NCBI RefSeq assembly: GCF_014653945.1
Contig: NZ_BNAU01000003.1
Location: forward strand, 62,001-126,000
Direction: 5' to 3'
Source: Amycolatopsis deserti
GTDB taxonomy: Bacteria > Actinomycetota > Actinomycetes > Mycobacteriales > Pseudonocardiaceae
Length of the DNA: 64,000 nucleotides
Below are positions 1 through 64,000 of this stretch, one piece after another (position 1 is the first letter of the stretch; each line of letters starts with the position of its first letter). Below the pieces are notes generated by a model that had not been told where the DNA came from, did not search any database, and worked only from the letters and a program-made list of their open reading frames with translations. A program made the translations under genes and the position numbers.

Positions 1-771
1 GACGAGGGCCGCGCGGCGATGCGCATCCAGCACAACTGCGCCATCGGCGTGTACGACGTGCTGCGCGACGGGGCCGACCCGTGGGTGGTCATGGAGTACG
101 TGCCCTCGCGCAACATGGCGGACTTCCTCGCTGAGTACGGCACGCTCACGCCCGAGCAGACCGCGTTCCTCGGCATCCAGCTCGCGTCGGCGCTGGCCGC
201 GGCGCACCGGGCCGGTGTCGTGCACCGCGGGCTGGAGCCGGGCAACGTGCTGCTCGCCGACGACGGTGGCGTCAAGGTCACCGACATCGGGTTCACCGGC
301 GCCGGGTTCAACCCCGCCTACCGGGCGCCGGAACTCTCCCGCGGCGCCACCGCCGCCGCGGCCACCGACGCGTTCTCGCTCGGCGCGACCCTGTACACGG
401 CTGTCGAGGGTGTGCCGCCCTACGGGGACCACGGCGGTGGGCCGCTGCGGCAGCCGGAGAAGGCCGGCGTGCTCGCGCCGGCGTTGATGAAGCTGCTGCG
501 CGAGGACCCGCTGAGCCGTCCCACGCTGGCCGACAGCATCACCTCGTTCCAGGCCATCACGCAGGGGCGGCAGACGGCGTTCATCCCGCCCACCGCGCCC
601 GCGCTGCCGACGGTGCCCGCGTTCCGGCCGCAGTCACCGCCACCGCCTCCGCCGAAGGAGCCGTTGGTGCGGATTTCGCCGGATCGGGTGCGGCAGCTGA
701 TCCTGGCGGCCATGGCTGTGCTTGTTGCCGCGGCCATTGGGATCGGGGTTACGCAGCTCTTGTTCTTGTGA
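1..771 (+). CDS. Ser/Thr protein kinase-like protein, 3' part, probable pseudokinase with C-terminal membrane anchor
   Basis: The reading frame is open from base 1, so the gene starts upstream; 256 residues are visible. The sequence starts within the kinase N-lobe (MRIQHNCAIGVYDV), then shows the catalytic loop, APE motif (AYRAPELSRG), the DAFSLGATLY helix, a proline-rich linker and a single membrane segment at the extreme C-terminus with almost nothing after it. The catalytic loop reads HRGLEPGN where active kinases have HRDLKPxN, so both the catalytic Asp and the following Lys are lost; the metal-binding motif is DIG instead of DFG. This points to a non-catalytic pseudokinase rather than an active PknB-type enzyme. 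It ends next to an intergenic repeat and is convergent with the LysR gene. The glycine-rich loop lies outside the window. Confidence 0.85.
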   Translation, partial: DEGRAAMRIQHNCAIGVYDVLRDGADPWVVMEYVPSRNMADFLAEYGTLTPEQTAFLGIQLASALAAAHRAGVVHRGLEPGNVLLADDGGVKVTDIGFTGAGFNPAYRAPELSRGATAAAATDAFSLGATLYTAVEGVPPYGDHGGGPLRQPEKAGVLAPALMKLLREDPLSRPTLADSITSFQAITQGRQTAFIPPTAPALPTVPAFRPQSPPPPPPKEPLVRISPDRVRQLILAAMAVLVAAAIGIGVTQLLFL

Positions 772-775
772 GTGG

Positions 776-993
776 GCGCTACGCGCGTATTTGACTGCGC
801 CGGCTTCGCTTCGCTACGCCCGGATCTGCCCCTCCCGAACCCGATCTTTCAGTGTTCGGTTGCCGAGAAGTCGCGTCAAGGCTGGAAAGAGTACCTTGAC
901 CCGACTGCTCGACAACCGATTTAGCTGGGGATCGGGTTGCGGGAGAGGGGTGGTTCGTGGGGGTTGTGCGTTGCGTTGCCGGGTGGCGGTTGG
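776..993. repeat. Dispersed intergenic repeat, copy 1
   Basis: This non-coding stretch between two convergent genes closely matches 27441-27620. Bases 802-867 and 27469-27534 are the same 66 nt except at two positions. The right-hand blocks (gctggggatcgggttgc and gttgccgggtggcggtt) are also shared. The element has complementary ends AACCCGATC/GATCGGGTT. This copy carries about 46 extra bases after 867 that contain their own inverted repeat, GTCAAGG ... CCTTGAC (877-901). Confidence 0.85.
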
Positions 994-994
994 G

Positions 995-1897
995 CTACGC
1001 GGCGATGTCGCTCTTGATGTCCTTGAGCACTTTGAGTAGGTGGCGGAGGGCGGGCTGGTCGCGTGAGCGGGTGGCGACCGCGGCGTGGATGGGGCGGATG
1101 GGCTCCGGGTTGCGGATTCGCCGGATCACGGCGCCGGGTTGCGGAGCGCCCAGGCCCAGCACCGGGACCACGCTGATTCCCAGCCCGGCCGCGACGAAGC
1201 CCTGCGCGGTGGCGTAGTCCTCGCACTCCATGACGAAGTTGGGCACGAAACCGGCGGCCCCGCAGGCGGCCATCAGCACGTCCCGGCACGGGCCGGGCAC
1301 GCCCTCGTTGTTGATCCACGGGTCGTCGGCCAGGTCGGCCAGGTCCACGACCCTCTTGCGGGCCAGCGGGTGGCCCTTCGGCAGCGCCACGCGGTACGGG
1401 TCGTCGAACAGGTGGTGCAGCTCGACGCCCGGATTCGAATAGTGGCCGGCGAACACCACGATCGCCACGTCGGCTTCACCGTTTTCCACCTGCGGCAGCG
1501 CATCGCCGGGTTCCAGGAGCCGCAGGTCCAGCCGCACGCCCGGGTACTCGGCCCGCAACGCCGCCACCGCGGGCGGCACCAGCGCCGCGCCGGCCGTCGC
1601 GAAGTAGCGGATCGCCAGGCGGCCCGTCCGGCCGGCCTTCAGGTCCGCCAGCTCCGACTCGGCCTTGGACAGCTGCGCGAACACGACCTCGGCGTGCTGG
1701 GACAGCAACGCGCCGGCCGGGGTGGGCCGCACACCGCGGCCAACCCGCTCCAGCAGCGCGACGCCCGCCTCGCGCTCCAAAGTGGACAACTGCTGACTGA
1801 TCGCGGACGGGGTGTAGCCGAGGTTGCGGGCGGCCGCGCTGATCGACCCGCTGGACACCACGGCCCGCAGCACCTGCAACCGGCGGACGTCGAGCAT
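995..1897 (-). CDS. LysR-family transcriptional regulator
   Basis: A 300-aa protein of normal LysR length. The N-terminal winged helix-turn-helix (MLDVRRLQVLRAVVSSGSIS, then AARNLGYTPSAISQQLSTLE, residues 1-60) is followed by a substrate-binding domain from about residue 90. It diverges from the EamA transporter at 1972; the short shared region (1898-1971) includes CTACA (1907-1911) and TGTAG (1930-1934), a possible dyad. LysR regulators usually control the adjacent divergent gene, so this one probably governs the exporter in response to a small metabolite; the ligand cannot be deduced. Its 3' end converges on the kinase-like gene across repeat copy 1. Confidence 0.93.
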   Translation of the reverse strand: MLDVRRLQVLRAVVSSGSISAAARNLGYTPSAISQQLSTLEREAGVALLERVGRGVRPTPAGALLSQHAEVVFAQLSKAESELADLKAGRTGRLAIRYFATAGAALVPPAVAALRAEYPGVRLDLRLLEPGDALPQVENGEADVAIVVFAGHYSNPGVELHHLFDDPYRVALPKGHPLARKRVVDLADLADDPWINNEGVPGPCRDVLMAACGAAGFVPNFVMECEDYATAQGFVAAGLGISVVPVLGLGAPQPGAVIRRIRNPEPIRPIHAAVATRSRDQPALRHLLKVLKDIKSDIAA

Positions 1898-1971
1898 GGC
1901 TCGATACTACAGTTCTGCTAACACCTGCGTGTAGGAAATTTCGCTTGTTCTTACATATCAACGACGCGATC

Positions 1972-2901
1972 GTGAAGATCGTGGGTGAACTGAAGACACT
2001 GCTGCGCCTGGGTGCCCTGGCGCTGATGTGGGGATCGAGCTTCCTCTGGATCAAGATCGGGCTGGCCGCGTTCACGCCGGTGCAGCTCGTGCTCATCCGC
2101 ACGGCGCTGGGCAGCGCGGTTCTGATCGGGCTCTGCTACGCCGGCGGCGACCGGCTCCCGGCCGACCGCCGCATCTGGCGGCACCTGCTCGTCGCGGCGC
2201 TGTTCCACAACGCGGTGCCGTTCCTGCTGATCGCGGTCGGCGAGCAGACCGTCAGCTCCGGCGTCACCGGTGTGCTGAACGCGACGGTTCCGCTGTGGAC
2301 GCTGGTCATGGCGCTGTTGGTGGGCGTCGAGCGCCGGCTCGACCCGCCGAAGCTCGCCGGACTGATCGTCGGCCTGGCCGGCAGCGTGCTGATCTTCGCG
2401 CCGTGGCAGGAGTCCGACCTGCTCAGCTGGGGCGCGCTGGCCTGCGTCGCCGCCGCGGTGAGCTACGGTTTCGTGTACGTCTACGAGGGCAAGCACTTGT
2501 CGGCCCCCGGCTCGTCGCCGGTCGCGCTCGCGGGCGCCCAGATGAGCGCCGCCACCGGGTTCACGATGCTCGCGATGCCCATCGGCGGCACGGCGCCGGT
2601 CCACCTGTCCGCCGGGCCGGTGATCGCCGTGCTCGTCCTCGGGGTGTTCTCGACCGGGATCGCGTTCGCGCTCAACTACCGGCTGCTGGCGACCGAGAGC
2701 GCGGTCACGGCGTCCGTCGTCGGCTACCTGCTGCCCGTGGTGTCCCTGGTCCTCGGCGCGCTCGTCCTCGGCGAATCCCTCAACCCGCGCGTGCTGACCG
2801 GGGTCGCCGTGGTGCTGGCCGGTGTCGCGCTCACCCGCGTGCGACGGCGGGTGGTGGCTCAGACCAGCCTGCGGTCCGAGGCCCAGCGGGAGAGCTCGTA
2901 G
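1972..2901 (+). CDS. EamA/DMT-family transporter
   Basis: An integral membrane protein of about 309 aa with roughly ten hydrophobic segments forming two EamA repeats (ALALMWGSSFLWIKIGLAAF opens the first, WGALACVAAAVSYGFVYVYE the second). Members of the drug/metabolite transporter superfamily mostly export amino acids, nucleosides or metabolites; the substrate here is unknown. The start is uncertain: TTG at 1945, GTG at 1972 and GTG at 1981 are all in frame, and no ribosome-binding site is decisive. The gene diverges from a LysR regulator, a common regulator/exporter pairing. Its last 43 bases overlap the 3' end of the response-regulator gene on the other strand. Confidence 0.9.
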   Translation: MKIVGELKTLLRLGALALMWGSSFLWIKIGLAAFTPVQLVLIRTALGSAVLIGLCYAGGDRLPADRRIWRHLLVAALFHNAVPFLLIAVGEQTVSSGVTGVLNATVPLWTLVMALLVGVERRLDPPKLAGLIVGLAGSVLIFAPWQESDLLSWGALACVAAAVSYGFVYVYEGKHLSAPGSSPVALAGAQMSAATGFTMLAMPIGGTAPVHLSAGPVIAVLVLGVFSTGIAFALNYRLLATESAVTASVVGYLLPVVSLVLGALVLGESLNPRVLTGVAVVLAGVALTRVRRRVVAQTSLRSEAQRESS

Positions 2902-3533
2902 CGGTTGGACAGCTGGGTCTTGCGCAGGACGCTGGACACGTGCGTCTCGACGGTCTTCACCGAGATGAACAGCTCCGAGGCGATCTCCTTGTACGCGTAG
3001 CCCCGCGCGAGCAGCCGCAGCACGTCCCGCTCGCGCGGGGTCAGCAGGTCCAGCTCGGGGTCGCTGATCGGCGCCGAGCCCGGCCGGTCGGCGAACGCGT
3101 CCAGCACGAAACCGGCCAGCCGCGGCGAGAACACCGCGTCGCCCTCGGACACGCGGGCGATGGCCCGCACCAGCTCCTTGGACGAGATGGTCTTGGTGAC
3201 GTACCCGCGGGCGCCGGCGCGGATGACCGCGATGACGTCCTCGGCCGCGTCGGACACCGACAGCGCCAGGAACACCACATCCGGCAGGTCGGTGCGGACG
3301 CGGCGGAGCACTTCGGCGCCGCCGCCGTCGGGCATGTGCACGTCGAGCAGCACGACCTGCGGCTTCGTCCGGGCGATGCCGGCGACCGCCTCGGCGACCG
3401 AGCCGGCCTCGCCGACCACCCGCACCTCGTCGGTGATCGAGTCCAGTTCGGTGCGCACCCCGGCCCGGAACAGCGCGTGGTCGTCGACCAGGAACACGCT
3501 GATGGGGGCCTTCGGCTGCGGTGTCTCGCTCAA
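2859..3533 (-). CDS. LuxR/NarL-type response regulator of the PspC-kinase pair
   Basis: A 224-aa regulator with a receiver domain (acidic pair in FLVDDHALFRAG, phospho-acceptor Asp in VVLLDVHMPDGG, conserved Lys in GYVTKTISS) and a C-terminal LuxR helix-turn-helix (LTPRERDVLRLLARGYAYKE, then IASELFISVKTVETHVSS). The start is a TTG at 3531-3533, six bases after a GGAGG, and it overlaps the kinase stop codon as TTGA. A long open frame continues further upstream but is only the shadow of the kinase gene. Tight coupling to the kinase indicates a cognate two-component pair; the likely target is the divergent PspC/toastrack operon. Confidence 0.93.
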   Translation of the reverse strand: MSETPQPKAPISVFLVDDHALFRAGVRTELDSITDEVRVVGEAGSVAEAVAGIARTKPQVVLLDVHMPDGGGAEVLRRVRTDLPDVVFLALSVSDAAEDVIAVIRAGARGYVTKTISSKELVRAIARVSEGDAVFSPRLAGFVLDAFADRPGSAPISDPELDLLTPRERDVLRLLARGYAYKEIASELFISVKTVETHVSSVLRKTQLSNRYELSRWASDRRLV

Positions 3534-4873
3534 CGCGTTCCTCCAGATTCGGCTTTCACCGGCATTTCCAGCTGCACCTCGGTGCCGTCCCCGGGCGCCG
3601 TGCGCAGCCGTACCGTGCCGCCGTTGCGCTCCATCCTCCCCCGGATGGAGTCCGCGAGGCCATGCCGGTCCTCCGACACGGTCTCCGGGTCGAAGCCCTT
3701 GCCCCGGTCCCGCACGAACACGGTGACCGCGGTGGGCTCCACCTCGGCGTACACGCTCACCTCGTCGACCCCCGCGTGCTTGGCCGCGTTGACCATCGCC
3801 TCGCGGGCCGCCAGCACCAGCGCGGTGAGGCGCTCGTCCAGCTGCGCGTCGCCGACCACGACCTGCGACACCGAGATCGCGAACGTGTCCTCGACCTCGC
3901 CGCACGCGGTGGCGATCGCCTGCGAAAACTGACCGCCGCCGACCTCCTGCTTGGGCGTCCCATAACCGGACGGGCCGTAGAGCCAGCCACGCAGCTCGCG
4001 TTCCTGGCTGCGCGCCAGGCGGGCGACCTCCTTCGGCGACTCCGACTGCTTCTGGATCAGCGCCAGGGTCTGCAGCACCGAGTCGTGCAGGTGCGCGGCG
4101 ATCTCCGCGCGCTCCTCGGTGCGGATGCGGGCCCGGCGCTCCTCCCCCAGGTCGCGGCCCATCCGCAGCCAGAACGGCACGGTCAGCACCGCCACCCCGA
4201 CCAACGTCGCGAGCACCGCGAGCAACGCGAACTTCACTTGGTCGAACGAACCGGTGCGCAGCACGACGACACCGATCCCGGTGATCACGAGCGCGACACC
4301 GGCCAGGATGCGGACCGCGGCCGACCATCCCCCGCCGCCGAGCACCATGCCCGCGACACCCGAGCGCGCCCCGTCCCGCCAGCGGCGGCGCTGCGACTCG
4401 TCGGCCTCCCGCCACACGACCGCGGCGCCGACCATGCCGAGCGCCAGTGGCACCGCGACCCAGCCGTTGATCGCCCCGGTGATGGCGCCGCCGGCGACCA
4501 GCAGGCCGATGCCGAGGATGAGCAGGCCGATGGCCTGCTGCTTCTCCTTCGGGGTGGCCGGCGTCTCGCTCTCCTCGCGGCGCCGCTGCGGCACGAACAC
4601 CCACAGCAGCCCGTAGGCCACCAGCCCGGCCCCGCCGAACGCCGCCAGTATCGCGAACGTGGCGCGCACCCACAGCACCTTGATGCCGAGGTGGTCGGCC
4701 ATGCCGGAGGCGACCCCCGCCACCACCCGGCTGGACCGGCGCCGGTACATCCTGGGCCGCTCGTCGGCCTCCGTCAGCGCGCTCCCGGCGGCCGGCACGA
4801 TCGACGCCTCGCCCGGTGGGCGCGGCAGCGGCATCCCGGTCTCGGTCCGCGGCTTCTCCTGCACGTGATCCAT
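3530..4873 (-). CDS. PspC-domain sensor histidine kinase (LiaS/NarL-type)
   Basis: A 447-aa membrane kinase. Near residues 40-105 it has a PspC domain (YRRRSSRVVAGVASGMADHL, then a hydrophobic segment), followed by three or four more membrane segments. The HisKA_3-type phosphoacceptor box is AAHLHDSVLQTLALIQ, the N-box REAMVNAAKHAG and the G-box DRGKGFDPE. The PspC domain is an envelope-stress sensing module known from actinobacterial Psp/Lia-like systems, so the kinase probably senses membrane or cell-wall damage. The chosen ATG (4871-4873) gives a natural N-terminus; a longer start at 4900 is possible. It is coupled to the downstream regulator gene and diverges from a second PspC protein. 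Confidence 0.93.
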   Translation of the reverse strand: MDHVQEKPRTETGMPLPRPPGEASIVPAAGSALTEADERPRMYRRRSSRVVAGVASGMADHLGIKVLWVRATFAILAAFGGAGLVAYGLLWVFVPQRRREESETPATPKEKQQAIGLLILGIGLLVAGGAITGAINGWVAVPLALGMVGAAVVWREADESQRRRWRDGARSGVAGMVLGGGGWSAAVRILAGVALVITGIGVVVLRTGSFDQVKFALLAVLATLVGVAVLTVPFWLRMGRDLGEERRARIRTEERAEIAAHLHDSVLQTLALIQKQSESPKEVARLARSQERELRGWLYGPSGYGTPKQEVGGGQFSQAIATACGEVEDTFAISVSQVVVGDAQLDERLTALVLAAREAMVNAAKHAGVDEVSVYAEVEPTAVTVFVRDRGKGFDPETVSEDRHGLADSIRGRMERNGGTVRLRTAPGDGTEVQLEMPVKAESGGTR

Positions 4874-4998
4874 GGTTCTGCCATGGTCACATGCCCGCAA
4901 GCACGATTCATCAGGGAAAACCCCGGGGATCGCCGCCGCGGCGAACTCAGGGTCGTTCCCCGATGTGCGCGCGGCCCGGCTCCCGCATGCTGGTCACC

Positions 4999-6249
4999 AT
5001 GAACGACACGGCAGAGGCTCCGAAACCGCATGGCCTGGGCGGTTTCGAGGAGACCGTGAAGGACTTCTGGGCCAGCCGCCCGCGCCGTCCCGCCCGGGGC
5101 GGCAAGATCGGCGGTGTCGCGGCGGCCATCGGCAACCGGTACGGCATCGACCCGGTGATCGTGCGGGTGGCGTTCGTGACGGCGACCGTGTTCGGCGGGG
5201 TCGGCGCTTCGCTGTACCTGCTGTGCTGGCTGCTGTTCCCGGCCGAGGGCGACACGGCGTCGCCGATCGAGTCGCTGTTCGGGCAGGGCCGCAGCTCGAT
5301 GTCCAAGCACATGACGATCGTGCTGGCCATCCTGTTCTTCCCGCTGTCCAGCTGGGCGTTCGCCGGGGGCTGGTTCGACGGGGGCGGCATCATCGGGGCG
5401 GCCATGATGGTCACCGCGCTGTACCTGCTGCACCGCGGGCGCGGGCACCTCAACCGGCCGGTACCGGCGACGCCCGCGGCGGCCGGGGTGGGTCCGGCGG
5501 CGTTCTCGATGAGCGCGCCGGGCACCACCGAGCAGGCCGAGTCCGGGTGGGACCCGCTGGGCGCCGACCCGATGGCCTGGGACTTGCCGGACCCGGTTCC
5601 GCCGCCGTCCCCGGCCCCGCCGCGACCGCCGCGCGCGCCACGGCGGACGAGCAAGATCGGTGTCGCGACCTTCGGCCTCGCGCTGCTGGTCGCGGGGGTC
5701 GGCGCGGCGATCGGTTCGACCGGTGACGCGTGGTTCTCGCCGCAGCACGTGATCGGCCTGGTGCTCGGGGTGCTGGGTGTCGGGATGGTGGCCGGTGCGT
5801 TCGCCGGCGGCGGGCGCAAGCTGGCCGTGCTGGCGGTGCCGCTGTCGATCGTGGGCGTCGCGCTCACCACCGTGCCGATCGGCGACTACTCCGGCGGGAT
5901 GGGCGACCTGCGGGTCACGCCGGCGAGCGCGGCCGAGGTGCTGCCGAGCTACCAGCGCACGGCCGGGACGGTCGACCTGGACCTGACCAGGCTGCCCGCG
6001 GACGTGCCGGTGCGGACCGAGGTGCACCTCGGCGCGGGCGACACGACGGTGCGCGTGCCGGCGACGGCGGACGTCACCTACTCGTGCGCGTCGCAAGCCG
6101 GGGACGTGAGCTGCTTCGGCCGGGAGACCAACGGCGTCGGGATCGCCCCGCTCACCGGGGTGGACTACGGAATCGACGGTCCGGGCGGGCTGCAGCTGAC
6201 GCTGACGGCCGACCAGGGCGTCGGGAGCCTGGAGGTGCGTCGTGGCTGA
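4999..6249 (+). CDS. PspC-domain membrane protein with C-terminal toastrack-like domain
   Basis: About 416 aa. An N-terminal PspC domain (RGGKIGGVAAAIGNRYGIDP, then VIVRVAFVTATVFGGVGASL) is followed by a pair of membrane segments, a proline-rich cytoplasmic linker (PVPPPSPAPPRPPRAPRR, about residues 200-215) and two more membrane segments. The extracellular C-terminal region is beta-rich and contains VRTEVHLGAGDTTVRVPATA, the pattern of toastrack/DUF2154-like adhesion domains found with PspC and LiaF proteins. Its two cysteines (YSCASQAGDVSCFG) may form a disulfide outside the membrane. It diverges from the PspC-kinase and is probably the target and effector of that pair. The start could also be the ATG at 4987. 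Confidence 0.88.
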   Translation: MNDTAEAPKPHGLGGFEETVKDFWASRPRRPARGGKIGGVAAAIGNRYGIDPVIVRVAFVTATVFGGVGASLYLLCWLLFPAEGDTASPIESLFGQGRSSMSKHMTIVLAILFFPLSSWAFAGGWFDGGGIIGAAMMVTALYLLHRGRGHLNRPVPATPAAAGVGPAAFSMSAPGTTEQAESGWDPLGADPMAWDLPDPVPPPSPAPPRPPRAPRRTSKIGVATFGLALLVAGVGAAIGSTGDAWFSPQHVIGLVLGVLGVGMVAGAFAGGGRKLAVLAVPLSIVGVALTTVPIGDYSGGMGDLRVTPASAAEVLPSYQRTAGTVDLDLTRLPADVPVRTEVHLGAGDTTVRVPATADVTYSCASQAGDVSCFGRETNGVGIAPLTGVDYGIDGPGGLQLTLTADQGVGSLEVRRG

Positions 6250-6487
6250 GCACGAGAACCCGTACACCTACGACACGGAGACGCCCGCACAGCCGGAGCG
6301 CCGCCGCGGGGTCGACGTCTTCACGCTCATCATCGGGATCGCGACGCTGCTGGTCTCGGCGTACGTCCTGTCCGACGGCGCCACCTGGCTGCCCGCCTTC
6401 GACCTGAAGTGGGTGCTGGCCGGCGGCGCGGTGCTCGTCGGGGTGCTGATGCTGGGCGCGTCGATGCGCGGAGGCCGGCGGGACTGA
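6242..6487 (+). CDS. Small two-helix membrane protein of the PspC operon
   Basis: An 81-aa protein that starts at a GTG (6242) overlapping the end of the PspC gene by 8 bases, so the two are translationally coupled. After a polar N-terminus of about 24 residues there are two hydrophobic segments (VFTLIIGIATLLVSAYVL and WVLAGGAVLVGVLMLGAS), then a short basic tail. It resembles the small LiaI/toastrack-associated membrane proteins that accompany PspC genes. The function is probably to assist the envelope-stress sensor, which is inferred from context only. A terminator follows at 6515-6540. Confidence 0.85.
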   Translation: MAEHENPYTYDTETPAQPERRRGVDVFTLIIGIATLLVSAYVLSDGATWLPAFDLKWVLAGGAVLVGVLMLGASMRGGRRD

Positions 6488-6514
6488 CGCCGGTCGTTGC
6501 CAGGCCACGGAGGA

Positions 6515-6540
6515 GGGAGCCGTCCACGGCTCCCTTTTTC
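6515..6540 (+). terminator. Rho-independent terminator of the PspC operon
   Basis: A 9-bp perfect stem (GGGAGCCGT/ACGGCTCCC) with a 2-base minimal loop is followed by TTTTTC. It lies 28 bases after the stop codon of the small membrane protein. Confidence 0.9.
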
Positions 6541-6544
6541 GTCA

Positions 6545-6736
6545 CCAGGTGAGCATCGAGAGGTAGACGCCCGCAGACCGAGGAACTCGACCGACTCGGC
6601 CCGGAAATCGGTCTGGTAGGAGTCGACCGGCTTCTCGACGGCCTCCTGCCGGGCGCCCTCCGGGATCACCTGGTTCGTGCCGCGCTGCTGGCCGACGAGC
6701 ACGAAGCTGTGCGGCGCCCGCCCCTCGGCGACCGGG
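6545..6736 (-). pseudogene. Possible frameshifted gene remnant downstream of guaA
   Basis: Between the PspC terminator and guaA, the minus strand has coding-like sequence (LAAHPVAEGRAPHSFVLVGQ ... DSYQTDFRAESVEFLG) that loses its frame near 6575. A one-base shift then gives a plausible C-terminus, GVYLSMLTW, and a stop. No family is recognised. It could be the tail of a decayed gene once co-transcribed with guaA, or chance open frame in GC-rich DNA. Confidence 0.35.
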
Positions 6737-6774
6737 TGGGCGGCCAGCACGCCGCCCCCAGGTCAGTCCCTCCG

Positions 6775-8336
<1,562 letters not shown>

Positions 8337-8638
8337 CGGACCTCCATCAGGACGACGTGTGTCTCCCATCGTCCCAGGTGGGCTGGGTCACGTGCCGCCC
8401 GGGACGGGGTTACGGCGAAGGCCCCGGGCGCGCGGCCCAGGGCCTTCGGACGAGTGGTGGCCGGTACGGCGGTCGCCTCTCGGCGAGAAGTCCGAACAGG
8501 GCTCCGGCCGAACCGGTGTTCCCTGACGGCGATATTGGTGAGGCCCGGGGGACACGGACCGCACCGACCAGCTCGTACAACCGGCCCGGCGCGCCGGGTA
8601 TTCCGTAACGGGCCGATCGGCGGAGACGATCTTGGTGC
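8337..8638. other. 302-bp intergenic region upstream of guaA
   Basis: This divergent interval between guaA and the small membrane protein gene has no convincing ORF. It contains the hairpin GAAGGCCC (8417-8424)/GGGCCTTC (8440-8447), which lies in the probable guaA leader. No known purine riboswitch core was recognised. Promoters for both neighbours must lie here but could not be assigned. Confidence 0.5.
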
Positions 8639-9070
8639 GTGGCCGACACCGTGGAGGAGGGCGATTTCCGCTGGTGCCTGCGCGGGTGCGCGTGGATGCT
8701 GCTGTACCTCGTCATCGGGTTCGGCTGGTTCCTCGCGGTGTGGTTCCCGATGCGCTGGTACCACCGTGCCTGCAACACCGACATCGAACCCGGTACGGGT
8801 TTCGGCCTGTTGTTCGTGTTCGCCTTGGAGCTGGTGGCCCTCGTGGCCTACTCCGGCTTGGCCGGCTGGCTGATCGTCCGGCTCGCCCGGAAGCGGGTGT
8901 GGCGGTGGCTGGTGCCGGTGGTGGTGATCGTGCTCGCCGGCGCCGTCCTGGTGACCTGGGCGTTCTGGGTGTGGGAGGTCCGCGGCCTGGTGGTGCCGAC
9001 CGCGCTGAACCGGGCCTGCCTCGTCGAGGATCCGCCCGGGTGGCCCTCCTTCCTGCCGATCCCCCGCTGA
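8639..9070 (+). CDS. Small membrane protein of unknown function
   Basis: A 143-aa protein starting at a GTG. It has three or four hydrophobic segments: AWMLLYLVIGFGWFLAVWF, FGLLFVFALELVALVAYSGL continuing into AGWLIV, and WLVPVVVIVLAGAVLVTWAF. The first loop carries a conserved-looking RWYHRACNTD stretch and the C-terminal tail has a single Cys (NRACLVEDPPG). No family is recognised. It stands alone between the divergent guaA gene and the co-directional aldehyde dehydrogenase, which starts about 80 bases downstream and may be independently transcribed. Confidence 0.75.
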   Translation: MADTVEEGDFRWCLRGCAWMLLYLVIGFGWFLAVWFPMRWYHRACNTDIEPGTGFGLLFVFALELVALVAYSGLAGWLIVRLARKRVWRWLVPVVVIVLAGAVLVTWAFWVWEVRGLVVPTALNRACLVEDPPGWPSFLPIPR

Positions 9071-9149
9071 AGTCACCCGATCGGGGCGATGCGGGCGGCA
9101 CGCGTGGAACGTGAAACCACCTTCCCCCCGGCGCTCTAAGTTGTCAGGC

Positions 9150-10566
<1,417 letters not shown>

Positions 10567-10595
<29 letters not shown>

Positions 10596-12300
10596 ACACC
10601 AGCGGCAGTCGCAGGGCGGCCGGCGCCCCGGCCGGCACCGCCGGGTTCTCAGGCGCGACCGGCTTGATCCGCTGGTAGCCCTGCGACTGGTCCGGCCGCT
10701 GGTCCGCCTCGCCCTTGTTGGGCCAGAACGAGAACGCGCGCTCGGCCTGCGCGGTGATCGTCAGCGACGGGTTCACGCCGAGGTTCGCGGTGATCGCGGT
10801 GCCGTCCACGATGGACAGTCCGGGGTAGCCGAACACCCGGTGGTACGGGTCGATCACCCCGTCCTCGGCGCTGGTGCCGATCGGCGCGCCGCCGATGAAG
10901 TGCGCGGTGAGCGGGATGTCGAAGACCTCGCCCCAGGTGCCGCCCGCGATGCCGTCGATGTGCTTGGCGGTCAGCTCGTTGGCCTGGTGCCCGGCCGGGA
11001 TGAACGACGGGTTCGGCTCGCCGTGCCCCTGCTTCGACGTGTACTTGCGCCGCCCGAACAGGCCGCGCTTGGTGTAGGTGGTGATCGAGTTGTCCAGGCT
11101 CTGCATCACCAGCAGGATCACGGTCCGCTCGCTCCACCGGTACCCGTTGAGCAGCTTCGCGCTCTGCACCGGGTGCTTGGCCAGGAACCGCACCGCCTGC
11201 AGCCAGCGCGGCGCCGGCGCGGACCCGTCGGTGGCGATCGTCTGCAGCAGGCTCATCGCGTTGCTGCCCTTGCCGTAGCGCACCGGCTCGATGTGGGTGG
11301 ACTCGTCGGGGTGGAACGACGACGTGATCGCCACACCCTTGCTGAAGTCGCGCTCCGGGTCCACGGTCGGGCGGCCCGCGCCGATGATGGCCTCGGAGTT
11401 GGTGCGGGTCAGCTCACCCAGCCGCGGCGACAGCCGGGGCAGCACGCCCTGGTCGCGCATCTCGTGCAGCAGCCGCTGTGTGCCCCAGGTGCCCGCGGCC
11501 AGCACGACCTGCCCGGCCGTGAGCGTGGTGCGGAACCGCTTCGACCGGGTGCCGGTCTTGCGGACGTCGACCTCGAACGAGCCGTCCCCACGCGGGCGGA
11601 CGGCGGTGACCGTGGTGAGCGGGATGACCTTCGCGCCGCCCTGTTCGGCGAGGTACAGGTAGTTCTTGACCAGCGTGTTCTTCGCCCCGACCCGGCAGCC
11701 GGTCATGCACGAGCCGCACTCGGTGCAGCCCGTCCGCTCCGGCCCGGCCCCGCCGAAGTACGGGTCCGGCACCCGCTCGCCCGGCTTGTCGAAGAACACC
11801 CCGACCGGCGTCGGGTGGTAGCTGTCGGCCACGCCCATCTCGGCGGCGACCTTCTGGATGACCTCGTCCGACGGCGTGACCGTCGGGTTCGTGACCACCC
11901 CGAGCATCCGGCTGGCCTGGTCGTAGTAGGGCGCCAGCTCGGACTCCCAGTCGGTGATGTGCGCCCACTGTTTGTCCTGGTAGAACGGCTTGAGCGGGCG
12001 GTACAGCGTGTTGGCGTAGACCAGGGAGCCACCGCCCACCCCGGCGCCGGCCAGGATCATCACGTCGCGGAGCAGGTGGATCCGCTGGATGCCGAAGCAG
12101 CCCAGCGCGGGCGCCCACAGGTAGCGCTTGAGGTCCCAGGACGTCTTGGCGAACTCGTCGTCGGCGAACCTTCGGCCCGCCTCCACGACGGCCACCCGGT
12201 AGCCCTTCTCGGTCAGCCGGAGCGCGGCGACGCTGCCGCCGAACCCCGATCCGACCACGATGACGTCATAGTCAGCCGCATTGCTGTTACGCGTGGTCAC
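10567..12300 (-). CDS. choD: GMC-family oxidoreductase, ChoD (Rv3409c)-like
   Basis: A 577-aa flavoenzyme. The N-terminal FAD-binding Rossmann motif is DVIVVGSGFGGSVAALRLTE. A cysteine cluster CTECGSCMTGCRVGAKN (about residues 190-206) is characteristic of the mycobacterial cholesterol-oxidase-like ChoD subgroup. The C-terminal GMC region includes HFIGGAPIGTSAEDGVID and DGTAITANLGVNPSLTITAQ. The natural substrate of this subgroup is not settled, since genuine cholesterol oxidation is disputed for Rv3409c. The gene starts at a GTG and diverges from the HAD operon. In mycobacteria choD directly follows guaB3; here the 5-kb HAD operon lies between them. Confidence 0.9.
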
Positions 12301-12443
12301 AGGTAAAGCGTAACCACCACCACAGGGTTCTGACCAGTAGTAAGTTACCGATCAGTTCGGGCAACCTCCCGGCGGTTCGTAACGTATCTCGCCCAGCCGA
12401 GTGATTATCGTTGTAAATCACATCACATTCTGGGGAGACCGCT

Positions 12444-15056
12444 TTGTCGCTACCACCCTCGCTCGACCGGGTCCGCCGGATGATCGCCGACGGCTCGTGC
12501 GCCGCGCTGTCACTCGACGTCTTCGACACCATCCTGTGGCGGCGCACCCCCCGGCCCACCGACGTGTTCGCCGTGCTGGGGGCGCGGCTCGTGCGCGACG
12601 GCCGGTGCCCGGACTGGGTCACGCCGGCCGCGTTCCGGCGCATGCGGATCGTCGCGGAGCAGCGGGCGCGGGACAGCGACGAGGCCCTGGGCACCGAGGT
12701 GTCGCTGTCCGACATCTGGCAGCACATGCCGCTTCAGATCTTCGGTGCCGAGCTGCCCGAACTGGTCCGCGCCGAGGTGACCTGCGAGCGCGACTTCACC
12801 GTGCCCGACCTCGACATCGCCGAACTGGTCGAACTCGCCGCCAAGCACCACGTGCCGACCGTGCTGGTGTCGGACACCTACTTCACCGAGGAGCACCTGG
12901 CCGAGCTGCTGGACCGCCCCGGCCTGGGCGCGCTGCGCGAGGCCCGCATCTTCCGCTCCCACCAGCACGGGCTGGACAAGGCGTCCGGGCTGTGGGAGAT
13001 CGTCCTGGACAACCTCGGCGTGCACCCCGAGCAGGTGGTGCACATCGGGGACAACGTGGTCGCCGACATCGAGGTGCCGCGGGAGCTGGGCATCCGGACC
13101 GTGTACTACGAGCGCCTGGACGAGGAGTTCCTCGCCGTGCTGGAGCGGGAACGCGAACCGCTCGGCCTGGAGGACCCGCTGGGCGAGCACCTGGACACCG
13201 ACCAGGGCGACTACGGCATCACGAGCCTGCGGGCGAAGACCCTCCAGCGGGTCGACCCGGCGGCGCCGACGCCGGTGCGCACCGCGTGGCGGTACGGCGC
13301 GTCGGTACTCGGGCCGGTGCTGACCGGGTTCGCCGAATGGGTCGCGCTGCGCGCCCACCAGTCCGGCGTCTCCGTGCTGTGGTGCCCGATGCGCGAGGGA
13401 ACCCTGCTCTCCGCGCTGATCAACAACGCCGCGCAGGCCCGCGGCTGGGACGTCGAGGCCCGGCCGGTCTGGCTGTCCCGGCACGTCACCTCGCTGGCCG
13501 CGCTCGACCCGGCGGACGCGGACTCGCTGCGCCAGTTCATCGAGCAACGCCACGGGCTCACCGTCCGCCAGCTCATGCAGGCCCTGCACCTGCGGCCCGG
13601 GGACGTGCCGCCGCTGGCCGAGATGCTGGACACGGTCCTGGACAACGACCGCGAGATCGGCCTGGTCACCGACGTGCTGACCGAGACCGCCCACCTGCGC
13701 AACCGGCTCACCGTCACGGTCACCCGCATCCGCGAGCGCGTGCTCGGCGAGCTGCGCCGCGCCGGGATGCTGGAGCAGCCCGAGCCGGCACTGGTCGACC
13801 TCGGCTGGGGCGGCACCATCCAGTACTACCTGGGCAAACTCCTCGACGTGGCCGGCACCGGAGCCCGCCCGGCCGGCTTCTACCTCGCCACCGACGACCG
13901 GTCGACCCGCGTGTACCGGGCGGGGCTGCGCATCGAGGGGTACCTGAGCCGGGGCGGGCAGCCGCCGGAGATCGCGCGGACCGTCAGCCGCAGCCCGGAG
14001 GTGCTGGAGCAGTCGGTCAACGACTTCTGCGGCTCGCTGCTGGACTTCTCCGACGACGGCTCGCCCGTGCTCGGCCCGGCCTCCGATGGCGAGGCCCAGC
14101 TGGCGCAGCGGCACGCGGTGCAGGACGGCATCCGCGAGTTCCAGGCCCAGTGGAACCGCTACGCGAGCGACGGCTGGCCGGACCTGACCGGCACCGCGCG
14201 GCACCGGCTGGCGAACATCCTGGTGTCCGCGCTGAAGGCGCCCACCGCCGCGGAGGCCGCGGTGTTCGGCAACTGGGCGCACGAGGACAACTACGGATCC
14301 GCGCTGATCACCCGGGTCGTGCCGGAGGACCTGGTGCCCGCGATCCCCTACCTGTCCCCCGCCGACCTGGCCGATCTGACCATGCGCGACGCGTTCTGGC
14401 CCGCCCTGCTCGCGGCCTCGGACACCCGCCTGGCCGCCGGGGCACGCGCGCTCGCCGAGCGGCAGGTGGACCCGGACCTCTTCGAGCCGTCCGACGATCC
14501 GGCCGAGACCCGGCTGTCCTTCCGCACCGGCGACGGCGAATGGCACGACGGCCCGCGCCGCCGGGTCCGGATCAACCACAACGGACTGTCGTTCGCGCGG
14601 CTGGACTTCCGCTCGGCCGACGTCACCGAGGTGGCGCTCGCGGTGCCCGGACGGCCCGCGCTGGTGCGGATCGACTGGGTCGAGGTCAAGGCGATCGTGC
14701 CCGGTCAGAGCGTGCCGCGCGTGGAGCGCTGGGAGCACCCCGAGGACTTCGCCGGGCTGATCCACGCCGCCTGCCGGTGGCTGGGCGGCACGCTGTTCGA
14801 GTTCGAGGCCGACGAGGGTGCGGTGTGGTTCCCGGTCGCCGCCCGGTTCGGCGCGCCGGTGACGTCCGGGCAGGTGACGGTCGCCTTCGCGATGCTGCCG
14901 AAGTCGCGGACCGGGCTGGGCGTCCGCCCGCCGTCGGCGCCGCGGCTGACCCGCGCGAAGAGCCGGGTGCGCGAGGAGCTGCGCACGCACGGGCCGGTCG
15001 GACTGGCCACATCGGCGGCGCGCATCGCCGTGCGGCAGTTGCGGAGCGGCAAGTGA
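12444..15056 (+). CDS. Large HAD-superfamily protein (COG5610-like), first gene of a glycoconjugate-type operon
   Basis: An 870-aa cytoplasmic protein. Residues about 18-235 form a HAD phosphatase-like domain: motif I LSLDVFDTILWRR, motif II VLVSDTYF, a motif III Lys in HGLDKASGLW and motif IV HIGDNVVADIEVPRELGI. Residues 235-870 form a large second region with no recognised fold, containing VLWCPMREGTLLSALINNAA and LVDLGWGGTIQYYLGKLLD, as in big HAD proteins found near glycosyltransferases. The TTG start at 12444 follows a good GGGGAG. The +2 acid of motif I is Phe (DVF), so phosphatase activity is uncertain. The stop overlaps the next start as GTGA. Confidence 0.88.
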   Translation: MSLPPSLDRVRRMIADGSCAALSLDVFDTILWRRTPRPTDVFAVLGARLVRDGRCPDWVTPAAFRRMRIVAEQRARDSDEALGTEVSLSDIWQHMPLQIFGAELPELVRAEVTCERDFTVPDLDIAELVELAAKHHVPTVLVSDTYFTEEHLAELLDRPGLGALREARIFRSHQHGLDKASGLWEIVLDNLGVHPEQVVHIGDNVVADIEVPRELGIRTVYYERLDEEFLAVLEREREPLGLEDPLGEHLDTDQGDYGITSLRAKTLQRVDPAAPTPVRTAWRYGASVLGPVLTGFAEWVALRAHQSGVSVLWCPMREGTLLSALINNAAQARGWDVEARPVWLSRHVTSLAALDPADADSLRQFIEQRHGLTVRQLMQALHLRPGDVPPLAEMLDTVLDNDREIGLVTDVLTETAHLRNRLTVTVTRIRERVLGELRRAGMLEQPEPALVDLGWGGTIQYYLGKLLDVAGTGARPAGFYLATDDRSTRVYRAGLRIEGYLSRGGQPPEIARTVSRSPEVLEQSVNDFCGSLLDFSDDGSPVLGPASDGEAQLAQRHAVQDGIREFQAQWNRYASDGWPDLTGTARHRLANILVSALKAPTAAEAAVFGNWAHEDNYGSALITRVVPEDLVPAIPYLSPADLADLTMRDAFWPALLAASDTRLAAGARALAERQVDPDLFEPSDDPAETRLSFRTGDGEWHDGPRRRVRINHNGLSFARLDFRSADVTEVALAVPGRPALVRIDWVEVKAIVPGQSVPRVERWEHPEDFAGLIHAACRWLGGTLFEFEADEGAVWFPVAARFGAPVTSGQVTVAFAMLPKSRTGLGVRPPSAPRLTRAKSRVREELRTHGPVGLATSAARIAVRQLRSGK

Positions 15057-16048
15057 ACGACTACGGCACCCGCACCGACCCGCACGCCCAGGCCCGCGCC
15101 GCCCGCCAGGCGCCCCTGCTGCTGCATTCGCTGTCCTGCTTCCGGGAGATCTTCGAGGTCGTCTACGCGCACCACCCGATCTCCACGGTGGTCGAGGTCG
15201 GCGTCGAGTCCGGGCAGGTCAGCGGCATCTACACGGAGCTGGGCGCCCGCGCGGTGTACTGCGTGGACCCGGCCCCGACCGACAGCCTGCGAGCCGCGCT
15301 GGCCGAGAACCCGGCCCTGCACCTGGTCGAGGACCGCTCCCCGGACGTGCTGCCGAACCTCCCGATCGCGGACCTCTACGTCCTGGACGGCGACCACAAC
15401 TACGCCACCGTGCACGCCGAACTGGCCTGGGTGCTGACGAACGCGCGGGACGCCGTGGTCGTGCTGCACGACCTGCTGTGGCCGTGCTCGCGGCGGGACC
15501 AGTACTACCTGCCGTCCCGGCTCGCGCCGGAGGAGCGCCATCCGTCCAGTTCGGAGGGTCCGACCGTGTGGCACGACGAGCTGACCCGCGCCGGGTTCGT
15601 CGGCCTGGGCGCGTTCACCTGCGCCCAGGAGGCCGGCGGTGAGCGCAACGGGGTGCTCACCGCGGTCGAGGACGCGCTGGCCGAGGGCTGGCAGCTGGCG
15701 ATGATCCCGGCGATCTTCGGCGTCGGCGTCGTGTCGCGGGACGAGGCGCTGATGGACGCGCTGCGGCCCTACCGCGACTCGCGGCTGCTCTACACGATGG
15801 AGAACAACCGCATCGCGCTCTACACCCGGTTGCTGCAACTGCAGTTCGAGATGGTGGCGCACGCGGAGAACGCGGACGCGATGGCGGAGACGATCGCCCG
15901 GCAGCGCCGCGACCTCGACCGGCTCGCGACGGAGAGCGAAGACCTGCGGGCCGAGGCCGACGAACTGCGCCGGCAGAACGAACGGCTGCGGGCGATGCTC
16001 GACGAGCGCCCCGCGACACTCGCCGAGCGCGTCCTGCGACGGCAGTGA
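15053..16048 (+). CDS. SAM-dependent methyltransferase with C-terminal coiled coil
   Basis: A 331-aa protein with a class I methyltransferase core: motif I VVEVGVESGQVSGIY, the acidic residue in YCVDPAP and the Methyltransf_24-type DLYVLDGDHNYATVHAEL. From about residue 265 the protein becomes a heptad-rich coiled coil (AETIARQRRDLDRLATESED onward) with a basic end, suggesting oligomerisation or docking to a partner. The GTG start (15053) overlaps the stop of the HAD gene. The next gene starts in the same GTGA manner. Sugar or small-molecule O-methylation in a surface-polymer pathway is the inferred role. Confidence 0.9.
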   Translation: MNDYGTRTDPHAQARAARQAPLLLHSLSCFREIFEVVYAHHPISTVVEVGVESGQVSGIYTELGARAVYCVDPAPTDSLRAALAENPALHLVEDRSPDVLPNLPIADLYVLDGDHNYATVHAELAWVLTNARDAVVVLHDLLWPCSRRDQYYLPSRLAPEERHPSSSEGPTVWHDELTRAGFVGLGAFTCAQEAGGERNGVLTAVEDALAEGWQLAMIPAIFGVGVVSRDEALMDALRPYRDSRLLYTMENNRIALYTRLLQLQFEMVAHAENADAMAETIARQRRDLDRLATESEDLRAEADELRRQNERLRAMLDERPATLAERVLRRQ

Positions 16049-17397
16049 ACCGGGGTCGCACCGCGACGATCGCGGCGAGCGTGGCCTGGGTGCTCGCCGC
16101 GACCTGGCTGCAGCTCATGCGCGGCCCGGGCCTGCGCGCCTACGACGTGGTGTGGGCGGAGGACGGCGGTGTCTTCCTGAACCAAGCGATGCGGCATTCC
16201 TTGTGGCACAACCTGGTCACGCCGCACGCCGGGTACCTGCAGGTGGTCGCCAAGCTGGTGGGGCAGCCGGTCGCGGCGTTGCCGCTGTCGTGGGCGGCGG
16301 CCGCGCTGGCGACGGGTGCGGCGCTGGTCGTCGCGCTGATCTCGCTGCTGGCGTGGTTCCACAGTGGACACGTGCTGCGGTCGACCTGGGCGCGGGTGCT
16401 GGTGACCGTGATCGTGCCACTGCTGCCGCAGGCCGGGTTCGAGGTGAACGCGGCGGTCAACGACCTGCACTGGTACCTGGCCTACGCGGCGTTCTGGGTG
16501 CTGCTGGCCCCGCCGCGGTCGCCGGCCGGGCAGGTGGGCTCGGCGGCGGTGGTGGCGCTGGCGGCGCTGTCCGATCCGCTGACCGCACTGGTGCTGCCGG
16601 CCGCGGTCGTCGGAATCGTGCGAGCACCCCGGCGGCCGGTGGCCTGCATCGCGCCGGCGGTGATGGTGGTGGCGCTGGCCGTCCAGGGCTGGGTGCACCT
16701 GACTCGCGCGGCCGGGTACCGGGCGAGTGAGACGGTGGCCGGTGAGCTGCCGTCGATCTACGGGCTGCGGGTGGTGCTGAGCGCGCTGACCGGCGACCGG
16801 TTGCTGGGGCCGGTGTACCAGGCGGCCGGGCTGGCGTTGGTGGCGGTGGTCGGCGTGGTGGTAACGCTGGCGGCGGCGCTGTTGCTGTGGCGCGCGGAGC
16901 GAGTGGCGCGGCAGGTCGCGGTGGTGGCTCTGGTGTGTTCGGTGGCGTACCTGGTGGTGCCGGTCGGGTTGCGCGGCACGGGCGGGTTCCTGGAGCGCGC
17001 GGAGTTCTCGCTGAACGGGTCGCGGTACACGGTCGTGCCGCTGCTGTTGTTCTGGGTCGCGGTGGCGGCGCTGCTGGACCGGTTGCGGCCGCGGGCGGTC
17101 GTCGGCGGGGCCGTCGCGGTGTTCCTGGGCGTGCAGGTGCTCGGCGACTGGGCTGGTTCGAGCGTGCGCACCGGCGGTCCGTCGTGGCGCGCTTCGGTGG
17201 CGCAGGCACGGGCGGCGTGCGCGGCACCGGTGCGTGCTCCGCAGCCGGTGCCGCTGGTCGCCGAGGAGGACGGCCGGTACGCCGCACCGATCGTCCCCGG
17301 CCCCGACGACGTCACGATCGTCGTCGCGCCGGTGCCCCCGCCCGGCGAGCCGCTGCTGTTCGCGGTGGTGGCGCCGTGCGCCGAGGTGCGGGGTTAG
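16045..17397 (+). CDS. Polytopic membrane protein, GT-C glycosyltransferase-like
   Basis: A 450-aa integral membrane protein with about ten hydrophobic segments. The first external loop carries an acidic motif, DVVWAEDGGVFLNQA, in the position where GT-C transferases using lipid-linked sugars have their catalytic acidic residues. The C-terminal 60 residues are hydrophilic and Pro-rich, with two isolated Cys. The GTG start overlaps the methyltransferase stop. Assignment to GT-C is inference from topology and the AEDG motif; an uncharacterised transporter or DUF2029-like protein is possible. It meets the guaB3 gene tail to tail with a 4-base overlap. Confidence 0.8.
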   Translation: MNRGRTATIAASVAWVLAATWLQLMRGPGLRAYDVVWAEDGGVFLNQAMRHSLWHNLVTPHAGYLQVVAKLVGQPVAALPLSWAAAALATGAALVVALISLLAWFHSGHVLRSTWARVLVTVIVPLLPQAGFEVNAAVNDLHWYLAYAAFWVLLAPPRSPAGQVGSAAVVALAALSDPLTALVLPAAVVGIVRAPRRPVACIAPAVMVVALAVQGWVHLTRAAGYRASETVAGELPSIYGLRVVLSALTGDRLLGPVYQAAGLALVAVVGVVVTLAAALLLWRAERVARQVAVVALVCSVAYLVVPVGLRGTGGFLERAEFSLNGSRYTVVPLLLFWVAVAALLDRLRPRAVVGGAVAVFLGVQVLGDWAGSSVRTGGPSWRASVAQARAACAAPVRAPQPVPLVAEEDGRYAAPIVPGPDDVTIVVAPVPPPGEPLLFAVVAPCAEVRG

Positions 17398-18527
17398 CCG
17401 CGGACCGACAGGCCCACGCGCTGGAACTCCTTCAGGTCCGAGTACCCCGTCTTGGCCATCGCGCGGCGCAGGGCTCCGAAGAGGTTGATCGCGCCTTCGG
17501 CGTCCGACGAAGGGCCGAACAGCAGCGTCTTCAGGTCCACCTCGATGTCCGGCCCGGCGGCGACCCGCGAGCGCGGCAGGTTCGGGTGCGCGGCGGCCGC
17601 GGTCCAGTACAGGCCGTGGCCGGGCGCCTCGGACGCCGCCGCCAGCGGGGCGCCCACCACCACGGCGTCGGCGCCGCACGCGATGGCCTTCGCGATGTCG
17701 CCCGAGCTGGTGATCCCGCCGTCGGCCAGGACGTGCACGTACCGGCCACCGGTCTCGTCCAGGTAGTCGCGCCGGGCGGCGGCCGCGTCGATGATCGCGG
17801 TCGCCATCGGCACGCCGATGCCCAGCACGCGGTCGGTGCTCGTCACGCCCGGCGTGTAGCCGTGGCCGACGATCACGCCCGCCGCGCCGGTGCGCATCAG
17901 GTGCATCGCGGTGCGGTAATCCGACACGCCGCCGGCGATCACCGGCACGTCCAGGCCACCGATGAAGTCCTTGAGGTCCAGCGGGTCGGCGTCGTCGTGG
18001 GCGACGTGCTCCGCGGAGATGATCGTGCCCTGCACGACCAGGATCTCGACCCCGGCCGCGATCAGGTGCGGCGTCAGCTCGGCCGCGCGCTGCGGGCTGA
18101 CCCGCGCCGCGACCGTCACGCCCGACTCGCGCACCCGCCGGATCGCCTCGGCCAGCAGCTCGGGCTGGACCGGCGCGGAGTGCAGCTCCTGCAGGGTCCG
18201 GACCAGCGCGGTGCGGTCCTCGTCCTTCGCGGCGTCCACCAGCCGGAGCAGCGCCTGCTCGGCGTTGGCGTGCCGGGCCCACAGGCCCTCGGCGTTGAGC
18301 ACGCCCAGCCCGCCCAGCTTGCCGACCTCGACCGCCGTCTCCGGGGACACCACCGCGTCAGTCGGGTGGGTGACCAGCGGGATGTCGAACCGGTAGGCGT
18401 CGATCTGCCACGCGGTGGACACGACCGCGGACGACCGGGTCCGCCGGGACGGGACGATCTCCACGTCATCGAGGTCGTACGCCCGCCGCGCGGTGCGTCC
18501 CATGCCGATCTCGACCAGATCGCGCAC
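17394..18527 (-). CDS. guaB3: GuaB3 family IMP dehydrogenase-related protein
   Basis: A 377-aa IMPDH-fold protein without CBS domains, the actinobacterial GuaB3 type (Rv3410c-like). It starts at a GTG and opens with VEIGMGRTARRAYDLDDVEI, then RRTRSSAVVSTAWQIDAYRF. The barrel keeps [20 protein letters not shown]. The IMPDH active-site loop Gly-Ser-Ile-Cys-Thr-Thr is not present; the equivalent stretch reads VIVGHGYTPGVTSTDRVLGI. GuaB3 proteins were long called IMP dehydrogenases but at least some reduce GMP to IMP, so GMP reductase activity is plausible. It follows guaB by about 75 bases on the same strand. Confidence 0.93.
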   Translation of the reverse strand: MRDLVEIGMGRTARRAYDLDDVEIVPSRRTRSSAVVSTAWQIDAYRFDIPLVTHPTDAVVSPETAVEVGKLGGLGVLNAEGLWARHANAEQALLRLVDAAKDEDRTALVRTLQELHSAPVQPELLAEAIRRVRESGVTVAARVSPQRAAELTPHLIAAGVEILVVQGTIISAEHVAHDDADPLDLKDFIGGLDVPVIAGGVSDYRTAMHLMRTGAAGVIVGHGYTPGVTSTDRVLGIGVPMATAIIDAAAARRDYLDETGGRYVHVLADGGITSSGDIAKAIACGADAVVVGAPLAAASEAPGHGLYWTAAAAHPNLPRSRVAAGPDIEVDLKTLLFGPSSDAEGAINLFGALRRAMAKTGYSDLKEFQRVGLSVRG

Positions 18528-18602
18528 GTCAGGTCCCTTCTCGCCGCCAGTAGTGACGGCCCCATTGTCGCTAGGCCATCGGTGTGACCTGCGCGCAGGG
18601 GG

Positions 18603-20668
<2,066 letters not shown>

Positions 20669-20683
20669 CCGAATCGCACGAGG

Positions 20684-20710
20684 AGGCCCGGCCCGGGTGG
20701 CCGGGCCTTC
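20684..20710 (+). terminator. Terminator of the DUF5319 gene
   Basis: A 10-bp perfect stem, AGGCCCGGCC (20684-20693)/GGCCGGGCCT (20699-20708), with a five-base loop lies 15 bases after the stop codon. The T tract is very short. Confidence 0.7.
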
Positions 20711-21122
20711 GCCATGTCCGGGGGCTGTGGAGGGCGGTGGCTCTGAGCAGGGCAGTCCCCGCGGCCGGGGCGCCCGGCGGAGCGACTCCGGCGGTCGGCG
20801 AGGGCGGCAGCGGGGCGTTCCTACCTCGGCGCACGGCCGCCATCGGCGGCGCCCCTGAGCTGGGCCTTCATCACGTTCGGGCACGCGGCGGAGCCCCCGG
20901 CCGCGTGAAGCAGCCCTCGCCCGCGCGGGAGGCGCAGGGCAGGCGGGCCGTCCGACGGTGGCCCGGCTCCCTTCTCACGGGACGCGAGGCCGGCTTCAGC
21001 CGGCGCCCCGCGGCGCCGCCGGCTGAAGGGGCCCAGCCTCGGCCACGGGACGGGCGGCCCTCACAGCTCAGGGCCGCTCCGCGGGCCGTCCGCCATCTGT
21101 CCGGCCGCCGCCCGTGGGCATG
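20711..21122. other. Gene-free, hairpin-rich region between convergent DUF5319 and rsdA genes
   Basis: About 410 bases without a convincing gene. The most notable structure is a perfect 12-bp inverted repeat, CTTCAGCCGGCG (20994-21005)/CGCCGGCTGAAG (21017-21028), with an 11-base loop. Further short GC-rich dyads flank it, for example CGGCCCT/AGGGCCG at about 21055-21080. The few open frames look like ordinary GC-rich shadow frames. The region could hold a structured RNA or repeated palindromes. Confidence 0.6.
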
Positions 21123-21152
21123 AAAAAAGCCCGGCCGCTCCCGGCCGGGCCT
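21123..21152 (-). terminator. Terminator of the sigD-rsdA operon
   Basis: Read on the minus strand, a perfect GC stem (GCCCGGCCG/CGGCCGGGC, loop of four) is followed by six T residues, directly downstream of the rsdA stop codon. Confidence 0.9.
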
Positions 21153-21162
21153 TCCCCACGAA

Positions 21163-22089
21163 TCAGTTCGAGCTGGTGCCCGTGTCCACCCCGGCCGGCG
21201 CCTGGCCCGTGCCCGAGTCCGGCGTGTCGTACCGCACGGTGCTGCCCGACGTGCCGTCACCCGGGGCGGTCGTGCTGCTGTCCGTCGTCGAGCTCGGGGA
21301 CGGCGTGCTGCTCTCCGACGGGGTCGGCGTGGTGGTCTGCTGCGGGCTCGTCGTGGTCGGCGAGCTCGGCGACTTCGTCGAGCTCGGCGGCGGCAGCGCG
21401 GCCGAGGTCGGCAGCGACGTCGGCGGGTTCGGCGTGGTCGTGGTGGAGTCCGGCAGCATCGAGGCGAGCTGCTGGTGCTCGGCCATCAGCTGGCTGAGGT
21501 TCTCCTCCTCGGTGACCTGGCTCAGCTTCGCGGCGGCCTCGGCCAGCGCCTGCTGCGCCTCGGCGATCCGGCCCTGGGACAGGGCGATGCTGGCCTGCTG
21601 CAGGTCGATGCGGGCCGCGGAGGCGGCCTCGACCGACCGCGCGTGGTCGGCGTAGAGCACCTTCGTCAGGCCCCACAGCGTGTCGCCGGGCTGGGCGTCC
21701 CGCGCGGCGATGCTGGTGCCGGTGAACCCGATGGCGAGGACGGCGGCGGCGGTGGCGACCGGCACGAGCAGGCGGCGACGGCGCGCCCGCTGCCCGTGGC
21801 GGCGGGCCAGCGCGGCCGTCTTGATCGTGGTGACCGCGGTGTCGGTGTCGATGAGCTCGGCGAGCGGCTCGCTGTCGATGTCGCGCCGCCAGGACAGCAG
21901 CAGCGCGTTGAGCTCCTGGTCGCCCAGGTCGTCGGCGATGCCGGGGTCGGACCCGCCCAGCGAGTCCAGCAGACCGTCGTCCGCGCGGATCGCGGTGAGG
22001 TCGGCCTCGAACTCGGCCTGCGACGAACTCATGGTCGACTCGAACTCCAGCTCGTCGAGCTCACGTCTGACGTCTTCGCGATCGGTCAC
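21163..22089 (-). CDS. rsdA: Anti-sigma-D factor, RsdA-like
   Basis: A 308-aa membrane protein. The N-terminal cytoplasmic part carries the sigma-binding segment LNALLLSWRRDIDSEP followed by LAELIDTDTAV, as in RsdA (Rv3413c); it is not a zinc anti-sigma domain. An RRRR basic stretch precedes one membrane helix (LLVPVATAAAVLAIGFTG, about residues 107-124). The extracytoplasmic half has a helical region (residues 150-210) and then a long Thr/Ser/Pro-rich tail, probably spanning the cell wall. The GTG start follows the sigD stop codon directly (TGAGTG), so the two are coupled. RsdA-type factors release SigD after regulated proteolysis. Confidence 0.93.
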   Translation of the reverse strand: MTDREDVRRELDELEFESTMSSSQAEFEADLTAIRADDGLLDSLGGSDPGIADDLGDQELNALLLSWRRDIDSEPLAELIDTDTAVTTIKTAALARRHGQRARRRRLLVPVATAAAVLAIGFTGTSIAARDAQPGDTLWGLTKVLYADHARSVEAASAARIDLQQASIALSQGRIAEAQQALAEAAAKLSQVTEEENLSQLMAEHQQLASMLPDSTTTTPNPPTSLPTSAALPPPSSTKSPSSPTTTSPQQTTTPTPSESSTPSPSSTTDSSTTAPGDGTSGSTVRYDTPDSGTGQAPAGVDTGTSSN

Positions 22090-22671
22090 TCAGGCCACCT
22101 CCTCGGACGCCAGCGCCTTGCGGAGCCGGGCCAGCGCGCGGTGCTGGGCGACGCGGACGGCACCCGGCGTCGAGCCGACCGCTTCCGCGGTCTCCTCGGC
22201 GGACAGGCCCACGACCACTCGCAGCACCACGATCTCCCGCTGCTTGTCGGGCAGGACGCGCAGCAGCTGTGCCATGCGCTCGTTCAACTCCCCCTGCAAA
22301 GCGCGCTGCTCCGGCCCGATGTCGCCCTCGATCTCGTCGGGGAACTCGGCGACGGGCTCGGCCCGGTTGCGCGCGGCGGCCCGGTGCGCGTCGGCCACCT
22401 TGTGCTGGGCGATGCCGTACACGAAGGCCAGGAACGGACGGCCTTGGTCACGGTACGAAGGCAACGCCGTGAGCACTGCTAGACACACCTCCTGGGCCAC
22501 ATCGTCTGCCGAGGCGAACGACCGCTCTTGTCGTCCGACCCGGGCGCGGCAATACCGCACCACCAGGGGACGGATAGCGGCCAGCAGCCGCTCCACCGCC
22601 TGGGGATCCCCCTCGACAGCGGCGGCGACTGGCTCATCCAGCCCGTCCCCCACATTGGCCATCGCAGACAA
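22090..22671 (-). CDS. sigD: ECF RNA polymerase sigma factor SigD
   Basis: A 193-aa group IV sigma factor. Region 2 includes VVRYCRARVGRQ, DDVAQEVCLAVLTALPSYRD and GRPFLAFVYGIAQHKVADAH; region 4 includes LPDKQREIVVLRVVVGLSAE and GSTPGAVRVAQHRALARLRK. It matches Rv3414c and its neighbours in order and strand. The first possible start is the TTG at 22671; an ATG at 22662 (MANVGDGLDEP) is equally plausible. RsdA, encoded directly downstream, is its expected inhibitor. SigD regulons in relatives include ribosomal, cell-wall and starvation genes. Confidence 0.95.
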   Translation of the reverse strand: MSAMANVGDGLDEPVAAAVEGDPQAVERLLAAIRPLVVRYCRARVGRQERSFASADDVAQEVCLAVLTALPSYRDQGRPFLAFVYGIAQHKVADAHRAAARNRAEPVAEFPDEIEGDIGPEQRALQGELNERMAQLLRVLPDKQREIVVLRVVVGLSAEETAEAVGSTPGAVRVAQHRALARLRKALASEEVA

Positions 22672-22917
22672 CAGTCCCAGCGTTACGTGTAGGCGTGCAA
22701 AATTAACGGCGCGGCAATCCCCACATCGCTCACACCGGTGAGGCCTACGGTACCTGGCGACGCCGGTGTCGCGTATGCGTGGTCGGCTCTTTCAGCCGCG
22801 CCGGCCTCGCCGAACCGAGGCCGCCCAGTATCGCACGGATGTGGTTCGCAGTGGGGTCGATGAAGCCACGCGGCGCGCGGAACCGTGAAAATTCTTCGCC
22901 GGATCCGCGCGCCGGCG

Positions 22918-23514
22918 TCAGGAGACCAGACCGCGACGGAAGCCGTGGGCCACGGCCTGCGCACGGTCCCGCACGCCGAGCTTGCGGAACAGGCGGCGCG
23001 CGTGGGTCTTCACGGTGTCCTCGGACAGGTACAGCTCACGGCCGATCTGGCCGTTGCTCTTGCCCTGGCTCATGCCGCGCAGCACCTGCAGCTCGCGCTC
23101 GGTGAGCTGGACGCCCGGGTCGGCCGGCTGGCGCGGCGCGGGCACCGAGGTGCTGGCGAGGGTGTGCGCGAGCGCGGCGACCAGCTCCGGCCGGGACGCG
23201 TCCCAGCGCAGGTAGCCGCGGGCCCCGCCGGCGATGGCGGCGGCGATGCTGCCGGCGTCGTCCGGCGCGCCGAAGACGATCACGTTGGCCTGAGGGTTGG
23301 CGGACACCAGCCGCCGAGTCGCCTCCACCCCGGCCGGCATCGCGCGCTGGGTGCCGACGAGCACGACGTCGACCGGCTGCCGCGAGTACCGGGCCAGCAA
23401 CTCGTCACCGTGCGCTACACAGTCGATGCGACTGACACCGGGGACAGCAGACATCACGCGGGTGAGCCCTTCGCGGACACTGCGTCGGTCGTCGCAGATC
23501 AAGACCGTCGTCAC
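22918..23514 (-). CDS. bldM: BldM-type orphan response regulator with degenerate receiver
   Basis: A 198-aa regulator starting at GTG after AGGAAGGA. The LuxR-type DNA-binding domain (LTERELQVLRGMSQGKSNGQ, then IGRELYLSEDTVKTHARRLF) and the C-terminal FRRGLVS closely resemble Streptomyces BldM, a developmental regulator encoded near sigD and guaB there too. The receiver keeps the first acidic pair (LICDDRRSVREG), but the phospho-acceptor position (residue 54) is Gly (DVVLVGTQRAMP), and the conserved Lys region reads GYLRWDASRPEL. Phosphorylation is therefore not expected; partner binding or dimerisation is the likely control, as for other atypical receivers. No kinase gene is nearby. Confidence 0.9.
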   Translation of the reverse strand: MTTVLICDDRRSVREGLTRVMSAVPGVSRIDCVAHGDELLARYSRQPVDVVLVGTQRAMPAGVEATRRLVSANPQANVIVFGAPDDAGSIAAAIAGGARGYLRWDASRPELVAALAHTLASTSVPAPRQPADPGVQLTERELQVLRGMSQGKSNGQIGRELYLSEDTVKTHARRLFRKLGVRDRAQAVAHGFRRGLVS

Positions 23515-23654
23515 GGGTGTTCCTTCCTGCAGCCGGGTGACATTCCATATCCCCTATCGGACGCTTGAGGCCGTACCTTGACACGATCCGGTGGCTTTTT
23601 TTGGGAACTTCTTCGCCCGGATGTCGGTATGGCCGGCCGGGGCCCCACCCGGGA

Positions 23655-24491
23655 TCAGACCGGAACCCACGGTGAACCATGCGCGAGCCGCCTCCCCTCC
23701 GGATCGGAGCTCAGTAACACTGCGTGTAACACCGCGGCCGTTTTCGATCGGTGGCGCTCCGCCTCGGCGGGCCACAGATCGGCCGCGATCAGCCCGGCGG
23801 GCCAGCTGAGCGAGGACAGTTCGTACTTGTCCGCGTCGGCCAGCGCGCCGGAGACGAGCTCCCCGGCTCTTCGTTTCTGCCCGATGGTGCCCAGCGCCGC
23901 GGCGAGCACCAGCTGCGACTTGACGGTGTGCCGGATCGATCCGGCGGCGGTGGCTTCGCCGAGGGCGGCCTCGGCCGGTTCCACGGCGCCCGGCGCGTCC
24001 CCCGAGGCGAGGGCCAGTTCCGCGGTGACCCAGCCGAGCCGGGTCCGGGTGCGCCAGTTGTCCGCGGCGGCGGCCGCCCGGTCGAGGACGCGCCGCGACG
24101 CCGTGAGCCGTCCGGTGCCGAGGTGGTCGGCGGCCAGTCCGAGGAGGGCGTCGGCGAGCGCGCCGCGGGCGTCCAGGCCGTCCGGGTCCGGAGCCGACGT
24201 CGCGGCGGCGGCCCGGCGGAGCGCGGCGCCGTCGAGCCCACGGGCGACGGCGTGGCCGCCGAGCTGACGGCGGTGCGAGGCGAGGGTGGCCAGCGCCAGG
24301 GCGGCGATCACCGGGTCCCGGTCGCGGGCGAGCCCGTCGAGCAGGGTGGCCGCGGCCGCGTACCGGCCCTGGGCGCCGAGCACGATCGCGCCGAGCAGGC
24401 GCCGCTTCGGCGGGCCGTCCGCCGCGAGCACGTCCGGCGGCGGCGCCGGCCGGTCGCCGAAGGCCGCTCGTCGGAGTTCGATCTCGTGCAC
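23655..24491 (-). CDS. Helical TPR-like protein of unknown function
   Basis: A 278-aa alanine-rich cytoplasmic protein starting at GTG. The whole length looks like stacked helical hairpins of TPR type, for example GAIVLGAQGRYAAAATLLDG, VIAALALATLASHRRQLGGH and ADALLGLAADHLGTGRLTAS. It begins one base after the MerR-gene stop, so they are co-transcribed. Its position between sigD and whiB3 corresponds to Rv3415c of M. tuberculosis, a conserved hypothetical protein, and it may be that ortholog. A scaffold or protein-protein interaction role is inferred. Confidence 0.8.
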   Translation of the reverse strand: MHEIELRRAAFGDRPAPPPDVLAADGPPKRRLLGAIVLGAQGRYAAAATLLDGLARDRDPVIAALALATLASHRRQLGGHAVARGLDGAALRRAAAATSAPDPDGLDARGALADALLGLAADHLGTGRLTASRRVLDRAAAAADNWRTRTRLGWVTAELALASGDAPGAVEPAEAALGEATAAGSIRHTVKSQLVLAAALGTIGQKRRAGELVSGALADADKYELSSLSWPAGLIAADLWPAEAERHRSKTAAVLHAVLLSSDPEGRRLAHGSPWVPV

Positions 24492-24492
24492 G

Positions 24493-25437
24493 CTACTTCC
24501 CTACCAGGACGTACTCGATCCGGTCAGCCGCCGTCCGCAGGTCGGGCAGCGGCTCGACGCGGTCGGGCAGCATCCCGGCGCGCCAGCCGCGGCCCGCGGC
24601 GAACAGGCGGCTGCGCAGGCCACCGCGGGACACCTCGGGGAACAGGTCCGCGTCGGCGTTGCCGGGCCGGTCGGCCCACAGCACCACCGCCGCGGGCGAG
24701 CTGCGCCGCACGGCGGCCGACAGCGCGGGCTCGGGCAGCGGGAGCCCGAACACCTGCGAGCCGATGCGGCGCCCGGCCAGACCGGCGGCCAGCACGTGCA
24801 GCGGCAGCGCGTCCGGCTCGTCCGGGGCCCGGCTGAGCAGGACCGGGCGCTGGTTGCGGGGGTGGTCGAGCACCGGGGTCGCGCGCACGACCGCGGCCAG
24901 CACGCACTCGGTCAGCAGGGCCTGCACCTCGACTCCGGCGGCGGTGCCCGGCCAGCCGTCGCCGCAGGCGTCGAGGACCGGGGCGATCACGCCCTCCCAC
25001 GCGTCGAGGACGCCGGCGCCGCCGATCGCGTCGTCGAGGGTCTGCTGCACCGCCCGGCCGTCGAGCGCCACCGCGGCCGCGCGCAGCCGCCGGGCCGCGG
25101 CGCCGTTCTGCGCGGCCGTCAGCTGCTCGGCCGGTGGCGGCAGCGGCTGGGCGGCGATCTCCGGAGCGGCGCCGGACGACTTCGGCATCTGCTGGAGCGC
25201 GTAGCGGGCGGCCTCCGCGGTCGAGGCGCCGCGCAGCAGCGCGCGCTGCATCAGTTCGAGGCGGCCGATGTCGTCGGCGCAGTAGCGGCGGTGCTTGCCG
25301 CCGGTGTGCCGGCTCGGGCCGAGCCCGTAGCGGCGGTCCCAGGTGCGCAGGGTCGAGGGCGCGACGCCGAGCCGCCGGGCGACGGCGGCCACGGGCATCG
25401 TCGGCTCGGCCTGACCGGCACCCCTGGGACGGCTCAC
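24493..25437 (-). CDS. MerR-family regulator with degenerate cobalamin-binding-like domain
   Basis: About 314 aa from the GTG at 25437. The N-terminal MerR winged helix is MPVAAVARRLGVAPSTLRTW, then DRRYGLGPSRHTGGKHRRY. A helical linker follows, then a helical/Rossmann pair arranged like the B12-binding domains of CarH/LitR regulators (LDAWEGVIAPVLDACGDGWP). The His-containing cobalamin signature is absent: the relevant stretch reads LPLHVLAAGLAGRRIGSQVF. Cobalamin or light sensing is therefore doubtful. The start could be further downstream at MPVAAV. It diverges from whiB3 and is co-transcribed with the TPR-like gene. Confidence 0.87.
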   Translation of the reverse strand: MSRPRGAGQAEPTMPVAAVARRLGVAPSTLRTWDRRYGLGPSRHTGGKHRRYCADDIGRLELMQRALLRGASTAEAARYALQQMPKSSGAAPEIAAQPLPPPAEQLTAAQNGAAARRLRAAAVALDGRAVQQTLDDAIGGAGVLDAWEGVIAPVLDACGDGWPGTAAGVEVQALLTECVLAAVVRATPVLDHPRNQRPVLLSRAPDEPDALPLHVLAAGLAGRRIGSQVFGLPLPEPALSAAVRRSSPAAVVLWADRPGNADADLFPEVSRGGLRSRLFAAGRGWRAGMLPDRVEPLPDLRTAADRIEYVLVGK

Positions 25438-25560
25438 CCGACCCAATATCCCGGTACCACTCGAACGGGGCAACCTGAATCGGTTTCGTTATTTTCCCTG
25501 TTTACGGCCCTGAACTCACGCATCCGGGGGAAACCTAACGGCTGAATCACCGGGATTCCC

Positions 25561-25589
25561 TTGAACAACTATTGGCGCGCTTCTAACGT
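25561..25589 (+). promoter_or_regulatory. Sigma-70-type promoter of whiB3
   Basis: TTGAAC (25561-25566) and TAACGT (25584-25589) are separated by exactly 17 bases, close to housekeeping consensus. They leave a leader of roughly 70 bases before the whiB3 ATG. Confidence 0.7.
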
Positions 25590-25665
25590 TACCGCCGTTG
25601 CGCCATTCGGAGTAATCGGCGGGCAACAAAGCAGGGGTGGCACGACCGAATCGGAGGCGGTCACG

Positions 25666-25968
25666 ATGGCAGACACGCGGAGGCTCCCGGGCCCGAACGC
25701 CGATATCTGGGATTGGCAGCTGCGGGGGTCGTGCAGGGGGATGGACAGCGGGGCCTTCTTCCACCCGGACGGTGAACGGGGGCCGGCGAGAGCGCGCCGG
25801 GAGGCCCGCGCGAAGGCGATCTGCCAGTCCTGCCCGGTGCTGGACCTGTGCCGGGAGCACGCGCTCGCGGTGCACGAGCCGTACGGGATCTGGGGCGGGC
25901 TGTCGGAAGCCGAGCGGGAGACGATCATCCGCACCGGAAAACCACAGCTGACCCTTTCCGGCCAGTAG
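25666..25968 (+). CDS. whiB3: WhiB3/WhiD-type iron-sulfur redox regulator
   Basis: A 100-aa Wbl protein. The four cluster-ligand cysteines are visible: one in RGSCRGMD, two in the CQSCPVLDLC motif (CxxC), and the last in CREH. The turn motif GIWGGLSEAERE and a short basic/polar tail follow. The N-terminal LPGPNADIWDWQL is diagnostic for the WhiB3 branch (Rv3416; WhiD in Streptomyces). Such proteins bind a [4Fe-4S] cluster, partner SigA and respond to redox or NO. The ATG at 25666 lies 9 bases after GGAGG. As in mycobacteria, it is oriented opposite to sigD. A strong terminator follows. Confidence 0.96.
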   Translation: MADTRRLPGPNADIWDWQLRGSCRGMDSGAFFHPDGERGPARARREARAKAICQSCPVLDLCREHALAVHEPYGIWGGLSEAERETIIRTGKPQLTLSGQ

Positions 25969-25985
25969 CCGGAACGGAAAAAGCG

Positions 25986-26030
25986 GACGGCACCCGGGTG
26001 AACGCCCGTCAGCCGGGTGCCGTCTTTTTT
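25986..26030 (+). terminator. Terminator of whiB3, overlapping the 3' end of the tetR gene
   Basis: A 12-bp perfect stem, GACGGCACCCGG/CCGGGTGCCGTC, with a 13-base loop is followed by six T. The stop codon of the convergent tetR gene (26009-26011) lies in this hairpin, whose right arm encodes the last residues of the TetR protein. Confidence 0.92.
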
Positions 26031-26626
26031 CCCAGAAATCGGGGCCACACGGTCATCGCCGTGTCGATGACCGCTTCCAGGTCCACGAGTTCGGCGCCAT
26101 CTCGCGCCTGAATCGACATCCCGTGCAGAATCGTGCCGTAGAACCGGACGATTCCGTCGACGTCGGCGTCTTCGGGCAGGTCCCCCTCCGCTACCGCGCG
26201 CCGCAACCGGGCCGCCACGCCGGTGAGGTTGTTCCGCCGTTTGGCCGCGAGGAATTCGCGGACCGGCCGGTTCTGCTCCGTGCAGTTGAGCGCGGCCAGC
26301 ACGACCATGCACCCACGCGGGTGCCCCTCCTCAACGTACCCGCGGGCGCTCTCCCGCAACCAGGCCTCGACGGCGTCACGCGCGGTCTCCCCCTCCGGCG
26401 GCCGGCGCCCGAACCGCTGCCCGTAGCGCTCGATCGCCTCCCGGAACAACGCCTCCTTCCCACCGAAGGCCGCGTACAGGCTCGGTGAGCCGATCTTCAT
26501 GGCAGCGGTCAGGTCGGACAGCGACGTGCCCTCGTAGCCGCGCTCCCAGAAGACGTACATCGCCTCGTCCAGGGCCGCGTCCCGGTCGAAGCTCCTCGGA
26601 CGCCCGCGTGGTGACATGGTTCGCAT
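26009..26626 (-). CDS. TetR-family transcriptional repressor
   Basis: A 205-aa regulator. The N-terminal HTH is RPRSFDRDAALDEAMYVFWE, then RGYEGTSLSDLTAAMKIGSP and SLYAAFGGKEALFREAIERY; the C-terminal ligand domain contains GCMVVLAALN. This is the common short-chain-dehydrogenase-associated type. It diverges from the SDR gene at 26692, with a perfect palindrome (26638-26668) between them, so it very likely represses both itself and the SDR gene. The start may be the ATG at 26626 or 26617. Its 3' end runs into the whiB3 terminator. Confidence 0.95.
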   Translation of the reverse strand: MRTMSPRGRPRSFDRDAALDEAMYVFWERGYEGTSLSDLTAAMKIGSPSLYAAFGGKEALFREAIERYGQRFGRRPPEGETARDAVEAWLRESARGYVEEGHPRGCMVVLAALNCTEQNRPVREFLAAKRRNNLTGVAARLRRAVAEGDLPEDADVDGIVRFYGTILHGMSIQARDGAELVDLEAVIDTAMTVWPRFLGKKTAPG

Positions 26627-26637
26627 TCTATAGCGGT

Positions 26638-26668
26638 CGGCACAGAAGTCGCTCTAACTTCTGTGCCG
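26638..26668. promoter_or_regulatory. Probable TetR operator
   Basis: A perfect inverted repeat, CGGCACAGAAGT (26638-26649)/ACTTCTGTGCCG (26657-26668), with a 7-base spacer lies in the tetR-SDR divergent region, 11 bases from the tetR start and 24 from the SDR ATG. Confidence 0.88.
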
Positions 26669-26691
26669 ATCACTACAGAAATGGAGGACTC

Positions 26692-27432
26692 ATGGGTTCA
26701 CTGGACGGCAAGGTCGCGCTCGTCACCGGGGGCAGCAGGGGCATCGGGGCGGCGATCGCCCGGAAGCTGGCGGCGGAAGGGGCGCACGTCGCGGTCACCT
26801 ACGAGAAGTCCGCCTCGCGGGCGGCCGAGGTGGTGGCTTCGATCGAGGGCCTCGGCCGGAAGGGGCTGGCGCTGCAGGCCGACAGCGCGGACGCCGAGGC
26901 GCTGACCGCGGCGGTGGACCAGGCGGCCGAAGCGCTGGGCGGGCTGGACGTGCTGGTCAACAACGCGGGGATCTTCCCGCGCGGGACGGTCGACGAGATG
27001 AACCTCGCCGACTTCGACCGGACGCTGGCCGTCAACGTGCGGGCCGTGTTCGTCGCGACCCAGGCCGCGGTGCGGCACCTGCCGGCCGGTGGCCGGATCA
27101 TCACGATCGGCAGCACGCTCGGCGAGCGGGTGCCTGGGCCGGGGATGAGCGCCTACGCGGCGTCGAAGGCGGCCGTGGTGGGGATGAGCCGGGCGTTCGC
27201 ACGGGACCTGGGGTCGCGCGGGATCACGTCGGTGGTGGTTCAGCCGGGGCCGACCGACACGGACATGAACCCGGCGGACGGGCCGCGCGCGGCGAGTTCT
27301 CTCGCGCTGTCGGCCGTTGGGCGGCACGCTTCACCGGAGGATCTGGCGGCGACCGTTGCGCATGTCGCTGGGGCGACTGGGGCGTTCATCACCGGGTCGG
27401 TGATCGCTGTCGATGGTGGGGTCAATGCTTGA
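26692..27432 (+). CDS. SDR-family oxidoreductase
   Basis: A 246-aa classical short-chain dehydrogenase/reductase. It has the cofactor motif TGGSRGIGAAIARKLAAEGA, the NNAG motif (LVNNAGIFPRG), the catalytic Ser in ITIGSTLGE and the YAASKAA Tyr/Lys pair. The charge pattern after the second strand (TYEKSASRA) suggests NADP(H). The ATG at 26692 has a good GGAGG five bases upstream. It is the likely target of the divergent TetR repressor; such pairs often respond to xenobiotic carbonyl compounds or alcohols. FabG-like sequence does not prove a fatty-acid role. Confidence 0.95.
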   Translation: MGSLDGKVALVTGGSRGIGAAIARKLAAEGAHVAVTYEKSASRAAEVVASIEGLGRKGLALQADSADAEALTAAVDQAAEALGGLDVLVNNAGIFPRGTVDEMNLADFDRTLAVNVRAVFVATQAAVRHLPAGGRIITIGSTLGERVPGPGMSAYAASKAAVVGMSRAFARDLGSRGITSVVVQPGPTDTDMNPADGPRAASSLALSAVGRHASPEDLAATVAHVAGATGAFITGSVIAVDGGVNA

Positions 27433-27440
27433 GGTTTTGT

Positions 27441-27620
27441 AGCCGCTACGCGGGTTGTTAGGGCGCCGGGCTTCGCTTCGCTACGCCCGGGTCTGCCCCT
27501 TCCGAACCCGATCTTTCAGTGTTCGGTTGCCGAGCCCCCGATTGGGCTGGGGATCGGGTTGCAGGAGGGGGGGTGGCTCGGGGGCGAGGGCTTTCGTTGC
27601 CGGGTGGCGGTTTTGGTCTA
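27441..27620. repeat. Dispersed intergenic repeat, copy 2
   Basis: This shares a 66-nt block (27469-27534) with 802-867, differing at only two bases, and has the same flanking blocks and AACCCGATC/GATCGGGTT terminal complementarity. It lacks the 46-base internal segment of copy 1. Like copy 1, it sits between convergent genes (SDR and groEL). Confidence 0.85.
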
Positions 27621-27623
27621 GGT

Positions 27624-27661
27624 GAAAAAGGGAGAGCCCCCGCCTTGGCGGGGGCCCTCTT
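27624..27661 (-). terminator. Terminator of groEL1
   Basis: On the minus strand, GAGGGCCCCCGCC pairs with GGCGGGGGCTCTC (one mismatch, two-base loop) and is followed by CCCTTTTTC. It lies 15 bases past the groEL stop codon. Confidence 0.9.
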
Positions 27662-27675
27662 GGTGCTCATTGTTG

Positions 27676-29352
<1,677 letters not shown>

Positions 29353-29369
29353 TCACCGCAGCGCCTGTG

Positions 29370-29663
29370 TCAGTTGACGACAGCCAGCACGTCGCGAGCG
29401 GACAGGATCAGGTAGTCCTCACCGTTGTACTTGACCTCGGTGCCGCCGTACTTGGAGTAGATGACGACGTCGCCGACGTTGACGTCGACGGGGATGCGGT
29501 TCCCCTTGTCGTCGACGCGGCCCGGGCCCACGGCCAGAACCTTGCCCTCCTGGGGCTTCTCCTTGGCGGTGTCGGGGATGACGAGGCCGGACGCGGTCGT
29601 CTCCTCGGCCTCGCTCGTCTGGACAACGATCTTGTCCTCGAGCGGTTTGATGTTCACGCTCAC
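29370..29663 (-). CDS. groES: Co-chaperonin GroES
   Basis: A 97-aa 10-kDa chaperonin. The mobile loop is visible in [20 protein letters not shown], the roof loop region in [20 protein letters not shown] and the C-terminal [14 protein letters not shown]. The GTG at 29661-29663 was chosen because GGAGG lies 8 bases upstream and the resulting N-terminus [13 protein letters not shown] is standard; a longer frame starting at 29678 is unlikely. It is first in the groES-groEL1 operon. Confidence 0.97.
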
Positions 29664-29769
29664 CGGGTTGACCTCCACGGGTCGTCGAAAGCGTTGGCAG
29701 GTACTTACTTGGTTTCGGCGCCTACCACCCCCGCCGTCGCGGGTGCCGGGGCGTGTGCGGTGCCTTCGA

Positions 29770-29804
29770 TTAGCACTCTAGCCACGGGAGTGCTAGCCGC
29801 GCAA
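29770..29804 (-). promoter_or_regulatory. groES promoter with CIRCE operator (HrcA site)
   Basis: TTAGCACTC (29770-29778), a 9-base spacer and GAGTGCTAG (29788-29796) match the CIRCE consensus with one mismatch in the right arm. On the minus strand, TTGCGC (29799-29804) and TAGAGT (29775-29780), 18 bases apart, form a promoter whose -10 lies inside CIRCE, so bound HrcA would block transcription. Confidence 0.92.
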
Positions 29805-29896
29805 GGAGGGTCCCCCGGTGCGGGGCGCGCCCCTTGTCAAGGCGCTTGACCGGGCACTTTGTCCCACGGAGTCCGCGCGGGCACGGCTGGCACGAT

Positions 29897-30385
29897 GTGA
29901 CGGTGGACAGTGCGCCTGAGGTGGAGTCGCTGATCGGCTCGCTCACCTCGGAGCTCGTGTTCGCCCGGACGGGCCGCCTCGGCGCCGGTGGCGTCGCCGC
30001 GGAGGTGTACGAGCTCGCGCTGCGGGCACAGAGGGCGCTCGAGCGCGAGGCCGACCTGTCGATTCCCGGCCCGCAGTCGCCGGCTGACGTCGCGCCGGCG
30101 CTGTTCGCGGTCGATCCCGCTACCGGCCTCGACCTGATGCTGGAGCTGGCCGCCGAGGACCTGGCCTTCCAGACCGAGTTGTGCGCCGACCGCGAAGCGG
30201 CGCGAGCCGCGGTGGAGCACATGGCGGTGCTGCTGGGCGGGGACGCCCTGTGGTGGACGAACACGACACGCGGTGGCAGCGGCAGGAGCTGGACGCCGGT
30301 CACCCGCCACACCTTCGACGGTGTGGTCGCCGTCGTCGCGACGGGTGGGATGTTCGCGGCGCTGCTCCAGGTCGCCGAGGACTGA
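29897..30385 (+). CDS. Conserved-type hypothetical protein
   Basis: A protein of about 162 aa from the GTG at 29897 (a GTG at 29903 is equally possible; the frame is open from 29834). It is mostly helical and acidic, with SLIGSLTSELVFARTGRLGA near the start and a hydrophobic end, FDGVVAVVATGGMFAALLQV. No signal peptide or recognised domain is visible. It diverges from groES across the CIRCE region, about 100 bases away. Codon pattern and composition support a real gene; the function is unknown. Confidence 0.65.
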   Translation: MTVDSAPEVESLIGSLTSELVFARTGRLGAGGVAAEVYELALRAQRALEREADLSIPGPQSPADVAPALFAVDPATGLDLMLELAAEDLAFQTELCADREAARAAVEHMAVLLGGDALWWTNTTRGGSGRSWTPVTRHTFDGVVAVVATGGMFAALLQVAED

Positions 30386-30432
30386 ACCTCATCGTCACGT
30401 AGCGATACCACCATCTCACTCGTTGGGCGGTG

Positions 30433-30459
30433 TTGACCTCGTCCGCACCTCCCTACCTT
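30433..30459 (+). promoter_or_regulatory. Candidate promoter of the cysteine-rich micro-ORF
   Basis: TTGACC (30433-30438) and TACCTT (30454-30459) resemble -35 and -10 boxes, but the 15-base spacing is short. They lie about 40 bases before the micro-ORF start. Confidence 0.35.
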
Positions 30460-30499
30460 GGGACACGGCCCGGACACGACTGGAAGGAATGGTGTTCCC

Positions 30500-30565
30500 A
30501 TGGGTGGTTGCAGCTGTTGCAGCTCGTGCAGTGGCCCCGGATGCGGTTGCTGCGGAGGCTGCTAG
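30500..30565 (+). CDS. Cysteine-rich 21-residue micro-ORF
   Basis: ATG to TAG encodes 21 residues, eight of them Cys (positions 4, 6, 7, 10, 15, 17, 18 and 21); the rest are almost only Gly and Ser with one Pro. GGAAGGA lies 11 bases upstream, a candidate promoter precedes it, and a 15-bp-stem hairpin follows 16 bases after the stop, so it has the full outline of a small transcription unit. The cysteine spacing (CxCC, CxxC, CxCC) suggests metal or thiol chemistry, such as a metallothionein-like peptide. A regulatory leader is less likely because no gene follows on this strand for about 1 kb. I do not recognise a family, and chance cannot be excluded. Confidence 0.5.
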   Translation: MGGCSCCSSCSGPGCGCCGGC

Positions 30566-30581
30566 CACCGGCCTTGACCTG

Positions 30582-30621
30582 AACGGCCCCGGGACCCCGA
30601 CGGCGTGGTCCCGGGGCCGTT
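30582..30621. terminator. Bidirectional hairpin between the micro-ORF and MDR gene
   Basis: A perfect 15-bp inverted repeat, AACGGCCCCGGGACC (30582-30596)/GGTCCCGGGGCCGTT (30607-30621), with a 10-base loop sits between two convergent units. It lacks a T tract on either strand, a form common in actinomycete terminators. Confidence 0.75.
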
Positions 30622-30625
30622 CGCG

Positions 30626-31480
30626 TCACACCGTCAGCACGATCTTCCCGCGCACCCGGCCGCTCTCGCTCAGCTCGTGCGCCTTCGCGGCGTCCTCCAG
30701 CGGCAGTACCTGCGAGACGTGGACCCGCACGCCCTCCACGGCACGCGCCAGCGCCGCCCCGGACGGCTGCACGTGGAACCGGCGGTAGCGCGGGTCCTCC
30801 GCGGCGTCGTTGCCCTGCGCGTCGATCAGCACGCCGTCCGGCTTCAGGACGACGAGCGAGCGCCCACCGTACGAACCGCCGACCAGGTCGTACACCACGT
30901 CCACCTCCGACACGGCCGTCGTGAAGTCCACCGCCGTGTGGTCGATCAGCTCGTCCGCGCCCAGCTCGCGCAGGAACTCGTGGTTGGCCGATCGCGCGGT
31001 GCCGATCACGTACGCGCCCCGCGCCTTCGCCACCTGCACCGCGACGTGCCCGACCCCGCCGGCCGCCGCGTGGATCAGCACCCGCTGCCCCGGCCGCACC
31101 TCGGCAAGCGCTTGCGTCGCCGTGAGCACCGCCGTCGGCGCAGCGGCCGCGGCGACGTGGTCCCGCCCGGCCGGCTTGGGCGCCAGCGCCGCGGCGGGCA
31201 CCGCCACGTACTCGGCGTACGCGCCCCACTGCGACATCACCAGCCCGAACACCTCCTCCCCCGTCTCCTCGACCACGCCGGAGAAGTCCAGCCCGAGCCG
31301 GAACGGCGGCGTGAGCCCCACCCCGTCCACCAGCCCGCGGCGCAGCTTCCAGTCCGCCGGGTTCACCCCCACCGCGTGCACCCGCACCAGCACCTCGCCC
31401 GGCCCCGGCACCGGCCGCGGCGCATCCACCAGCTCCAGGACCTCCGGCCCGCCCAGGGCCCGCACATCGACAGCTCTCAT
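30626..31480 (-). CDS. MDR-family NADPH:quinone oxidoreductase-like protein
   Basis: A 284-aa zinc-independent medium-chain reductase. The N-terminal GroES-like fold includes MRAVDVRALGGPEVLELVDA and HAVGVNPADWKLRRG; the nucleotide-binding motif is VLIHAAAGGVGHVAVQVAKA. The zinc-ligand cysteines of alcohol dehydrogenases are missing, as expected for quinone reductases. It is slightly short for the family. The ATG at 31478-31480 was preferred over an upstream open frame. It diverges from an HxlR regulator, a frequent pairing for response to electrophiles or quinones. Confidence 0.93.
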   Translation of the reverse strand: MRAVDVRALGGPEVLELVDAPRPVPGPGEVLVRVHAVGVNPADWKLRRGLVDGVGLTPPFRLGLDFSGVVEETGEEVFGLVMSQWGAYAEYVAVPAAALAPKPAGRDHVAAAAAPTAVLTATQALAEVRPGQRVLIHAAAGGVGHVAVQVAKARGAYVIGTARSANHEFLRELGADELIDHTAVDFTTAVSEVDVVYDLVGGSYGGRSLVVLKPDGVLIDAQGNDAAEDPRYRRFHVQPSGAALARAVEGVRVHVSQVLPLEDAAKAHELSESGRVRGKIVLTV

Positions 31481-31517
31481 GGCGAAGATCGTCGCCCCGG
31501 GCGGTATCCGTTGTGAA

Positions 31518-31529
31518 GAAGGCACCTTC
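31518..31529. promoter_or_regulatory. Possible HxlR operator
   Basis: GAAGG-CA-CCTTC is a perfect 5-bp dyad in the 67-base region between the MDR gene and the divergent HxlR gene. GGTA and GGTACC elements at either side may extend it. Confidence 0.45.
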
Positions 31530-31547
31530 CTGACATCCAGGTACCTC

Positions 31548-31931
31548 ATGGATACCGTGAAGTCCTACCTGACGGCCTGCCCGGCCCGCACCGTGCTCGA
31601 CGCGCTCGCCAACAAGTGGAGCCTGCTGGTCCTCAGCTCGCTGCGCCGGCACGACGGCCCGATGCGGTTCAACGAGCTGCGCCGCCTGCTCGAGGGCATC
31701 ACGCAGAAGTCGCTCACCCAGACCCTGCGCACCCTGGAGCGCGACGGCCTGGTCGACCGGGCCGTCTACCCGACCGTGCCGCCACGCGTCGAGTACTCCC
31801 TGACCGATCTGGGCACGCAGGTCGGCGAGATGTTCAACGTCCTGGGCGAGTGGGCCGAGGAGCACGTCGGCGAGATCCTCGCCGCGCGGGAGGCGTTCGA
31901 CAACAGGCCGGCGCCGGAACCGCTCCGCTGA
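31548..31931 (+). CDS. HxlR-family transcriptional regulator
   Basis: A 127-aa winged-helix regulator. CPARTVLDALANKWSLLVLS carries the N-terminal Cys typical of redox- or electrophile-sensing HxlR proteins, and FNELRRLLEGITQKSLTQTL, then RTLERDGLVDR and EYSLTDLGTQV, complete the HTH and wing. The ATG at 31548 is the only sensible start although the frame is open far upstream. It probably controls the divergent quinone-reductase-like gene from the dyad between them; the cysteine at residue 11 could be the sensor (inference). Confidence 0.94.
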   Translation: MDTVKSYLTACPARTVLDALANKWSLLVLSSLRRHDGPMRFNELRRLLEGITQKSLTQTLRTLERDGLVDRAVYPTVPPRVEYSLTDLGTQVGEMFNVLGEWAEEHVGEILAAREAFDNRPAPEPLR

Positions 31932-32029
31932 GGGAAATTCACCCTCCGGCCACCTGATCACCTTCGTCCCGTTCGTCCCGGGGATGCACCGTCGATGGGC
32001 CCCACTGGTTCCCACCACGAGGAGTGCAC

Positions 32030-33589
32030 GTGCCGGACACCCCGAAACTCAACCGTCGCAAGGTCCTCATCGGCGGCGCCGCGGCGGTCGCGCTGAGCGC
32101 CGGAATCACCCGCGCCTCCGCCTCTCCCGGAGCGGGCTCCGGGCCCGTCGGTGACGTCTTCAACCTCGGCGTCGCTTCCGGTGACCCGCTGCCGGACAGC
32201 GTCGTCCTGTGGACGCGCCTGGCCGCGAACCCGCTCGCCGAGAACGGCCTCGGCGGCATGCCGAACCGGGCACTGCCCGTGCAGTGGCAGATCTCCCGCG
32301 ACGAGCGCTTCACCCGCATCGTCCACTCCGGACAGACGTGGGCCGCGCCGGAGGCGGCGCACAGCGTGCACGTCGAGGCGGACGGCCTGGAGCCGGGCAC
32401 CGAGTACTACTACCGGTTCCGCGTCGGCGGCGAGATCTCGCCGGTCGGCATCACCCGCACCGCGCCCGCGCCTTGGCAGCTGTCCCCGCTGACCATGTGC
32501 TTCGCGTCGTGCTCGCACTACGGCGAGGGCTACTTCACCGCCTACCGCCGCCTCGCCGAGGACCACCCGGACCTCATCCTGCACCTGGGCGACTACCAGT
32601 ACGAGTACGCGGCCAAGGCCACGGACGTGCGCACGGTGGTCGGCCCGGAGACCGTCACGCTCGCCGACTACCGCCTGCGCCACGCCCAGTACAAGACCGA
32701 CCCCGACCTCCAGCTCGCGCACGCCACCGCGCCCTGGCTGGTCGTGTGGGACGACCACGAGACCGAGAACAACTGGGCCGACGAGGTGCCCGAGGTCTCG
32801 TCGCAGACGCCCGGCGCGTCGTTCCTGGACCGCCGCAAGGTCGCCTTCCAGGCCTACTACGAGAACATGCCGCTGCGCCGCACCGCCCGCCCGCAGGGCA
32901 TCGACATGCAGCTCTACCGGCGGCTCCACTGGGGACAGCTGGCCACCTTCCACATGCTCGACACCCGGCAGTACCGCGACGACCAGGCCTGCGGCGACGG
33001 CGTCAAGGTCAGCTGCGACGAGCGCCTGAACCCCAACCGCACCATCACCGGCGCGGCGCAGGAGAAGTGGCTGATCGACGGGTTCCGGCAGAGCCGGGCG
33101 CGGTGGGACGTGCTGGGCCAGCAGGTGGTGTTCTCCGAGATCGACTTCACCGCCGGCTCGCAGCTGGGCTACAACATGGACGCCTGGGACGGCTACAAGG
33201 CGAACCGCGACCGGATCGCCGCCGCGATGGGCGATTCGCGGGTGCGCAACGGTGTCGTGCTGACCGGTGACGTGCACCGGCACTGGGCCTCGGAGGTCAA
33301 GCAGACCTACGGGCGGCCGGACTCCAAGGGCGTGGGCGTCGAGCTGATCACGACGTCGATCACCAGCGGCCGCGACGGCAACGACGACCCGTACCAGTCG
33401 GTGCTGGACGAGAACCCGCACGTCAAGTTCCACAAGAACCGGCGCGGCTACATCCGCACCCGCTTCACCGCGAACGAACTGCGGGCCGACTACCGGATCC
33501 TGCCCTACGTCAGCAAGCCGGGGGCGGCCGCCGAGACCGCGGCCAGCTTCGTGGTGACCGACCGCGATCCGAGCCTGCACCGGGTCTGA
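32030..33589 (+). CDS. phoD: PhoD-family alkaline phosphatase, Tat-exported
   Basis: About 519 aa. A Tat signal (NRRKVLIGG, hydrophobic stretch, then ASAS) is followed by a PhoD N-terminal beta domain (FNLGVASGDPLPDSVVLWTR) and the metallophosphatase core: CFASCSHYGEGYFTAYRRL, LHLGDYQYEY, VVWDDHETENNW and VVLTGDVHRHW. PhoD enzymes are extracellular Fe/Ca phosphodiesterase-phosphatases that act under phosphate starvation or in teichoic-acid turnover. The GTG at 32030 lies five bases after AGGAG; a GTG at 32024 is less likely. No clear Pho box was seen in the about 100 bases upstream. A second Tat substrate gene follows at 33660. Confidence 0.95.
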   Translation: MPDTPKLNRRKVLIGGAAAVALSAGITRASASPGAGSGPVGDVFNLGVASGDPLPDSVVLWTRLAANPLAENGLGGMPNRALPVQWQISRDERFTRIVHSGQTWAAPEAAHSVHVEADGLEPGTEYYYRFRVGGEISPVGITRTAPAPWQLSPLTMCFASCSHYGEGYFTAYRRLAEDHPDLILHLGDYQYEYAAKATDVRTVVGPETVTLADYRLRHAQYKTDPDLQLAHATAPWLVVWDDHETENNWADEVPEVSSQTPGASFLDRRKVAFQAYYENMPLRRTARPQGIDMQLYRRLHWGQLATFHMLDTRQYRDDQACGDGVKVSCDERLNPNRTITGAAQEKWLIDGFRQSRARWDVLGQQVVFSEIDFTAGSQLGYNMDAWDGYKANRDRIAAAMGDSRVRNGVVLTGDVHRHWASEVKQTYGRPDSKGVGVELITTSITSGRDGNDDPYQSVLDENPHVKFHKNRRGYIRTRFTANELRADYRILPYVSKPGAAAETAASFVVTDRDPSLHRV

Positions 33590-33659
33590 GACGGAAGATG
33601 GTTCCCTCCTCCCCTTGACGGTGTGTAGTTTTCTGACTGCATCTTCCAGGGAGGCAGCA

Positions 33660-35558
33660 ATGACGTCGTTCACCCGCCGCAACGCACTGCGCGCGCTGGC
33701 CGCCGGGACCGCCGGCGTGGCCGTGGTGGCCGCGCCCGGCGCGTCGGCCGCCACGACCGGAGCGCGGCAGCGCGCGTTCGCCGCCGCGGCGGCGGAGTTC
33801 GGCGTCCCGGAGTCCGTGCTGCTCGGCGTGTCGTACCTGAAGTCCCGCTGGGACTCCCACGGCGGCGCGCCGAGCACCGGCGCTGGTTTCGGCCCGCTGC
33901 ACCTGACCGACCTGCGGGCCGTCGCGGCGGGCGGGAGCCACCACGACAAGGGCGAGGACCCGCGCGGCGACTCAGCACGCGGGGAGCTGCGGCCGCACAC
34001 GTCGGCGGCGCTGCAGACCGTCGACCTCGCCGCCGAACTGACCGGCGTGGACGCCGCGACGTTGCGGACCGACCCGGTGCAGAACATCCGCGGCGGCGCC
34101 GCGGTTCTGGCCCACTACCAGCGCGAACTCGGCGCACGGGCGGACGGTCCGGCCGACTGGTACGGCGCGGTCGCCCGCTACAGCGGCGCGTCGGACACCG
34201 GGACCGCGACGTTCTTCGCCGACGAGGTGTTCGCGACCATCGCCGCCGGGGCGAGCCGGACCACCGACGACGGGCAGGCGGTCACGCTGCCCGCGACGCC
34301 GGTGTCGCCGCGACGCGAGCAGGTGCGCGCACTCGGGTTGTCCACCGTCGCGGAGGGCGCGGCCGAGGCGCCGCCCGGGCTGCCCGTCGAGTGGATCCCG
34401 GCGCCCTACCAGGACCTCGGCAACGGCAACTACGGCAACTACGACAAGGCCGAGCGGCCGAACTCGCAGCGGATCACGCACATCGTCATCCACGACACGG
34501 AGTGCACCTACGACGCGGCGATCGGGCTCGTGCAGGACCCGTCGTACCTGGCCTGGCACTACACGCTGCGCTCGACCGACGGGCACGTCGCCCAGCACGT
34601 GCTGACCAAGGACGTCGGCTGGCACGCCGGGAACTGGTACTTCAACGCGAAGTCGATCGGCGTCGAGCACGAGGGGTTCGCGGCGCAGGGCACCTGGTAC
34701 ACCGAGGCGATGTACCGGACCTCGGCGAAGCTGGTGCGCTACCTCGCCGGGAAGTACCGGATCCCGCTGGACCGCGAGCACATCATCGGCCACGACAACG
34801 TGCCGGGGACGACGGCGGACAAGGTCGCGGGCATGCACTGGGACCCGGCGCCGTACTGGGACTGGGCGCACTACTTCGACCTGCTCGGCGCGCCGCTGAA
34901 CGCGCGGCCGGTGCGGCAGCCGACCGGCATGGTCATGGTCAAGCCGGATTTCGCCTCGAACCCGACGGGCTACACGGGGTGCGACACGTCGGCTCCCGGC
35001 GCCGCCTGCCCGGCACGCGGTTCGTCGGCGCTGTTCCTGCGGGTGGAGCCGCGCGACGACGCTCCGCTGCTGGCGGACATCGGCCTGCACCCCGACGGCG
35101 GGCCGTCTTCGGTGGCGATCTCCGACGTGGGCAGCCGCGTGTCGACCGGGCAGCGGTACGCGGTGGCGGAGGTCCGGGGCGACTGGACGGCGGTGTGGTT
35201 CCTCGGGCAGAAGGGGTGGCTGCGCTCGTCCGGGGTGGTGCCGGTGCTGGGACAGGTGGTGACGCCGCGGCCGGGGCTTTCGTCGGTGCCGGTGTACGGG
35301 CGCGCGTACCCGGAGGCTTCCGCGTACCCCTCCGGGCTCACGCCGCAGGAGGTCGTGCCGCTGCAGTACACGCTGCCCGCGGGCCAGAAGTACACCGCCG
35401 GCCCGACGCTGACGGCGGAGTACTACTCGGCGACGACCTTCGACCCGGCCGAGCACGTGGTGGTGCGCGGGCAGACGAAGTACGTGCAGATCCAGTTCGG
35501 GCACCGGGTGGGCTTCGTGAAGCTCGACGACGTGGTGGTGTCGCGCACGCGCCCCTGA
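33660..35558 (+). CDS. Tat-exported N-acetylmuramoyl-L-alanine amidase
   Basis: A 632-aa cell-wall hydrolase. A Tat signal (TRRNALRALAAGTAGVAVVA) precedes an N-terminal helical region resembling a lytic-transglycosylase-like or substrate-binding fold (residues 35-200). The amidase_2/PGRP domain (about residues 250-430) shows zinc-ligand motifs HIVIHDTECT, SIGVEHEGFA and IIGHDNVPG. The C-terminal 180 residues contain SH3-like segments (ALFLRVEPRDDAPLLADIGL and YAVAEVRGDWTAVWFLGQKG), which often bind the wall. GGAGG precedes the ATG by six bases. It lies 70 bases after phoD; co-transcription is possible. Confidence 0.93.
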   Translation: MTSFTRRNALRALAAGTAGVAVVAAPGASAATTGARQRAFAAAAAEFGVPESVLLGVSYLKSRWDSHGGAPSTGAGFGPLHLTDLRAVAAGGSHHDKGEDPRGDSARGELRPHTSAALQTVDLAAELTGVDAATLRTDPVQNIRGGAAVLAHYQRELGARADGPADWYGAVARYSGASDTGTATFFADEVFATIAAGASRTTDDGQAVTLPATPVSPRREQVRALGLSTVAEGAAEAPPGLPVEWIPAPYQDLGNGNYGNYDKAERPNSQRITHIVIHDTECTYDAAIGLVQDPSYLAWHYTLRSTDGHVAQHVLTKDVGWHAGNWYFNAKSIGVEHEGFAAQGTWYTEAMYRTSAKLVRYLAGKYRIPLDREHIIGHDNVPGTTADKVAGMHWDPAPYWDWAHYFDLLGAPLNARPVRQPTGMVMVKPDFASNPTGYTGCDTSAPGAACPARGSSALFLRVEPRDDAPLLADIGLHPDGGPSSVAISDVGSRVSTGQRYAVAEVRGDWTAVWFLGQKGWLRSSGVVPVLGQVVTPRPGLSSVPVYGRAYPEASAYPSGLTPQEVVPLQYTLPAGQKYTAGPTLTAEYYSATTFDPAEHVVVRGQTKYVQIQFGHRVGFVKLDDVVVSRTRP

Positions 35559-35597
35559 ACCGGGAGTCCCACGACCGGGAGTTCTGACCGCGCGAGG

Positions 35598-36650
35598 TCA
35601 GGCCTCGAGCGAGACGACCTCCACCGGCAGCGCCGGGTTCGCCGAGAGGTCCAGCGCCGAGGGCTTGCGGCCGGCCGCCACCACGTGCGCGCCCAGCGCC
35701 GCGATCATCGCGCCGTTGTCGGTGCACAGACGCGGCCGTGGGACGCGCAGCTCGATGCCCGCGGCCTCGCAGCGCTCGCGCGCCAGGCTGGACAGGCGCG
35801 AGTTCGCCGCCACGCCGCCGGAGATCACGAGCGTCCCGATGCCCATCTCCTTCGCCGCGCGCACGGCCTTCGCGGTCAGCACGTCGGCCACCGCCTCCTG
35901 GAAGGACGCCGCGACGTCGTCGACCGGGATCTCCTCGCCGCGGCGTTCGGCGTTCTCCACCCACCGCGCCACCGCGGTCTTCAGCCCGGAGAACGAGAAG
36001 TCGAACTTCGCGTCGCGGGGGCCGGTCATGCCGCGCGGGAAGTCGATGGCCGTGGGGTTGCCCGCGCGAGCCGCCTGGTCGATCGGTGGGCCACCCGGGT
36101 ACGGCAGGCCCAGCACGCGGGCCACCTTGTCGTAGGCCTCGCCCGCGGCATCGTCCACAGTGGAGCCGACCTCGGTGATCTCGCCGGCGATGTCGTCCAC
36201 GCGCAGCAACTGCGTGTGCCCGCCGGACACCAGCAGCGCCAGGCACGGCTTCGGCAGCGGGCCGTGCTGCAGGGTGTCCACCGCGATGTGCCCGGCGAGG
36301 TGGTTGACGCCGTAGAGCGGGACGTCCAGCGCCGCCGCGTATGCCTTCGCCGCGGAGACGCCGACCAGCAGCGCACCGGCCAGGCCCGGACCCGCGGTGA
36401 CGGCGATGGCGTCCACATCGGACAGCGTCAGGCCGGCCGTGGCGAACGCGCGCTCGGCCGTCGGTACCATCGCTTCGAGGTGGGCGCGGCTGGCGACTTC
36501 CGGCACCACGCCGCCGAAACGCGCGTGCTGCTCGACGCTCGAGGCGACCTCGTCGGCGAGGAGTTCGACGGTGCCGTCGTCGTGCAGCCGCACGAGGCCG
36601 ACGCCGGTCTCGTCGCAGGAGCTTTCGATGCCGAGGATGACGCGGGACAT
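35598..36650 (-). CDS. tsaD: tRNA t6A37 threonylcarbamoyltransferase TsaD
   Basis: A 350-aa ASKHA-fold enzyme transferring the threonylcarbamoyl group to A37 of ANN-decoding tRNAs. Family motifs are [27 protein letters not shown] (metal His), [10 protein letters not shown] (second metal His) and [10 protein letters not shown]. The ATG (36648-36650) shares its A with the rimI stop as TGATG, so translation is coupled. It works with TsaB (37117-37770) and TsaE (44253-44711), both in this window, and with TsaC elsewhere. Confidence 0.98.
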
Positions 36651-37120
36651 CAGCCCACCTCCTGCTTGGACACGGCGGGACGCATCATCGTGTACGCGTC
36701 GGCGCCGGACGGGTGGTAGTAACGCTTGCGCAGGCCGATCTGCTCGAAACCGTGCCGCCGGTACAGCGCCTGCGCGCGGTCGTTGTCGGTGCGGACCTCG
36801 AGGAACACCGGCGCGCGCACCTCGTCGGCGCGGGCGAGCAGGGCACGCAGCAGCGCCGTGCCGATGCCCTGGCCCTGGTAGTCCGGGTCGACACCGATCG
36901 TGTGAACGCTGGCCTCGTAGTCGCCCCTGCTGCCGACGACCGCCAGCCCGCCGTAGCCGATCAGGACGTCCTCGGGCGTGTACGCGCCGAGGTAGTAGCC
37001 GCCGGAGTCCAGCTCGCTGTGGAAGGCGCGGGCGCTCCACGGGTCGTCCCCGGCGAAGAGGACCTTCTCGATCTCCACGCAGCGCGGGATGTCCTTGCGG
37101 CGCAGCTTGGCGAGCTTCAC
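36650..37120 (-). CDS. rimI: RimI-type GNAT N-acetyltransferase
   Basis: A 156-aa GNAT protein. The acetyl-CoA loop is [20 protein letters not shown] and the end motif [20 protein letters not shown]. RimI acetylates the N-terminus of ribosomal protein S18 and, in actinobacteria, possibly other proteins. It starts with GTG overlapping tsaB by four bases and leads into tsaD, the standard tsaB-rimI-tsaD order. The N-terminus ([20 protein letters not shown]) is typical. Confidence 0.94.
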
Positions 37121-37770
37121 GAGGTGGTCACCCGCTTCCGCGCGCCGGGCTCGACGGCGTCCGGGCGGCGCAGGTAGAGCGGCGTCAGCGGGGCGGGCGC
37201 GGCGCCGGAGGTGAGCGCGTCGCGGGCGGCCGCCACCAGGCCGGCGGTGCTCGGGTAGTACGGCTCGACGACGCGCGCGCCGAGCTGCTCGGCGTAGAGG
37301 CGGGCGCCGTCCCCGGCGGCGAGGCCGAGGGACAGCTCGGCGGGAGCCTGGACGTGCGGGCCGTCGGTGCGGGTGCCGTCCGCGGCGTAGGCGGCCCAGT
37401 AGACCTCGCGGCGGCGGGCGTCGGTGACGACGGTGAACGGCTCGCCGGCGTCGACCTGCTGGGCGATCGCGTCGAGGCTGCAGACCGGGTGGACCGGGAC
37501 GCCGAGGGCGTGCCCGAGGGCGGCGGCGGTGGCGAGGCCGGCGCGCAGACCGGTGAACGGCCCGGGCCCGGCGCCGACGACGATCGCCGCGACGTCCTTG
37601 AGCGCGACGCCCGCTTCCCGCGCCGCGTCGAGGGCGTGCGGGGTGATGAGTTCGCCGTGCGCCCGCGCGTCGAGCGTCACGCGCTCGGCGAGCACGGTGA
37701 CACCCGCGGCGAGCTCGGCGACCCCGGCGGTCACCGCGGGCGTCGACGTGTCCAGAGCCAGTACCAGCAC
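37117..37770 (-). CDS. tsaB: tRNA t6A biosynthesis partner TsaB
   Basis: A 217-aa degenerate ASKHA protein that scaffolds TsaD and TsaE. It shows the family start [20 protein letters not shown] and [20 protein letters not shown]. The ATG is clear and rimI overlaps it by four bases. In mycobacteria tsaE lies directly upstream; here the equivalent position is occupied by the malonate cassette and an intergenic inverted repeat, so tsaE is about 6.5 kb away. Confidence 0.96.
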
Positions 37771-37825
37771 AGCTCTCCAGGGTACGGCGTGTGCGCCGAC
37801 CTGGGCTTACCGGGCCGTCGGGCCG

Positions 37826-37884
37826 ACCTCCCCCGCCCCCGATGCCTGATTGTGTTCCAGTTGTGGATCGGGGGCGGGGGAGGT
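37826..37884. repeat. Long inverted repeat related to the dispersed intergenic element
   Basis: ACCTCCCCCGCCCCCGAT (37826-37843) and ATCGGGGGCGGGGGAGGT (37867-37884) form a perfect 18-bp stem with a 23-base loop. Just beyond, 37902-37927 (TTGCGTTGCCGGccGGCGGT...) matches the right end of repeat copies 1 and 2. It lies after the GntR gene and before tsaB, and could act as a terminator. Confidence 0.75.
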
Positions 37885-37942
37885 CTGGGGCGTAGTCGGG
37901 GCTTGCGTTGCCGGCCGGCGGTCGGGCCGGTCGCGCCCCGGC

Positions 37943-38644
37943 TCAGTCCTCCGGGTCCCAGCTCAGCAAGCGCACCTCGGCGACCGTGCGGAGGTGGTCC
38001 CGCATCGCTTCGGCGGCGGCTTTCGGGTTGCGGTCGCGGATGGCCTCCGCGATGCGGATGTGCTGGTCCAGCGACCGCGGCGGGCGGCCCGGCTGGCGGA
38101 GCGACTCGTTGCGGCTCTCGGTGATCTGGTCGGCTATCGCGTCCATGAACTCGGCCAGCAGCGCGCTGTGCGCGGCCCCGGTGACCGCCGCGTGGAAGCG
38201 GCGGTCGCCCTCGACTCCGGCTCCGCCGTCACCGATCTCGGCGGCCATGAACTCCAGCGCCGACTCCAGCGCGGCCAGATCATCGTCCGTCCGGCGCATC
38301 GCCGCCAGCTCGGCCAGCTTCGTCTCCAGCGCCTCCCGCGCGTCCAGCACGTCCGGCAACCGCCGCTTGCGCTCCACCAGCCGCTCCACCGGCTCGGCGT
38401 CCAGCGCGTCCCGCACCAGGTAGGTCCCGCCGCCGTGCCGGGTCTCCACCAGCCCCTGCACTTCCAATACGACGATCGCCTGCTTCACCGACGCCCGGCT
38501 CACCCCGAGCCGCTGCGCCAGGTCACGCTCCGCGGGCAACCGGTCACCCGCGCGCAGCCCGGCGTCGGCCGCGTACGCCCGCAACCGCTCCAGGACCTGC
38601 TCGTACAGCCGCGGACGAACCATCGGACTCAGCGCATCAGACAC
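37943..38644 (-). CDS. matR: GntR/FadR-type regulator of the malonate cassette (MatR-like)
   Basis: A 233-aa regulator from the GTG at 38644 (an ATG at 38623 is possible). The wHTH contains LYEQVLERLRAYAADAGLRA, then GDRLPAERDLAQRLGVSRAS and VEVQGL-type wing residues (LEVQGLVETRHGGGTYLVRD). The C-terminal FCD helical domain carries EALETKLAELAAMRR and HIRIAEAIRDRNPKAAAEAM, with the usual His/Asp metal or ligand site. It diverges from matC across a strong palindrome, as in known matR-matC arrangements, so malonate or malonyl-CoA is the expected ligand (inference). Confidence 0.9.
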   Translation of the reverse strand: MSDALSPMVRPRLYEQVLERLRAYAADAGLRAGDRLPAERDLAQRLGVSRASVKQAIVVLEVQGLVETRHGGGTYLVRDALDAEPVERLVERKRRLPDVLDAREALETKLAELAAMRRTDDDLAALESALEFMAAEIGDGGAGVEGDRRFHAAVTGAAHSALLAEFMDAIADQITESRNESLRQPGRPPRSLDQHIRIAEAIRDRNPKAAAEAMRDHLRTVAEVRLLSWDPED

Positions 38645-38669
38645 ATTCCGCAGCCTAGCCCTTGACAGG

Positions 38670-38706
38670 CTGAGTGGCTGAGCCGCAAAGTGGTTCAGCC
38701 ACTCAG
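38670..38706. promoter_or_regulatory. Probable operator of the malonate cassette
   Basis: A perfect 12-bp inverted repeat, CTGAGTGGCTGA (38670-38681)/TCAGCCACTCAG (38695-38706), with a 13-base spacer, plus further AGTGG/CCACT half-sites, fills the region between matR and matC. TTGACA at 38662-38667 may be a -35 box. Confidence 0.85.
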
Positions 38707-38738
38707 CCACTTGAATCCCAACGGCGGGAGTTCTCCTG

Positions 38739-40037
38739 ATGTCCGCTGAGCTGATCTCGATCCTCGTCCTCGCGGTCGTCTTCGTGATAGCGACGACCCG
38801 CTCGATCAACATGGGGGTGCTGTCCTTCGCGGCCGCGTTCGGCGTCGGCACGCTGGCCGCGAACCTGGATGCCGACGAGATCTTCGCCGGCTTCCCCGGC
38901 GACCTGTTCGTCGTGCTCGTCGGCGTCACGTTCCTGTTCGCCATCGCCCGCGCCAACGGCACCACGGACTGGCTGGTCGACGCCGCCGTCCGGCTCGTCC
39001 GCGGCCGCGTCGCGCTGATCCCCTGGGTCACCTTCGCGATCACCGCGGTGCTCACCGCGATCGGCGCGGTCAGCCCGGCCGCGGTCGCCATCGTCGCGCC
39101 CGTCGCGCTCGGGTTCGCCGCCCAGTACGGCATCCACCCGCTGCTCATGGGCGCGATGGTCGTACACGGCGCGCAGGCCGGCGGCTTCTCGCCGATCAGC
39201 GTCTACGGCACGATCGTCAACGGCATCGTCGCGCGCGAACGCCTCGGCGGCAGCGAGATCACGCTCTTCCTGGCCAGCTTCGTGGTCAACCTGGTCATCG
39301 CGGCCATCGTGTTCGTGGTGCTGCGCAAACGGCAGATCGTCCACACCACCGAGCGGGAGCGCGAACTCGTCGCCGCGGGCACCGGCGGCCCGCCCACCAC
39401 CACCGGCTCGGCGGGCACCGGAACCCGCGAGCGCATCCGCCTCAACGCGCCCCGCGTCGCCACGCTCGCCAGCCTGGCCGTGCTGGTCGTCGCCACCCTG
39501 GTGTTCGACCTCGACGTCGGCCTGACCGCGATGACGCTCGCCGTCGTGCTCAGCGTGATCTGGCCCGCGACCAGCAAGAAGGCCGTCGGCGAGGTCACCT
39601 GGCCGACCGTGCTGCTGATCTGCGGCGTGCTGACCTACGTCGGCGTGCTGCAGGAGATGGGCACGATCGAGTGGGCCGGCGAGGGCGTCGGCGGCATCGG
39701 CGCACCGCTGCTCGCCGCGCTGCTGCTGTGCTACATCGGCGCGATCGTGTCGGCGTTCGCGTCCTCGGTCGGGATCATGGGCGCGCTCATCCCGCTCGCG
39801 GTGCCGTTCCTCGCGCTGGGCACGGTCGGCCCGGTCGGCATGATCTGCGCGCTCGCGGTGTCGGCGACGGTCGTGGACGTCAGCCCGTTCTCCACCAACG
39901 GCGCGCTGGTGCTCGCCAACGCCCGCGAGGTGGACCGGGATTCCTTCTTCCGGCAACTGCTCGTCTACGGCGGCATCATGGTCGCGGTGATACCCGCCGT
40001 GGTCTGGCTCGTGTTCATCGTGCCCGGACTCGGCTGA
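38739..40037 (+). CDS. matC: Malonate/dicarboxylate carrier, MatC-type
   Basis: A 432-aa membrane protein with about twelve hydrophobic segments. The N-terminal 150 residues match the MatC family (INMGVLSFAAAFGVGTLAAN, then FAGFPGDLFVVLVGVTFLFA and IARANGTTDWLVDAAVRLV); the second half has the ion-transporter hairpins, including VVDVSPFSTNGALVLANA. A hydrophilic central loop (about residues 200-235) separates the halves. It is directly upstream of matB, 16 bases apart, which supports malonate uptake rather than a general dicarboxylate role. Confidence 0.92.
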   Translation: MSAELISILVLAVVFVIATTRSINMGVLSFAAAFGVGTLAANLDADEIFAGFPGDLFVVLVGVTFLFAIARANGTTDWLVDAAVRLVRGRVALIPWVTFAITAVLTAIGAVSPAAVAIVAPVALGFAAQYGIHPLLMGAMVVHGAQAGGFSPISVYGTIVNGIVARERLGGSEITLFLASFVVNLVIAAIVFVVLRKRQIVHTTERERELVAAGTGGPPTTTGSAGTGTRERIRLNAPRVATLASLAVLVVATLVFDLDVGLTAMTLAVVLSVIWPATSKKAVGEVTWPTVLLICGVLTYVGVLQEMGTIEWAGEGVGGIGAPLLAALLLCYIGAIVSAFASSVGIMGALIPLAVPFLALGTVGPVGMICALAVSATVVDVSPFSTNGALVLANAREVDRDSFFRQLLVYGGIMVAVIPAVVWLVFIVPGLG

Positions 40038-40053
40038 TCTGTGAGGAGTTCAC

Positions 40054-41493
40054 GTGCCCGAACGGTTGTTCCCGGCCCTGGCGGAACCGCCCGAGAAGGA
40101 GGCCCTGCGCTTCGGCGAGGTCTCGATCGACTACGCGGAACTGGCGGCGATCGCCGGTTCACTCGCCCGGGAGATCCGCGCCCAGTCACCCACGCGGGTG
40201 GCGGTGTGGGCGACGCCGACCATCCACACGAGCGTCGCCGTGGTCGCGGCGCTGCTCGCGGGCGTCCCGGCGGTTCCGGTCAACCCGAAGATCGGCGAAC
40301 GCGAACTCGACCACATCGTCGACGACAGCGCGCCCTCGCTCGTGCTTCACGAGCCGGGCGCGAAACTGCCGGAGCGGCTGGCGAACCTGCCGCGCCAGCA
40401 GGTCGCGCTGATCGGCAGCCCCGGTGACCTGCCCGAAGAGCCGGGCGACGAGGCTCCCGCGCTGATCGTCTACACCTCGGGCACCACCGGCCCGCCGAAG
40501 GGCGTGGTCCTGCCTCGGCGCGCCATCTCCAGCACGCTCGACGCGCTGGAGGACGCCTGGCAGTGGACGTCGGAGGACGTGCTCGTGCACGCGCTGCCGC
40601 TGTTCCACGTGCACGGCCTGATCCTCGGGATCCTCGGCCCGCTGCGCCGCGGCGGCACCGTGCACCACACCGGCAAGTTCGCCACCGACGTCATCGCGCG
40701 GGAGCTGGCGACCGAGGCGACGATGATGTTCGGCGTGCCGACGATGTACCACCGCATCGCGGAGGAGGTGGGCGGCAACCCCGAGCTGGCGAAGGCTCTG
40801 AGCGGGGCGCGCCTGCTGGTGTCGGGGTCGGCGGCGCTGCCGGTGCACGACCACGAGCGCATCCGGGCGGCCACCGGGCAGCGGGTCGTGGAGCGCTACG
40901 GCATGAGTGAGACGCTGATGAACACCAGCGTCCGCGCCGACGGCGAGCGCAAGCCCGGCACGGTCGGCGTGCCGCTGCGCGGGGTCGAGGTGCGGCTGGT
41001 CGACGAGTCGGGCGCGGTCATCGAGTCCAGCGACGGCGAGACGGTCGGCGAGATCCAGGTGCGCGGGCCGAACCTGTTCACCGAGTACCTCAACCGCCCG
41101 GACGCGACCGCGGAGGTGTTCGACGCCGGTTGGTTCCGCACCGGTGACATGGCGACCCGCGACGCGGACGGCTACTACCGGATCGTCGGGCGCAAGGCCA
41201 CCGACCTGATCAAGAGCGGCGGCTACAAGATCGGCGCGGGCGAGATCGAGAACGCGCTGTTGGAGCACCCGGGCGTGGCCGAGGCCGCGGTGACCGGCGA
41301 GCCGGACCCGGACCTCGGGGAGCGGATCGTGGCGTGGATCGTGCCCGCCGGGGAGCCGCCGGCGGAGCAGGAGCTGGCCGACCACGTGGCGCGGTTGCTG
41401 TCGCCGCACAAGCGGCCGCGGGTCGTGCGGTTCCTGGACGCGTTGCCGCGCAACGACATGGGCAAGGTCATGAAGCGGGCGCTGAATGCGTGA
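40054..41493 (+). CDS. matB: Malonyl-CoA synthetase MatB
   Basis: A 479-aa ANL-superfamily ligase that activates malonate (or methylmalonate) with ATP and CoA. It shows the AMP-binding loop IVYTSGTTGPPKGVVLP, the A5 motif ERYGMSETLMNTSVRADGE, the hinge GRKATDLIKSGGYKIGAGEI and the terminal catalytic Lys in GKVMKRALN. The sequence closely follows Streptomyces coelicolor MatB. It can feed malonyl-CoA into polyketide and fatty-acid synthesis. The ATG start is clear with GAGGAG upstream, and it overlaps the carboxyltransferase gene by eight bases. Confidence 0.96.
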   Translation: MPERLFPALAEPPEKEALRFGEVSIDYAELAAIAGSLAREIRAQSPTRVAVWATPTIHTSVAVVAALLAGVPAVPVNPKIGERELDHIVDDSAPSLVLHEPGAKLPERLANLPRQQVALIGSPGDLPEEPGDEAPALIVYTSGTTGPPKGVVLPRRAISSTLDALEDAWQWTSEDVLVHALPLFHVHGLILGILGPLRRGGTVHHTGKFATDVIARELATEATMMFGVPTMYHRIAEEVGGNPELAKALSGARLLVSGSAALPVHDHERIRAATGQRVVERYGMSETLMNTSVRADGERKPGTVGVPLRGVEVRLVDESGAVIESSDGETVGEIQVRGPNLFTEYLNRPDATAEVFDAGWFRTGDMATRDADGYYRIVGRKATDLIKSGGYKIGAGEIENALLEHPGVAEAAVTGEPDPDLGERIVAWIVPAGEPPAEQELADHVARLLSPHKRPRVVRFLDALPRNDMGKVMKRALNA

Positions 41494-42808
41494 GAGTGCC
41501 CGCTCGGTGATCGGCTCGGTGTGTTCCGGGTTCACCGAGTTGCCCGTGCCGGAGCCCGAGGAGTCCGGTGTGGACGGTCCGATCGGTTGGCCCGGCTACG
41601 ACTCCGCGCGTGCGCGGGCCGCCGAGCGCACCGGCGAGTCGGAGTCGGTGGTGTGCGGGGTCGGCAAGTTCGGCGGCACCGAGGCGACCGTGATCGCGTG
41701 GGAGTTCGGGTTCCTCGGCGGTTCGCTCGGGCGGCGCACGGGTGACCGGATCGAGGCGGCGTTCGAGCGGGCGCGGGAGCTGGGCACGCCGGTCGTGTCG
41801 ATGATCGCGACCGGCGGCAGCCGGATGCAGGAGGGCATGGCGGCGCTGTCCCAGCTGCAGCGGATCGCGCGGCAGGCGGCGTTGACGCGGGCCGCCGGGT
41901 TGCCGCAGGTCGCGGTCGTGCGGGACCCGACGACCGGCGGCGGGTGGGCCACGCTCGGCGCCGGTTCGGACGTGACGCTGGCGCTGCCGGGGGCGCAGGT
42001 CGGGTTCGCCGGGTCGCGGGTGCGGCCGTCGGGCGACGCTTCGGCGTACACCGCGGAGGCGCAGCTGGCGTCGGGGCACGTGGACCAGATCGTGCCGGCG
42101 GCGGAGCTGGGTGAGCGGCTGGGCCGGTGGTTGTCGTTGCTCACCGGTGCGGACGGGCGGCCCGCGCCGCCGCCCTCGGCGCTGGGTGCGGTCGAGTTGC
42201 CCCCGGACGGCTGGTCGGCGGTGCGGGCGGCCCGGGCTCCTTCGCGTCCGCGCGCGGAGTCCTATTTGGACGGCTACTTCGACTGGCGGGAGGACATCAG
42301 CGGCGATCGCTGCGGTGGGGTGGATCCCGGCGTGCGGTGCGGGTTTGGGATGCGCTCGGGTGTGACGGTCGCCTACGCGGCGCAGTGCGGGACGGCGACG
42401 CTGCCGTCGGGTTTCCGCACGGCGGCGCGGCTGATCCGGTTGGCGGACCGGCTGGGGATCCCGGTGCTGACGCTGGTGGACACCCCCGGCGCGGCGAACG
42501 ACGCGGCAGCGGAGCGGGCGGGCGCGGGCGCGGCGATCGCGGAGGTGTTCGCGGCGGTGGCCGGGGCGCGCGTGCCGGTGACGACGCTGGTGATCGGCGA
42601 GGGCGGCTCCGGGGGCGCGCTGGCGTTCGCCCACCCGGAGCGGACGTGGGTGACGCCGGACAGTTTCTTTTCGGTGACGTCCCCGGAGGCGGCGGCGTCG
42701 ATCCTGAAGCGCGCGCCCTCGGAGGTCCCGGAGACAGCCAACCAGCTGCGGTTGCGGCCGCAGGACCTGGTGGAGCTGGGCATCGCGCGGGGGATAGTGA
42801 GCCGCTGA
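41486..42808 (+). CDS. Fused carboxyltransferase (AccD/AccA-like) of the malonate cassette
   Basis: A 440-aa protein with two crotonase-fold carboxyltransferase halves: residues 1-205 (beta-like; MIATGGSRMQEGMAALSQLQ and VVRDPTTGGGWATLGAGSDV) and 240-440 (alpha-like; LVDTPGAANDAAAERAGAGA and IGEGGSGGALAFAHPERTW). The AccD zinc finger is absent, and no biotin carboxylase or biotin carrier gene is nearby. It overlaps matB by eight bases. It may move the carboxyl group of malonyl-CoA in either direction using a carrier encoded elsewhere, or substitute for the MatA decarboxylase of rhizobial mat operons. A similar gene sits beside matB in Streptomyces. Confidence 0.88.
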   Translation: MRESARSVIGSVCSGFTELPVPEPEESGVDGPIGWPGYDSARARAAERTGESESVVCGVGKFGGTEATVIAWEFGFLGGSLGRRTGDRIEAAFERARELGTPVVSMIATGGSRMQEGMAALSQLQRIARQAALTRAAGLPQVAVVRDPTTGGGWATLGAGSDVTLALPGAQVGFAGSRVRPSGDASAYTAEAQLASGHVDQIVPAAELGERLGRWLSLLTGADGRPAPPPSALGAVELPPDGWSAVRAARAPSRPRAESYLDGYFDWREDISGDRCGGVDPGVRCGFGMRSGVTVAYAAQCGTATLPSGFRTAARLIRLADRLGIPVLTLVDTPGAANDAAAERAGAGAAIAEVFAAVAGARVPVTTLVIGEGGSGGALAFAHPERTWVTPDSFFSVTSPEAAASILKRAPSEVPETANQLRLRPQDLVELGIARGIVSR

Positions 42809-43251
42809 GCCGGCGCCGTGCGGCTCGCGGCGGCGGCCTCATGGCTGTGACGGCGGGCGCGCCACCGGAGTTCGCGCGGTGCGCCCGCGGCCGCGGGGGC
42901 GGGTGCGCGTGCCCACGGCGCGGGCTCGCATCCGCAGACGGCTCAGACGCGGCGCGCTCGAGGCGCAGGAGAGCACCCGGAGACGGTCCGTCCGCAGGCA
43001 GGCTCGCGCTGACGGCGCGGGCGCTGCCAGAGGCGATTCGCCTGCGGTCGGCTCGTGGCCGCAGGCGCGGCGCGCCACCGGAGGCGATTCGCGCGCCGTG
43101 CGCGCGGGGCGCCCCGCCGGAGGCGGTTCGCGCTCGGTCGGCACCCGGCCATTGGTCCTCACGCCCGGGAACATCCGAGCCCGCCGGCGGAACCCGCCGT
43201 GAACGTGGCACCCGTCCCGGGAGCTTGGCGTGAGCGGCGCTTGCGTGCGCG
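42809..43251. other. 443-bp gene-free region with degenerate direct repeats
   Basis: No convincing gene is present. A unit of the type GCGCGCCACCGGAGGCGATTCGCGC recurs at 42857-42879, 43021-43046, 43070-43096 and 43109-43137 with substitutions. The frames across it give Arg/Ala/Gly-rich low-complexity peptides without recognisable domains. It separates the malonate operon from the convergent MDR dehydrogenase gene. Confidence 0.6.
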
Positions 43252-44253
43252 TCAGGGGTGCAGCAGGACCTTGCCGGCGTCGGCGGCGGGGTCTTCCAGC
43301 ACGCGCATCGCGCGGTCGGCCTCTTCGAGCGGGAACTCGTGCGTGATCAGTGGCGCCGGGTCCAGGACGCCGGTCGCGAAGGCCCGCACCGCGTGGGTCC
43401 ACGCCCGCGACGGGGCGCCGAACACCGTGTGCACCGTCACCGCCGCCGTCACCAGGTCCGCGGGCGCGATCGGCTCCGTCTCGTGCCCCGCCAAGCCCGT
43501 CAGCACCACCCGGCCGCCGCGGCGGCACATCCGCACCGCCAGCGCACCCGTGCCGGGCGCACCCGCCGCCTCCACCACCACGTCGAACCCGCCCGGCGCC
43601 GCACCCGGGCTGCAGAAATCCGTCGCCCCGCAGCGGGACGCCAACGCAGCCCGGGACGCCCGCGGGTCCACCACCAGCAGTTCCGCCGGCCCGCTCGCCG
43701 CCAGCAGCTGGGTCGCCAGCAGCCCGAGCGTCCCGCCGCCGATCACCCCCACCCGCTCACCCGGCACGACCGCCGCGAGCAGCGTCGCCGCCGCCATGCA
43801 CGCCGCCGGCTCCAGCAACGCGGCCGCGCGCAGATCAGCTCCGTCGGGCAGGACGTGCAACAACCGCGCGGGCAGCCGCAGCTCGTCGGCCCACGCGCCG
43901 GGCTGGGTGAAGCCCGTTTCGTCGTACTCGGCGGTGCACAGGGTCGTGTCCCCGCGCCGGCACGGGGCGCACCGGCCGCAGTTGCGGAACCCCTCGCCCA
44001 CCACCGGCTTGCCCAGCAGCTCCGGATCCGTGCCCGGCCCCAGCTCGACGACCGTCCCGGACCATTCGTGCCCCGGCACCACCGGGTACCGCACGAACCC
44101 CTCGGGCCGCGTCCCCGCCAGCACCTCGCGGTCCGACCCGCAGATCCCCGCCCACTCGACACGCACGACGACCTCGCCGTGGCCGGGATCCTCCGGCTCG
44201 GCCCGCACCACGCTCAGCTTGCCCGGGCCCTCGACGACGACCGCGCGGCCCAT
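43252..44253 (-). CDS. Zinc-dependent MDR alcohol dehydrogenase-like protein
   Basis: A 333-aa enzyme. Catalytic-zinc residues lie in WAGICGSDREVLAG and VVPGHEWSGTVVE; the structural zinc cluster is CGRCAPCRRGDTTLC; the coenzyme motif is VGVIGGGTLGLLATQLLAAS. It belongs to the threonine/sorbitol/glutathione-dependent dehydrogenase branch, substrate unknown. The ATG (44251-44253) shares its A with the tsaE stop (TGATG), so it is the last gene of the alr-hydrolase-tsaE operon. This gene is not part of the usual alr-tsaE neighbourhood and was probably acquired there. Confidence 0.93.
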   Translation of the reverse strand: MGRAVVVEGPGKLSVVRAEPEDPGHGEVVVRVEWAGICGSDREVLAGTRPEGFVRYPVVPGHEWSGTVVELGPGTDPELLGKPVVGEGFRNCGRCAPCRRGDTTLCTAEYDETGFTQPGAWADELRLPARLLHVLPDGADLRAAALLEPAACMAAATLLAAVVPGERVGVIGGGTLGLLATQLLAASGPAELLVVDPRASRAALASRCGATDFCSPGAAPGGFDVVVEAAGAPGTGALAVRMCRRGGRVVLTGLAGHETEPIAPADLVTAAVTVHTVFGAPSRAWTHAVRAFATGVLDPAPLITHEFPLEEADRAMRVLEDPAADAGKVLLHP

Positions 44254-44711
44254 CAGCCCACCAGCTCGGGAACCCGCTCGACCCACGAGCCGTGCGGCTC
44301 CAGGGTCAGTTCCCGCACGTCGTCGGGCCTGCGGTGGAGCCGGACCACCAGGTGGTCGGCCGACAGCCGCTCCGCCGAACCCTCGCCCCACTCGACGACG
44401 ACCGCCGCGGACTCCAGGTCGGTGTCCAGGTCCAGGTCGTCGAGCTGCGTCAGGTCGCCGCCGAGCCGGTAGGCGTCCACGTGCACCAGCGCCACACCCC
44501 GCTCCCCCGCCGGGTGCACCCGCGCCAGCACGAACGTCGGCGAGCTGACCCGCCCGGACACCCCGAGCCCGGCCGCGATCCCGCGCGTCAGCACGGTCTT
44601 GCCCGCGCCGAGCGGCCCGGCGAGCAGGACGACGTCGCCGGCCCGCAGCATGCGGCCGAGAGACTCGCCGAACGCAACCGTGTCCTCGGCCGTCGGCAAC
44701 TCGATGCTCAT
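44253..44711 (-). CDS. tsaE: tRNA t6A biosynthesis ATPase TsaE
   Basis: A 152-aa P-loop protein with Walker A GPLGAGKTVLTRGIAAGLGV, SSPTFVLARVHP, the Asp of HVDAYRLGG and EWGEGSAERL. TsaE hydrolyses ATP to reset the TsaB-TsaD complex during t6A synthesis. The ATG overlaps the hydrolase stop as ATGA, and its own stop is shared with the next dehydrogenase start. It is separated from tsaB-rimI-tsaD by the malonate cassette. Confidence 0.96.
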   Translation of the reverse strand: MSIELPTAEDTVAFGESLGRMLRAGDVVLLAGPLGAGKTVLTRGIAAGLGVSGRVSSPTFVLARVHPAGERGVALVHVDAYRLGGDLTQLDDLDLDTDLESAAVVVEWGEGSAERLSADHLVVRLHRRPDDVRELTLEPHGSWVERVPELVG

Positions 44712-45805
44712 TGGTTCAACCACCGCCACATCCGGCGCGGGCGGGACTCGTCGGTCACGCCGGCACATCGCTGTACCAGGTCGATGAGGTGGCTGTTGAC
44801 CACCTCGGGCTGCTCGAGCTGCACCATGTGCCCGGCGCCGCGCACCCGCACCAGCTCGGCGTCGGGCAGCTCGGCCGCGATGCGCTCGGCGTGCGAGTAC
44901 GGCGTGAACCGGTCGGTGTCGGCGCCGATCACCAGCACGTGCGCGTGCTTCAGGCCGGCCAGCGCGGCGTACCGGTTGTGGCTGCCGAGCGTGTCGACGA
45001 ACCCGACCAGCTCCTTCACCGACGTCACGGCCAGCATTTCGAGCATGAAGTCGACCACGCGCGGATCGACGTCGCGGGACCCGAACGCGAGCAACCGCAC
45101 CGCCTGCCGCGTCAGCTGCCCGCCCGCGGCCCGCACGAACTCGACCAGCCCAGGCTGCCACCCGGCGAGCTCACCGACGCCGCGGGTGAGCGGGTTGTAC
45201 TTGGACAGCAGTCCGCGCGGCAGGCCCTTGCGGCCGACCTCGCCCGCCGCGGTCGCGATGAACGCGACCCCGCAGATGCGGTCGGCGAACAGGTCCGGGT
45301 TCTGCTGGGCCAGCTCCATGATCACCATGCCGCCCATGGAGTGACCCATGAGCACGATCGGCCCCTCCGGCGCGACCGCGCGCAGCACCGCGTCCAGGTC
45401 GCGGGCCAGCTGCTCGATCGTGCTGGCCTTCTCGCTCGCCGGGCCGGACGTGCCGTGCCCGCGGTGGTCGTAGTAGACCTGCCGGACGCGCGGCAGCGTG
45501 AGCGAGGCCAGGTCGCGGCGCTGGAAGTGCCAGCTCAACTGGGACAACGCGAACCCGTGCACGCCGACCACGGTCAGCTCGGGTTCGCCGCCGTCGGCCG
45601 GGTCGATCTCGGACACCGACAGCGGGGTGCCGTCGTCGGCGGCGACGGTGGAGGTGCGGTCCGGGTCGAGGGTGCCCAGTGGCGTGGCGGCGAGGTGGTC
45701 GCGCTGGCGCTGCTGCTGGGCGGTCACCGCGATGGTGGCCGCCGCGGTGCCGGTGACCAGCGCGACGGCACCGCCGAGCACGGTGAGCATCCGGCGGGAC
45801 GCCAT
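44708..45805 (-). CDS. Membrane-anchored or exported alpha/beta hydrolase
   Basis: A 365-aa protein with an N-terminal hydrophobic segment (MLTVLGGAVALVTGTAAATI) that could be a signal anchor, then an alpha/beta hydrolase domain: VVGVHGFALS (oxyanion), YYDHRGHGTSG, nucleophile elbow LMGHSMGGMV, and the catalytic His in VRGAGHMVQLEQPE. It lies between alr and tsaE with TGATG and ATGA couplings; many Pseudonocardiales have such a hydrolase here. The substrate is unknown. Confidence 0.92.
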   Translation of the reverse strand: MASRRMLTVLGGAVALVTGTAAATIAVTAQQQRQRDHLAATPLGTLDPDRTSTVAADDGTPLSVSEIDPADGGEPELTVVGVHGFALSQLSWHFQRRDLASLTLPRVRQVYYDHRGHGTSGPASEKASTIEQLARDLDAVLRAVAPEGPIVLMGHSMGGMVIMELAQQNPDLFADRICGVAFIATAAGEVGRKGLPRGLLSKYNPLTRGVGELAGWQPGLVEFVRAAGGQLTRQAVRLLAFGSRDVDPRVVDFMLEMLAVTSVKELVGFVDTLGSHNRYAALAGLKHAHVLVIGADTDRFTPYSHAERIAAELPDAELVRVRGAGHMVQLEQPEVVNSHLIDLVQRCAGVTDESRPRRMWRWLNQ

Positions 45806-46929
45806 CAGACGTCCTCCCCCAGGTACCGCCGCCGGATCCGCGGCCGGTACATGCCGGTGACGATCTCGTAGTCGATGGTGCCGATCTTGTCGGCCCATTC
45901 GCGAGCGGTCGGCTCGCCGCGCGCGCCGTCGCCGAACAGGACCACCTCGGCGCCCAGCGGCGGCTCGTCGTCGCCGCAGTCCACGACCAGCTGGTCCATG
46001 CACACGCGCCCGGCGACCGGGCGGCGTTTGCCGTGCAGCCACACGTCCATCCGGCCGGACAGCGTGCGCGGCACCCCGTCGGCGTAGCCGGTGGGCACGA
46101 GCGCCAGCGTGGTGTCGCGCTCCGCGGTCCACGTATGTCCATAGGAGACGGATTCGCCCGCGCGGATCCGTTTGGTGAGCACGACCGAGGAGCGGAACGT
46201 CATGACCGGGCGCAGGTCCTCGGGTTCCGGGTTCGGGTTGAGGCCGTAGATCGCGATGCCCGGGCGGACGAGGTCGAAGTGCAGGTCCGGCCGGTTCAGC
46301 GTGGCGGCCGAGTTCGCCAGGTGCCGCAACGGGTTCAGGCCGGCGTCGCGCGCGAGGAGGTAGGCGGCGGCGAAGCGGTCGGCCTGCTGGTCGATCGACG
46401 GGTGGCCGGGCTCGTCGGCGCACGCGAGGTGCGACCAGACCGCGACGACCTCGACGGCCGGCTCCGCCGCCGCCTCCTTGACCAGTGCGGGCCAGTCCGC
46501 GGCGGGGCAGCCGTTGCGGGACAGGCCGGTGTCGATCTTCAGGTGCACGCGGGCTTTCTTGCCGGCGCGTCGGGCGGCTTCGGCGATCCGGGCGAGTTCG
46601 TGACGCGAGCTGGCCGAGAGGTCGATGTCCGCGACGATGCCCGGGGCGAAATCGGTGGTCGGCAGGTCGAGCCAGGTGAGCAGCGGGGCGGTGATGCCGG
46701 CCGCGCGCAGGGTGAGCGCCTCGTCCAGGGAACAGGCCCCGAGCCAGGTCGCGCCCGCCCGCAGCGCGGCCCGCGCGACGGGGACGGCGCCGTGGCCGTA
46801 GCCGTCGGCCTTGACGACCGCCATCGTCGCGGCACCGGAAACCGCCGCCCGGCTCGCGAGCAGGGCGACGTTGTGACGCAGGGCAGCCAGGTCGACGACA
46901 ACCTCGGCACGGGGGGAATCGGGACTCAT
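45805..46929 (-). CDS. alr: Alanine racemase
   Basis: A 374-aa PLP enzyme making D-alanine for peptidoglycan. The PLP Lys is in AVVKADGYGHGAVPVAR, the catalytic Tyr in ESVSYGHTWTA, and further family signatures are LKIDTGLSRNG and GRVCMDQLVVD. The ATG at 46929 (SPDSPRAEVVVDL) is preferred; an ATG at 46947 is possible. It heads the alr-hydrolase-tsaE-MDR operon and lies about 50 bases from the end of the xylulokinase gene. Confidence 0.97.
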   Translation of the reverse strand: MSPDSPRAEVVVDLAALRHNVALLASRAAVSGAATMAVVKADGYGHGAVPVARAALRAGATWLGACSLDEALTLRAAGITAPLLTWLDLPTTDFAPGIVADIDLSASSRHELARIAEAARRAGKKARVHLKIDTGLSRNGCPAADWPALVKEAAAEPAVEVVAVWSHLACADEPGHPSIDQQADRFAAAYLLARDAGLNPLRHLANSAATLNRPDLHFDLVRPGIAIYGLNPNPEPEDLRPVMTFRSSVVLTKRIRAGESVSYGHTWTAERDTTLALVPTGYADGVPRTLSGRMDVWLHGKRRPVAGRVCMDQLVVDCGDDEPPLGAEVVLFGDGARGEPTAREWADKIGTIDYEIVTGMYRPRIRRRYLGEDV

Positions 46930-46978
46930 CGGGGCCCATTTTCCCACGTCCGGGGTACCGGGTGGGGACCGCGCCCCC

Positions 46979-48391
46979 TCACGCCCCCTGCATCGGCACG
47001 TTGTGCACCAGCTGCCGCACCGCGAGGTGGCGTCCCCGGATCTCGTCCCCGGCCTCGGGCGAGGACGGCTGCTCGAGCGTCACCTGCGCCTTCGCCTCCC
47101 AGGCCGGCGGCTCGGCGCCACCGGCGAGTGCCCACGCCGCCTGGCGCGCCGCGCCCAGGGCGACGTGCTCCGCCGGCTCCGGCACCACCACCGGCACCCC
47201 GAACACGACCGGCGCGATCGCCCGCACCGCCTCGGACTGGGCCGCGCCGCCGATCAGCAGCACCCGCCGCGCGGACAGGCCCTGCGCCGCCACCGCGTCC
47301 AGCCCCGCCGAGAGCCCGCACAGCATGCCCTCGACCGCGGCCCGCGCCACGTTTTCCGGCGTCATGTTGCCCCGGCGCAGCCCGTGCAGCGAACCGGCCG
47401 CCGTGGGCAGGTTCGGGGTGCGCTCGCCGTCCAGGTACGGCAACAGGGTCAGCCCCTCCGCACCCGGCGGGGCCGACAACGCCAGCCGGTCGAGCCCGGC
47501 CAGGTCGGTGCCCAGCATCCCGGCCGTCGCGGTCAGCACGCGTGCCGCGTTGAGCGTGCACGCCAACGGCAGGAACCGCCCGGTCGCGTCGGCGAACCCG
47601 GCGACCAGGCCGGTGGCGTCCGCGGCCGCCGTCTCGGACACGCCGAACACCGTCCCGCTCGTGCCCAGCGACACCACGACGTCGCCCTCGCCGAGGCCCA
47701 GCGCCAGCGCCGCGGCCATGTTGTCGCCCGTGCCGGCCGACACCAGCACCCCGTCCGGCGTCCGCCCGGCCGCCTCCGCCGGGCCCAGCACCCGCGGCAG
47801 CTCCGGGTCCCGGCCGCCGAACGCGTGCTTGAGGATGTCCCGCCGGTACACACCGTCCGCCGGCGAGAAGTACCCCGTGCCGGACGCGTCACCGCGGTCG
47901 GTCACCGGCTCGCCCCCGGTCAGCCGCCAGGTCAGCCAGTCGTGCGGCAGCACCACCCGCGCCACGCGGTCGGCCAGCTCGGGCTCGTGCTCGGCCAGCC
48001 ACCGCAGCTTGGTCACCGTGAAGCTGGCGACCGGCACCGAGCCGACCGCCTCCGTCCACGCCGCCGGGCCGCCCAGCTCGCGCACCAGGTCCTCGGCCGC
48101 CTGGCCGGACCGCGTGTCGTTCCACAACAGCGCCGGCCGCACGACCTCGCCGTCCTCGTCGAGGGTCACCATGCCGTGCTGCTGACCGCCGACGCCCAGC
48201 GCCCGCACGCCGTCCAGCAACCCGTCGCTCGCCTCGGTGAAGGCCCGCCACCACTCGCGCGGGTCCACCTCGGTCGCGTCCGGGTGCGCGGCGCGGCCGG
48301 TGCGCACCACGGCGCCGGTCTCGGCGTCGCAGACGACGATCTTCGTGGACTGCGTGGAGGAGTCGACCCCGGCCACCAGCTTGTCCGTCAT
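46979..48391 (-). CDS. xylB: Xylulokinase, FGGY family
   Basis: A 470-aa carbohydrate kinase with the N-terminal phosphate loop [19 protein letters not shown], the substrate loop [43 protein letters not shown] and [12 protein letters not shown]. Length and motifs fit D-xylulokinase. It overlaps the DeoR regulator by four bases and completes a polyol pathway: import, oxidation of the polyol to a ketose such as D-xylulose, then phosphorylation into the pentose-phosphate pathway. A related ketose kinase is the main alternative. Confidence 0.93.
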
Positions 48392-49179
48392 GCTTCCTCC
48401 CGGAGTTGCGCCACCAGCACTTCCACGCCGAGCGCCCGCATCGCGGCGATCTCCTCGGCGGGCGTCTCGTCGTCGGTGATCACCACGTCGTAGGCGCCGA
48501 CGTCACCGTAGTCGTAGGTCGCGGTGCGGCCGAACTTCGAATGGTCGACCACCAGCACGTTCCGGTTCGACGCGGCCAGCGCGGCCGTCTTGAGGTCCGC
48601 GTAGTCGCGCACCGGGTGGTAGAGCCGCCCGCCGGCCACCGCGGTCGCGGAGACGAACCCGACGTCGGCCCGCATCCGGCCGAGCGCGGCGACCGTGTCC
48701 GGGCCGCTGCACGAGTCGAACTCGGTGTAGCGGCCGCCGAGCAGCAGCACCTCGACGCCCTCGGCCTCGCCGAGGATCCGGGCCTCCTCCAGCGAGTTGG
48801 TGATCACCACCAGCCGTCCCAGCTCCGGGAACCGGCGGACCAGCGGGAACAGGGTCGTCGAGTCGTCGACGAACACCGTCTGCCCCGCGCTGACCTGCTC
48901 GAACGCCAGCGCCGACAACGCTTCCTTCACCGGCAGGTTGAGGTTCTCCCGGAAGCGCTTCGCCGTCTCCATGGTCAGCGCCGGGTACGCCGCGACCTTG
49001 CCGCGCAGCTTGCGCAGCAGCCGCCGCTCGGCGAGGTCGTCGAGGTCGCGGTGCATCGTCATCAGGCTGACCCCGAACTGCTCGGTCAGCTGGTCGATGC
49101 GCACCTCACCGCAGTCGATCACGTGCCGCAGGACCTCCTGGCGGCGCTGCTCGACCTCGGCGTCGGACGGCCTAGGCAC
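48388..49179 (-). CDS. DeoR-family regulator of the polyol operon
   Basis: A 263-aa regulator. The DeoR HTH is [39 protein letters not shown]; the sugar-phosphate-binding domain contains [28 protein letters not shown] and [15 protein letters not shown]. It starts with GTG inside the 3' end of the dehydrogenase gene (eight-base overlap) and itself overlaps xylB by four bases. Being embedded in the operon suggests autoregulation with a phosphorylated pentose or polyol as inducer. Confidence 0.95.
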
Positions 49180-50200
49180 GCACCACCGCCTTGATGACCG
49201 AGTCGTCCTTCCCGGCGATGGTCAGGGCCTGCTCGACCTCGTCCAGGCCGAACCGGTGGGTGACCAGGCGGTCCAGGTCGACCTCGCCGCTCGCGGCCAG
49301 CGCGATCGCGGTCGGCCAGGTGTTGGCGTAGCGGAAGGTGCCGGTGACCTCCAGCTCGAAGTTCTGCACGTGCGCCAGCGGCAGCGGGATCTCGTCGCCG
49401 CCCATGCCGATCAGCACGACCCGGCCTGCGCGCGCCACCGTGCGGATGGCCTGCCCCGCCGCGGCCGGCACGCCCGAGCACTCGAGCAGCACGTCCGGCG
49501 TGAACCCGGCGTCGGCCAGATTCTCCCGGGACACGTCGATCGTGCCGGTGGCGCCCAGCTCCTCGGCCACCTCCAAGCGGCGCGGGTTGACGTCGGTGAC
49601 GACGACCTCGCTCGCGCCGAACGCCCGCGCGGTCTGGGTCGCGACCAGGCCGATCGGCCCGGCGCCGGTGATCAGCACGCGGCTGCCCGGCGCGATGCGG
49701 GACTTGCGGCTCGCCCACACGCCGACCGACAGCGGTTCGAGCAGGCCGGCCGCGTCGTCGCTGAGCGCGTCCGGCACCGGGTGCGCGAAGTCCTCGCGCA
49801 GCACGACGTACCCGCAGAACGCGCCGTCGATCGGCGGGGTGCCGAAGAACCGCATGCGCGGGCACAGGTTGTAGCGGCCGGCCTTGCACTCGCCGCACAC
49901 CGAGCACGGCACACCCGGTTCGAGGGCGACGCGGGCGCCGATCTCGTGCCGCCGCGCGTCGCTGCCGCGGGCCACCACCACGCCGCTGGGCTCGTGCCCG
50001 AGGACCAGCGGCTGCTCGACGACGAAGTCCCCGATGCGGCCGTGCTCGTAGTAGTGCACGTCGGAACCGCAGGTGCCGACGGAGGCGACCCGGATCAGCA
50101 CCTCGTCCGGCGCCGGCCGCGGCACCGGCCGCTCCTCGATCCGGATGTCGTGGATCCCGTACAGCACGGCGACCTTCATCGTCGCGGGCACATCACTCAC
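49172..50200 (-). CDS. Sorbitol/xylitol dehydrogenase-type zinc MDR enzyme
   Basis: A 342-aa dehydrogenase. GTCGSDVHYYEHGRIGDFVV, then LGHEPSGVVV (catalytic zinc) and CSVCGECKAGRYNLCPRM (structural zinc) are the polyol-dehydrogenase signature; the NAD motif is ITGAGPIGLVATQTARAFGA. It should oxidise a polyol (sorbitol, xylitol, arabitol) to a ketose. It sits between the two permeases and the DeoR/xylulokinase genes, so the imported substrate is probably a pentitol or hexitol. The coding region overlaps its upstream permease gene by eight bases. Confidence 0.94.
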   Translation of the reverse strand: MSDVPATMKVAVLYGIHDIRIEERPVPRPAPDEVLIRVASVGTCGSDVHYYEHGRIGDFVVEQPLVLGHEPSGVVVARGSDARRHEIGARVALEPGVPCSVCGECKAGRYNLCPRMRFFGTPPIDGAFCGYVVLREDFAHPVPDALSDDAAGLLEPLSVGVWASRKSRIAPGSRVLITGAGPIGLVATQTARAFGASEVVVTDVNPRRLEVAEELGATGTIDVSRENLADAGFTPDVLLECSGVPAAAGQAIRTVARAGRVVLIGMGGDEIPLPLAHVQNFELEVTGTFRYANTWPTAIALAASGEVDLDRLVTHRFGLDEVEQALTIAGKDDSVIKAVVRA

Positions 50201-51041
50201 CTGTCACGGCTCCCAGCGTCAGGCCGGTGACCAGCCACCGGCGCACGGCGAGACCGGCCACGATCATCGGCAACACCACAATAGTGCCGATGGCCGTGAG
50301 CTGGCCCCAGTCGATTCCCGTCTGCGTCACGAGCTGGTCGGCGGCGATCGGCAGGGTCTGCGAGTGCGGACCGCCGAACACCAGCGCGAACGCGTAGTCG
50401 TTCCAGGAGAACACCAGGCACAGCACGAAGGTGGTCACCAGGCCCGACTTGGTCAGCGGCAGCACGACGTACCAGAACGCCTGCCACCGCGTGCAGCCCG
50501 CGACCAGCGCGGACTCCTCCACCGAGGGCGGCACCTCGGCGAAGAACGCGCTCATCAGCCAGATCGCGAACGGCAGGTTGAACGTCAGGTACGCCAGGAT
50601 CAGCCCGGGGATGCTGTCGATCAGGTTCGCGCCGCGGAACAGCAGGAACAGCGGCAGCACCACGACCGCGATCGGCGCCATCCGGGTCGAGATGATCCAG
50701 AACGCGACGTGCTTCTTGGCCCGCATCCGGGTGCCGGCGAGCCCGTAGCCGGCCAGCGCGCCGATCGCGACCGCGAGCACCGAGGAGATGCCGGAGGCGA
50801 GCACGCTGTGCCAGATGTAGGGGCCGAGGTTGTTGGCGCCGGTGAACAGGCTGCGGTAGTTCTCCAGCGTGGGCTGGAACAGGAACTCCGGCTCCGCCGC
50901 CGTGACGTCCACATCGGACTTGAACGAGGACGCGACCATCCACACCAGCGGCACCAATGTCCACAGCAGACCGATGATCACCACCACGCGGACGCCCAGC
51001 CGGGCACGCAGCGGGGTGCGGTCGATGGCGCTCGTCGTCAT
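50193..51041 (-). CDS. ABC sugar/polyol transporter permease, MalG-type
   Basis: A 282-aa membrane protein with six hydrophobic segments. The EAA loop, which contacts the ATPase, is seen near PPSVEESALVAGCTRWQAFW. It begins with WTLVPLVWMVASSFK, typical for the carbohydrate uptake 1 (CUT1) family. The ATG (51039-51041) overlaps the stop of the first permease as ATGA. The predicted partner ATPase is not in this operon; a shared MsiK-type ATPase would be needed. Confidence 0.95.
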   Translation of the reverse strand: MTTSAIDRTPLRARLGVRVVVIIGLLWTLVPLVWMVASSFKSDVDVTAAEPEFLFQPTLENYRSLFTGANNLGPYIWHSVLASGISSVLAVAIGALAGYGLAGTRMRAKKHVAFWIISTRMAPIAVVVLPLFLLFRGANLIDSIPGLILAYLTFNLPFAIWLMSAFFAEVPPSVEESALVAGCTRWQAFWYVVLPLTKSGLVTTFVLCLVFSWNDYAFALVFGGPHSQTLPIAADQLVTQTGIDWGQLTAIGTIVVLPMIVAGLAVRRWLVTGLTLGAVTGE

Positions 51042-51958
51042 CGGGTCAGCCCCTTCCTGTCCAGTACCCGGACGAACGCCCGCGCGATGAGGATCGTCAC
51101 GACCAGCATGACGATCCCGATCACCGCGGCGTAGCCGAGGTCGAAGAAGCGGAAAGCCGTTTCGTAGAGCCGGATCGGCACAGTCTTGGTCGCGTCTGCG
51201 GGGCCGCCGTTGGTGGTGACGTTGATGATGTCGAAGTAGCGGATGGCGTCCATCGAGCGGATCAGCAACGCCACCATCAGCACGCCGGAGATCGAGGGCA
51301 GCAGGACGTGCCGGAAGCTCTGCCAGCCGTTCGCGCCGTCCAGCGCGGCCGCTTCGCGGATGCTCTGCGGCACCGAGGTCAGCCCGGCGAGCACGACCAG
51401 CGTGATCAGCGGCGTCCACTCCCAGACGTCCATCGCGACCACCGCGGCGAACGCGGACGTGCCGCTGCCGAGGATGTCGCCGTGGTAGCCGACCAGGCCG
51501 AGCAGCCAGGTGTAGAGGCCGAACGTGGAGTCGGTGAGGAACCGGCCGAGCAGGCCGACGATCACCGGCGCGACGAACATCGGCAGCAGGAACAGCGTCA
51601 GCAGCAGGTTGCGGGCGCGCATCAGCTTCCACAGGCACAGCGCGAACGCCAGGCCCAACAGCATCTCCAGGCCGACGGTCAGCACGAAGAACGCGATGGT
51701 GCGCAGCCACTGCGTCCACAGGTCGAGATCGGAGAACAGCCGCGCCCAGTAGGTGAGGCCGACGTTGTCGAACACCACCCCGCCGAGCAGGTGCACCCGC
51801 GAGAAGCTCATCGCGATGATCGTGACCAGCGGGATGACCGACAGCAGCGCGAGCAGGATCATGCCCGGCGTCATCATGAGGCCGTGGAAGCCGATCCGCT
51901 TGCGCGGCTTGGCGTTCCGGACGGGCGTCGTGGTGGGAGCGTCGAGTGTCGTGGTCAT
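51038..51958 (-). CDS. ABC sugar/polyol transporter permease, MalF-type
   Basis: A 306-aa membrane protein with six hydrophobic segments and the EAA loop SVPQSIREAAALDGANGWQS. Family features include GMILLALLSVIPLVTIIAMS at the first helix and NVTTNGGPADATKTVPIRLY between the last helices. The ATG at 51958 shares its A with the stop of the binding-protein gene (TGATG); a GTG at 51970 is a weaker option. Confidence 0.95.
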   Translation of the reverse strand: MTTTLDAPTTTPVRNAKPRKRIGFHGLMMTPGMILLALLSVIPLVTIIAMSFSRVHLLGGVVFDNVGLTYWARLFSDLDLWTQWLRTIAFFVLTVGLEMLLGLAFALCLWKLMRARNLLLTLFLLPMFVAPVIVGLLGRFLTDSTFGLYTWLLGLVGYHGDILGSGTSAFAAVVAMDVWEWTPLITLVVLAGLTSVPQSIREAAALDGANGWQSFRHVLLPSISGVLMVALLIRSMDAIRYFDIINVTTNGGPADATKTVPIRLYETAFRFFDLGYAAVIGIVMLVVTILIARAFVRVLDRKGLTR

Positions 51959-53418
51959 CAGGCCGCCCACCCCCGTGCCGTGATCCGGTCGATCTTCGTC
52001 GCCGCGTCGCGCATCGTCTCGGCGGGCGAGGTGTCACCGGCGAGCATTTTGGACAGTTGCGTGTAGACGGCGGTGTCGCACTCGTTCCACATCGGGATCT
52101 TCGGCCGCAGCCCGATGTTCTCCGGCTGCCACGCGGTCGCCACGGCGGGCGCGGCGAGGATGTTCGGCATCGCGGACGGCCGGTGCTCGGCGGCCTTCAC
52201 CTCGGGCAGGTCGTAGACGGACTGGCGGGTCGGGGTGCCACCGCCGGCTTCGCTCTTCAGGTTGGCCAGCTGGGTCTGCGTCGAGGTCGCCCACAGCACG
52301 AACAGCCACGCGGCCATGCGCTCGTTGGGCTGGGTGTTGCCGTTGATGCCGATGCCGCAGCCGCCGTAGTGGTTGGCGGAGCGGACCGGCCCGCGCGGCA
52401 GCGGCGCGTAGCCGAAGCGGCCCGGCATGGCCTTCTCGTTGGCGGCGGCGTACTCGTGCCAGTTGACGCACATCGCGATGCGGCCCGAGCTGAGCGCCGG
52501 GGCCAGGCCGTTCCAGTCCCAGGTCTTCGACGACGGGTCGGCGATCGACAGGAGCCGCTGGTAGAACTCGGCGGCGGCGATCGCGGCGTCGCTGCCGAGG
52601 CGGCAGGGGCCGGGGTCGGTGGCGCCGTACAGGCCGATCTCGGTGCCGTGGTCGAAGTAGTCGCCGCCGTAGGACCACAGCACGTTGGAGAAGTCGCACA
52701 TCAGCGAGTCGTGCTGCTTGGCCTGGTGACCGGTGCCGTAGGCGACCTCGTCGGCGTTGTCGGTGAACCACTTGGCGATCCGCAGGTACTCGTCCCAGGT
52801 CCGGTCGAGGCCGGGGGTCGGGTCGAAGCCGAGGTCGTCGGCCATCCGCGCGCCGTACTTGTCGAACAGGTCGGCGCGGTACTGCCAGATCATCGTCGGG
52901 CAGTCGTAGGGGACGGCGAAGATCTTGTCCCGGTCGCCGAACCGGCCGGCGGCGTCGAGCTGGGTCGGGATGAAGTCGTCCCAGCCGGTGAACTCGGGCA
53001 GACCGGGCTGCGCGGCGAGCTCCCGCAGGTCGACCAGGCCCTTCGAGTAGGGCGCGAGCACCTGGTAGGGGTCGGCGTAGATCACGTGGTACTGCGATTC
53101 GCCGCCGGCCAGGTCGAGGGCGACCTTCTGGACCAGGGCGGACAGCTCCAGCGTGACGATGTTGACGTTGATGCCGGTCAGGTCGGTGAACGGCTTGAGG
53201 TTCGCCGCGATGGCCGCGGTGGGCGCGGTGTTCTCCGAGATGAGGTTGATGGTGGCGCCGGCGAACTGGCGCCAGCGGTCGTCGGTGGCGATCCGTGGCG
53301 CGTCCTGGCGGGCTCCGCAGGCGCCGAGCAGGCCGCCGGTGGCGAGGGCCGCGCCGCCCGCCAGCGCTCCTCTGAGCACCGACCGCCGCGCGACGCCCCT
53401 GGGGGGCGCTCCCGTCAT
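51958..53418 (-). CDS. ABC polyol/sugar-binding lipoprotein
   Basis: A 486-aa extracellular solute-binding protein (family 1). An N-terminal twin-arginine-like ARRSVLRG, a hydrophobic stretch and the lipobox LLGACGAR predict a Tat-exported lipoprotein anchored at Cys34. The mature part has typical binding-protein blocks such as WRQFAGATINLISENTAPTA and YGGCGIGINGNTQPNERMAA. It is the first gene of the operon, with GGAGG seven bases before the ATG. The length of mature protein resembles mannitol/sorbitol-binding SmoE-type proteins. Confidence 0.94.
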   Translation of the reverse strand: MTGAPPRGVARRSVLRGALAGGAALATGGLLGACGARQDAPRIATDDRWRQFAGATINLISENTAPTAAIAANLKPFTDLTGINVNIVTLELSALVQKVALDLAGGESQYHVIYADPYQVLAPYSKGLVDLRELAAQPGLPEFTGWDDFIPTQLDAAGRFGDRDKIFAVPYDCPTMIWQYRADLFDKYGARMADDLGFDPTPGLDRTWDEYLRIAKWFTDNADEVAYGTGHQAKQHDSLMCDFSNVLWSYGGDYFDHGTEIGLYGATDPGPCRLGSDAAIAAAEFYQRLLSIADPSSKTWDWNGLAPALSSGRIAMCVNWHEYAAANEKAMPGRFGYAPLPRGPVRSANHYGGCGIGINGNTQPNERMAAWLFVLWATSTQTQLANLKSEAGGGTPTRQSVYDLPEVKAAEHRPSAMPNILAAPAVATAWQPENIGLRPKIPMWNECDTAVYTQLSKMLAGDTSPAETMRDAATKIDRITARGWAA

Positions 53419-53498
53419 TGGGTTCCTCCGTAGTTGGTGGGGACGCCCACTTATTTACCAGAGGAAGACCGGCTTGTTAACACATAACTCGATAAGTT
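53419..53498 (-). promoter_or_regulatory. AT-rich upstream region of the polyol operon
   Basis: This 80-base interval between the binding-protein gene and nnr is much more AT-rich than its surroundings. It contains GTTAAC and AACTTATCGAGTT (an AACT/AGTT dyad), suitable for a promoter and DeoR operator. Exact boxes were not assigned. Confidence 0.4.
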
Positions 53499-54941
53499 TT
53501 ACTCAAAGAGCCCCACGCGGAGCGTCCGTACCGCCTGCGGGATCGCGGCGAGGATGCCCGACGCCGACACCGGCACCCCGCGCGCCGCGAGGTCCCCGGC
53601 CAGCGAGTGCACGTACGCCGCGCATCCGGCGGCCAGCCACGGGTCCAGCCCGCTCGCCAGGAGCGAGCCGATCAAGCCGGACAGCACGTCGCCCGAACCG
53701 GCCGTCGCCAGCCACGAGCCGCGGGCGACGTTGACCAGCAGGCGGCCGTCCGGGTCGGCGACGATCGTGACGTTGCCCTTGAGCAGCACGACCGCGTCGT
53801 ACTTGGCCGCGGCCTCCCGCACCGACGCGACCCGGTCCTCGCCCGGCGGCCGGCCCATCAGGCGTTCGAACTCGCCCGCGTGCGGGGTCAGCACCAGCGG
53901 CGTGCCCGGGTCGCGGGCGTCCAGCACGTCCGGGCGGTGGGCCATCAGCGTGGTCGCGTCGGCGTCCGCACACACCGGGACCCCGGCGCCCAGCACGTGG
54001 GTGAGCACCTCGCGGCCCTCACTCCCGGTGCCGATCCCCGGCCCGACCACCCAGGCCTGCACGCGCCCGGCGTCGGTCACCGAACCGGTCGCCACGACCT
54101 CCGGCCACCGCGAGCGCACGACATCGGCCGCCGGGCCGGCGTAGCGCACCATGCCGGAGGTCGCGAGCACCGCGGAACCGGTGGCGAGCACCGCCGCGCC
54201 GGGGTAGGTCGCCGAGCCGGCCGCGATGCCCGTCACGCCCTGGCTGTACTTGTTGTCCTCCGGCCCCGGCACCGGCCACGCGCGGCCCACGTCGGCGGCG
54301 TCCAGCTGCCGCAGGTCCGGGTCGTCCAGGTCGAGTCCGATGTCGACCAGCTCGACCCGGCCGCAGCGCGCCGGGTTGAGGACGTGCACCGGTTTGCGTG
54401 CGCCGAAGGTCACCGTCCGCGTGGCCGTGACCGCCGCGCCCGGCACCGCCCCGGTGTCCGGCTCGACGCCACTGGGCAGGTCGACCGCCAGCACCGGCGC
54501 GTGGACGTGCTCGACCAGCGCCGCCGCGTCCGGGCGGAGGCCGCCGTGCGCTGACAGGCCGACGATGCCGTCGATCACCAGGTCCGCGGTTTGGAGCACG
54601 GCCGGGCCGTCCTCGGCGGAGACCACGCGGCCCTTCGCCCGCCGCAGCGCGGCCAGCCCGGCGGCGTGCGCCTTCTCGGGCTTGAGCAGGATCGCGGTGA
54701 CGCTCACATTGCGGCGCCGCAGGAACGCACCCGCCCACAGCGCGTCACCGCCGTTGTTGCCCGCGCCGACGAGCAGCGCGACCCGGCGTCCGGACACCCG
54801 CCCGGTGTGCTCGGCCAGCATCTCGGCCGCGTGCACGGCGACCGCGAACGCGGCCTTGTGCATCAACGCGCCTTCCGGCGTGACGGCCAGCAGCCGCTCT
54901 TCGGCCGCGCGAATTCGTTCGGTGGTCCAAATGCCTCGCAT
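53499..54941 (-). CDS. nnr: Bifunctional NAD(P)HX epimerase/ADP-dependent dehydratase
   Basis: A 480-aa fusion for repair of hydrated NAD(P)H. Residues 1-215 are the epimerase (VALLVGAGNNGGDALWAGAF and AVDLPSGVEPDTG); residues 220-480 are the ribokinase-like dehydratase (KYSQGVTGIAAGSATYPGAA, TPHAGEFERLMG and the ATP-site TAGSGDVLSGLIGSLLASGL). It corresponds to Rv3433c, which also lies between alr and glmS. The polyol operon follows in the same direction after about 80 bases with its own probable promoter. Confidence 0.96.
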   Translation of the reverse strand: MRGIWTTERIRAAEERLLAVTPEGALMHKAAFAVAVHAAEMLAEHTGRVSGRRVALLVGAGNNGGDALWAGAFLRRRNVSVTAILLKPEKAHAAGLAALRRAKGRVVSAEDGPAVLQTADLVIDGIVGLSAHGGLRPDAAALVEHVHAPVLAVDLPSGVEPDTGAVPGAAVTATRTVTFGARKPVHVLNPARCGRVELVDIGLDLDDPDLRQLDAADVGRAWPVPGPEDNKYSQGVTGIAAGSATYPGAAVLATGSAVLATSGMVRYAGPAADVVRSRWPEVVATGSVTDAGRVQAWVVGPGIGTGSEGREVLTHVLGAGVPVCADADATTLMAHRPDVLDARDPGTPLVLTPHAGEFERLMGRPPGEDRVASVREAAAKYDAVVLLKGNVTIVADPDGRLLVNVARGSWLATAGSGDVLSGLIGSLLASGLDPWLAAGCAAYVHSLAGDLAARGVPVSASGILAAIPQAVRTLRVGLFE

Positions 54942-55006
54942 CAGTCGAGGCTAGCGGCGCGGAGCGCCTCCGTTGAGGGTGGCGGAGGGGAAGCGGCTGG
55001 CCCTGT

Positions 55007-56869
55007 CTACTCCACGGTCACCGACTTCGCCAGGTTGCGCGGCTTGTCCACGTCGTATCCACGCGAGCGGGCGATCTCGGCCGAGAGCACCTGCAGCGGC
55101 ACCGTCGACACCAGCGGCTGGAGCAGCGTCGGCACCGCCGGTACCTCGATCAACTCGTCGGCGAACGGGCGCACGGTGTCGTCGCCCTCCTCGGCGATCA
55201 CGATCGTGCGCGCGCCGCGGGCCTGGATCTCGCTGATGTTGGACACCAGCTTGGCGTGCAGCACCGCGCGGCCCTTCGGCGAGGGCATCACGACGACGAC
55301 CGGCAGGCCCTCCTCGATCAGCGCGATCGGGCCGTGCTTCAGCTCGCCGGCGGCGAAGGCCTCGGCGTGCATGTACGCCAGCTCCTTGAGCTTGAGCGCA
55401 CCCTCCAGCGCGACCGGGTAGCCGACGTGCCTGCCCAGGAACAGCACGGCCTTCGAGTCGGCGATGCCGCGGCTGAGCGCGCGCACCTGGTCCACAGTGG
55501 ACAGCACCTTGTGCACGGCGGCCGGCATGGCCTCCAGCTCGGCGAACTCGCGCGCGACCTCGTCCGGGTACTTGGTGCCGCGGGCCTGCGCGAGCGCGAG
55601 GCCGACGAGGTAGTTCGCCGCGATCTGCGACAGGAACGTCTTCGTCGCCGCGACCCCGACCTCGGGCCCGGCGTGCGTGTAGAGCACGGCGTCGGACTCG
55701 CGCGGGATCTGCGCGCCGTTGGTGTTGCAGACGGCCAGCACGCGGGCCTTCTGGTCGCGGGCGTGGCGGATCGCCTCGAGCGTGTCGGCGGTCTCCCCGG
55801 ACTGCGACACCGCGACGACCAGGGTGTCCCGGTCCAGCACCGGGTCGCGGTAGCGGAACTCGCTGGCCAGCTCGACCTCGACCGGCAGGCGGCACCAGTG
55901 CTCGATCGCGTACTTGGCGACCAGGCCGGAGTGGTAGGCCGAACCGCAGGCCACCACGAACACCTTGTCGACCTCGCGCAGGTCCTGGTCGGACAGGCGC
56001 TGCTCGTCGAGGACGATGCGGCCGCGGTCGAAGTGCCCGCGCAGCGTGTTCGCCAGCGCCTCCGGCTGCTCCTCGATCTCCTTGAGCATGAAGTACTCGT
56101 GGCCGCCCTTCTCGGCGGCGGAGAGGTCCCAGTTGACCGTGAACGGCTTGCCCTGCGCGGGCTCGCCGGCGAAGTCGGAGATGTCGTAGCCCTCGCGGGT
56201 GATGACCACGACCTGGTCCTGCCCCAGCTCGACGGCCTCGCGGGTGTGCTCGATGAAGGCCGACACGTCGGAGGCGACGAAGTGCTCGCCCTCGCCGACC
56301 CCCACGACGAGCGGGGACGACCGCCGCGCGGCGACGATCATGTCCGGCTGGTCGGCGTGGGTGACGACCAGGGTGAACGCACCTTCGAGGCGGCGGCACA
56401 CGGCCCGGACGCTGGCCGGCAGGTCACCGGCGGTGGGGCCGTCGGCGTAGGCGCGGGCCACCAGGTGGGCGGCGGTCTCGGTGTCGGTGTCGCTGGTCAT
56501 CTCGACACCGTCGGCCTCCAGCTCCGCGCGCAGGGCGGCGAAGTTCTCGATGATGCCGTTGTGCACGACGGCGACGCGCTGCGAGGCGTCCCGGTGCGGG
56601 TGCGAGTTGCGGTCGATGGGGGCGCCGTGGGTGGCCCAGCGGGTGTGGCCCATGCCCGCGGTGCCGGCGAACCGGTCCAGGCCGTGTTCGGCGAGCGCGC
56701 CCTCCAGGTTGGCCAGTCGGCCCGCCTTGCGTTCGACGGTCAGCTCGCCGGCGCCGTCCAGCACGGCCACCCCGGCCGAGTCATAGCCTCGGTACTCCAT
56801 CCGGCGCAGCCCGCCGAGCACGACGTCCAGCGCCTGCCGGTGACCGACATATCCCACGATTCCGCACAC
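55007..56869 (-). CDS. glmS: Glutamine-fructose-6-phosphate aminotransferase
   Basis: A 620-aa enzyme producing glucosamine-6-phosphate for peptidoglycan. The N-terminal nucleophile Cys2 is exposed by the start MCGIVGYVGHRQALDVVLGG; glutaminase residues continue with GMGHTRWATHGAP. Two SIS domains lie at about 290-430 (VVACGSAYHSG) and 460-600 (FLGRHVGYPVALEGALKLKE), and the C-terminus ends KPRNLAKSVTVE as in the family. No glmS ribozyme-like leader is expected in actinomycetes and none was recognised. It diverges from an alpha/beta hydrolase gene. Confidence 0.98.
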   Translation of the reverse strand: MCGIVGYVGHRQALDVVLGGLRRMEYRGYDSAGVAVLDGAGELTVERKAGRLANLEGALAEHGLDRFAGTAGMGHTRWATHGAPIDRNSHPHRDASQRVAVVHNGIIENFAALRAELEADGVEMTSDTDTETAAHLVARAYADGPTAGDLPASVRAVCRRLEGAFTLVVTHADQPDMIVAARRSSPLVVGVGEGEHFVASDVSAFIEHTREAVELGQDQVVVITREGYDISDFAGEPAQGKPFTVNWDLSAAEKGGHEYFMLKEIEEQPEALANTLRGHFDRGRIVLDEQRLSDQDLREVDKVFVVACGSAYHSGLVAKYAIEHWCRLPVEVELASEFRYRDPVLDRDTLVVAVSQSGETADTLEAIRHARDQKARVLAVCNTNGAQIPRESDAVLYTHAGPEVGVAATKTFLSQIAANYLVGLALAQARGTKYPDEVAREFAELEAMPAAVHKVLSTVDQVRALSRGIADSKAVLFLGRHVGYPVALEGALKLKELAYMHAEAFAAGELKHGPIALIEEGLPVVVVMPSPKGRAVLHAKLVSNISEIQARGARTIVIAEEGDDTVRPFADELIEVPAVPTLLQPLVSTVPLQVLSAEIARSRGYDVDKPRNLAKSVTVE

Positions 56870-56990
56870 CCCACCAGCCTAACGAGGGATGCGGTGTGCG
56901 CTCCCCCGGCTCATCTCCACCTCGGTGAAACCGCGCTTCCGATGGATGTTGCGCGGCCGTGCCGGGGCGGGCTGCCCTAAGCTCTCGACC

Positions 56991-57806
56991 ATGGTCAGCA
57001 AGCCCAAGGAGCTGCTCGAAGAGCTGTCGCACGCGGGACCGCACGAGGTGCTGCGGGGCAACCTCGCGCTCGCCGGATTGCCCGGTGTGGTCTTCACCCC
57101 ACGAAGCGGCCTCGGGCTGCCGGCCGTCGCGTTCGGCCACGGGTGGCTGCAGCCGCCCGGGCGCTACCGCGGGTTGTTGAGTCACCTGGCGAGCTGGGGC
57201 ATCGTGGCCGCGGCGCCCGCGACGCAGCTGGGTCCGCTGCCGTCGCACCGCCTGCTGGCCGCCGACCTGCGCGCGACGCTCGACGTGGTGACCGGCGTGC
57301 GGCTCGGCCCGGACGCGATCAGCGTGGACCCGGGCCGGCTGGGGCTGGCGGGGCACTCGACGGGTGGCGGGTCGGCGGTGCTGGCTGCTGCGGGTCCCGG
57401 TGAGGTGCGCGGGGTGGCGACGTTCGCCGCGGCGCAGACGCTGCCGTCCGCGAGCGCGGCCGCGGTGCGCGTGACGGCACCGGGCCTGCACCTGGCCGCG
57501 GACGGCGACCTGGTGGCCCCGGCGGGCGGCAACGCGGAGGCGATAGCGAAGGCCTGGGGCGGGCCGGTCCAGTACCGAAAGGTCGACAAGTCGACTCACC
57601 TCGCGCTGACCGAGGGCGGCCACTGGAGCCAGCGCTTGCTGCACGGAAAGCCGAACCACCGGACGCAGATGCTGGTGAGGGCCCTGTTCACGGCGTTCTT
57701 CCTGACGCACCTGACGGGGACGGACAAGTACCGCGGGGTCCTGGAGGCGGACGCGAAGCGCGCGGCGATCGACTTCGAGCGCGAGGCGTTGCCGGCAGCT
57801 GCTTAG
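56991..57806 (+). CDS. Alpha/beta hydrolase, chlorophyllase/dienelactone hydrolase-like
   Basis: A 271-aa cytoplasmic protein with AVAFGHGWLQPPGRYRGLLS, the nucleophile elbow LAGHSTGGGSAVLAAAGPG, DGDLVAPAGG as the probable acid region and a catalytic His in STHLALTEGGHWSQ. This pattern occurs in esterase-like hydrolases conserved next to glmS in many actinomycetes; the substrate is unknown. The ATG at 56991 is used; the frame is open from 56889. It is followed by a long repeat-rich non-coding region. Confidence 0.9.
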   Translation: MVSKPKELLEELSHAGPHEVLRGNLALAGLPGVVFTPRSGLGLPAVAFGHGWLQPPGRYRGLLSHLASWGIVAAAPATQLGPLPSHRLLAADLRATLDVVTGVRLGPDAISVDPGRLGLAGHSTGGGSAVLAAAGPGEVRGVATFAAAQTLPSASAAAVRVTAPGLHLAADGDLVAPAGGNAEAIAKAWGGPVQYRKVDKSTHLALTEGGHWSQRLLHGKPNHRTQMLVRALFTAFFLTHLTGTDKYRGVLEADAKRAAIDFEREALPAAA

Positions 57807-58165
57807 GCGGGTTTGCCGGCGGGCCGCGCCGGTCCCGGCGGGCTGCTGGTCCCGGCAGGGCGGCCGGCCCCGGCGGGGCGTCCCGGCAGGGCGGCCCATC
57901 CCGGCAGGGCGGCCGGCCCCGGCAGCGCAGCCGATCCCGGCGGGCGGCTGGTCCAGCAGGTACCGCAGCACGGCGGCCCCCGCCGGCGAGCCCCGACCGC
58001 CCCGCCCGACGGCGGAGGCGAGCCAGCCCCGCATCCCGACTCCGGGCCCCGACGCCGCCACCACCCCGGCAGGCGAGCCGGCCGCCCCGCCCCGCGGCGC
58101 GTGAGCCAGCGTTCGCGCCCGCCGCCGATCCGCCAGCCGCCCACACGACAGCGGCTACCCGGCTG
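57807..58165. repeat. GC-rich short-repeat region
   Basis: The 15-mer CCCGGCAGGGCGGCC occurs at 57851-57865, 57882-57896 and 57900-57914, with degenerate copies around it. No credible gene was found; frames give Gly/Pro/Arg/Ala low-complexity peptides. It may be a degraded gene or an expanded short repeat. Confidence 0.65.
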
Positions 58166-58740
58166 CGACCTTCAGCCACCTCTCCCTCGGGTCGCGATCG
58201 GTCGCGCCCGCCCCACCAGCACCCACGGCCACACCCCCGCCGCGCCCCTCATCCACCCCGCCCCCGGGGTCACGATCCCCGCGCCATGGTCACGCACGCC
58301 TTACCAGCACGCCCACGGCCACACCCCGCCGCGACCTTCACCCACCTCGCCCCCGGGGCGCGATCGCCCGCCGCTGTAGTCGCGCCGCCCTACCAGCACA
58401 CGCACGGCCACACCCCGCCGCGACTTCACTCACCCCGCCCAGGGGTCGCGATAGCCCGCACTGTGGTCGCGCACGCCCCACCAGCACACCCACGGCCACA
58501 CCCCGCGGCGCCCCTCACCCACCCCCGCCCCGGGGTCACGATCCCCCGCGCCGTGGTCACGCACGCCCCACACCCACAGGCACACCCGCCGCGCCCCTCA
58601 CCCACCCCACCCAGGGGTCGCGATAGCCCGCACTGTGGTCGCGCACGCCCCACCAGCACACCCACGGCCACACCCCGCGGCGCCCCTCACCCACCCCGCC
58701 CCCGGGGCGCGACCCCCCGCGCCGTGGTCGCGCAGGCCCT
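58166..58740. repeat. Tandem array of approximately 88-bp units
   Basis: The anchor CCAGCA recurs at 58216, 58304, 58393, 58481 and 58653 (spacing 88, 89, 88, and 172 for two units). Bases 58438-58525 and 58610-58697 are identical over 88 nt at a distance of 172 nt, so two unit types alternate. Each unit contains CACGGCCACACCCC and GTGGTCGCGCACGCC-like parts. A shorter, diverged unit lies around 58569. There are no unique spacers, so this is not a CRISPR array, and the frames across it are not credible genes. Confidence 0.88.
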
Positions 58741-58773
58741 GGCAGCGCGCCTGGAGTTCGCGGGGTGGCTGCT

Positions 58774-59145
58774 TCAGCCCAGCCAGTCCTTGTTCGAGTA
58801 GTCGTCCTCGGGGTCGTCGGGGCGGGCGTGGCGGCCTCGGCGGGTCGCGGCTTCCGGCGGTGGGGCGTGGCGGTTGGTGGGTTCGGTCGCCATCTCGGGG
58901 TCCTCGAAGTCCAGCCCGAGCGAGGCGTTGGGGTCGGGCTTCTCGGGCCGCTCCCAGCCGGCGGCGGTCCGCGCGCGGGCGGCCTGCTCGGCGAGGCGCT
59001 GCACGGTCGCGGCGGTTTCCCTCGTGAGGTCGTCGGTGCGGGACTGGCTCTCCGCGAGGCTCGTGTCGACCCGGCGGCTGATCAGCTCGTGGCGGGCCAC
59101 GCGCTCGGCGGCGATCGCGTCGAGTCGCGTCTGGAACTCGCTCAC
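58774..59145 (-). CDS. Small coiled-coil protein of the type VII-like cassette
   Basis: A 123-aa soluble protein starting at GTG, overlapping the preceding stop as GTGA. The first 65 residues are a helical, heptad-containing region (FQTRLDAIAAERVARHELIS, then AESQSRTDDLTRETAATVQR). The remainder is acidic and Pro-rich, ending DDYSNKDWLG. No family is recognised. Being coupled to the 953-aa WXG-like gene suggests it is a chaperone or partner of that protein; this rests on context only. Confidence 0.75.
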   Translation of the reverse strand: MSEFQTRLDAIAAERVARHELISRRVDTSLAESQSRTDDLTRETAATVQRLAEQAARARTAAGWERPEKPDPNASLGLDFEDPEMATEPTNRHAPPPEAATRRGRHARPDDPEDDYSNKDWLG

Positions 59146-62003
59146 CTGCGGGTCTCCTCGTCGTCCAGCGAACCGCTGATGCGGCCGCCCGAGCCAGGGC
59201 TGTCGAAGATGTCACCGTCGACGCGGTAGGCGCGCGAAGTCCGTTCTGGGTCGTCACCGCCCTGCTGCCCCGCTGCCGGTGGCATGCCGCCGAGCATGCC
59301 CATCCCGCCCGGATCGACGGCGGCGCCGACCGGATCCAGCCCCGGCGCCGTGCCGAGGGTCGCCCCGGAGGCGGCGGGCGCCGACGAGTGACTGAGCGAG
59401 CCGGGATCCCCGAGGGAGCCGCTGACCTGGGTGCCGAGCCCGTCCGCGACCCCGCCGAGTGCACTCGCCGGGGAGGTCTGGTCCTGAACGCCGAAGCCGG
59501 GAGCACCACCATCGGCGAAGCCGGAGGCTGTTTGATCGGTGGCAGCCGCGTGACCGGCACCGGGGAAGCCGGGCGCACCAGCACCGGCGACGCCGGGGGC
59601 GGTCTGAGCGGCACTCGCGCCTCCGGATGACGCCGGCTGCGCGGAGTCGGATGCGAGTCCCTGCCCGGCCGCAGCAGCCGCCGGCTCGGCGCCAGCGGCA
59701 ACGTCCTGCGTGGCCGCGCCGCCGGTGGCCGCCAGCCCAGGGTCGGGGGCGACCCGACCAGCGGAGGCGGCCGCGTGCGCGGCGTCGGAGGTGAAGGCCC
59801 CGCCGGGAGCGGCCTGTGCGGCATCCTGCCAAGCCACGCTGCCGACAGCAGCCGCATCCCCGGTGGCGGGGGTGGCGGAATGCCCGGCCAGGCCGCCCGA
59901 GGCTGCCGCCAGCCCAGGGTCAGGGGCGGCCACGCCGCCGGAGGCGGCCGTCTGCTCGGCGTCGGGGGCGAAGCCGTGAACTGCCGCGCCGCTGGGGGCG
60001 GCTGAGTGCTCGGCACCGGTGGTGGAGGCTTGCTCAGCCGCCTGCTCGGGGGCGAAGGCTCCGGCTGTGCCCAACCGCTCGGCGGCGTCCGGGAAGGAGG
60101 CGGTGCCGAAGGCTCCAGCTGTCGCCGACCGCTCGGCGGCCTCCGGGAGGGAGCCGGTGCCGAAGGCTCCAGCTGTACCCGACCGCTCGGCGGCGTCCGA
60201 GAGGGAGCCGGGGGCGAAGGCTCCGGCTGTGGCCGACCGCTGGGCGGCTTCCGCCAGGGGGGCGGCTGCTCCCGCGCCGGCCGAGGGCGCGGGCTCCTCG
60301 CCGAGGGTGTAGGTCGTCGGGGGGCCTGTGCCGTCGTCGATGGTGATCACCGTCGGGCCGGAGCCGCCGGTTGGGCGTTCCGCTGTGATGTGCAGCGGGC
60401 CCTCGTCGATGTGGATCTTGCCGTCGGCGGCTGGGGTGTGAGCGGGGTTGGCCGGGTCGGGGGTTCCCCACGTGAGCTGGTAGTCCTTCGGCCGGCCGTC
60501 GCCGGTGTCGATCTTAATCGCCATCCGACCGGTCTGGTCCGGTTCGGACATTTCGAGCTTGCTGTCGCCCCGCTGGACCGTCAGCGTGTCCTGCTCGTCC
60601 GGCACCGGCGCGACGGGGGCGACTGCCGGGGGGACGATCGGTGCGGCGGCCGGTGGCGGCGCGGCCGCGCCGCCCGTCAACCCATCGGCGCTGCCAACGC
60701 CAGCCGACCCAGCACCGCCGGCACCAGCCGCGCCGCCTGCCAAGCCACCACCGCCGGCGCCAGCCGCGCCGCCCGAACCCCCGCCTGAGCGACCCGAACC
60801 GCCCGCCCCCGTACGCGCGGGCACCGCTGCGGCCTCACCGACCGCGGCGAACGGGTTGTCCGGCACCTTCTGCAGCTCGGTGTTCAGCGCCGCCCACTGA
60901 GCTGCCACAGCGACACGCGTGTTCTCGCACATCGACTGGAATTCGCCGACGAACCCGGCGAACCAGCCGCAGAACTGCGCCAGCCAGCTCTTCGCCCACG
61001 CCTGCACCGCGTCCAGCAGCTCATCGGACATCCCGAACGACGAACCCATCAGCAACTGGCCCGCCAGCGGCGAATGCTGCCCGATCAAGAACGGGATGAA
61101 GTGCTTGAAGTCGTCCGCGCTGGCGTTGCGCCCCAGCTCGGCGATCCGCGTGAGCCGGTCCGTGTCCTGCGCCGTCAGCCCCTGCTGCTGCGGCCACGTC
61201 TGGAACGCGTACTGCAGCACCCACGAAGCCTTGTCCCGGCACGACCCGGCCACCGCGGCGATCGTGCGGTTCACCACGTCCGCCGCGTGCTCCAACGCCT
61301 GCTCGACCGTCTTGACCCCGTCCCCGAACTTCGTCCAGGACGCCGCCGCCGCGTTCTTCCCGTCGCCGTCCCACGAGCCGAACAGGGCCTGCATCGCCGA
61401 GTTCTGCGACGGCGCCGCGTCGGCGACCGACTCCCGCACCTGCACGATCTCGGCCACCCCGGCGGCGAACTTGTCGAACGGGATGTCGCGCTGCTCGTCG
61501 TACCGGTCGATCAGCTCCGGCAGGCGGAAGTCCGGCAGCCCGGGCGCGGCCACCGCACGCGCCCGGCTGTACACCGGCAGCCAGGTGCGGAAACTGTCCA
61601 GCCCCGCCGCGCCCGCGTCCAGGATCTCGTTCGAGTTCGCCGCCCCCGCGCTGGTGTCCGTGCCCTTCAGCGAGTCGAGGCGCGCCTTCCCGTCGTCGAC
61701 CGCCCGCGCCTGCGCCTCGCGCGCCGCCTGCATGTTCGCGTCGTGCTTGCCCTGCGCCGCTGAGTACGCGTCGTAGGCGAACGCGCCGTCCGTCAGGTCC
61801 CGGTCGGTGAAGCCGAACCGGTCCTGATAGGACTCCAGCAGCTGCTTCTTCTCGTTCTCGTTCCGGAAGCCGTAGCCGACCGGGTCGTGGTCACCGATGG
61901 CGTCGAAGTACCGGACGAGCAGGGTCCGTTTGGTCTCGTCGTCGATCTTCGGGTCGTCGACGAGCTGCTGGACCTCCTGGATCGTGGGCAGCCGCGCCGC
62001 CAT
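59142..62003 (-). CDS. 953-aa WXG-like protein with long low-complexity repeats, type VII secretion candidate
   Basis: The first 420 residues are helical and globular: MAARLPTIQEVQQLVDDPKI, a WXG-type turn in FGSWDGDGKNAAAASW (about residue 213) and two isolated Cys-containing helices. From about residue 425 it becomes Gly/Ala/Pro/Ser-rich. Four 18-residue units of the form AGAFGTGSLPEAAERSAT run in tandem (about 60050-60265), and a final acidic end is ISGSLDDEETRR. Rv3439c, an Ala/Pro-rich protein, occupies the same position between glmS and glmM, so this is a likely extended counterpart. The ATG overlaps the EspC-like gene by TGATG. It may be surface-exposed or secreted by an ESX-type system. 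Confidence 0.82.
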   Translation of the reverse strand: MAARLPTIQEVQQLVDDPKIDDETKRTLLVRYFDAIGDHDPVGYGFRNENEKKQLLESYQDRFGFTDRDLTDGAFAYDAYSAAQGKHDANMQAAREAQARAVDDGKARLDSLKGTDTSAGAANSNEILDAGAAGLDSFRTWLPVYSRARAVAAPGLPDFRLPELIDRYDEQRDIPFDKFAAGVAEIVQVRESVADAAPSQNSAMQALFGSWDGDGKNAAAASWTKFGDGVKTVEQALEHAADVVNRTIAAVAGSCRDKASWVLQYAFQTWPQQQGLTAQDTDRLTRIAELGRNASADDFKHFIPFLIGQHSPLAGQLLMGSSFGMSDELLDAVQAWAKSWLAQFCGWFAGFVGEFQSMCENTRVAVAAQWAALNTELQKVPDNPFAAVGEAAAVPARTGAGGSGRSGGGSGGAAGAGGGGLAGGAAGAGGAGSAGVGSADGLTGGAAAPPPAAAPIVPPAVAPVAPVPDEQDTLTVQRGDSKLEMSEPDQTGRMAIKIDTGDGRPKDYQLTWGTPDPANPAHTPAADGKIHIDEGPLHITAERPTGGSGPTVITIDDGTGPPTTYTLGEEPAPSAGAGAAAPLAEAAQRSATAGAFAPGSLSDAAERSGTAGAFGTGSLPEAAERSATAGAFGTASFPDAAERLGTAGAFAPEQAAEQASTTGAEHSAAPSGAAVHGFAPDAEQTAASGGVAAPDPGLAAASGGLAGHSATPATGDAAAVGSVAWQDAAQAAPGGAFTSDAAHAAASAGRVAPDPGLAATGGAATQDVAAGAEPAAAAAGQGLASDSAQPASSGGASAAQTAPGVAGAGAPGFPGAGHAAATDQTASGFADGGAPGFGVQDQTSPASALGGVADGLGTQVSGSLGDPGSLSHSSAPAASGATLGTAPGLDPVGAAVDPGGMGMLGGMPPAAGQQGGDDPERTSRAYRVDGDIFDSPGSGGRISGSLDDEETRR

Positions 62004-62317
62004 CAGTTCGCCGCTTTCCGCACGCCGGCCTGCGACTGGTCGTCGGCGGCGGTGTAGGACCTGCCCGCGCCGCCCAGTTTGTCCGCGTACTCACCGGAAG
62101 CGCGCACGTAGCTGTCCACACAGGCCACCAGCCGCTCCACGCCCGCCTTGAACCCGGCGAAGGACTCGTGGTGCTTTCGGCCGAAGTCCTCGGCCTTGAT
62201 CCGCACGTCCCGCAGGTTGGGCAGCGTGTACTTCAGCTGCGTCCCGGGCTCGTCCCGGACCGCCGCCGCGGCGGCGCTCAGCTGCTGCGGATCGACCTCG
62301 TACCCGGCCACGACCAC
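62003..62317 (-). CDS. EspC-like (DUF2580) ESX secretion-associated protein
   Basis: A 104-aa helical protein starting at GTG: VVAGYEVDPQQLSAAAAAVR, then DFGRKHHESFAGFKAGVERL and VDSYVRASGEYADKLGGAGR. Length, helix-turn-helix layout and the YADKL-type second-helix end fit the EspC/DUF2580 family, and Rv3440c, which lies here in mycobacteria, is comparable. Such proteins pair with larger partners for type VII export. The stop is shared with the start of the 953-aa gene, supporting a stoichiometric pair. It follows glmM by about 60 bases. Confidence 0.85.
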   Translation of the reverse strand: MVVAGYEVDPQQLSAAAAAVRDEPGTQLKYTLPNLRDVRIKAEDFGRKHHESFAGFKAGVERLVACVDSYVRASGEYADKLGGAGRSYTAADDQSQAGVRKAAN

Positions 62318-62378
62318 TCCCCCTCAATCCGTGTCGTGCACAGAATGTACCCAGGGGGTACGACAGTTCGCAGTCGGT

Positions 62379-63713
62379 TCAGGAGACGGACGAGACCACT
62401 CCGGCGAGACGGTCGGCCGCGGCCTGCGCGATCTCCTGCGCCGGCGCCTCGACCATCACCCGCACCAGCTGCTCGGTGCCGGACGGGCGTAGCAGGACGC
62501 GGCCCTCGTCGCCCAGCTCGGCCTCGACGGCCTCGACCGCCTCCCGCACGGTCTGCGACTTCGCCACCGTCGCCTTGTCCGAGACCCGCACGTTGACCAG
62601 CACCTGGGGCAGCTTGCGCATCACCCCGGCGAGCTCGGCCAGCGGCTTGCCGGTGGAGGCGACCCGGCTCATCACCCGCAGCGCCGTCAGCAGGCCGTCG
62701 CCGGTGGTCGCCAGCGCGGGGAACACCACGTGACCGGACTGCTCGCCGCCCAGCGCGTACCCGCCCGAACGCAGCTCCTCGAGCACGTACCGGTCGCCGA
62801 CGGCGGTCGTGCGCAGGTTCACCTTGTGATCGCGCATCGCCAGGTGCAGACCGAGGTTGCTCATCACCGTCGCGACGAGGGTGTCGTGCGTCAGCTCACC
62901 GGCCTCGGCCATCGCCAGCGCCAGGATCGCCATGATCTGGTCGCCGTCCACCAGCTCGCCTGAGGCGTCCACGGCCAGGCAGCGGTCGGCGTCACCGTCG
63001 TGGGCGATGCCCAGATCGGCGCCGTGCTCGACCACCATGGCCTGCAGCTGCTCCGGGTGCGTGGAGCCGCAGTTCTCGTTGATGTTGATGCCGTCCGGTT
63101 CGGCGTGGATGGCGATGACCTCGGCACCGGCCTTGCGGTAGACCTCGGGCGCGGCGAACGAGGCCGCCCCGTTGGCGCAGTCGACCACGATCCGCAGGCC
63201 GGTGAGCGGGTGCGGGGTGGCCGCGAGCAGGTGGTCGGTGTAGCGGTCGATGGCGTCGGCGACGTCGCTGACCCGGCCGATCTCGGCGCCGGTCGGGCGC
63301 GGACCGTCGCCGGTCAGGCCGGCCTCGATCTCGTCCTCGATGCCGTCCGGCAGCTTGTGCCCGCCGGAGGCGAAGAGCTTGATGCCGTTGTCCGGCATGG
63401 GGTTGTGGGACGCGGAGATCATCACGCCGAGGTCGGCTTCGAGGGCGCCGACCAGGTAGGCGACGGCGGGGGTCGGCTGGACGCCCACGCGCAGGACGTC
63501 CGCACCGGCCGACGCGAGGCCCGCCACCACGGCGGCCTCCAGCATCTCACCACTGGCCCGCGGGTCGCGCCCGACGACGGCCACCGGGCGGTGCGAGCGG
63601 TCGTGCGCGGCGAGCACGCGGGCCGCGCTGGCCGCCACGGACAGCGCCAGCTCCGGCGTCAGCTCCCCGTTGGCCAGACCTCGAACCCCGTCGGTGCCGA
63701 AAAGGCGAGCCAT
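62379..63713 (-). CDS. glmM: Phosphoglucosamine mutase
   Basis: A 444-aa alpha-D-phosphohexomutase converting glucosamine-6-phosphate to glucosamine-1-phosphate, the step after GlmS. The active-site phosphoserine lies in [19 protein letters not shown], the metal loop in [13 protein letters not shown], the sugar loop in [11 protein letters not shown] and the phosphate-binding site in [16 protein letters not shown]. The N-terminus is [20 protein letters not shown]. The ATG (63711-63713) has GAGAGG upstream; a longer open frame to 63992 is not used. It follows rpsI, as in mycobacteria. Confidence 0.98.
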
Positions 63714-63872
63714 CTCATCCTCTCCTCGAGCCGTGCAACCCCGACAACCTAGCGTCCTCCGGTTCGACGGTAACGCTGCCCCGTGACGTCGTCGCCAGGG
63801 TGCGTTCCGCTGGAAGAATGCCCTTTTCGCGCGTGACGAACCCAGCCGGTGTGTCACCTTGCCGGGAACGAC

Positions 63873-63906
63873 GAAGGCGCCCACCCGGAACCGGATGGGC
63901 GCCTTC
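63873..63906 (-). terminator. Terminator downstream of rpsI
   Basis: On the minus strand, GAAGGCGCCCATCCGG and CCGGGTGGGCGCCTTC form a 16-bp stem (one G-T pair) with a two-base loop, 18 bases after the rpsI stop codon. No T tract follows. Confidence 0.75.
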
Positions 63907-63924
63907 GAACGAGCTGAGCGCGGG

Positions 63925-64000
<76 letters not shown>

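Follow-up and report, generated by a model that had tools for sequence, protein, structure and literature searches.

A conserved 21-codon cysteine-rich micro-ORF of Pseudonocardiaceae as a candidate gene for a metallothionein-like peptide

INTRODUCTION

The copper thioneins of Neurospora and Agaricus, with 26 residues and 7 cysteines, were once the shortest metallothioneins reported, as stated in the available portion of PMC4755600, and the metallothionein of Mycobacterium tuberculosis is considered a copper metallothionein in the available portion of PMC10612145. Short cysteine-rich reading frames of mycobacteria have also been described, namely, the polycysteine leader ORFs (Canestrari et al. 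2020, as cited in the excerpted text of PMC9094748).

Here, we report on a micro-ORF that is invisible to standard annotation owing to its length and that lies in a window of 64,000 nucleotides (the whole stretch of DNA that was analysed). The original prediction, made from the window, was that of a cysteine-rich micro-ORF; this observation is confirmed, and the evidence is now stronger than was first noted. Metallothioneins typically combine a composition of Cys, Gly, Ser, Asn, and Lys with CxC, CC, and CxxC spacing, and the peptide described here is likewise small and Cys rich, with CxC, CC, and CxxC motifs and little else.

RESULTS

The micro-ORF encodes the peptide MGGCSCCSSCSGPGCGCCGGC, in which 8 of the 21 residues are Cys and the remainder are Gly, Ser, Asn, Lys, and Pro. 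The predicted count of eight Cys in 21 codons was borne out, and translation revealed a more exact spacing than had been noted: two CxCCxxC units, four residues apart. By inspection, the peptide has no hydrophobic signal-like stretch, and G or C occupies 14 of the 21 third codon positions, as had been counted before. No other frame of 15 to 45 codons in the window reaches 25% Cys; when the window was simulated 60 times with a first-order Markov model, such frames arose at 0.05 per 64 kb, and none had 8 or more Cys. The features of the locus are as follows.

30416-30431, plus strand: upstream element TCACTCGTTGGGCGGT, a putative operator or activator site, from its conservation
30454-30459, plus strand: -10-like box TACCTT, at a conserved distance from the upstream element in Amycolatopsis
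30482-30488, plus strand: Shine-Dalgarno-like GGAAGGA within the conserved stretch GAAGGRATGGTG, from sequence and conservation
30500-30565, plus strand: micro-ORF, 21-residue peptide and stop codon, from translation, conservation, and codon evolution
30581-30622, plus strand: 16-bp perfect hairpin, a putative terminator that would serve the convergent gene too, from pairing and recurrence

Conservation within the genus was assessed with a 256-base DNA query (positions 30385 to 30640), which did not select for cysteines, against 19 Amycolatopsis genomes, the source genome included. A DNA match was present in 17 of the 19, and the ORF was intact (ATG, stop codon, and all eight Cys) in 16, among them the source genome. 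Two genomes (G009 and G010) gave no DNA match to the query, and the match in a third (G012), which comprised 46 bases inside another coding frame, was rejected as a chance match. Pooled pairwise comparison of the 12 distinct alleles from the 16 genomes gave a dN/dS of approximately 0.20 (pS, 0.42; pN, 0.11). Amino acid substitutions fell at residues 2, 5, 11, 13, 14, 19, and 20; all of the Cys residues and Gly 3, 12, and 16 were invariant, with silent codon changes present.

Two profiles, A1 (10 Amycolatopsis sequences) and A2 (32 sequences), were used to search 297 genomes of the Pseudonocardiaceae. Profile A1 matched 108 of these genomes, in 31 of the 46 genera, at an E value of ≤0.01, and A2 matched 209 genomes, in 40 of the 46 genera, at an E value of ≤0.05. 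The core was present in all 40 of the 10-kb stretches chosen from the A1 matches, and it was these stretches, rather than every match, that were inspected. At least nine loci were confirmed in named genomes, belonging, among the matches listed, to Amycolatopsis, Lentzea, Saccharopolyspora, and Longimycelium; Amycolatopsis and Longimycelium were verified as Pseudonocardiaceae, and some genomes (e.g., G027 and G202) carry two copies. Outside the family, no match was found in a class sample of 394 genomes at an E value of ≤0.01, the two matches there being the source genome and another genome of the same family, and a phylum sample of 396 genomes, which overlaps the class sample, yielded, besides the source genome, one partial match (10 positions, 15.6 bits; E = 0.049). 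The E values of a 21-residue profile are individually weak (with A2 in the family genomes, the best was 4.3e-7 and that of the source genome was 2.1e-5); the case for the family is based on recurrence and on near absence outside it. Retention of the ATG, the frame, and the cysteines in close relatives had been proposed as a check, and all three were kept in the 16 of 19 genus genomes, alongside the 209 family genomes with a profile match. Where no match was obtained, namely, in 3 of the 19 Amycolatopsis genomes and in 88 of the 297 from the family, the micro-ORF is either dispensable or was missed.

Alignment of 32 members gave the invariant core G-C-x-C-C-x-x-C-x-G-x-x-C-G-C-C-x-x-C, which comprises the two CxCCxxC units. 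Three residues precede the first Cys in the Amycolatopsis members, and many other genera have 1 to 14 extra N-terminal residues of variable sequence, such as MVRTEDKPAETAQLGG- in L064, the start codons of these extended members having been picked by Shine-Dalgarno score; the longest relatives reach 36 residues. For the first, second, and third codon positions, the mean entropy across 65 distinct core DNA sequences was 0.49, 0.44, and 1.17 bits, respectively, and the three Gly sites were fixed in all 65, with all four Gly codons in use. These cores were extracted by the Cys pattern and were largely found by profile, so that their Cys invariance is by construction and Gly was possibly favoured; the same invariance of Cys and Gly also holds in the 12 Amycolatopsis alleles, which are free of Cys-pattern selection. 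The residues besides Cys and Gly drift mostly among small polar ones and form no conserved surface. It is because of the codon-position entropy and the fixed Gly sites in the 65 cores, together with the unbiased Amycolatopsis alleles, that we recognize the signature of a selected peptide, and because of this codon evolution that we take the peptide to be real. As judged by comparison of coding sequences, we have shown that the frame encodes a peptide under purifying selection and that this predicted micropeptide is widely retained in a single bacterial family irrespective of the genes beside it.

Upstream of the micro-ORF, TCACYC-N4-RGCGGT precedes a TANNNT box by 22 to 23 nt in all 16 Amycolatopsis loci. 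The family form, approximately TCRCYC-N4-RGYGGT (a regular expression composed after the sequences had been seen), was found in 44 of 58 distinct rows and was absent from the other 14; the element and the box occurred together in 38 of 58. A candidate promoter had been predicted here, and the two approaches to it disagree: a consensus sigma-70 scan of the region found no promoter and did not list TACCTT, whereas comparison supports one, with TCACTCGTTGGGCGGT and TACCTT conserved at a fixed spacing. The predicted ribosome-binding site was upheld, GGAAGGA lying in the conserved GAAGGRATGGTG, 11 nt before the ATG by inspection.

All eight perfect matches of TCACTCGTTGRGCGGTG in the 19 Amycolatopsis genomes are located at the micro-ORF. 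When up to two mismatches were allowed, the source genome had 4 matches, versus 2 for a reversed-pattern control, and the 19 genomes together had 46, versus 41 for the control; micro-ORF sites account for 15 of the 46, including the 8 perfect matches and 4 of the 5 with one mismatch. One other recurrent match, TCACCCGGTGGGCGGTG (7 genomes), falls within open reading frames of the source genome, the one genome of the seven that was viewed. Neither a regulon sharing the element nor a second recurrent promoter site for it was found in the 19 Amycolatopsis genomes at up to two mismatches. Because 46 is hardly above the control value of 41, the element looks private to the micro-ORF, on the evidence of these matches, and reveals no regulon. 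We know of no metal-regulator site that it matches.

The arms of the hairpin that follows the stop codon (30581-30596 and 30607-30622) enclose a 10-base loop, and there is no T run; a consensus terminator scan listed nothing at this position. A perfect hairpin had been predicted and is present, but it has 16 pairs rather than the 15 bp first given. Among 65 distinct downstream stretches, 58 have stems of at least 8 pairs, and no two of the 65 share the same sequence. Relative to 40 mononucleotide shuffles per stretch, the hairpin had a z value of at least 2 in 51 of the 65, all 16 Amycolatopsis loci included, and fell below that value in 14. The conserved upstream element and a recurring hairpin of changing sequence support the prediction that the micro-ORF is its own transcription unit.

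In the window, the micro-ORF is located between an ORF of 160 to 183 residues (29903-30385, plus strand), for which no Pfam match was found, and a convergent zinc-binding dehydrogenase. The latter, an MDR dehydrogenase (30626-31549, minus strand), is divergent from an HxlR-type regulator (31548-31931, plus strand), with which it probably forms an ordinary regulator-target pair. An inverted repeat of the GCACTC/GAGTGC type, presumably akin to the CIRCE operator (HrcA site), is situated at 29770-29796, upstream of groES (minus strand).

At 34 of the 46 loci compared, the gene called next after the micro-ORF is encoded on the other strand, and the 12 same-strand cases are spread over 11 neighbour clusters; the gene calls were crude and GC based, with some false antisense frames. 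The original prediction had suggested a search beside groES or MDR genes, and such a link proved not to be general: groES (Cpn10) was found near 5 of the 46 loci and groEL (Cpn60) near 4, in Amycolatopsis and one other genus. The commonest next gene, at 19 of 46 loci (including L064 and L079), is a convergent TAP-like alpha/beta hydrolase, assigned by Pfam from one member. One representative was annotated for each of the 18 other clusters present in at least 4 loci. These comprised LigD parts, an EamA transporter, MsrB, DUF6319, Cpn10, Cpn60, an amidase, a HemE-type URO-D, a chlorite dismutase family protein, RibD, a LuxR-type regulator, an amine oxidase, SPW, a short-chain dehydrogenase, and three proteins without a family. 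Near the TAP-like arrangement, some loci have genes of haem-pathway type (URO-D, amine oxidase, and chlorite dismutase family), MsrB, LigD parts, and RibD, which together recall what we take to be the mycobacterial hemE-msrB-ribD region. This convergent arrangement is possibly the ancestral position of the micro-ORF, and we read the neighbourhood as an old shared chromosome segment, not a functional operon. At the remaining 27 loci, which lack the TAP-like gene, 20 of the 54 immediate neighbours, and a few more of them, were annotated. No recognized metal-resistance or RiPP-modifying gene was found among the 18 cluster representatives, the 20 immediate neighbours, and five further proteins. 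At one locus (L078, genome G036), a gene of the cysteine dioxygenase family (PF05995), approximately 140 to 760 bases past the core, converges on the micro-ORF; this is a single case.

Searches of Pfam, metallothioneins included, gave matches at an E value of ≤10 for 0 of 32 members, although 21 to 34 residues is very short for profile searches. NCBIfam gave noise alone (one of 32 members versus QueC; E = 3.1), a weak test for so short a protein. The A2 profile had no match among PDB sequences at an E value of ≤10. Further searches of PDB, plasmids, and phages gave no matches, tblastn with low-complexity filtering being weak for such peptides. No published description of the micropeptide was found in the literature searched, as judged by titles and abstract openings and partly among the matches listed. 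A well-conserved 21-codon bacterial gene can thus be without any Pfam or NCBIfam model.

DISCUSSION

The evidence favours, with some confidence, the interpretation that positions 30416 to 30622 form a gene in its own right, the product of which is a metallothionein-like peptide of very small size. From the composition of the peptide, we infer that it binds metal or thiols and that it is a metallothionein in function, one that is a member of no metallothionein family in Pfam or NCBIfam. It can be proposed that transcription would start from the conserved promoter under a regulator, probably dimeric, or through a special promoter mode, and that the translated peptide, having no hydrophobic signal-like stretch, would stay in the cytoplasm. 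There, the eight thiols may wrap soft metal ions in one small cluster, Cu(I) first and Zn(II) or Cd(II) next, such that the peptide would buffer or sequester metal and perhaps serve as a thiol reserve. A cytoplasmic metal buffer is the most economical reading because there is no signal-like stretch and no constant partner gene and because the micro-ORF has its own conserved upstream region. Counting against a metallothionein are the lack of a recurrent metal-handling gene among the examined neighbours and of a regulon for the element; further points against it are that there is no Pfam similarity, that the micro-ORF is lacking in some genomes, and that the element or the hairpin is lacking at some loci.

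A more specific proposal can be put forward tentatively, namely, that this is a metallothionein characteristic of the Pseudonocardiaceae, with 21 residues and 8 thiols in a tandem CxCCxxC arrangement, which is governed by a dedicated regulator through TCACYC-N4-RGYGGT and is independent of metal-resistance operons. If a metallothionein it is, the peptide would rank with the smallest metal-binding proteins encoded by a gene, and it would come from a family of soil bacteria that produce antibiotics. It would also provide a natural scaffold of minimal size for thiolate-metal clusters, and the conserved upstream element would offer a direct handle for finding the regulator.

Other explanations have to be weighed. 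The CxCCxxC units might hold structural zinc or disulphides in a redox or zinc-binding peptide that acts on another protein and is no metal store. The three fixed Gly residues and the exact spacing do suggest a defined fold, and the variable N-terminal residues of many other genera, with starts placed by Shine-Dalgarno score, would suit such a partner; however, the residues other than Cys and Gly offer no conserved surface, and the extension is absent in Amycolatopsis, so we regard this role as unlikely. It is improbable, too, that the peptide is a RiPP precursor in which an enzyme encoded at another locus turns Cys and Ser or Thr into (methyl)lanthionines or azoles, with the GG before the first Cys as the leader boundary in some genera. 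The core is rich in Ser, Thr, and Cys, and extended members such as L064 have a short N-terminal part that ends in GG, but the Amycolatopsis members, with just three residues before the first Cys, therefore have no leader. Moreover, the Ser sites change to Gly, Asn, Thr, Ala, or Lys, and no modifying enzyme was seen among the sampled neighbours.

The combination of a short Cys-rich actinobacterial ORF and a hairpin after it also calls to mind a cysteine-responsive attenuator of the mycobacterial polycysteine type, a role that the original prediction had doubted since no gene follows on the same strand. That doubt is supported: in the window, as at the 34 loci, the gene that comes next is encoded on the opposite strand, and the same-strand cases are scattered over many clusters. 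In addition, Gly is fixed, with silent codon change among the four codons, in the 65 cores and in all 12 unbiased alleles, whereas an attenuator would need the Cys codons alone; we therefore consider this role very unlikely. There appears to be little likelihood of a small RNA, whether non-coding or of dual function, to which the reading frame would be secondary. The predicted transcript of approximately 150 to 160 nt and the fold of 30460-30640 (z, -2.77) would fit a small RNA, as would an Rfam match to F6 sRNA at 30580-30623 (27 bits; E = 0.045), but that score is below the gathering threshold of 46 bits and the match spans the hairpin alone, the sequence of which is unconserved, whereas the codons evolve as those of a protein. 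Finally, a chance open frame, to which the very short length and the low third-position GC for this genome had seemed to point, can be dismissed for practical purposes given the conservation in the genus and the family, the dN/dS and entropy pattern, and the Markov expectation.

Among known systems, the polycysteine small ORFs of mycobacteria resemble the micro-ORF as short Cys-rich actinobacterial frames; in the excerpted text of PMC9094748, they regulate a downstream gene, whereas the next gene of the micro-ORF is mostly convergent and its non-Cys residues are conserved. The likeness to bacterial metallothioneins lies in their being small Cys-rich proteins, as SmtA/BmtA and MymT are. SmtA/BmtA and MymT, the latter of which we take to be the copper metallothionein of M. 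tuberculosis, are about twice the length of the micropeptide or more. SmtA, in the available portion of PMC10612145, has a zinc-finger fold, and no relation to SmtA-type proteins or MymT was detectable by profile (Pfam and NCBIfam).

In conclusion, the metallothionein-like peptide proposed here is closest in size and composition to the copper metallothioneins of Neurospora and Agaricus, which are likewise very short and Cys rich. As given in the available portion of PMC4755600, their pattern is X2-CXC-X5-CXC-X3-CXC-X2-C-X3, compared with CxCCxxC-x4-CxCCxxC in the micropeptide, which is bacterial and, with 8 Cys in 21 residues, both shorter and denser than the 26-residue, 7-Cys metallothionein of Neurospora.
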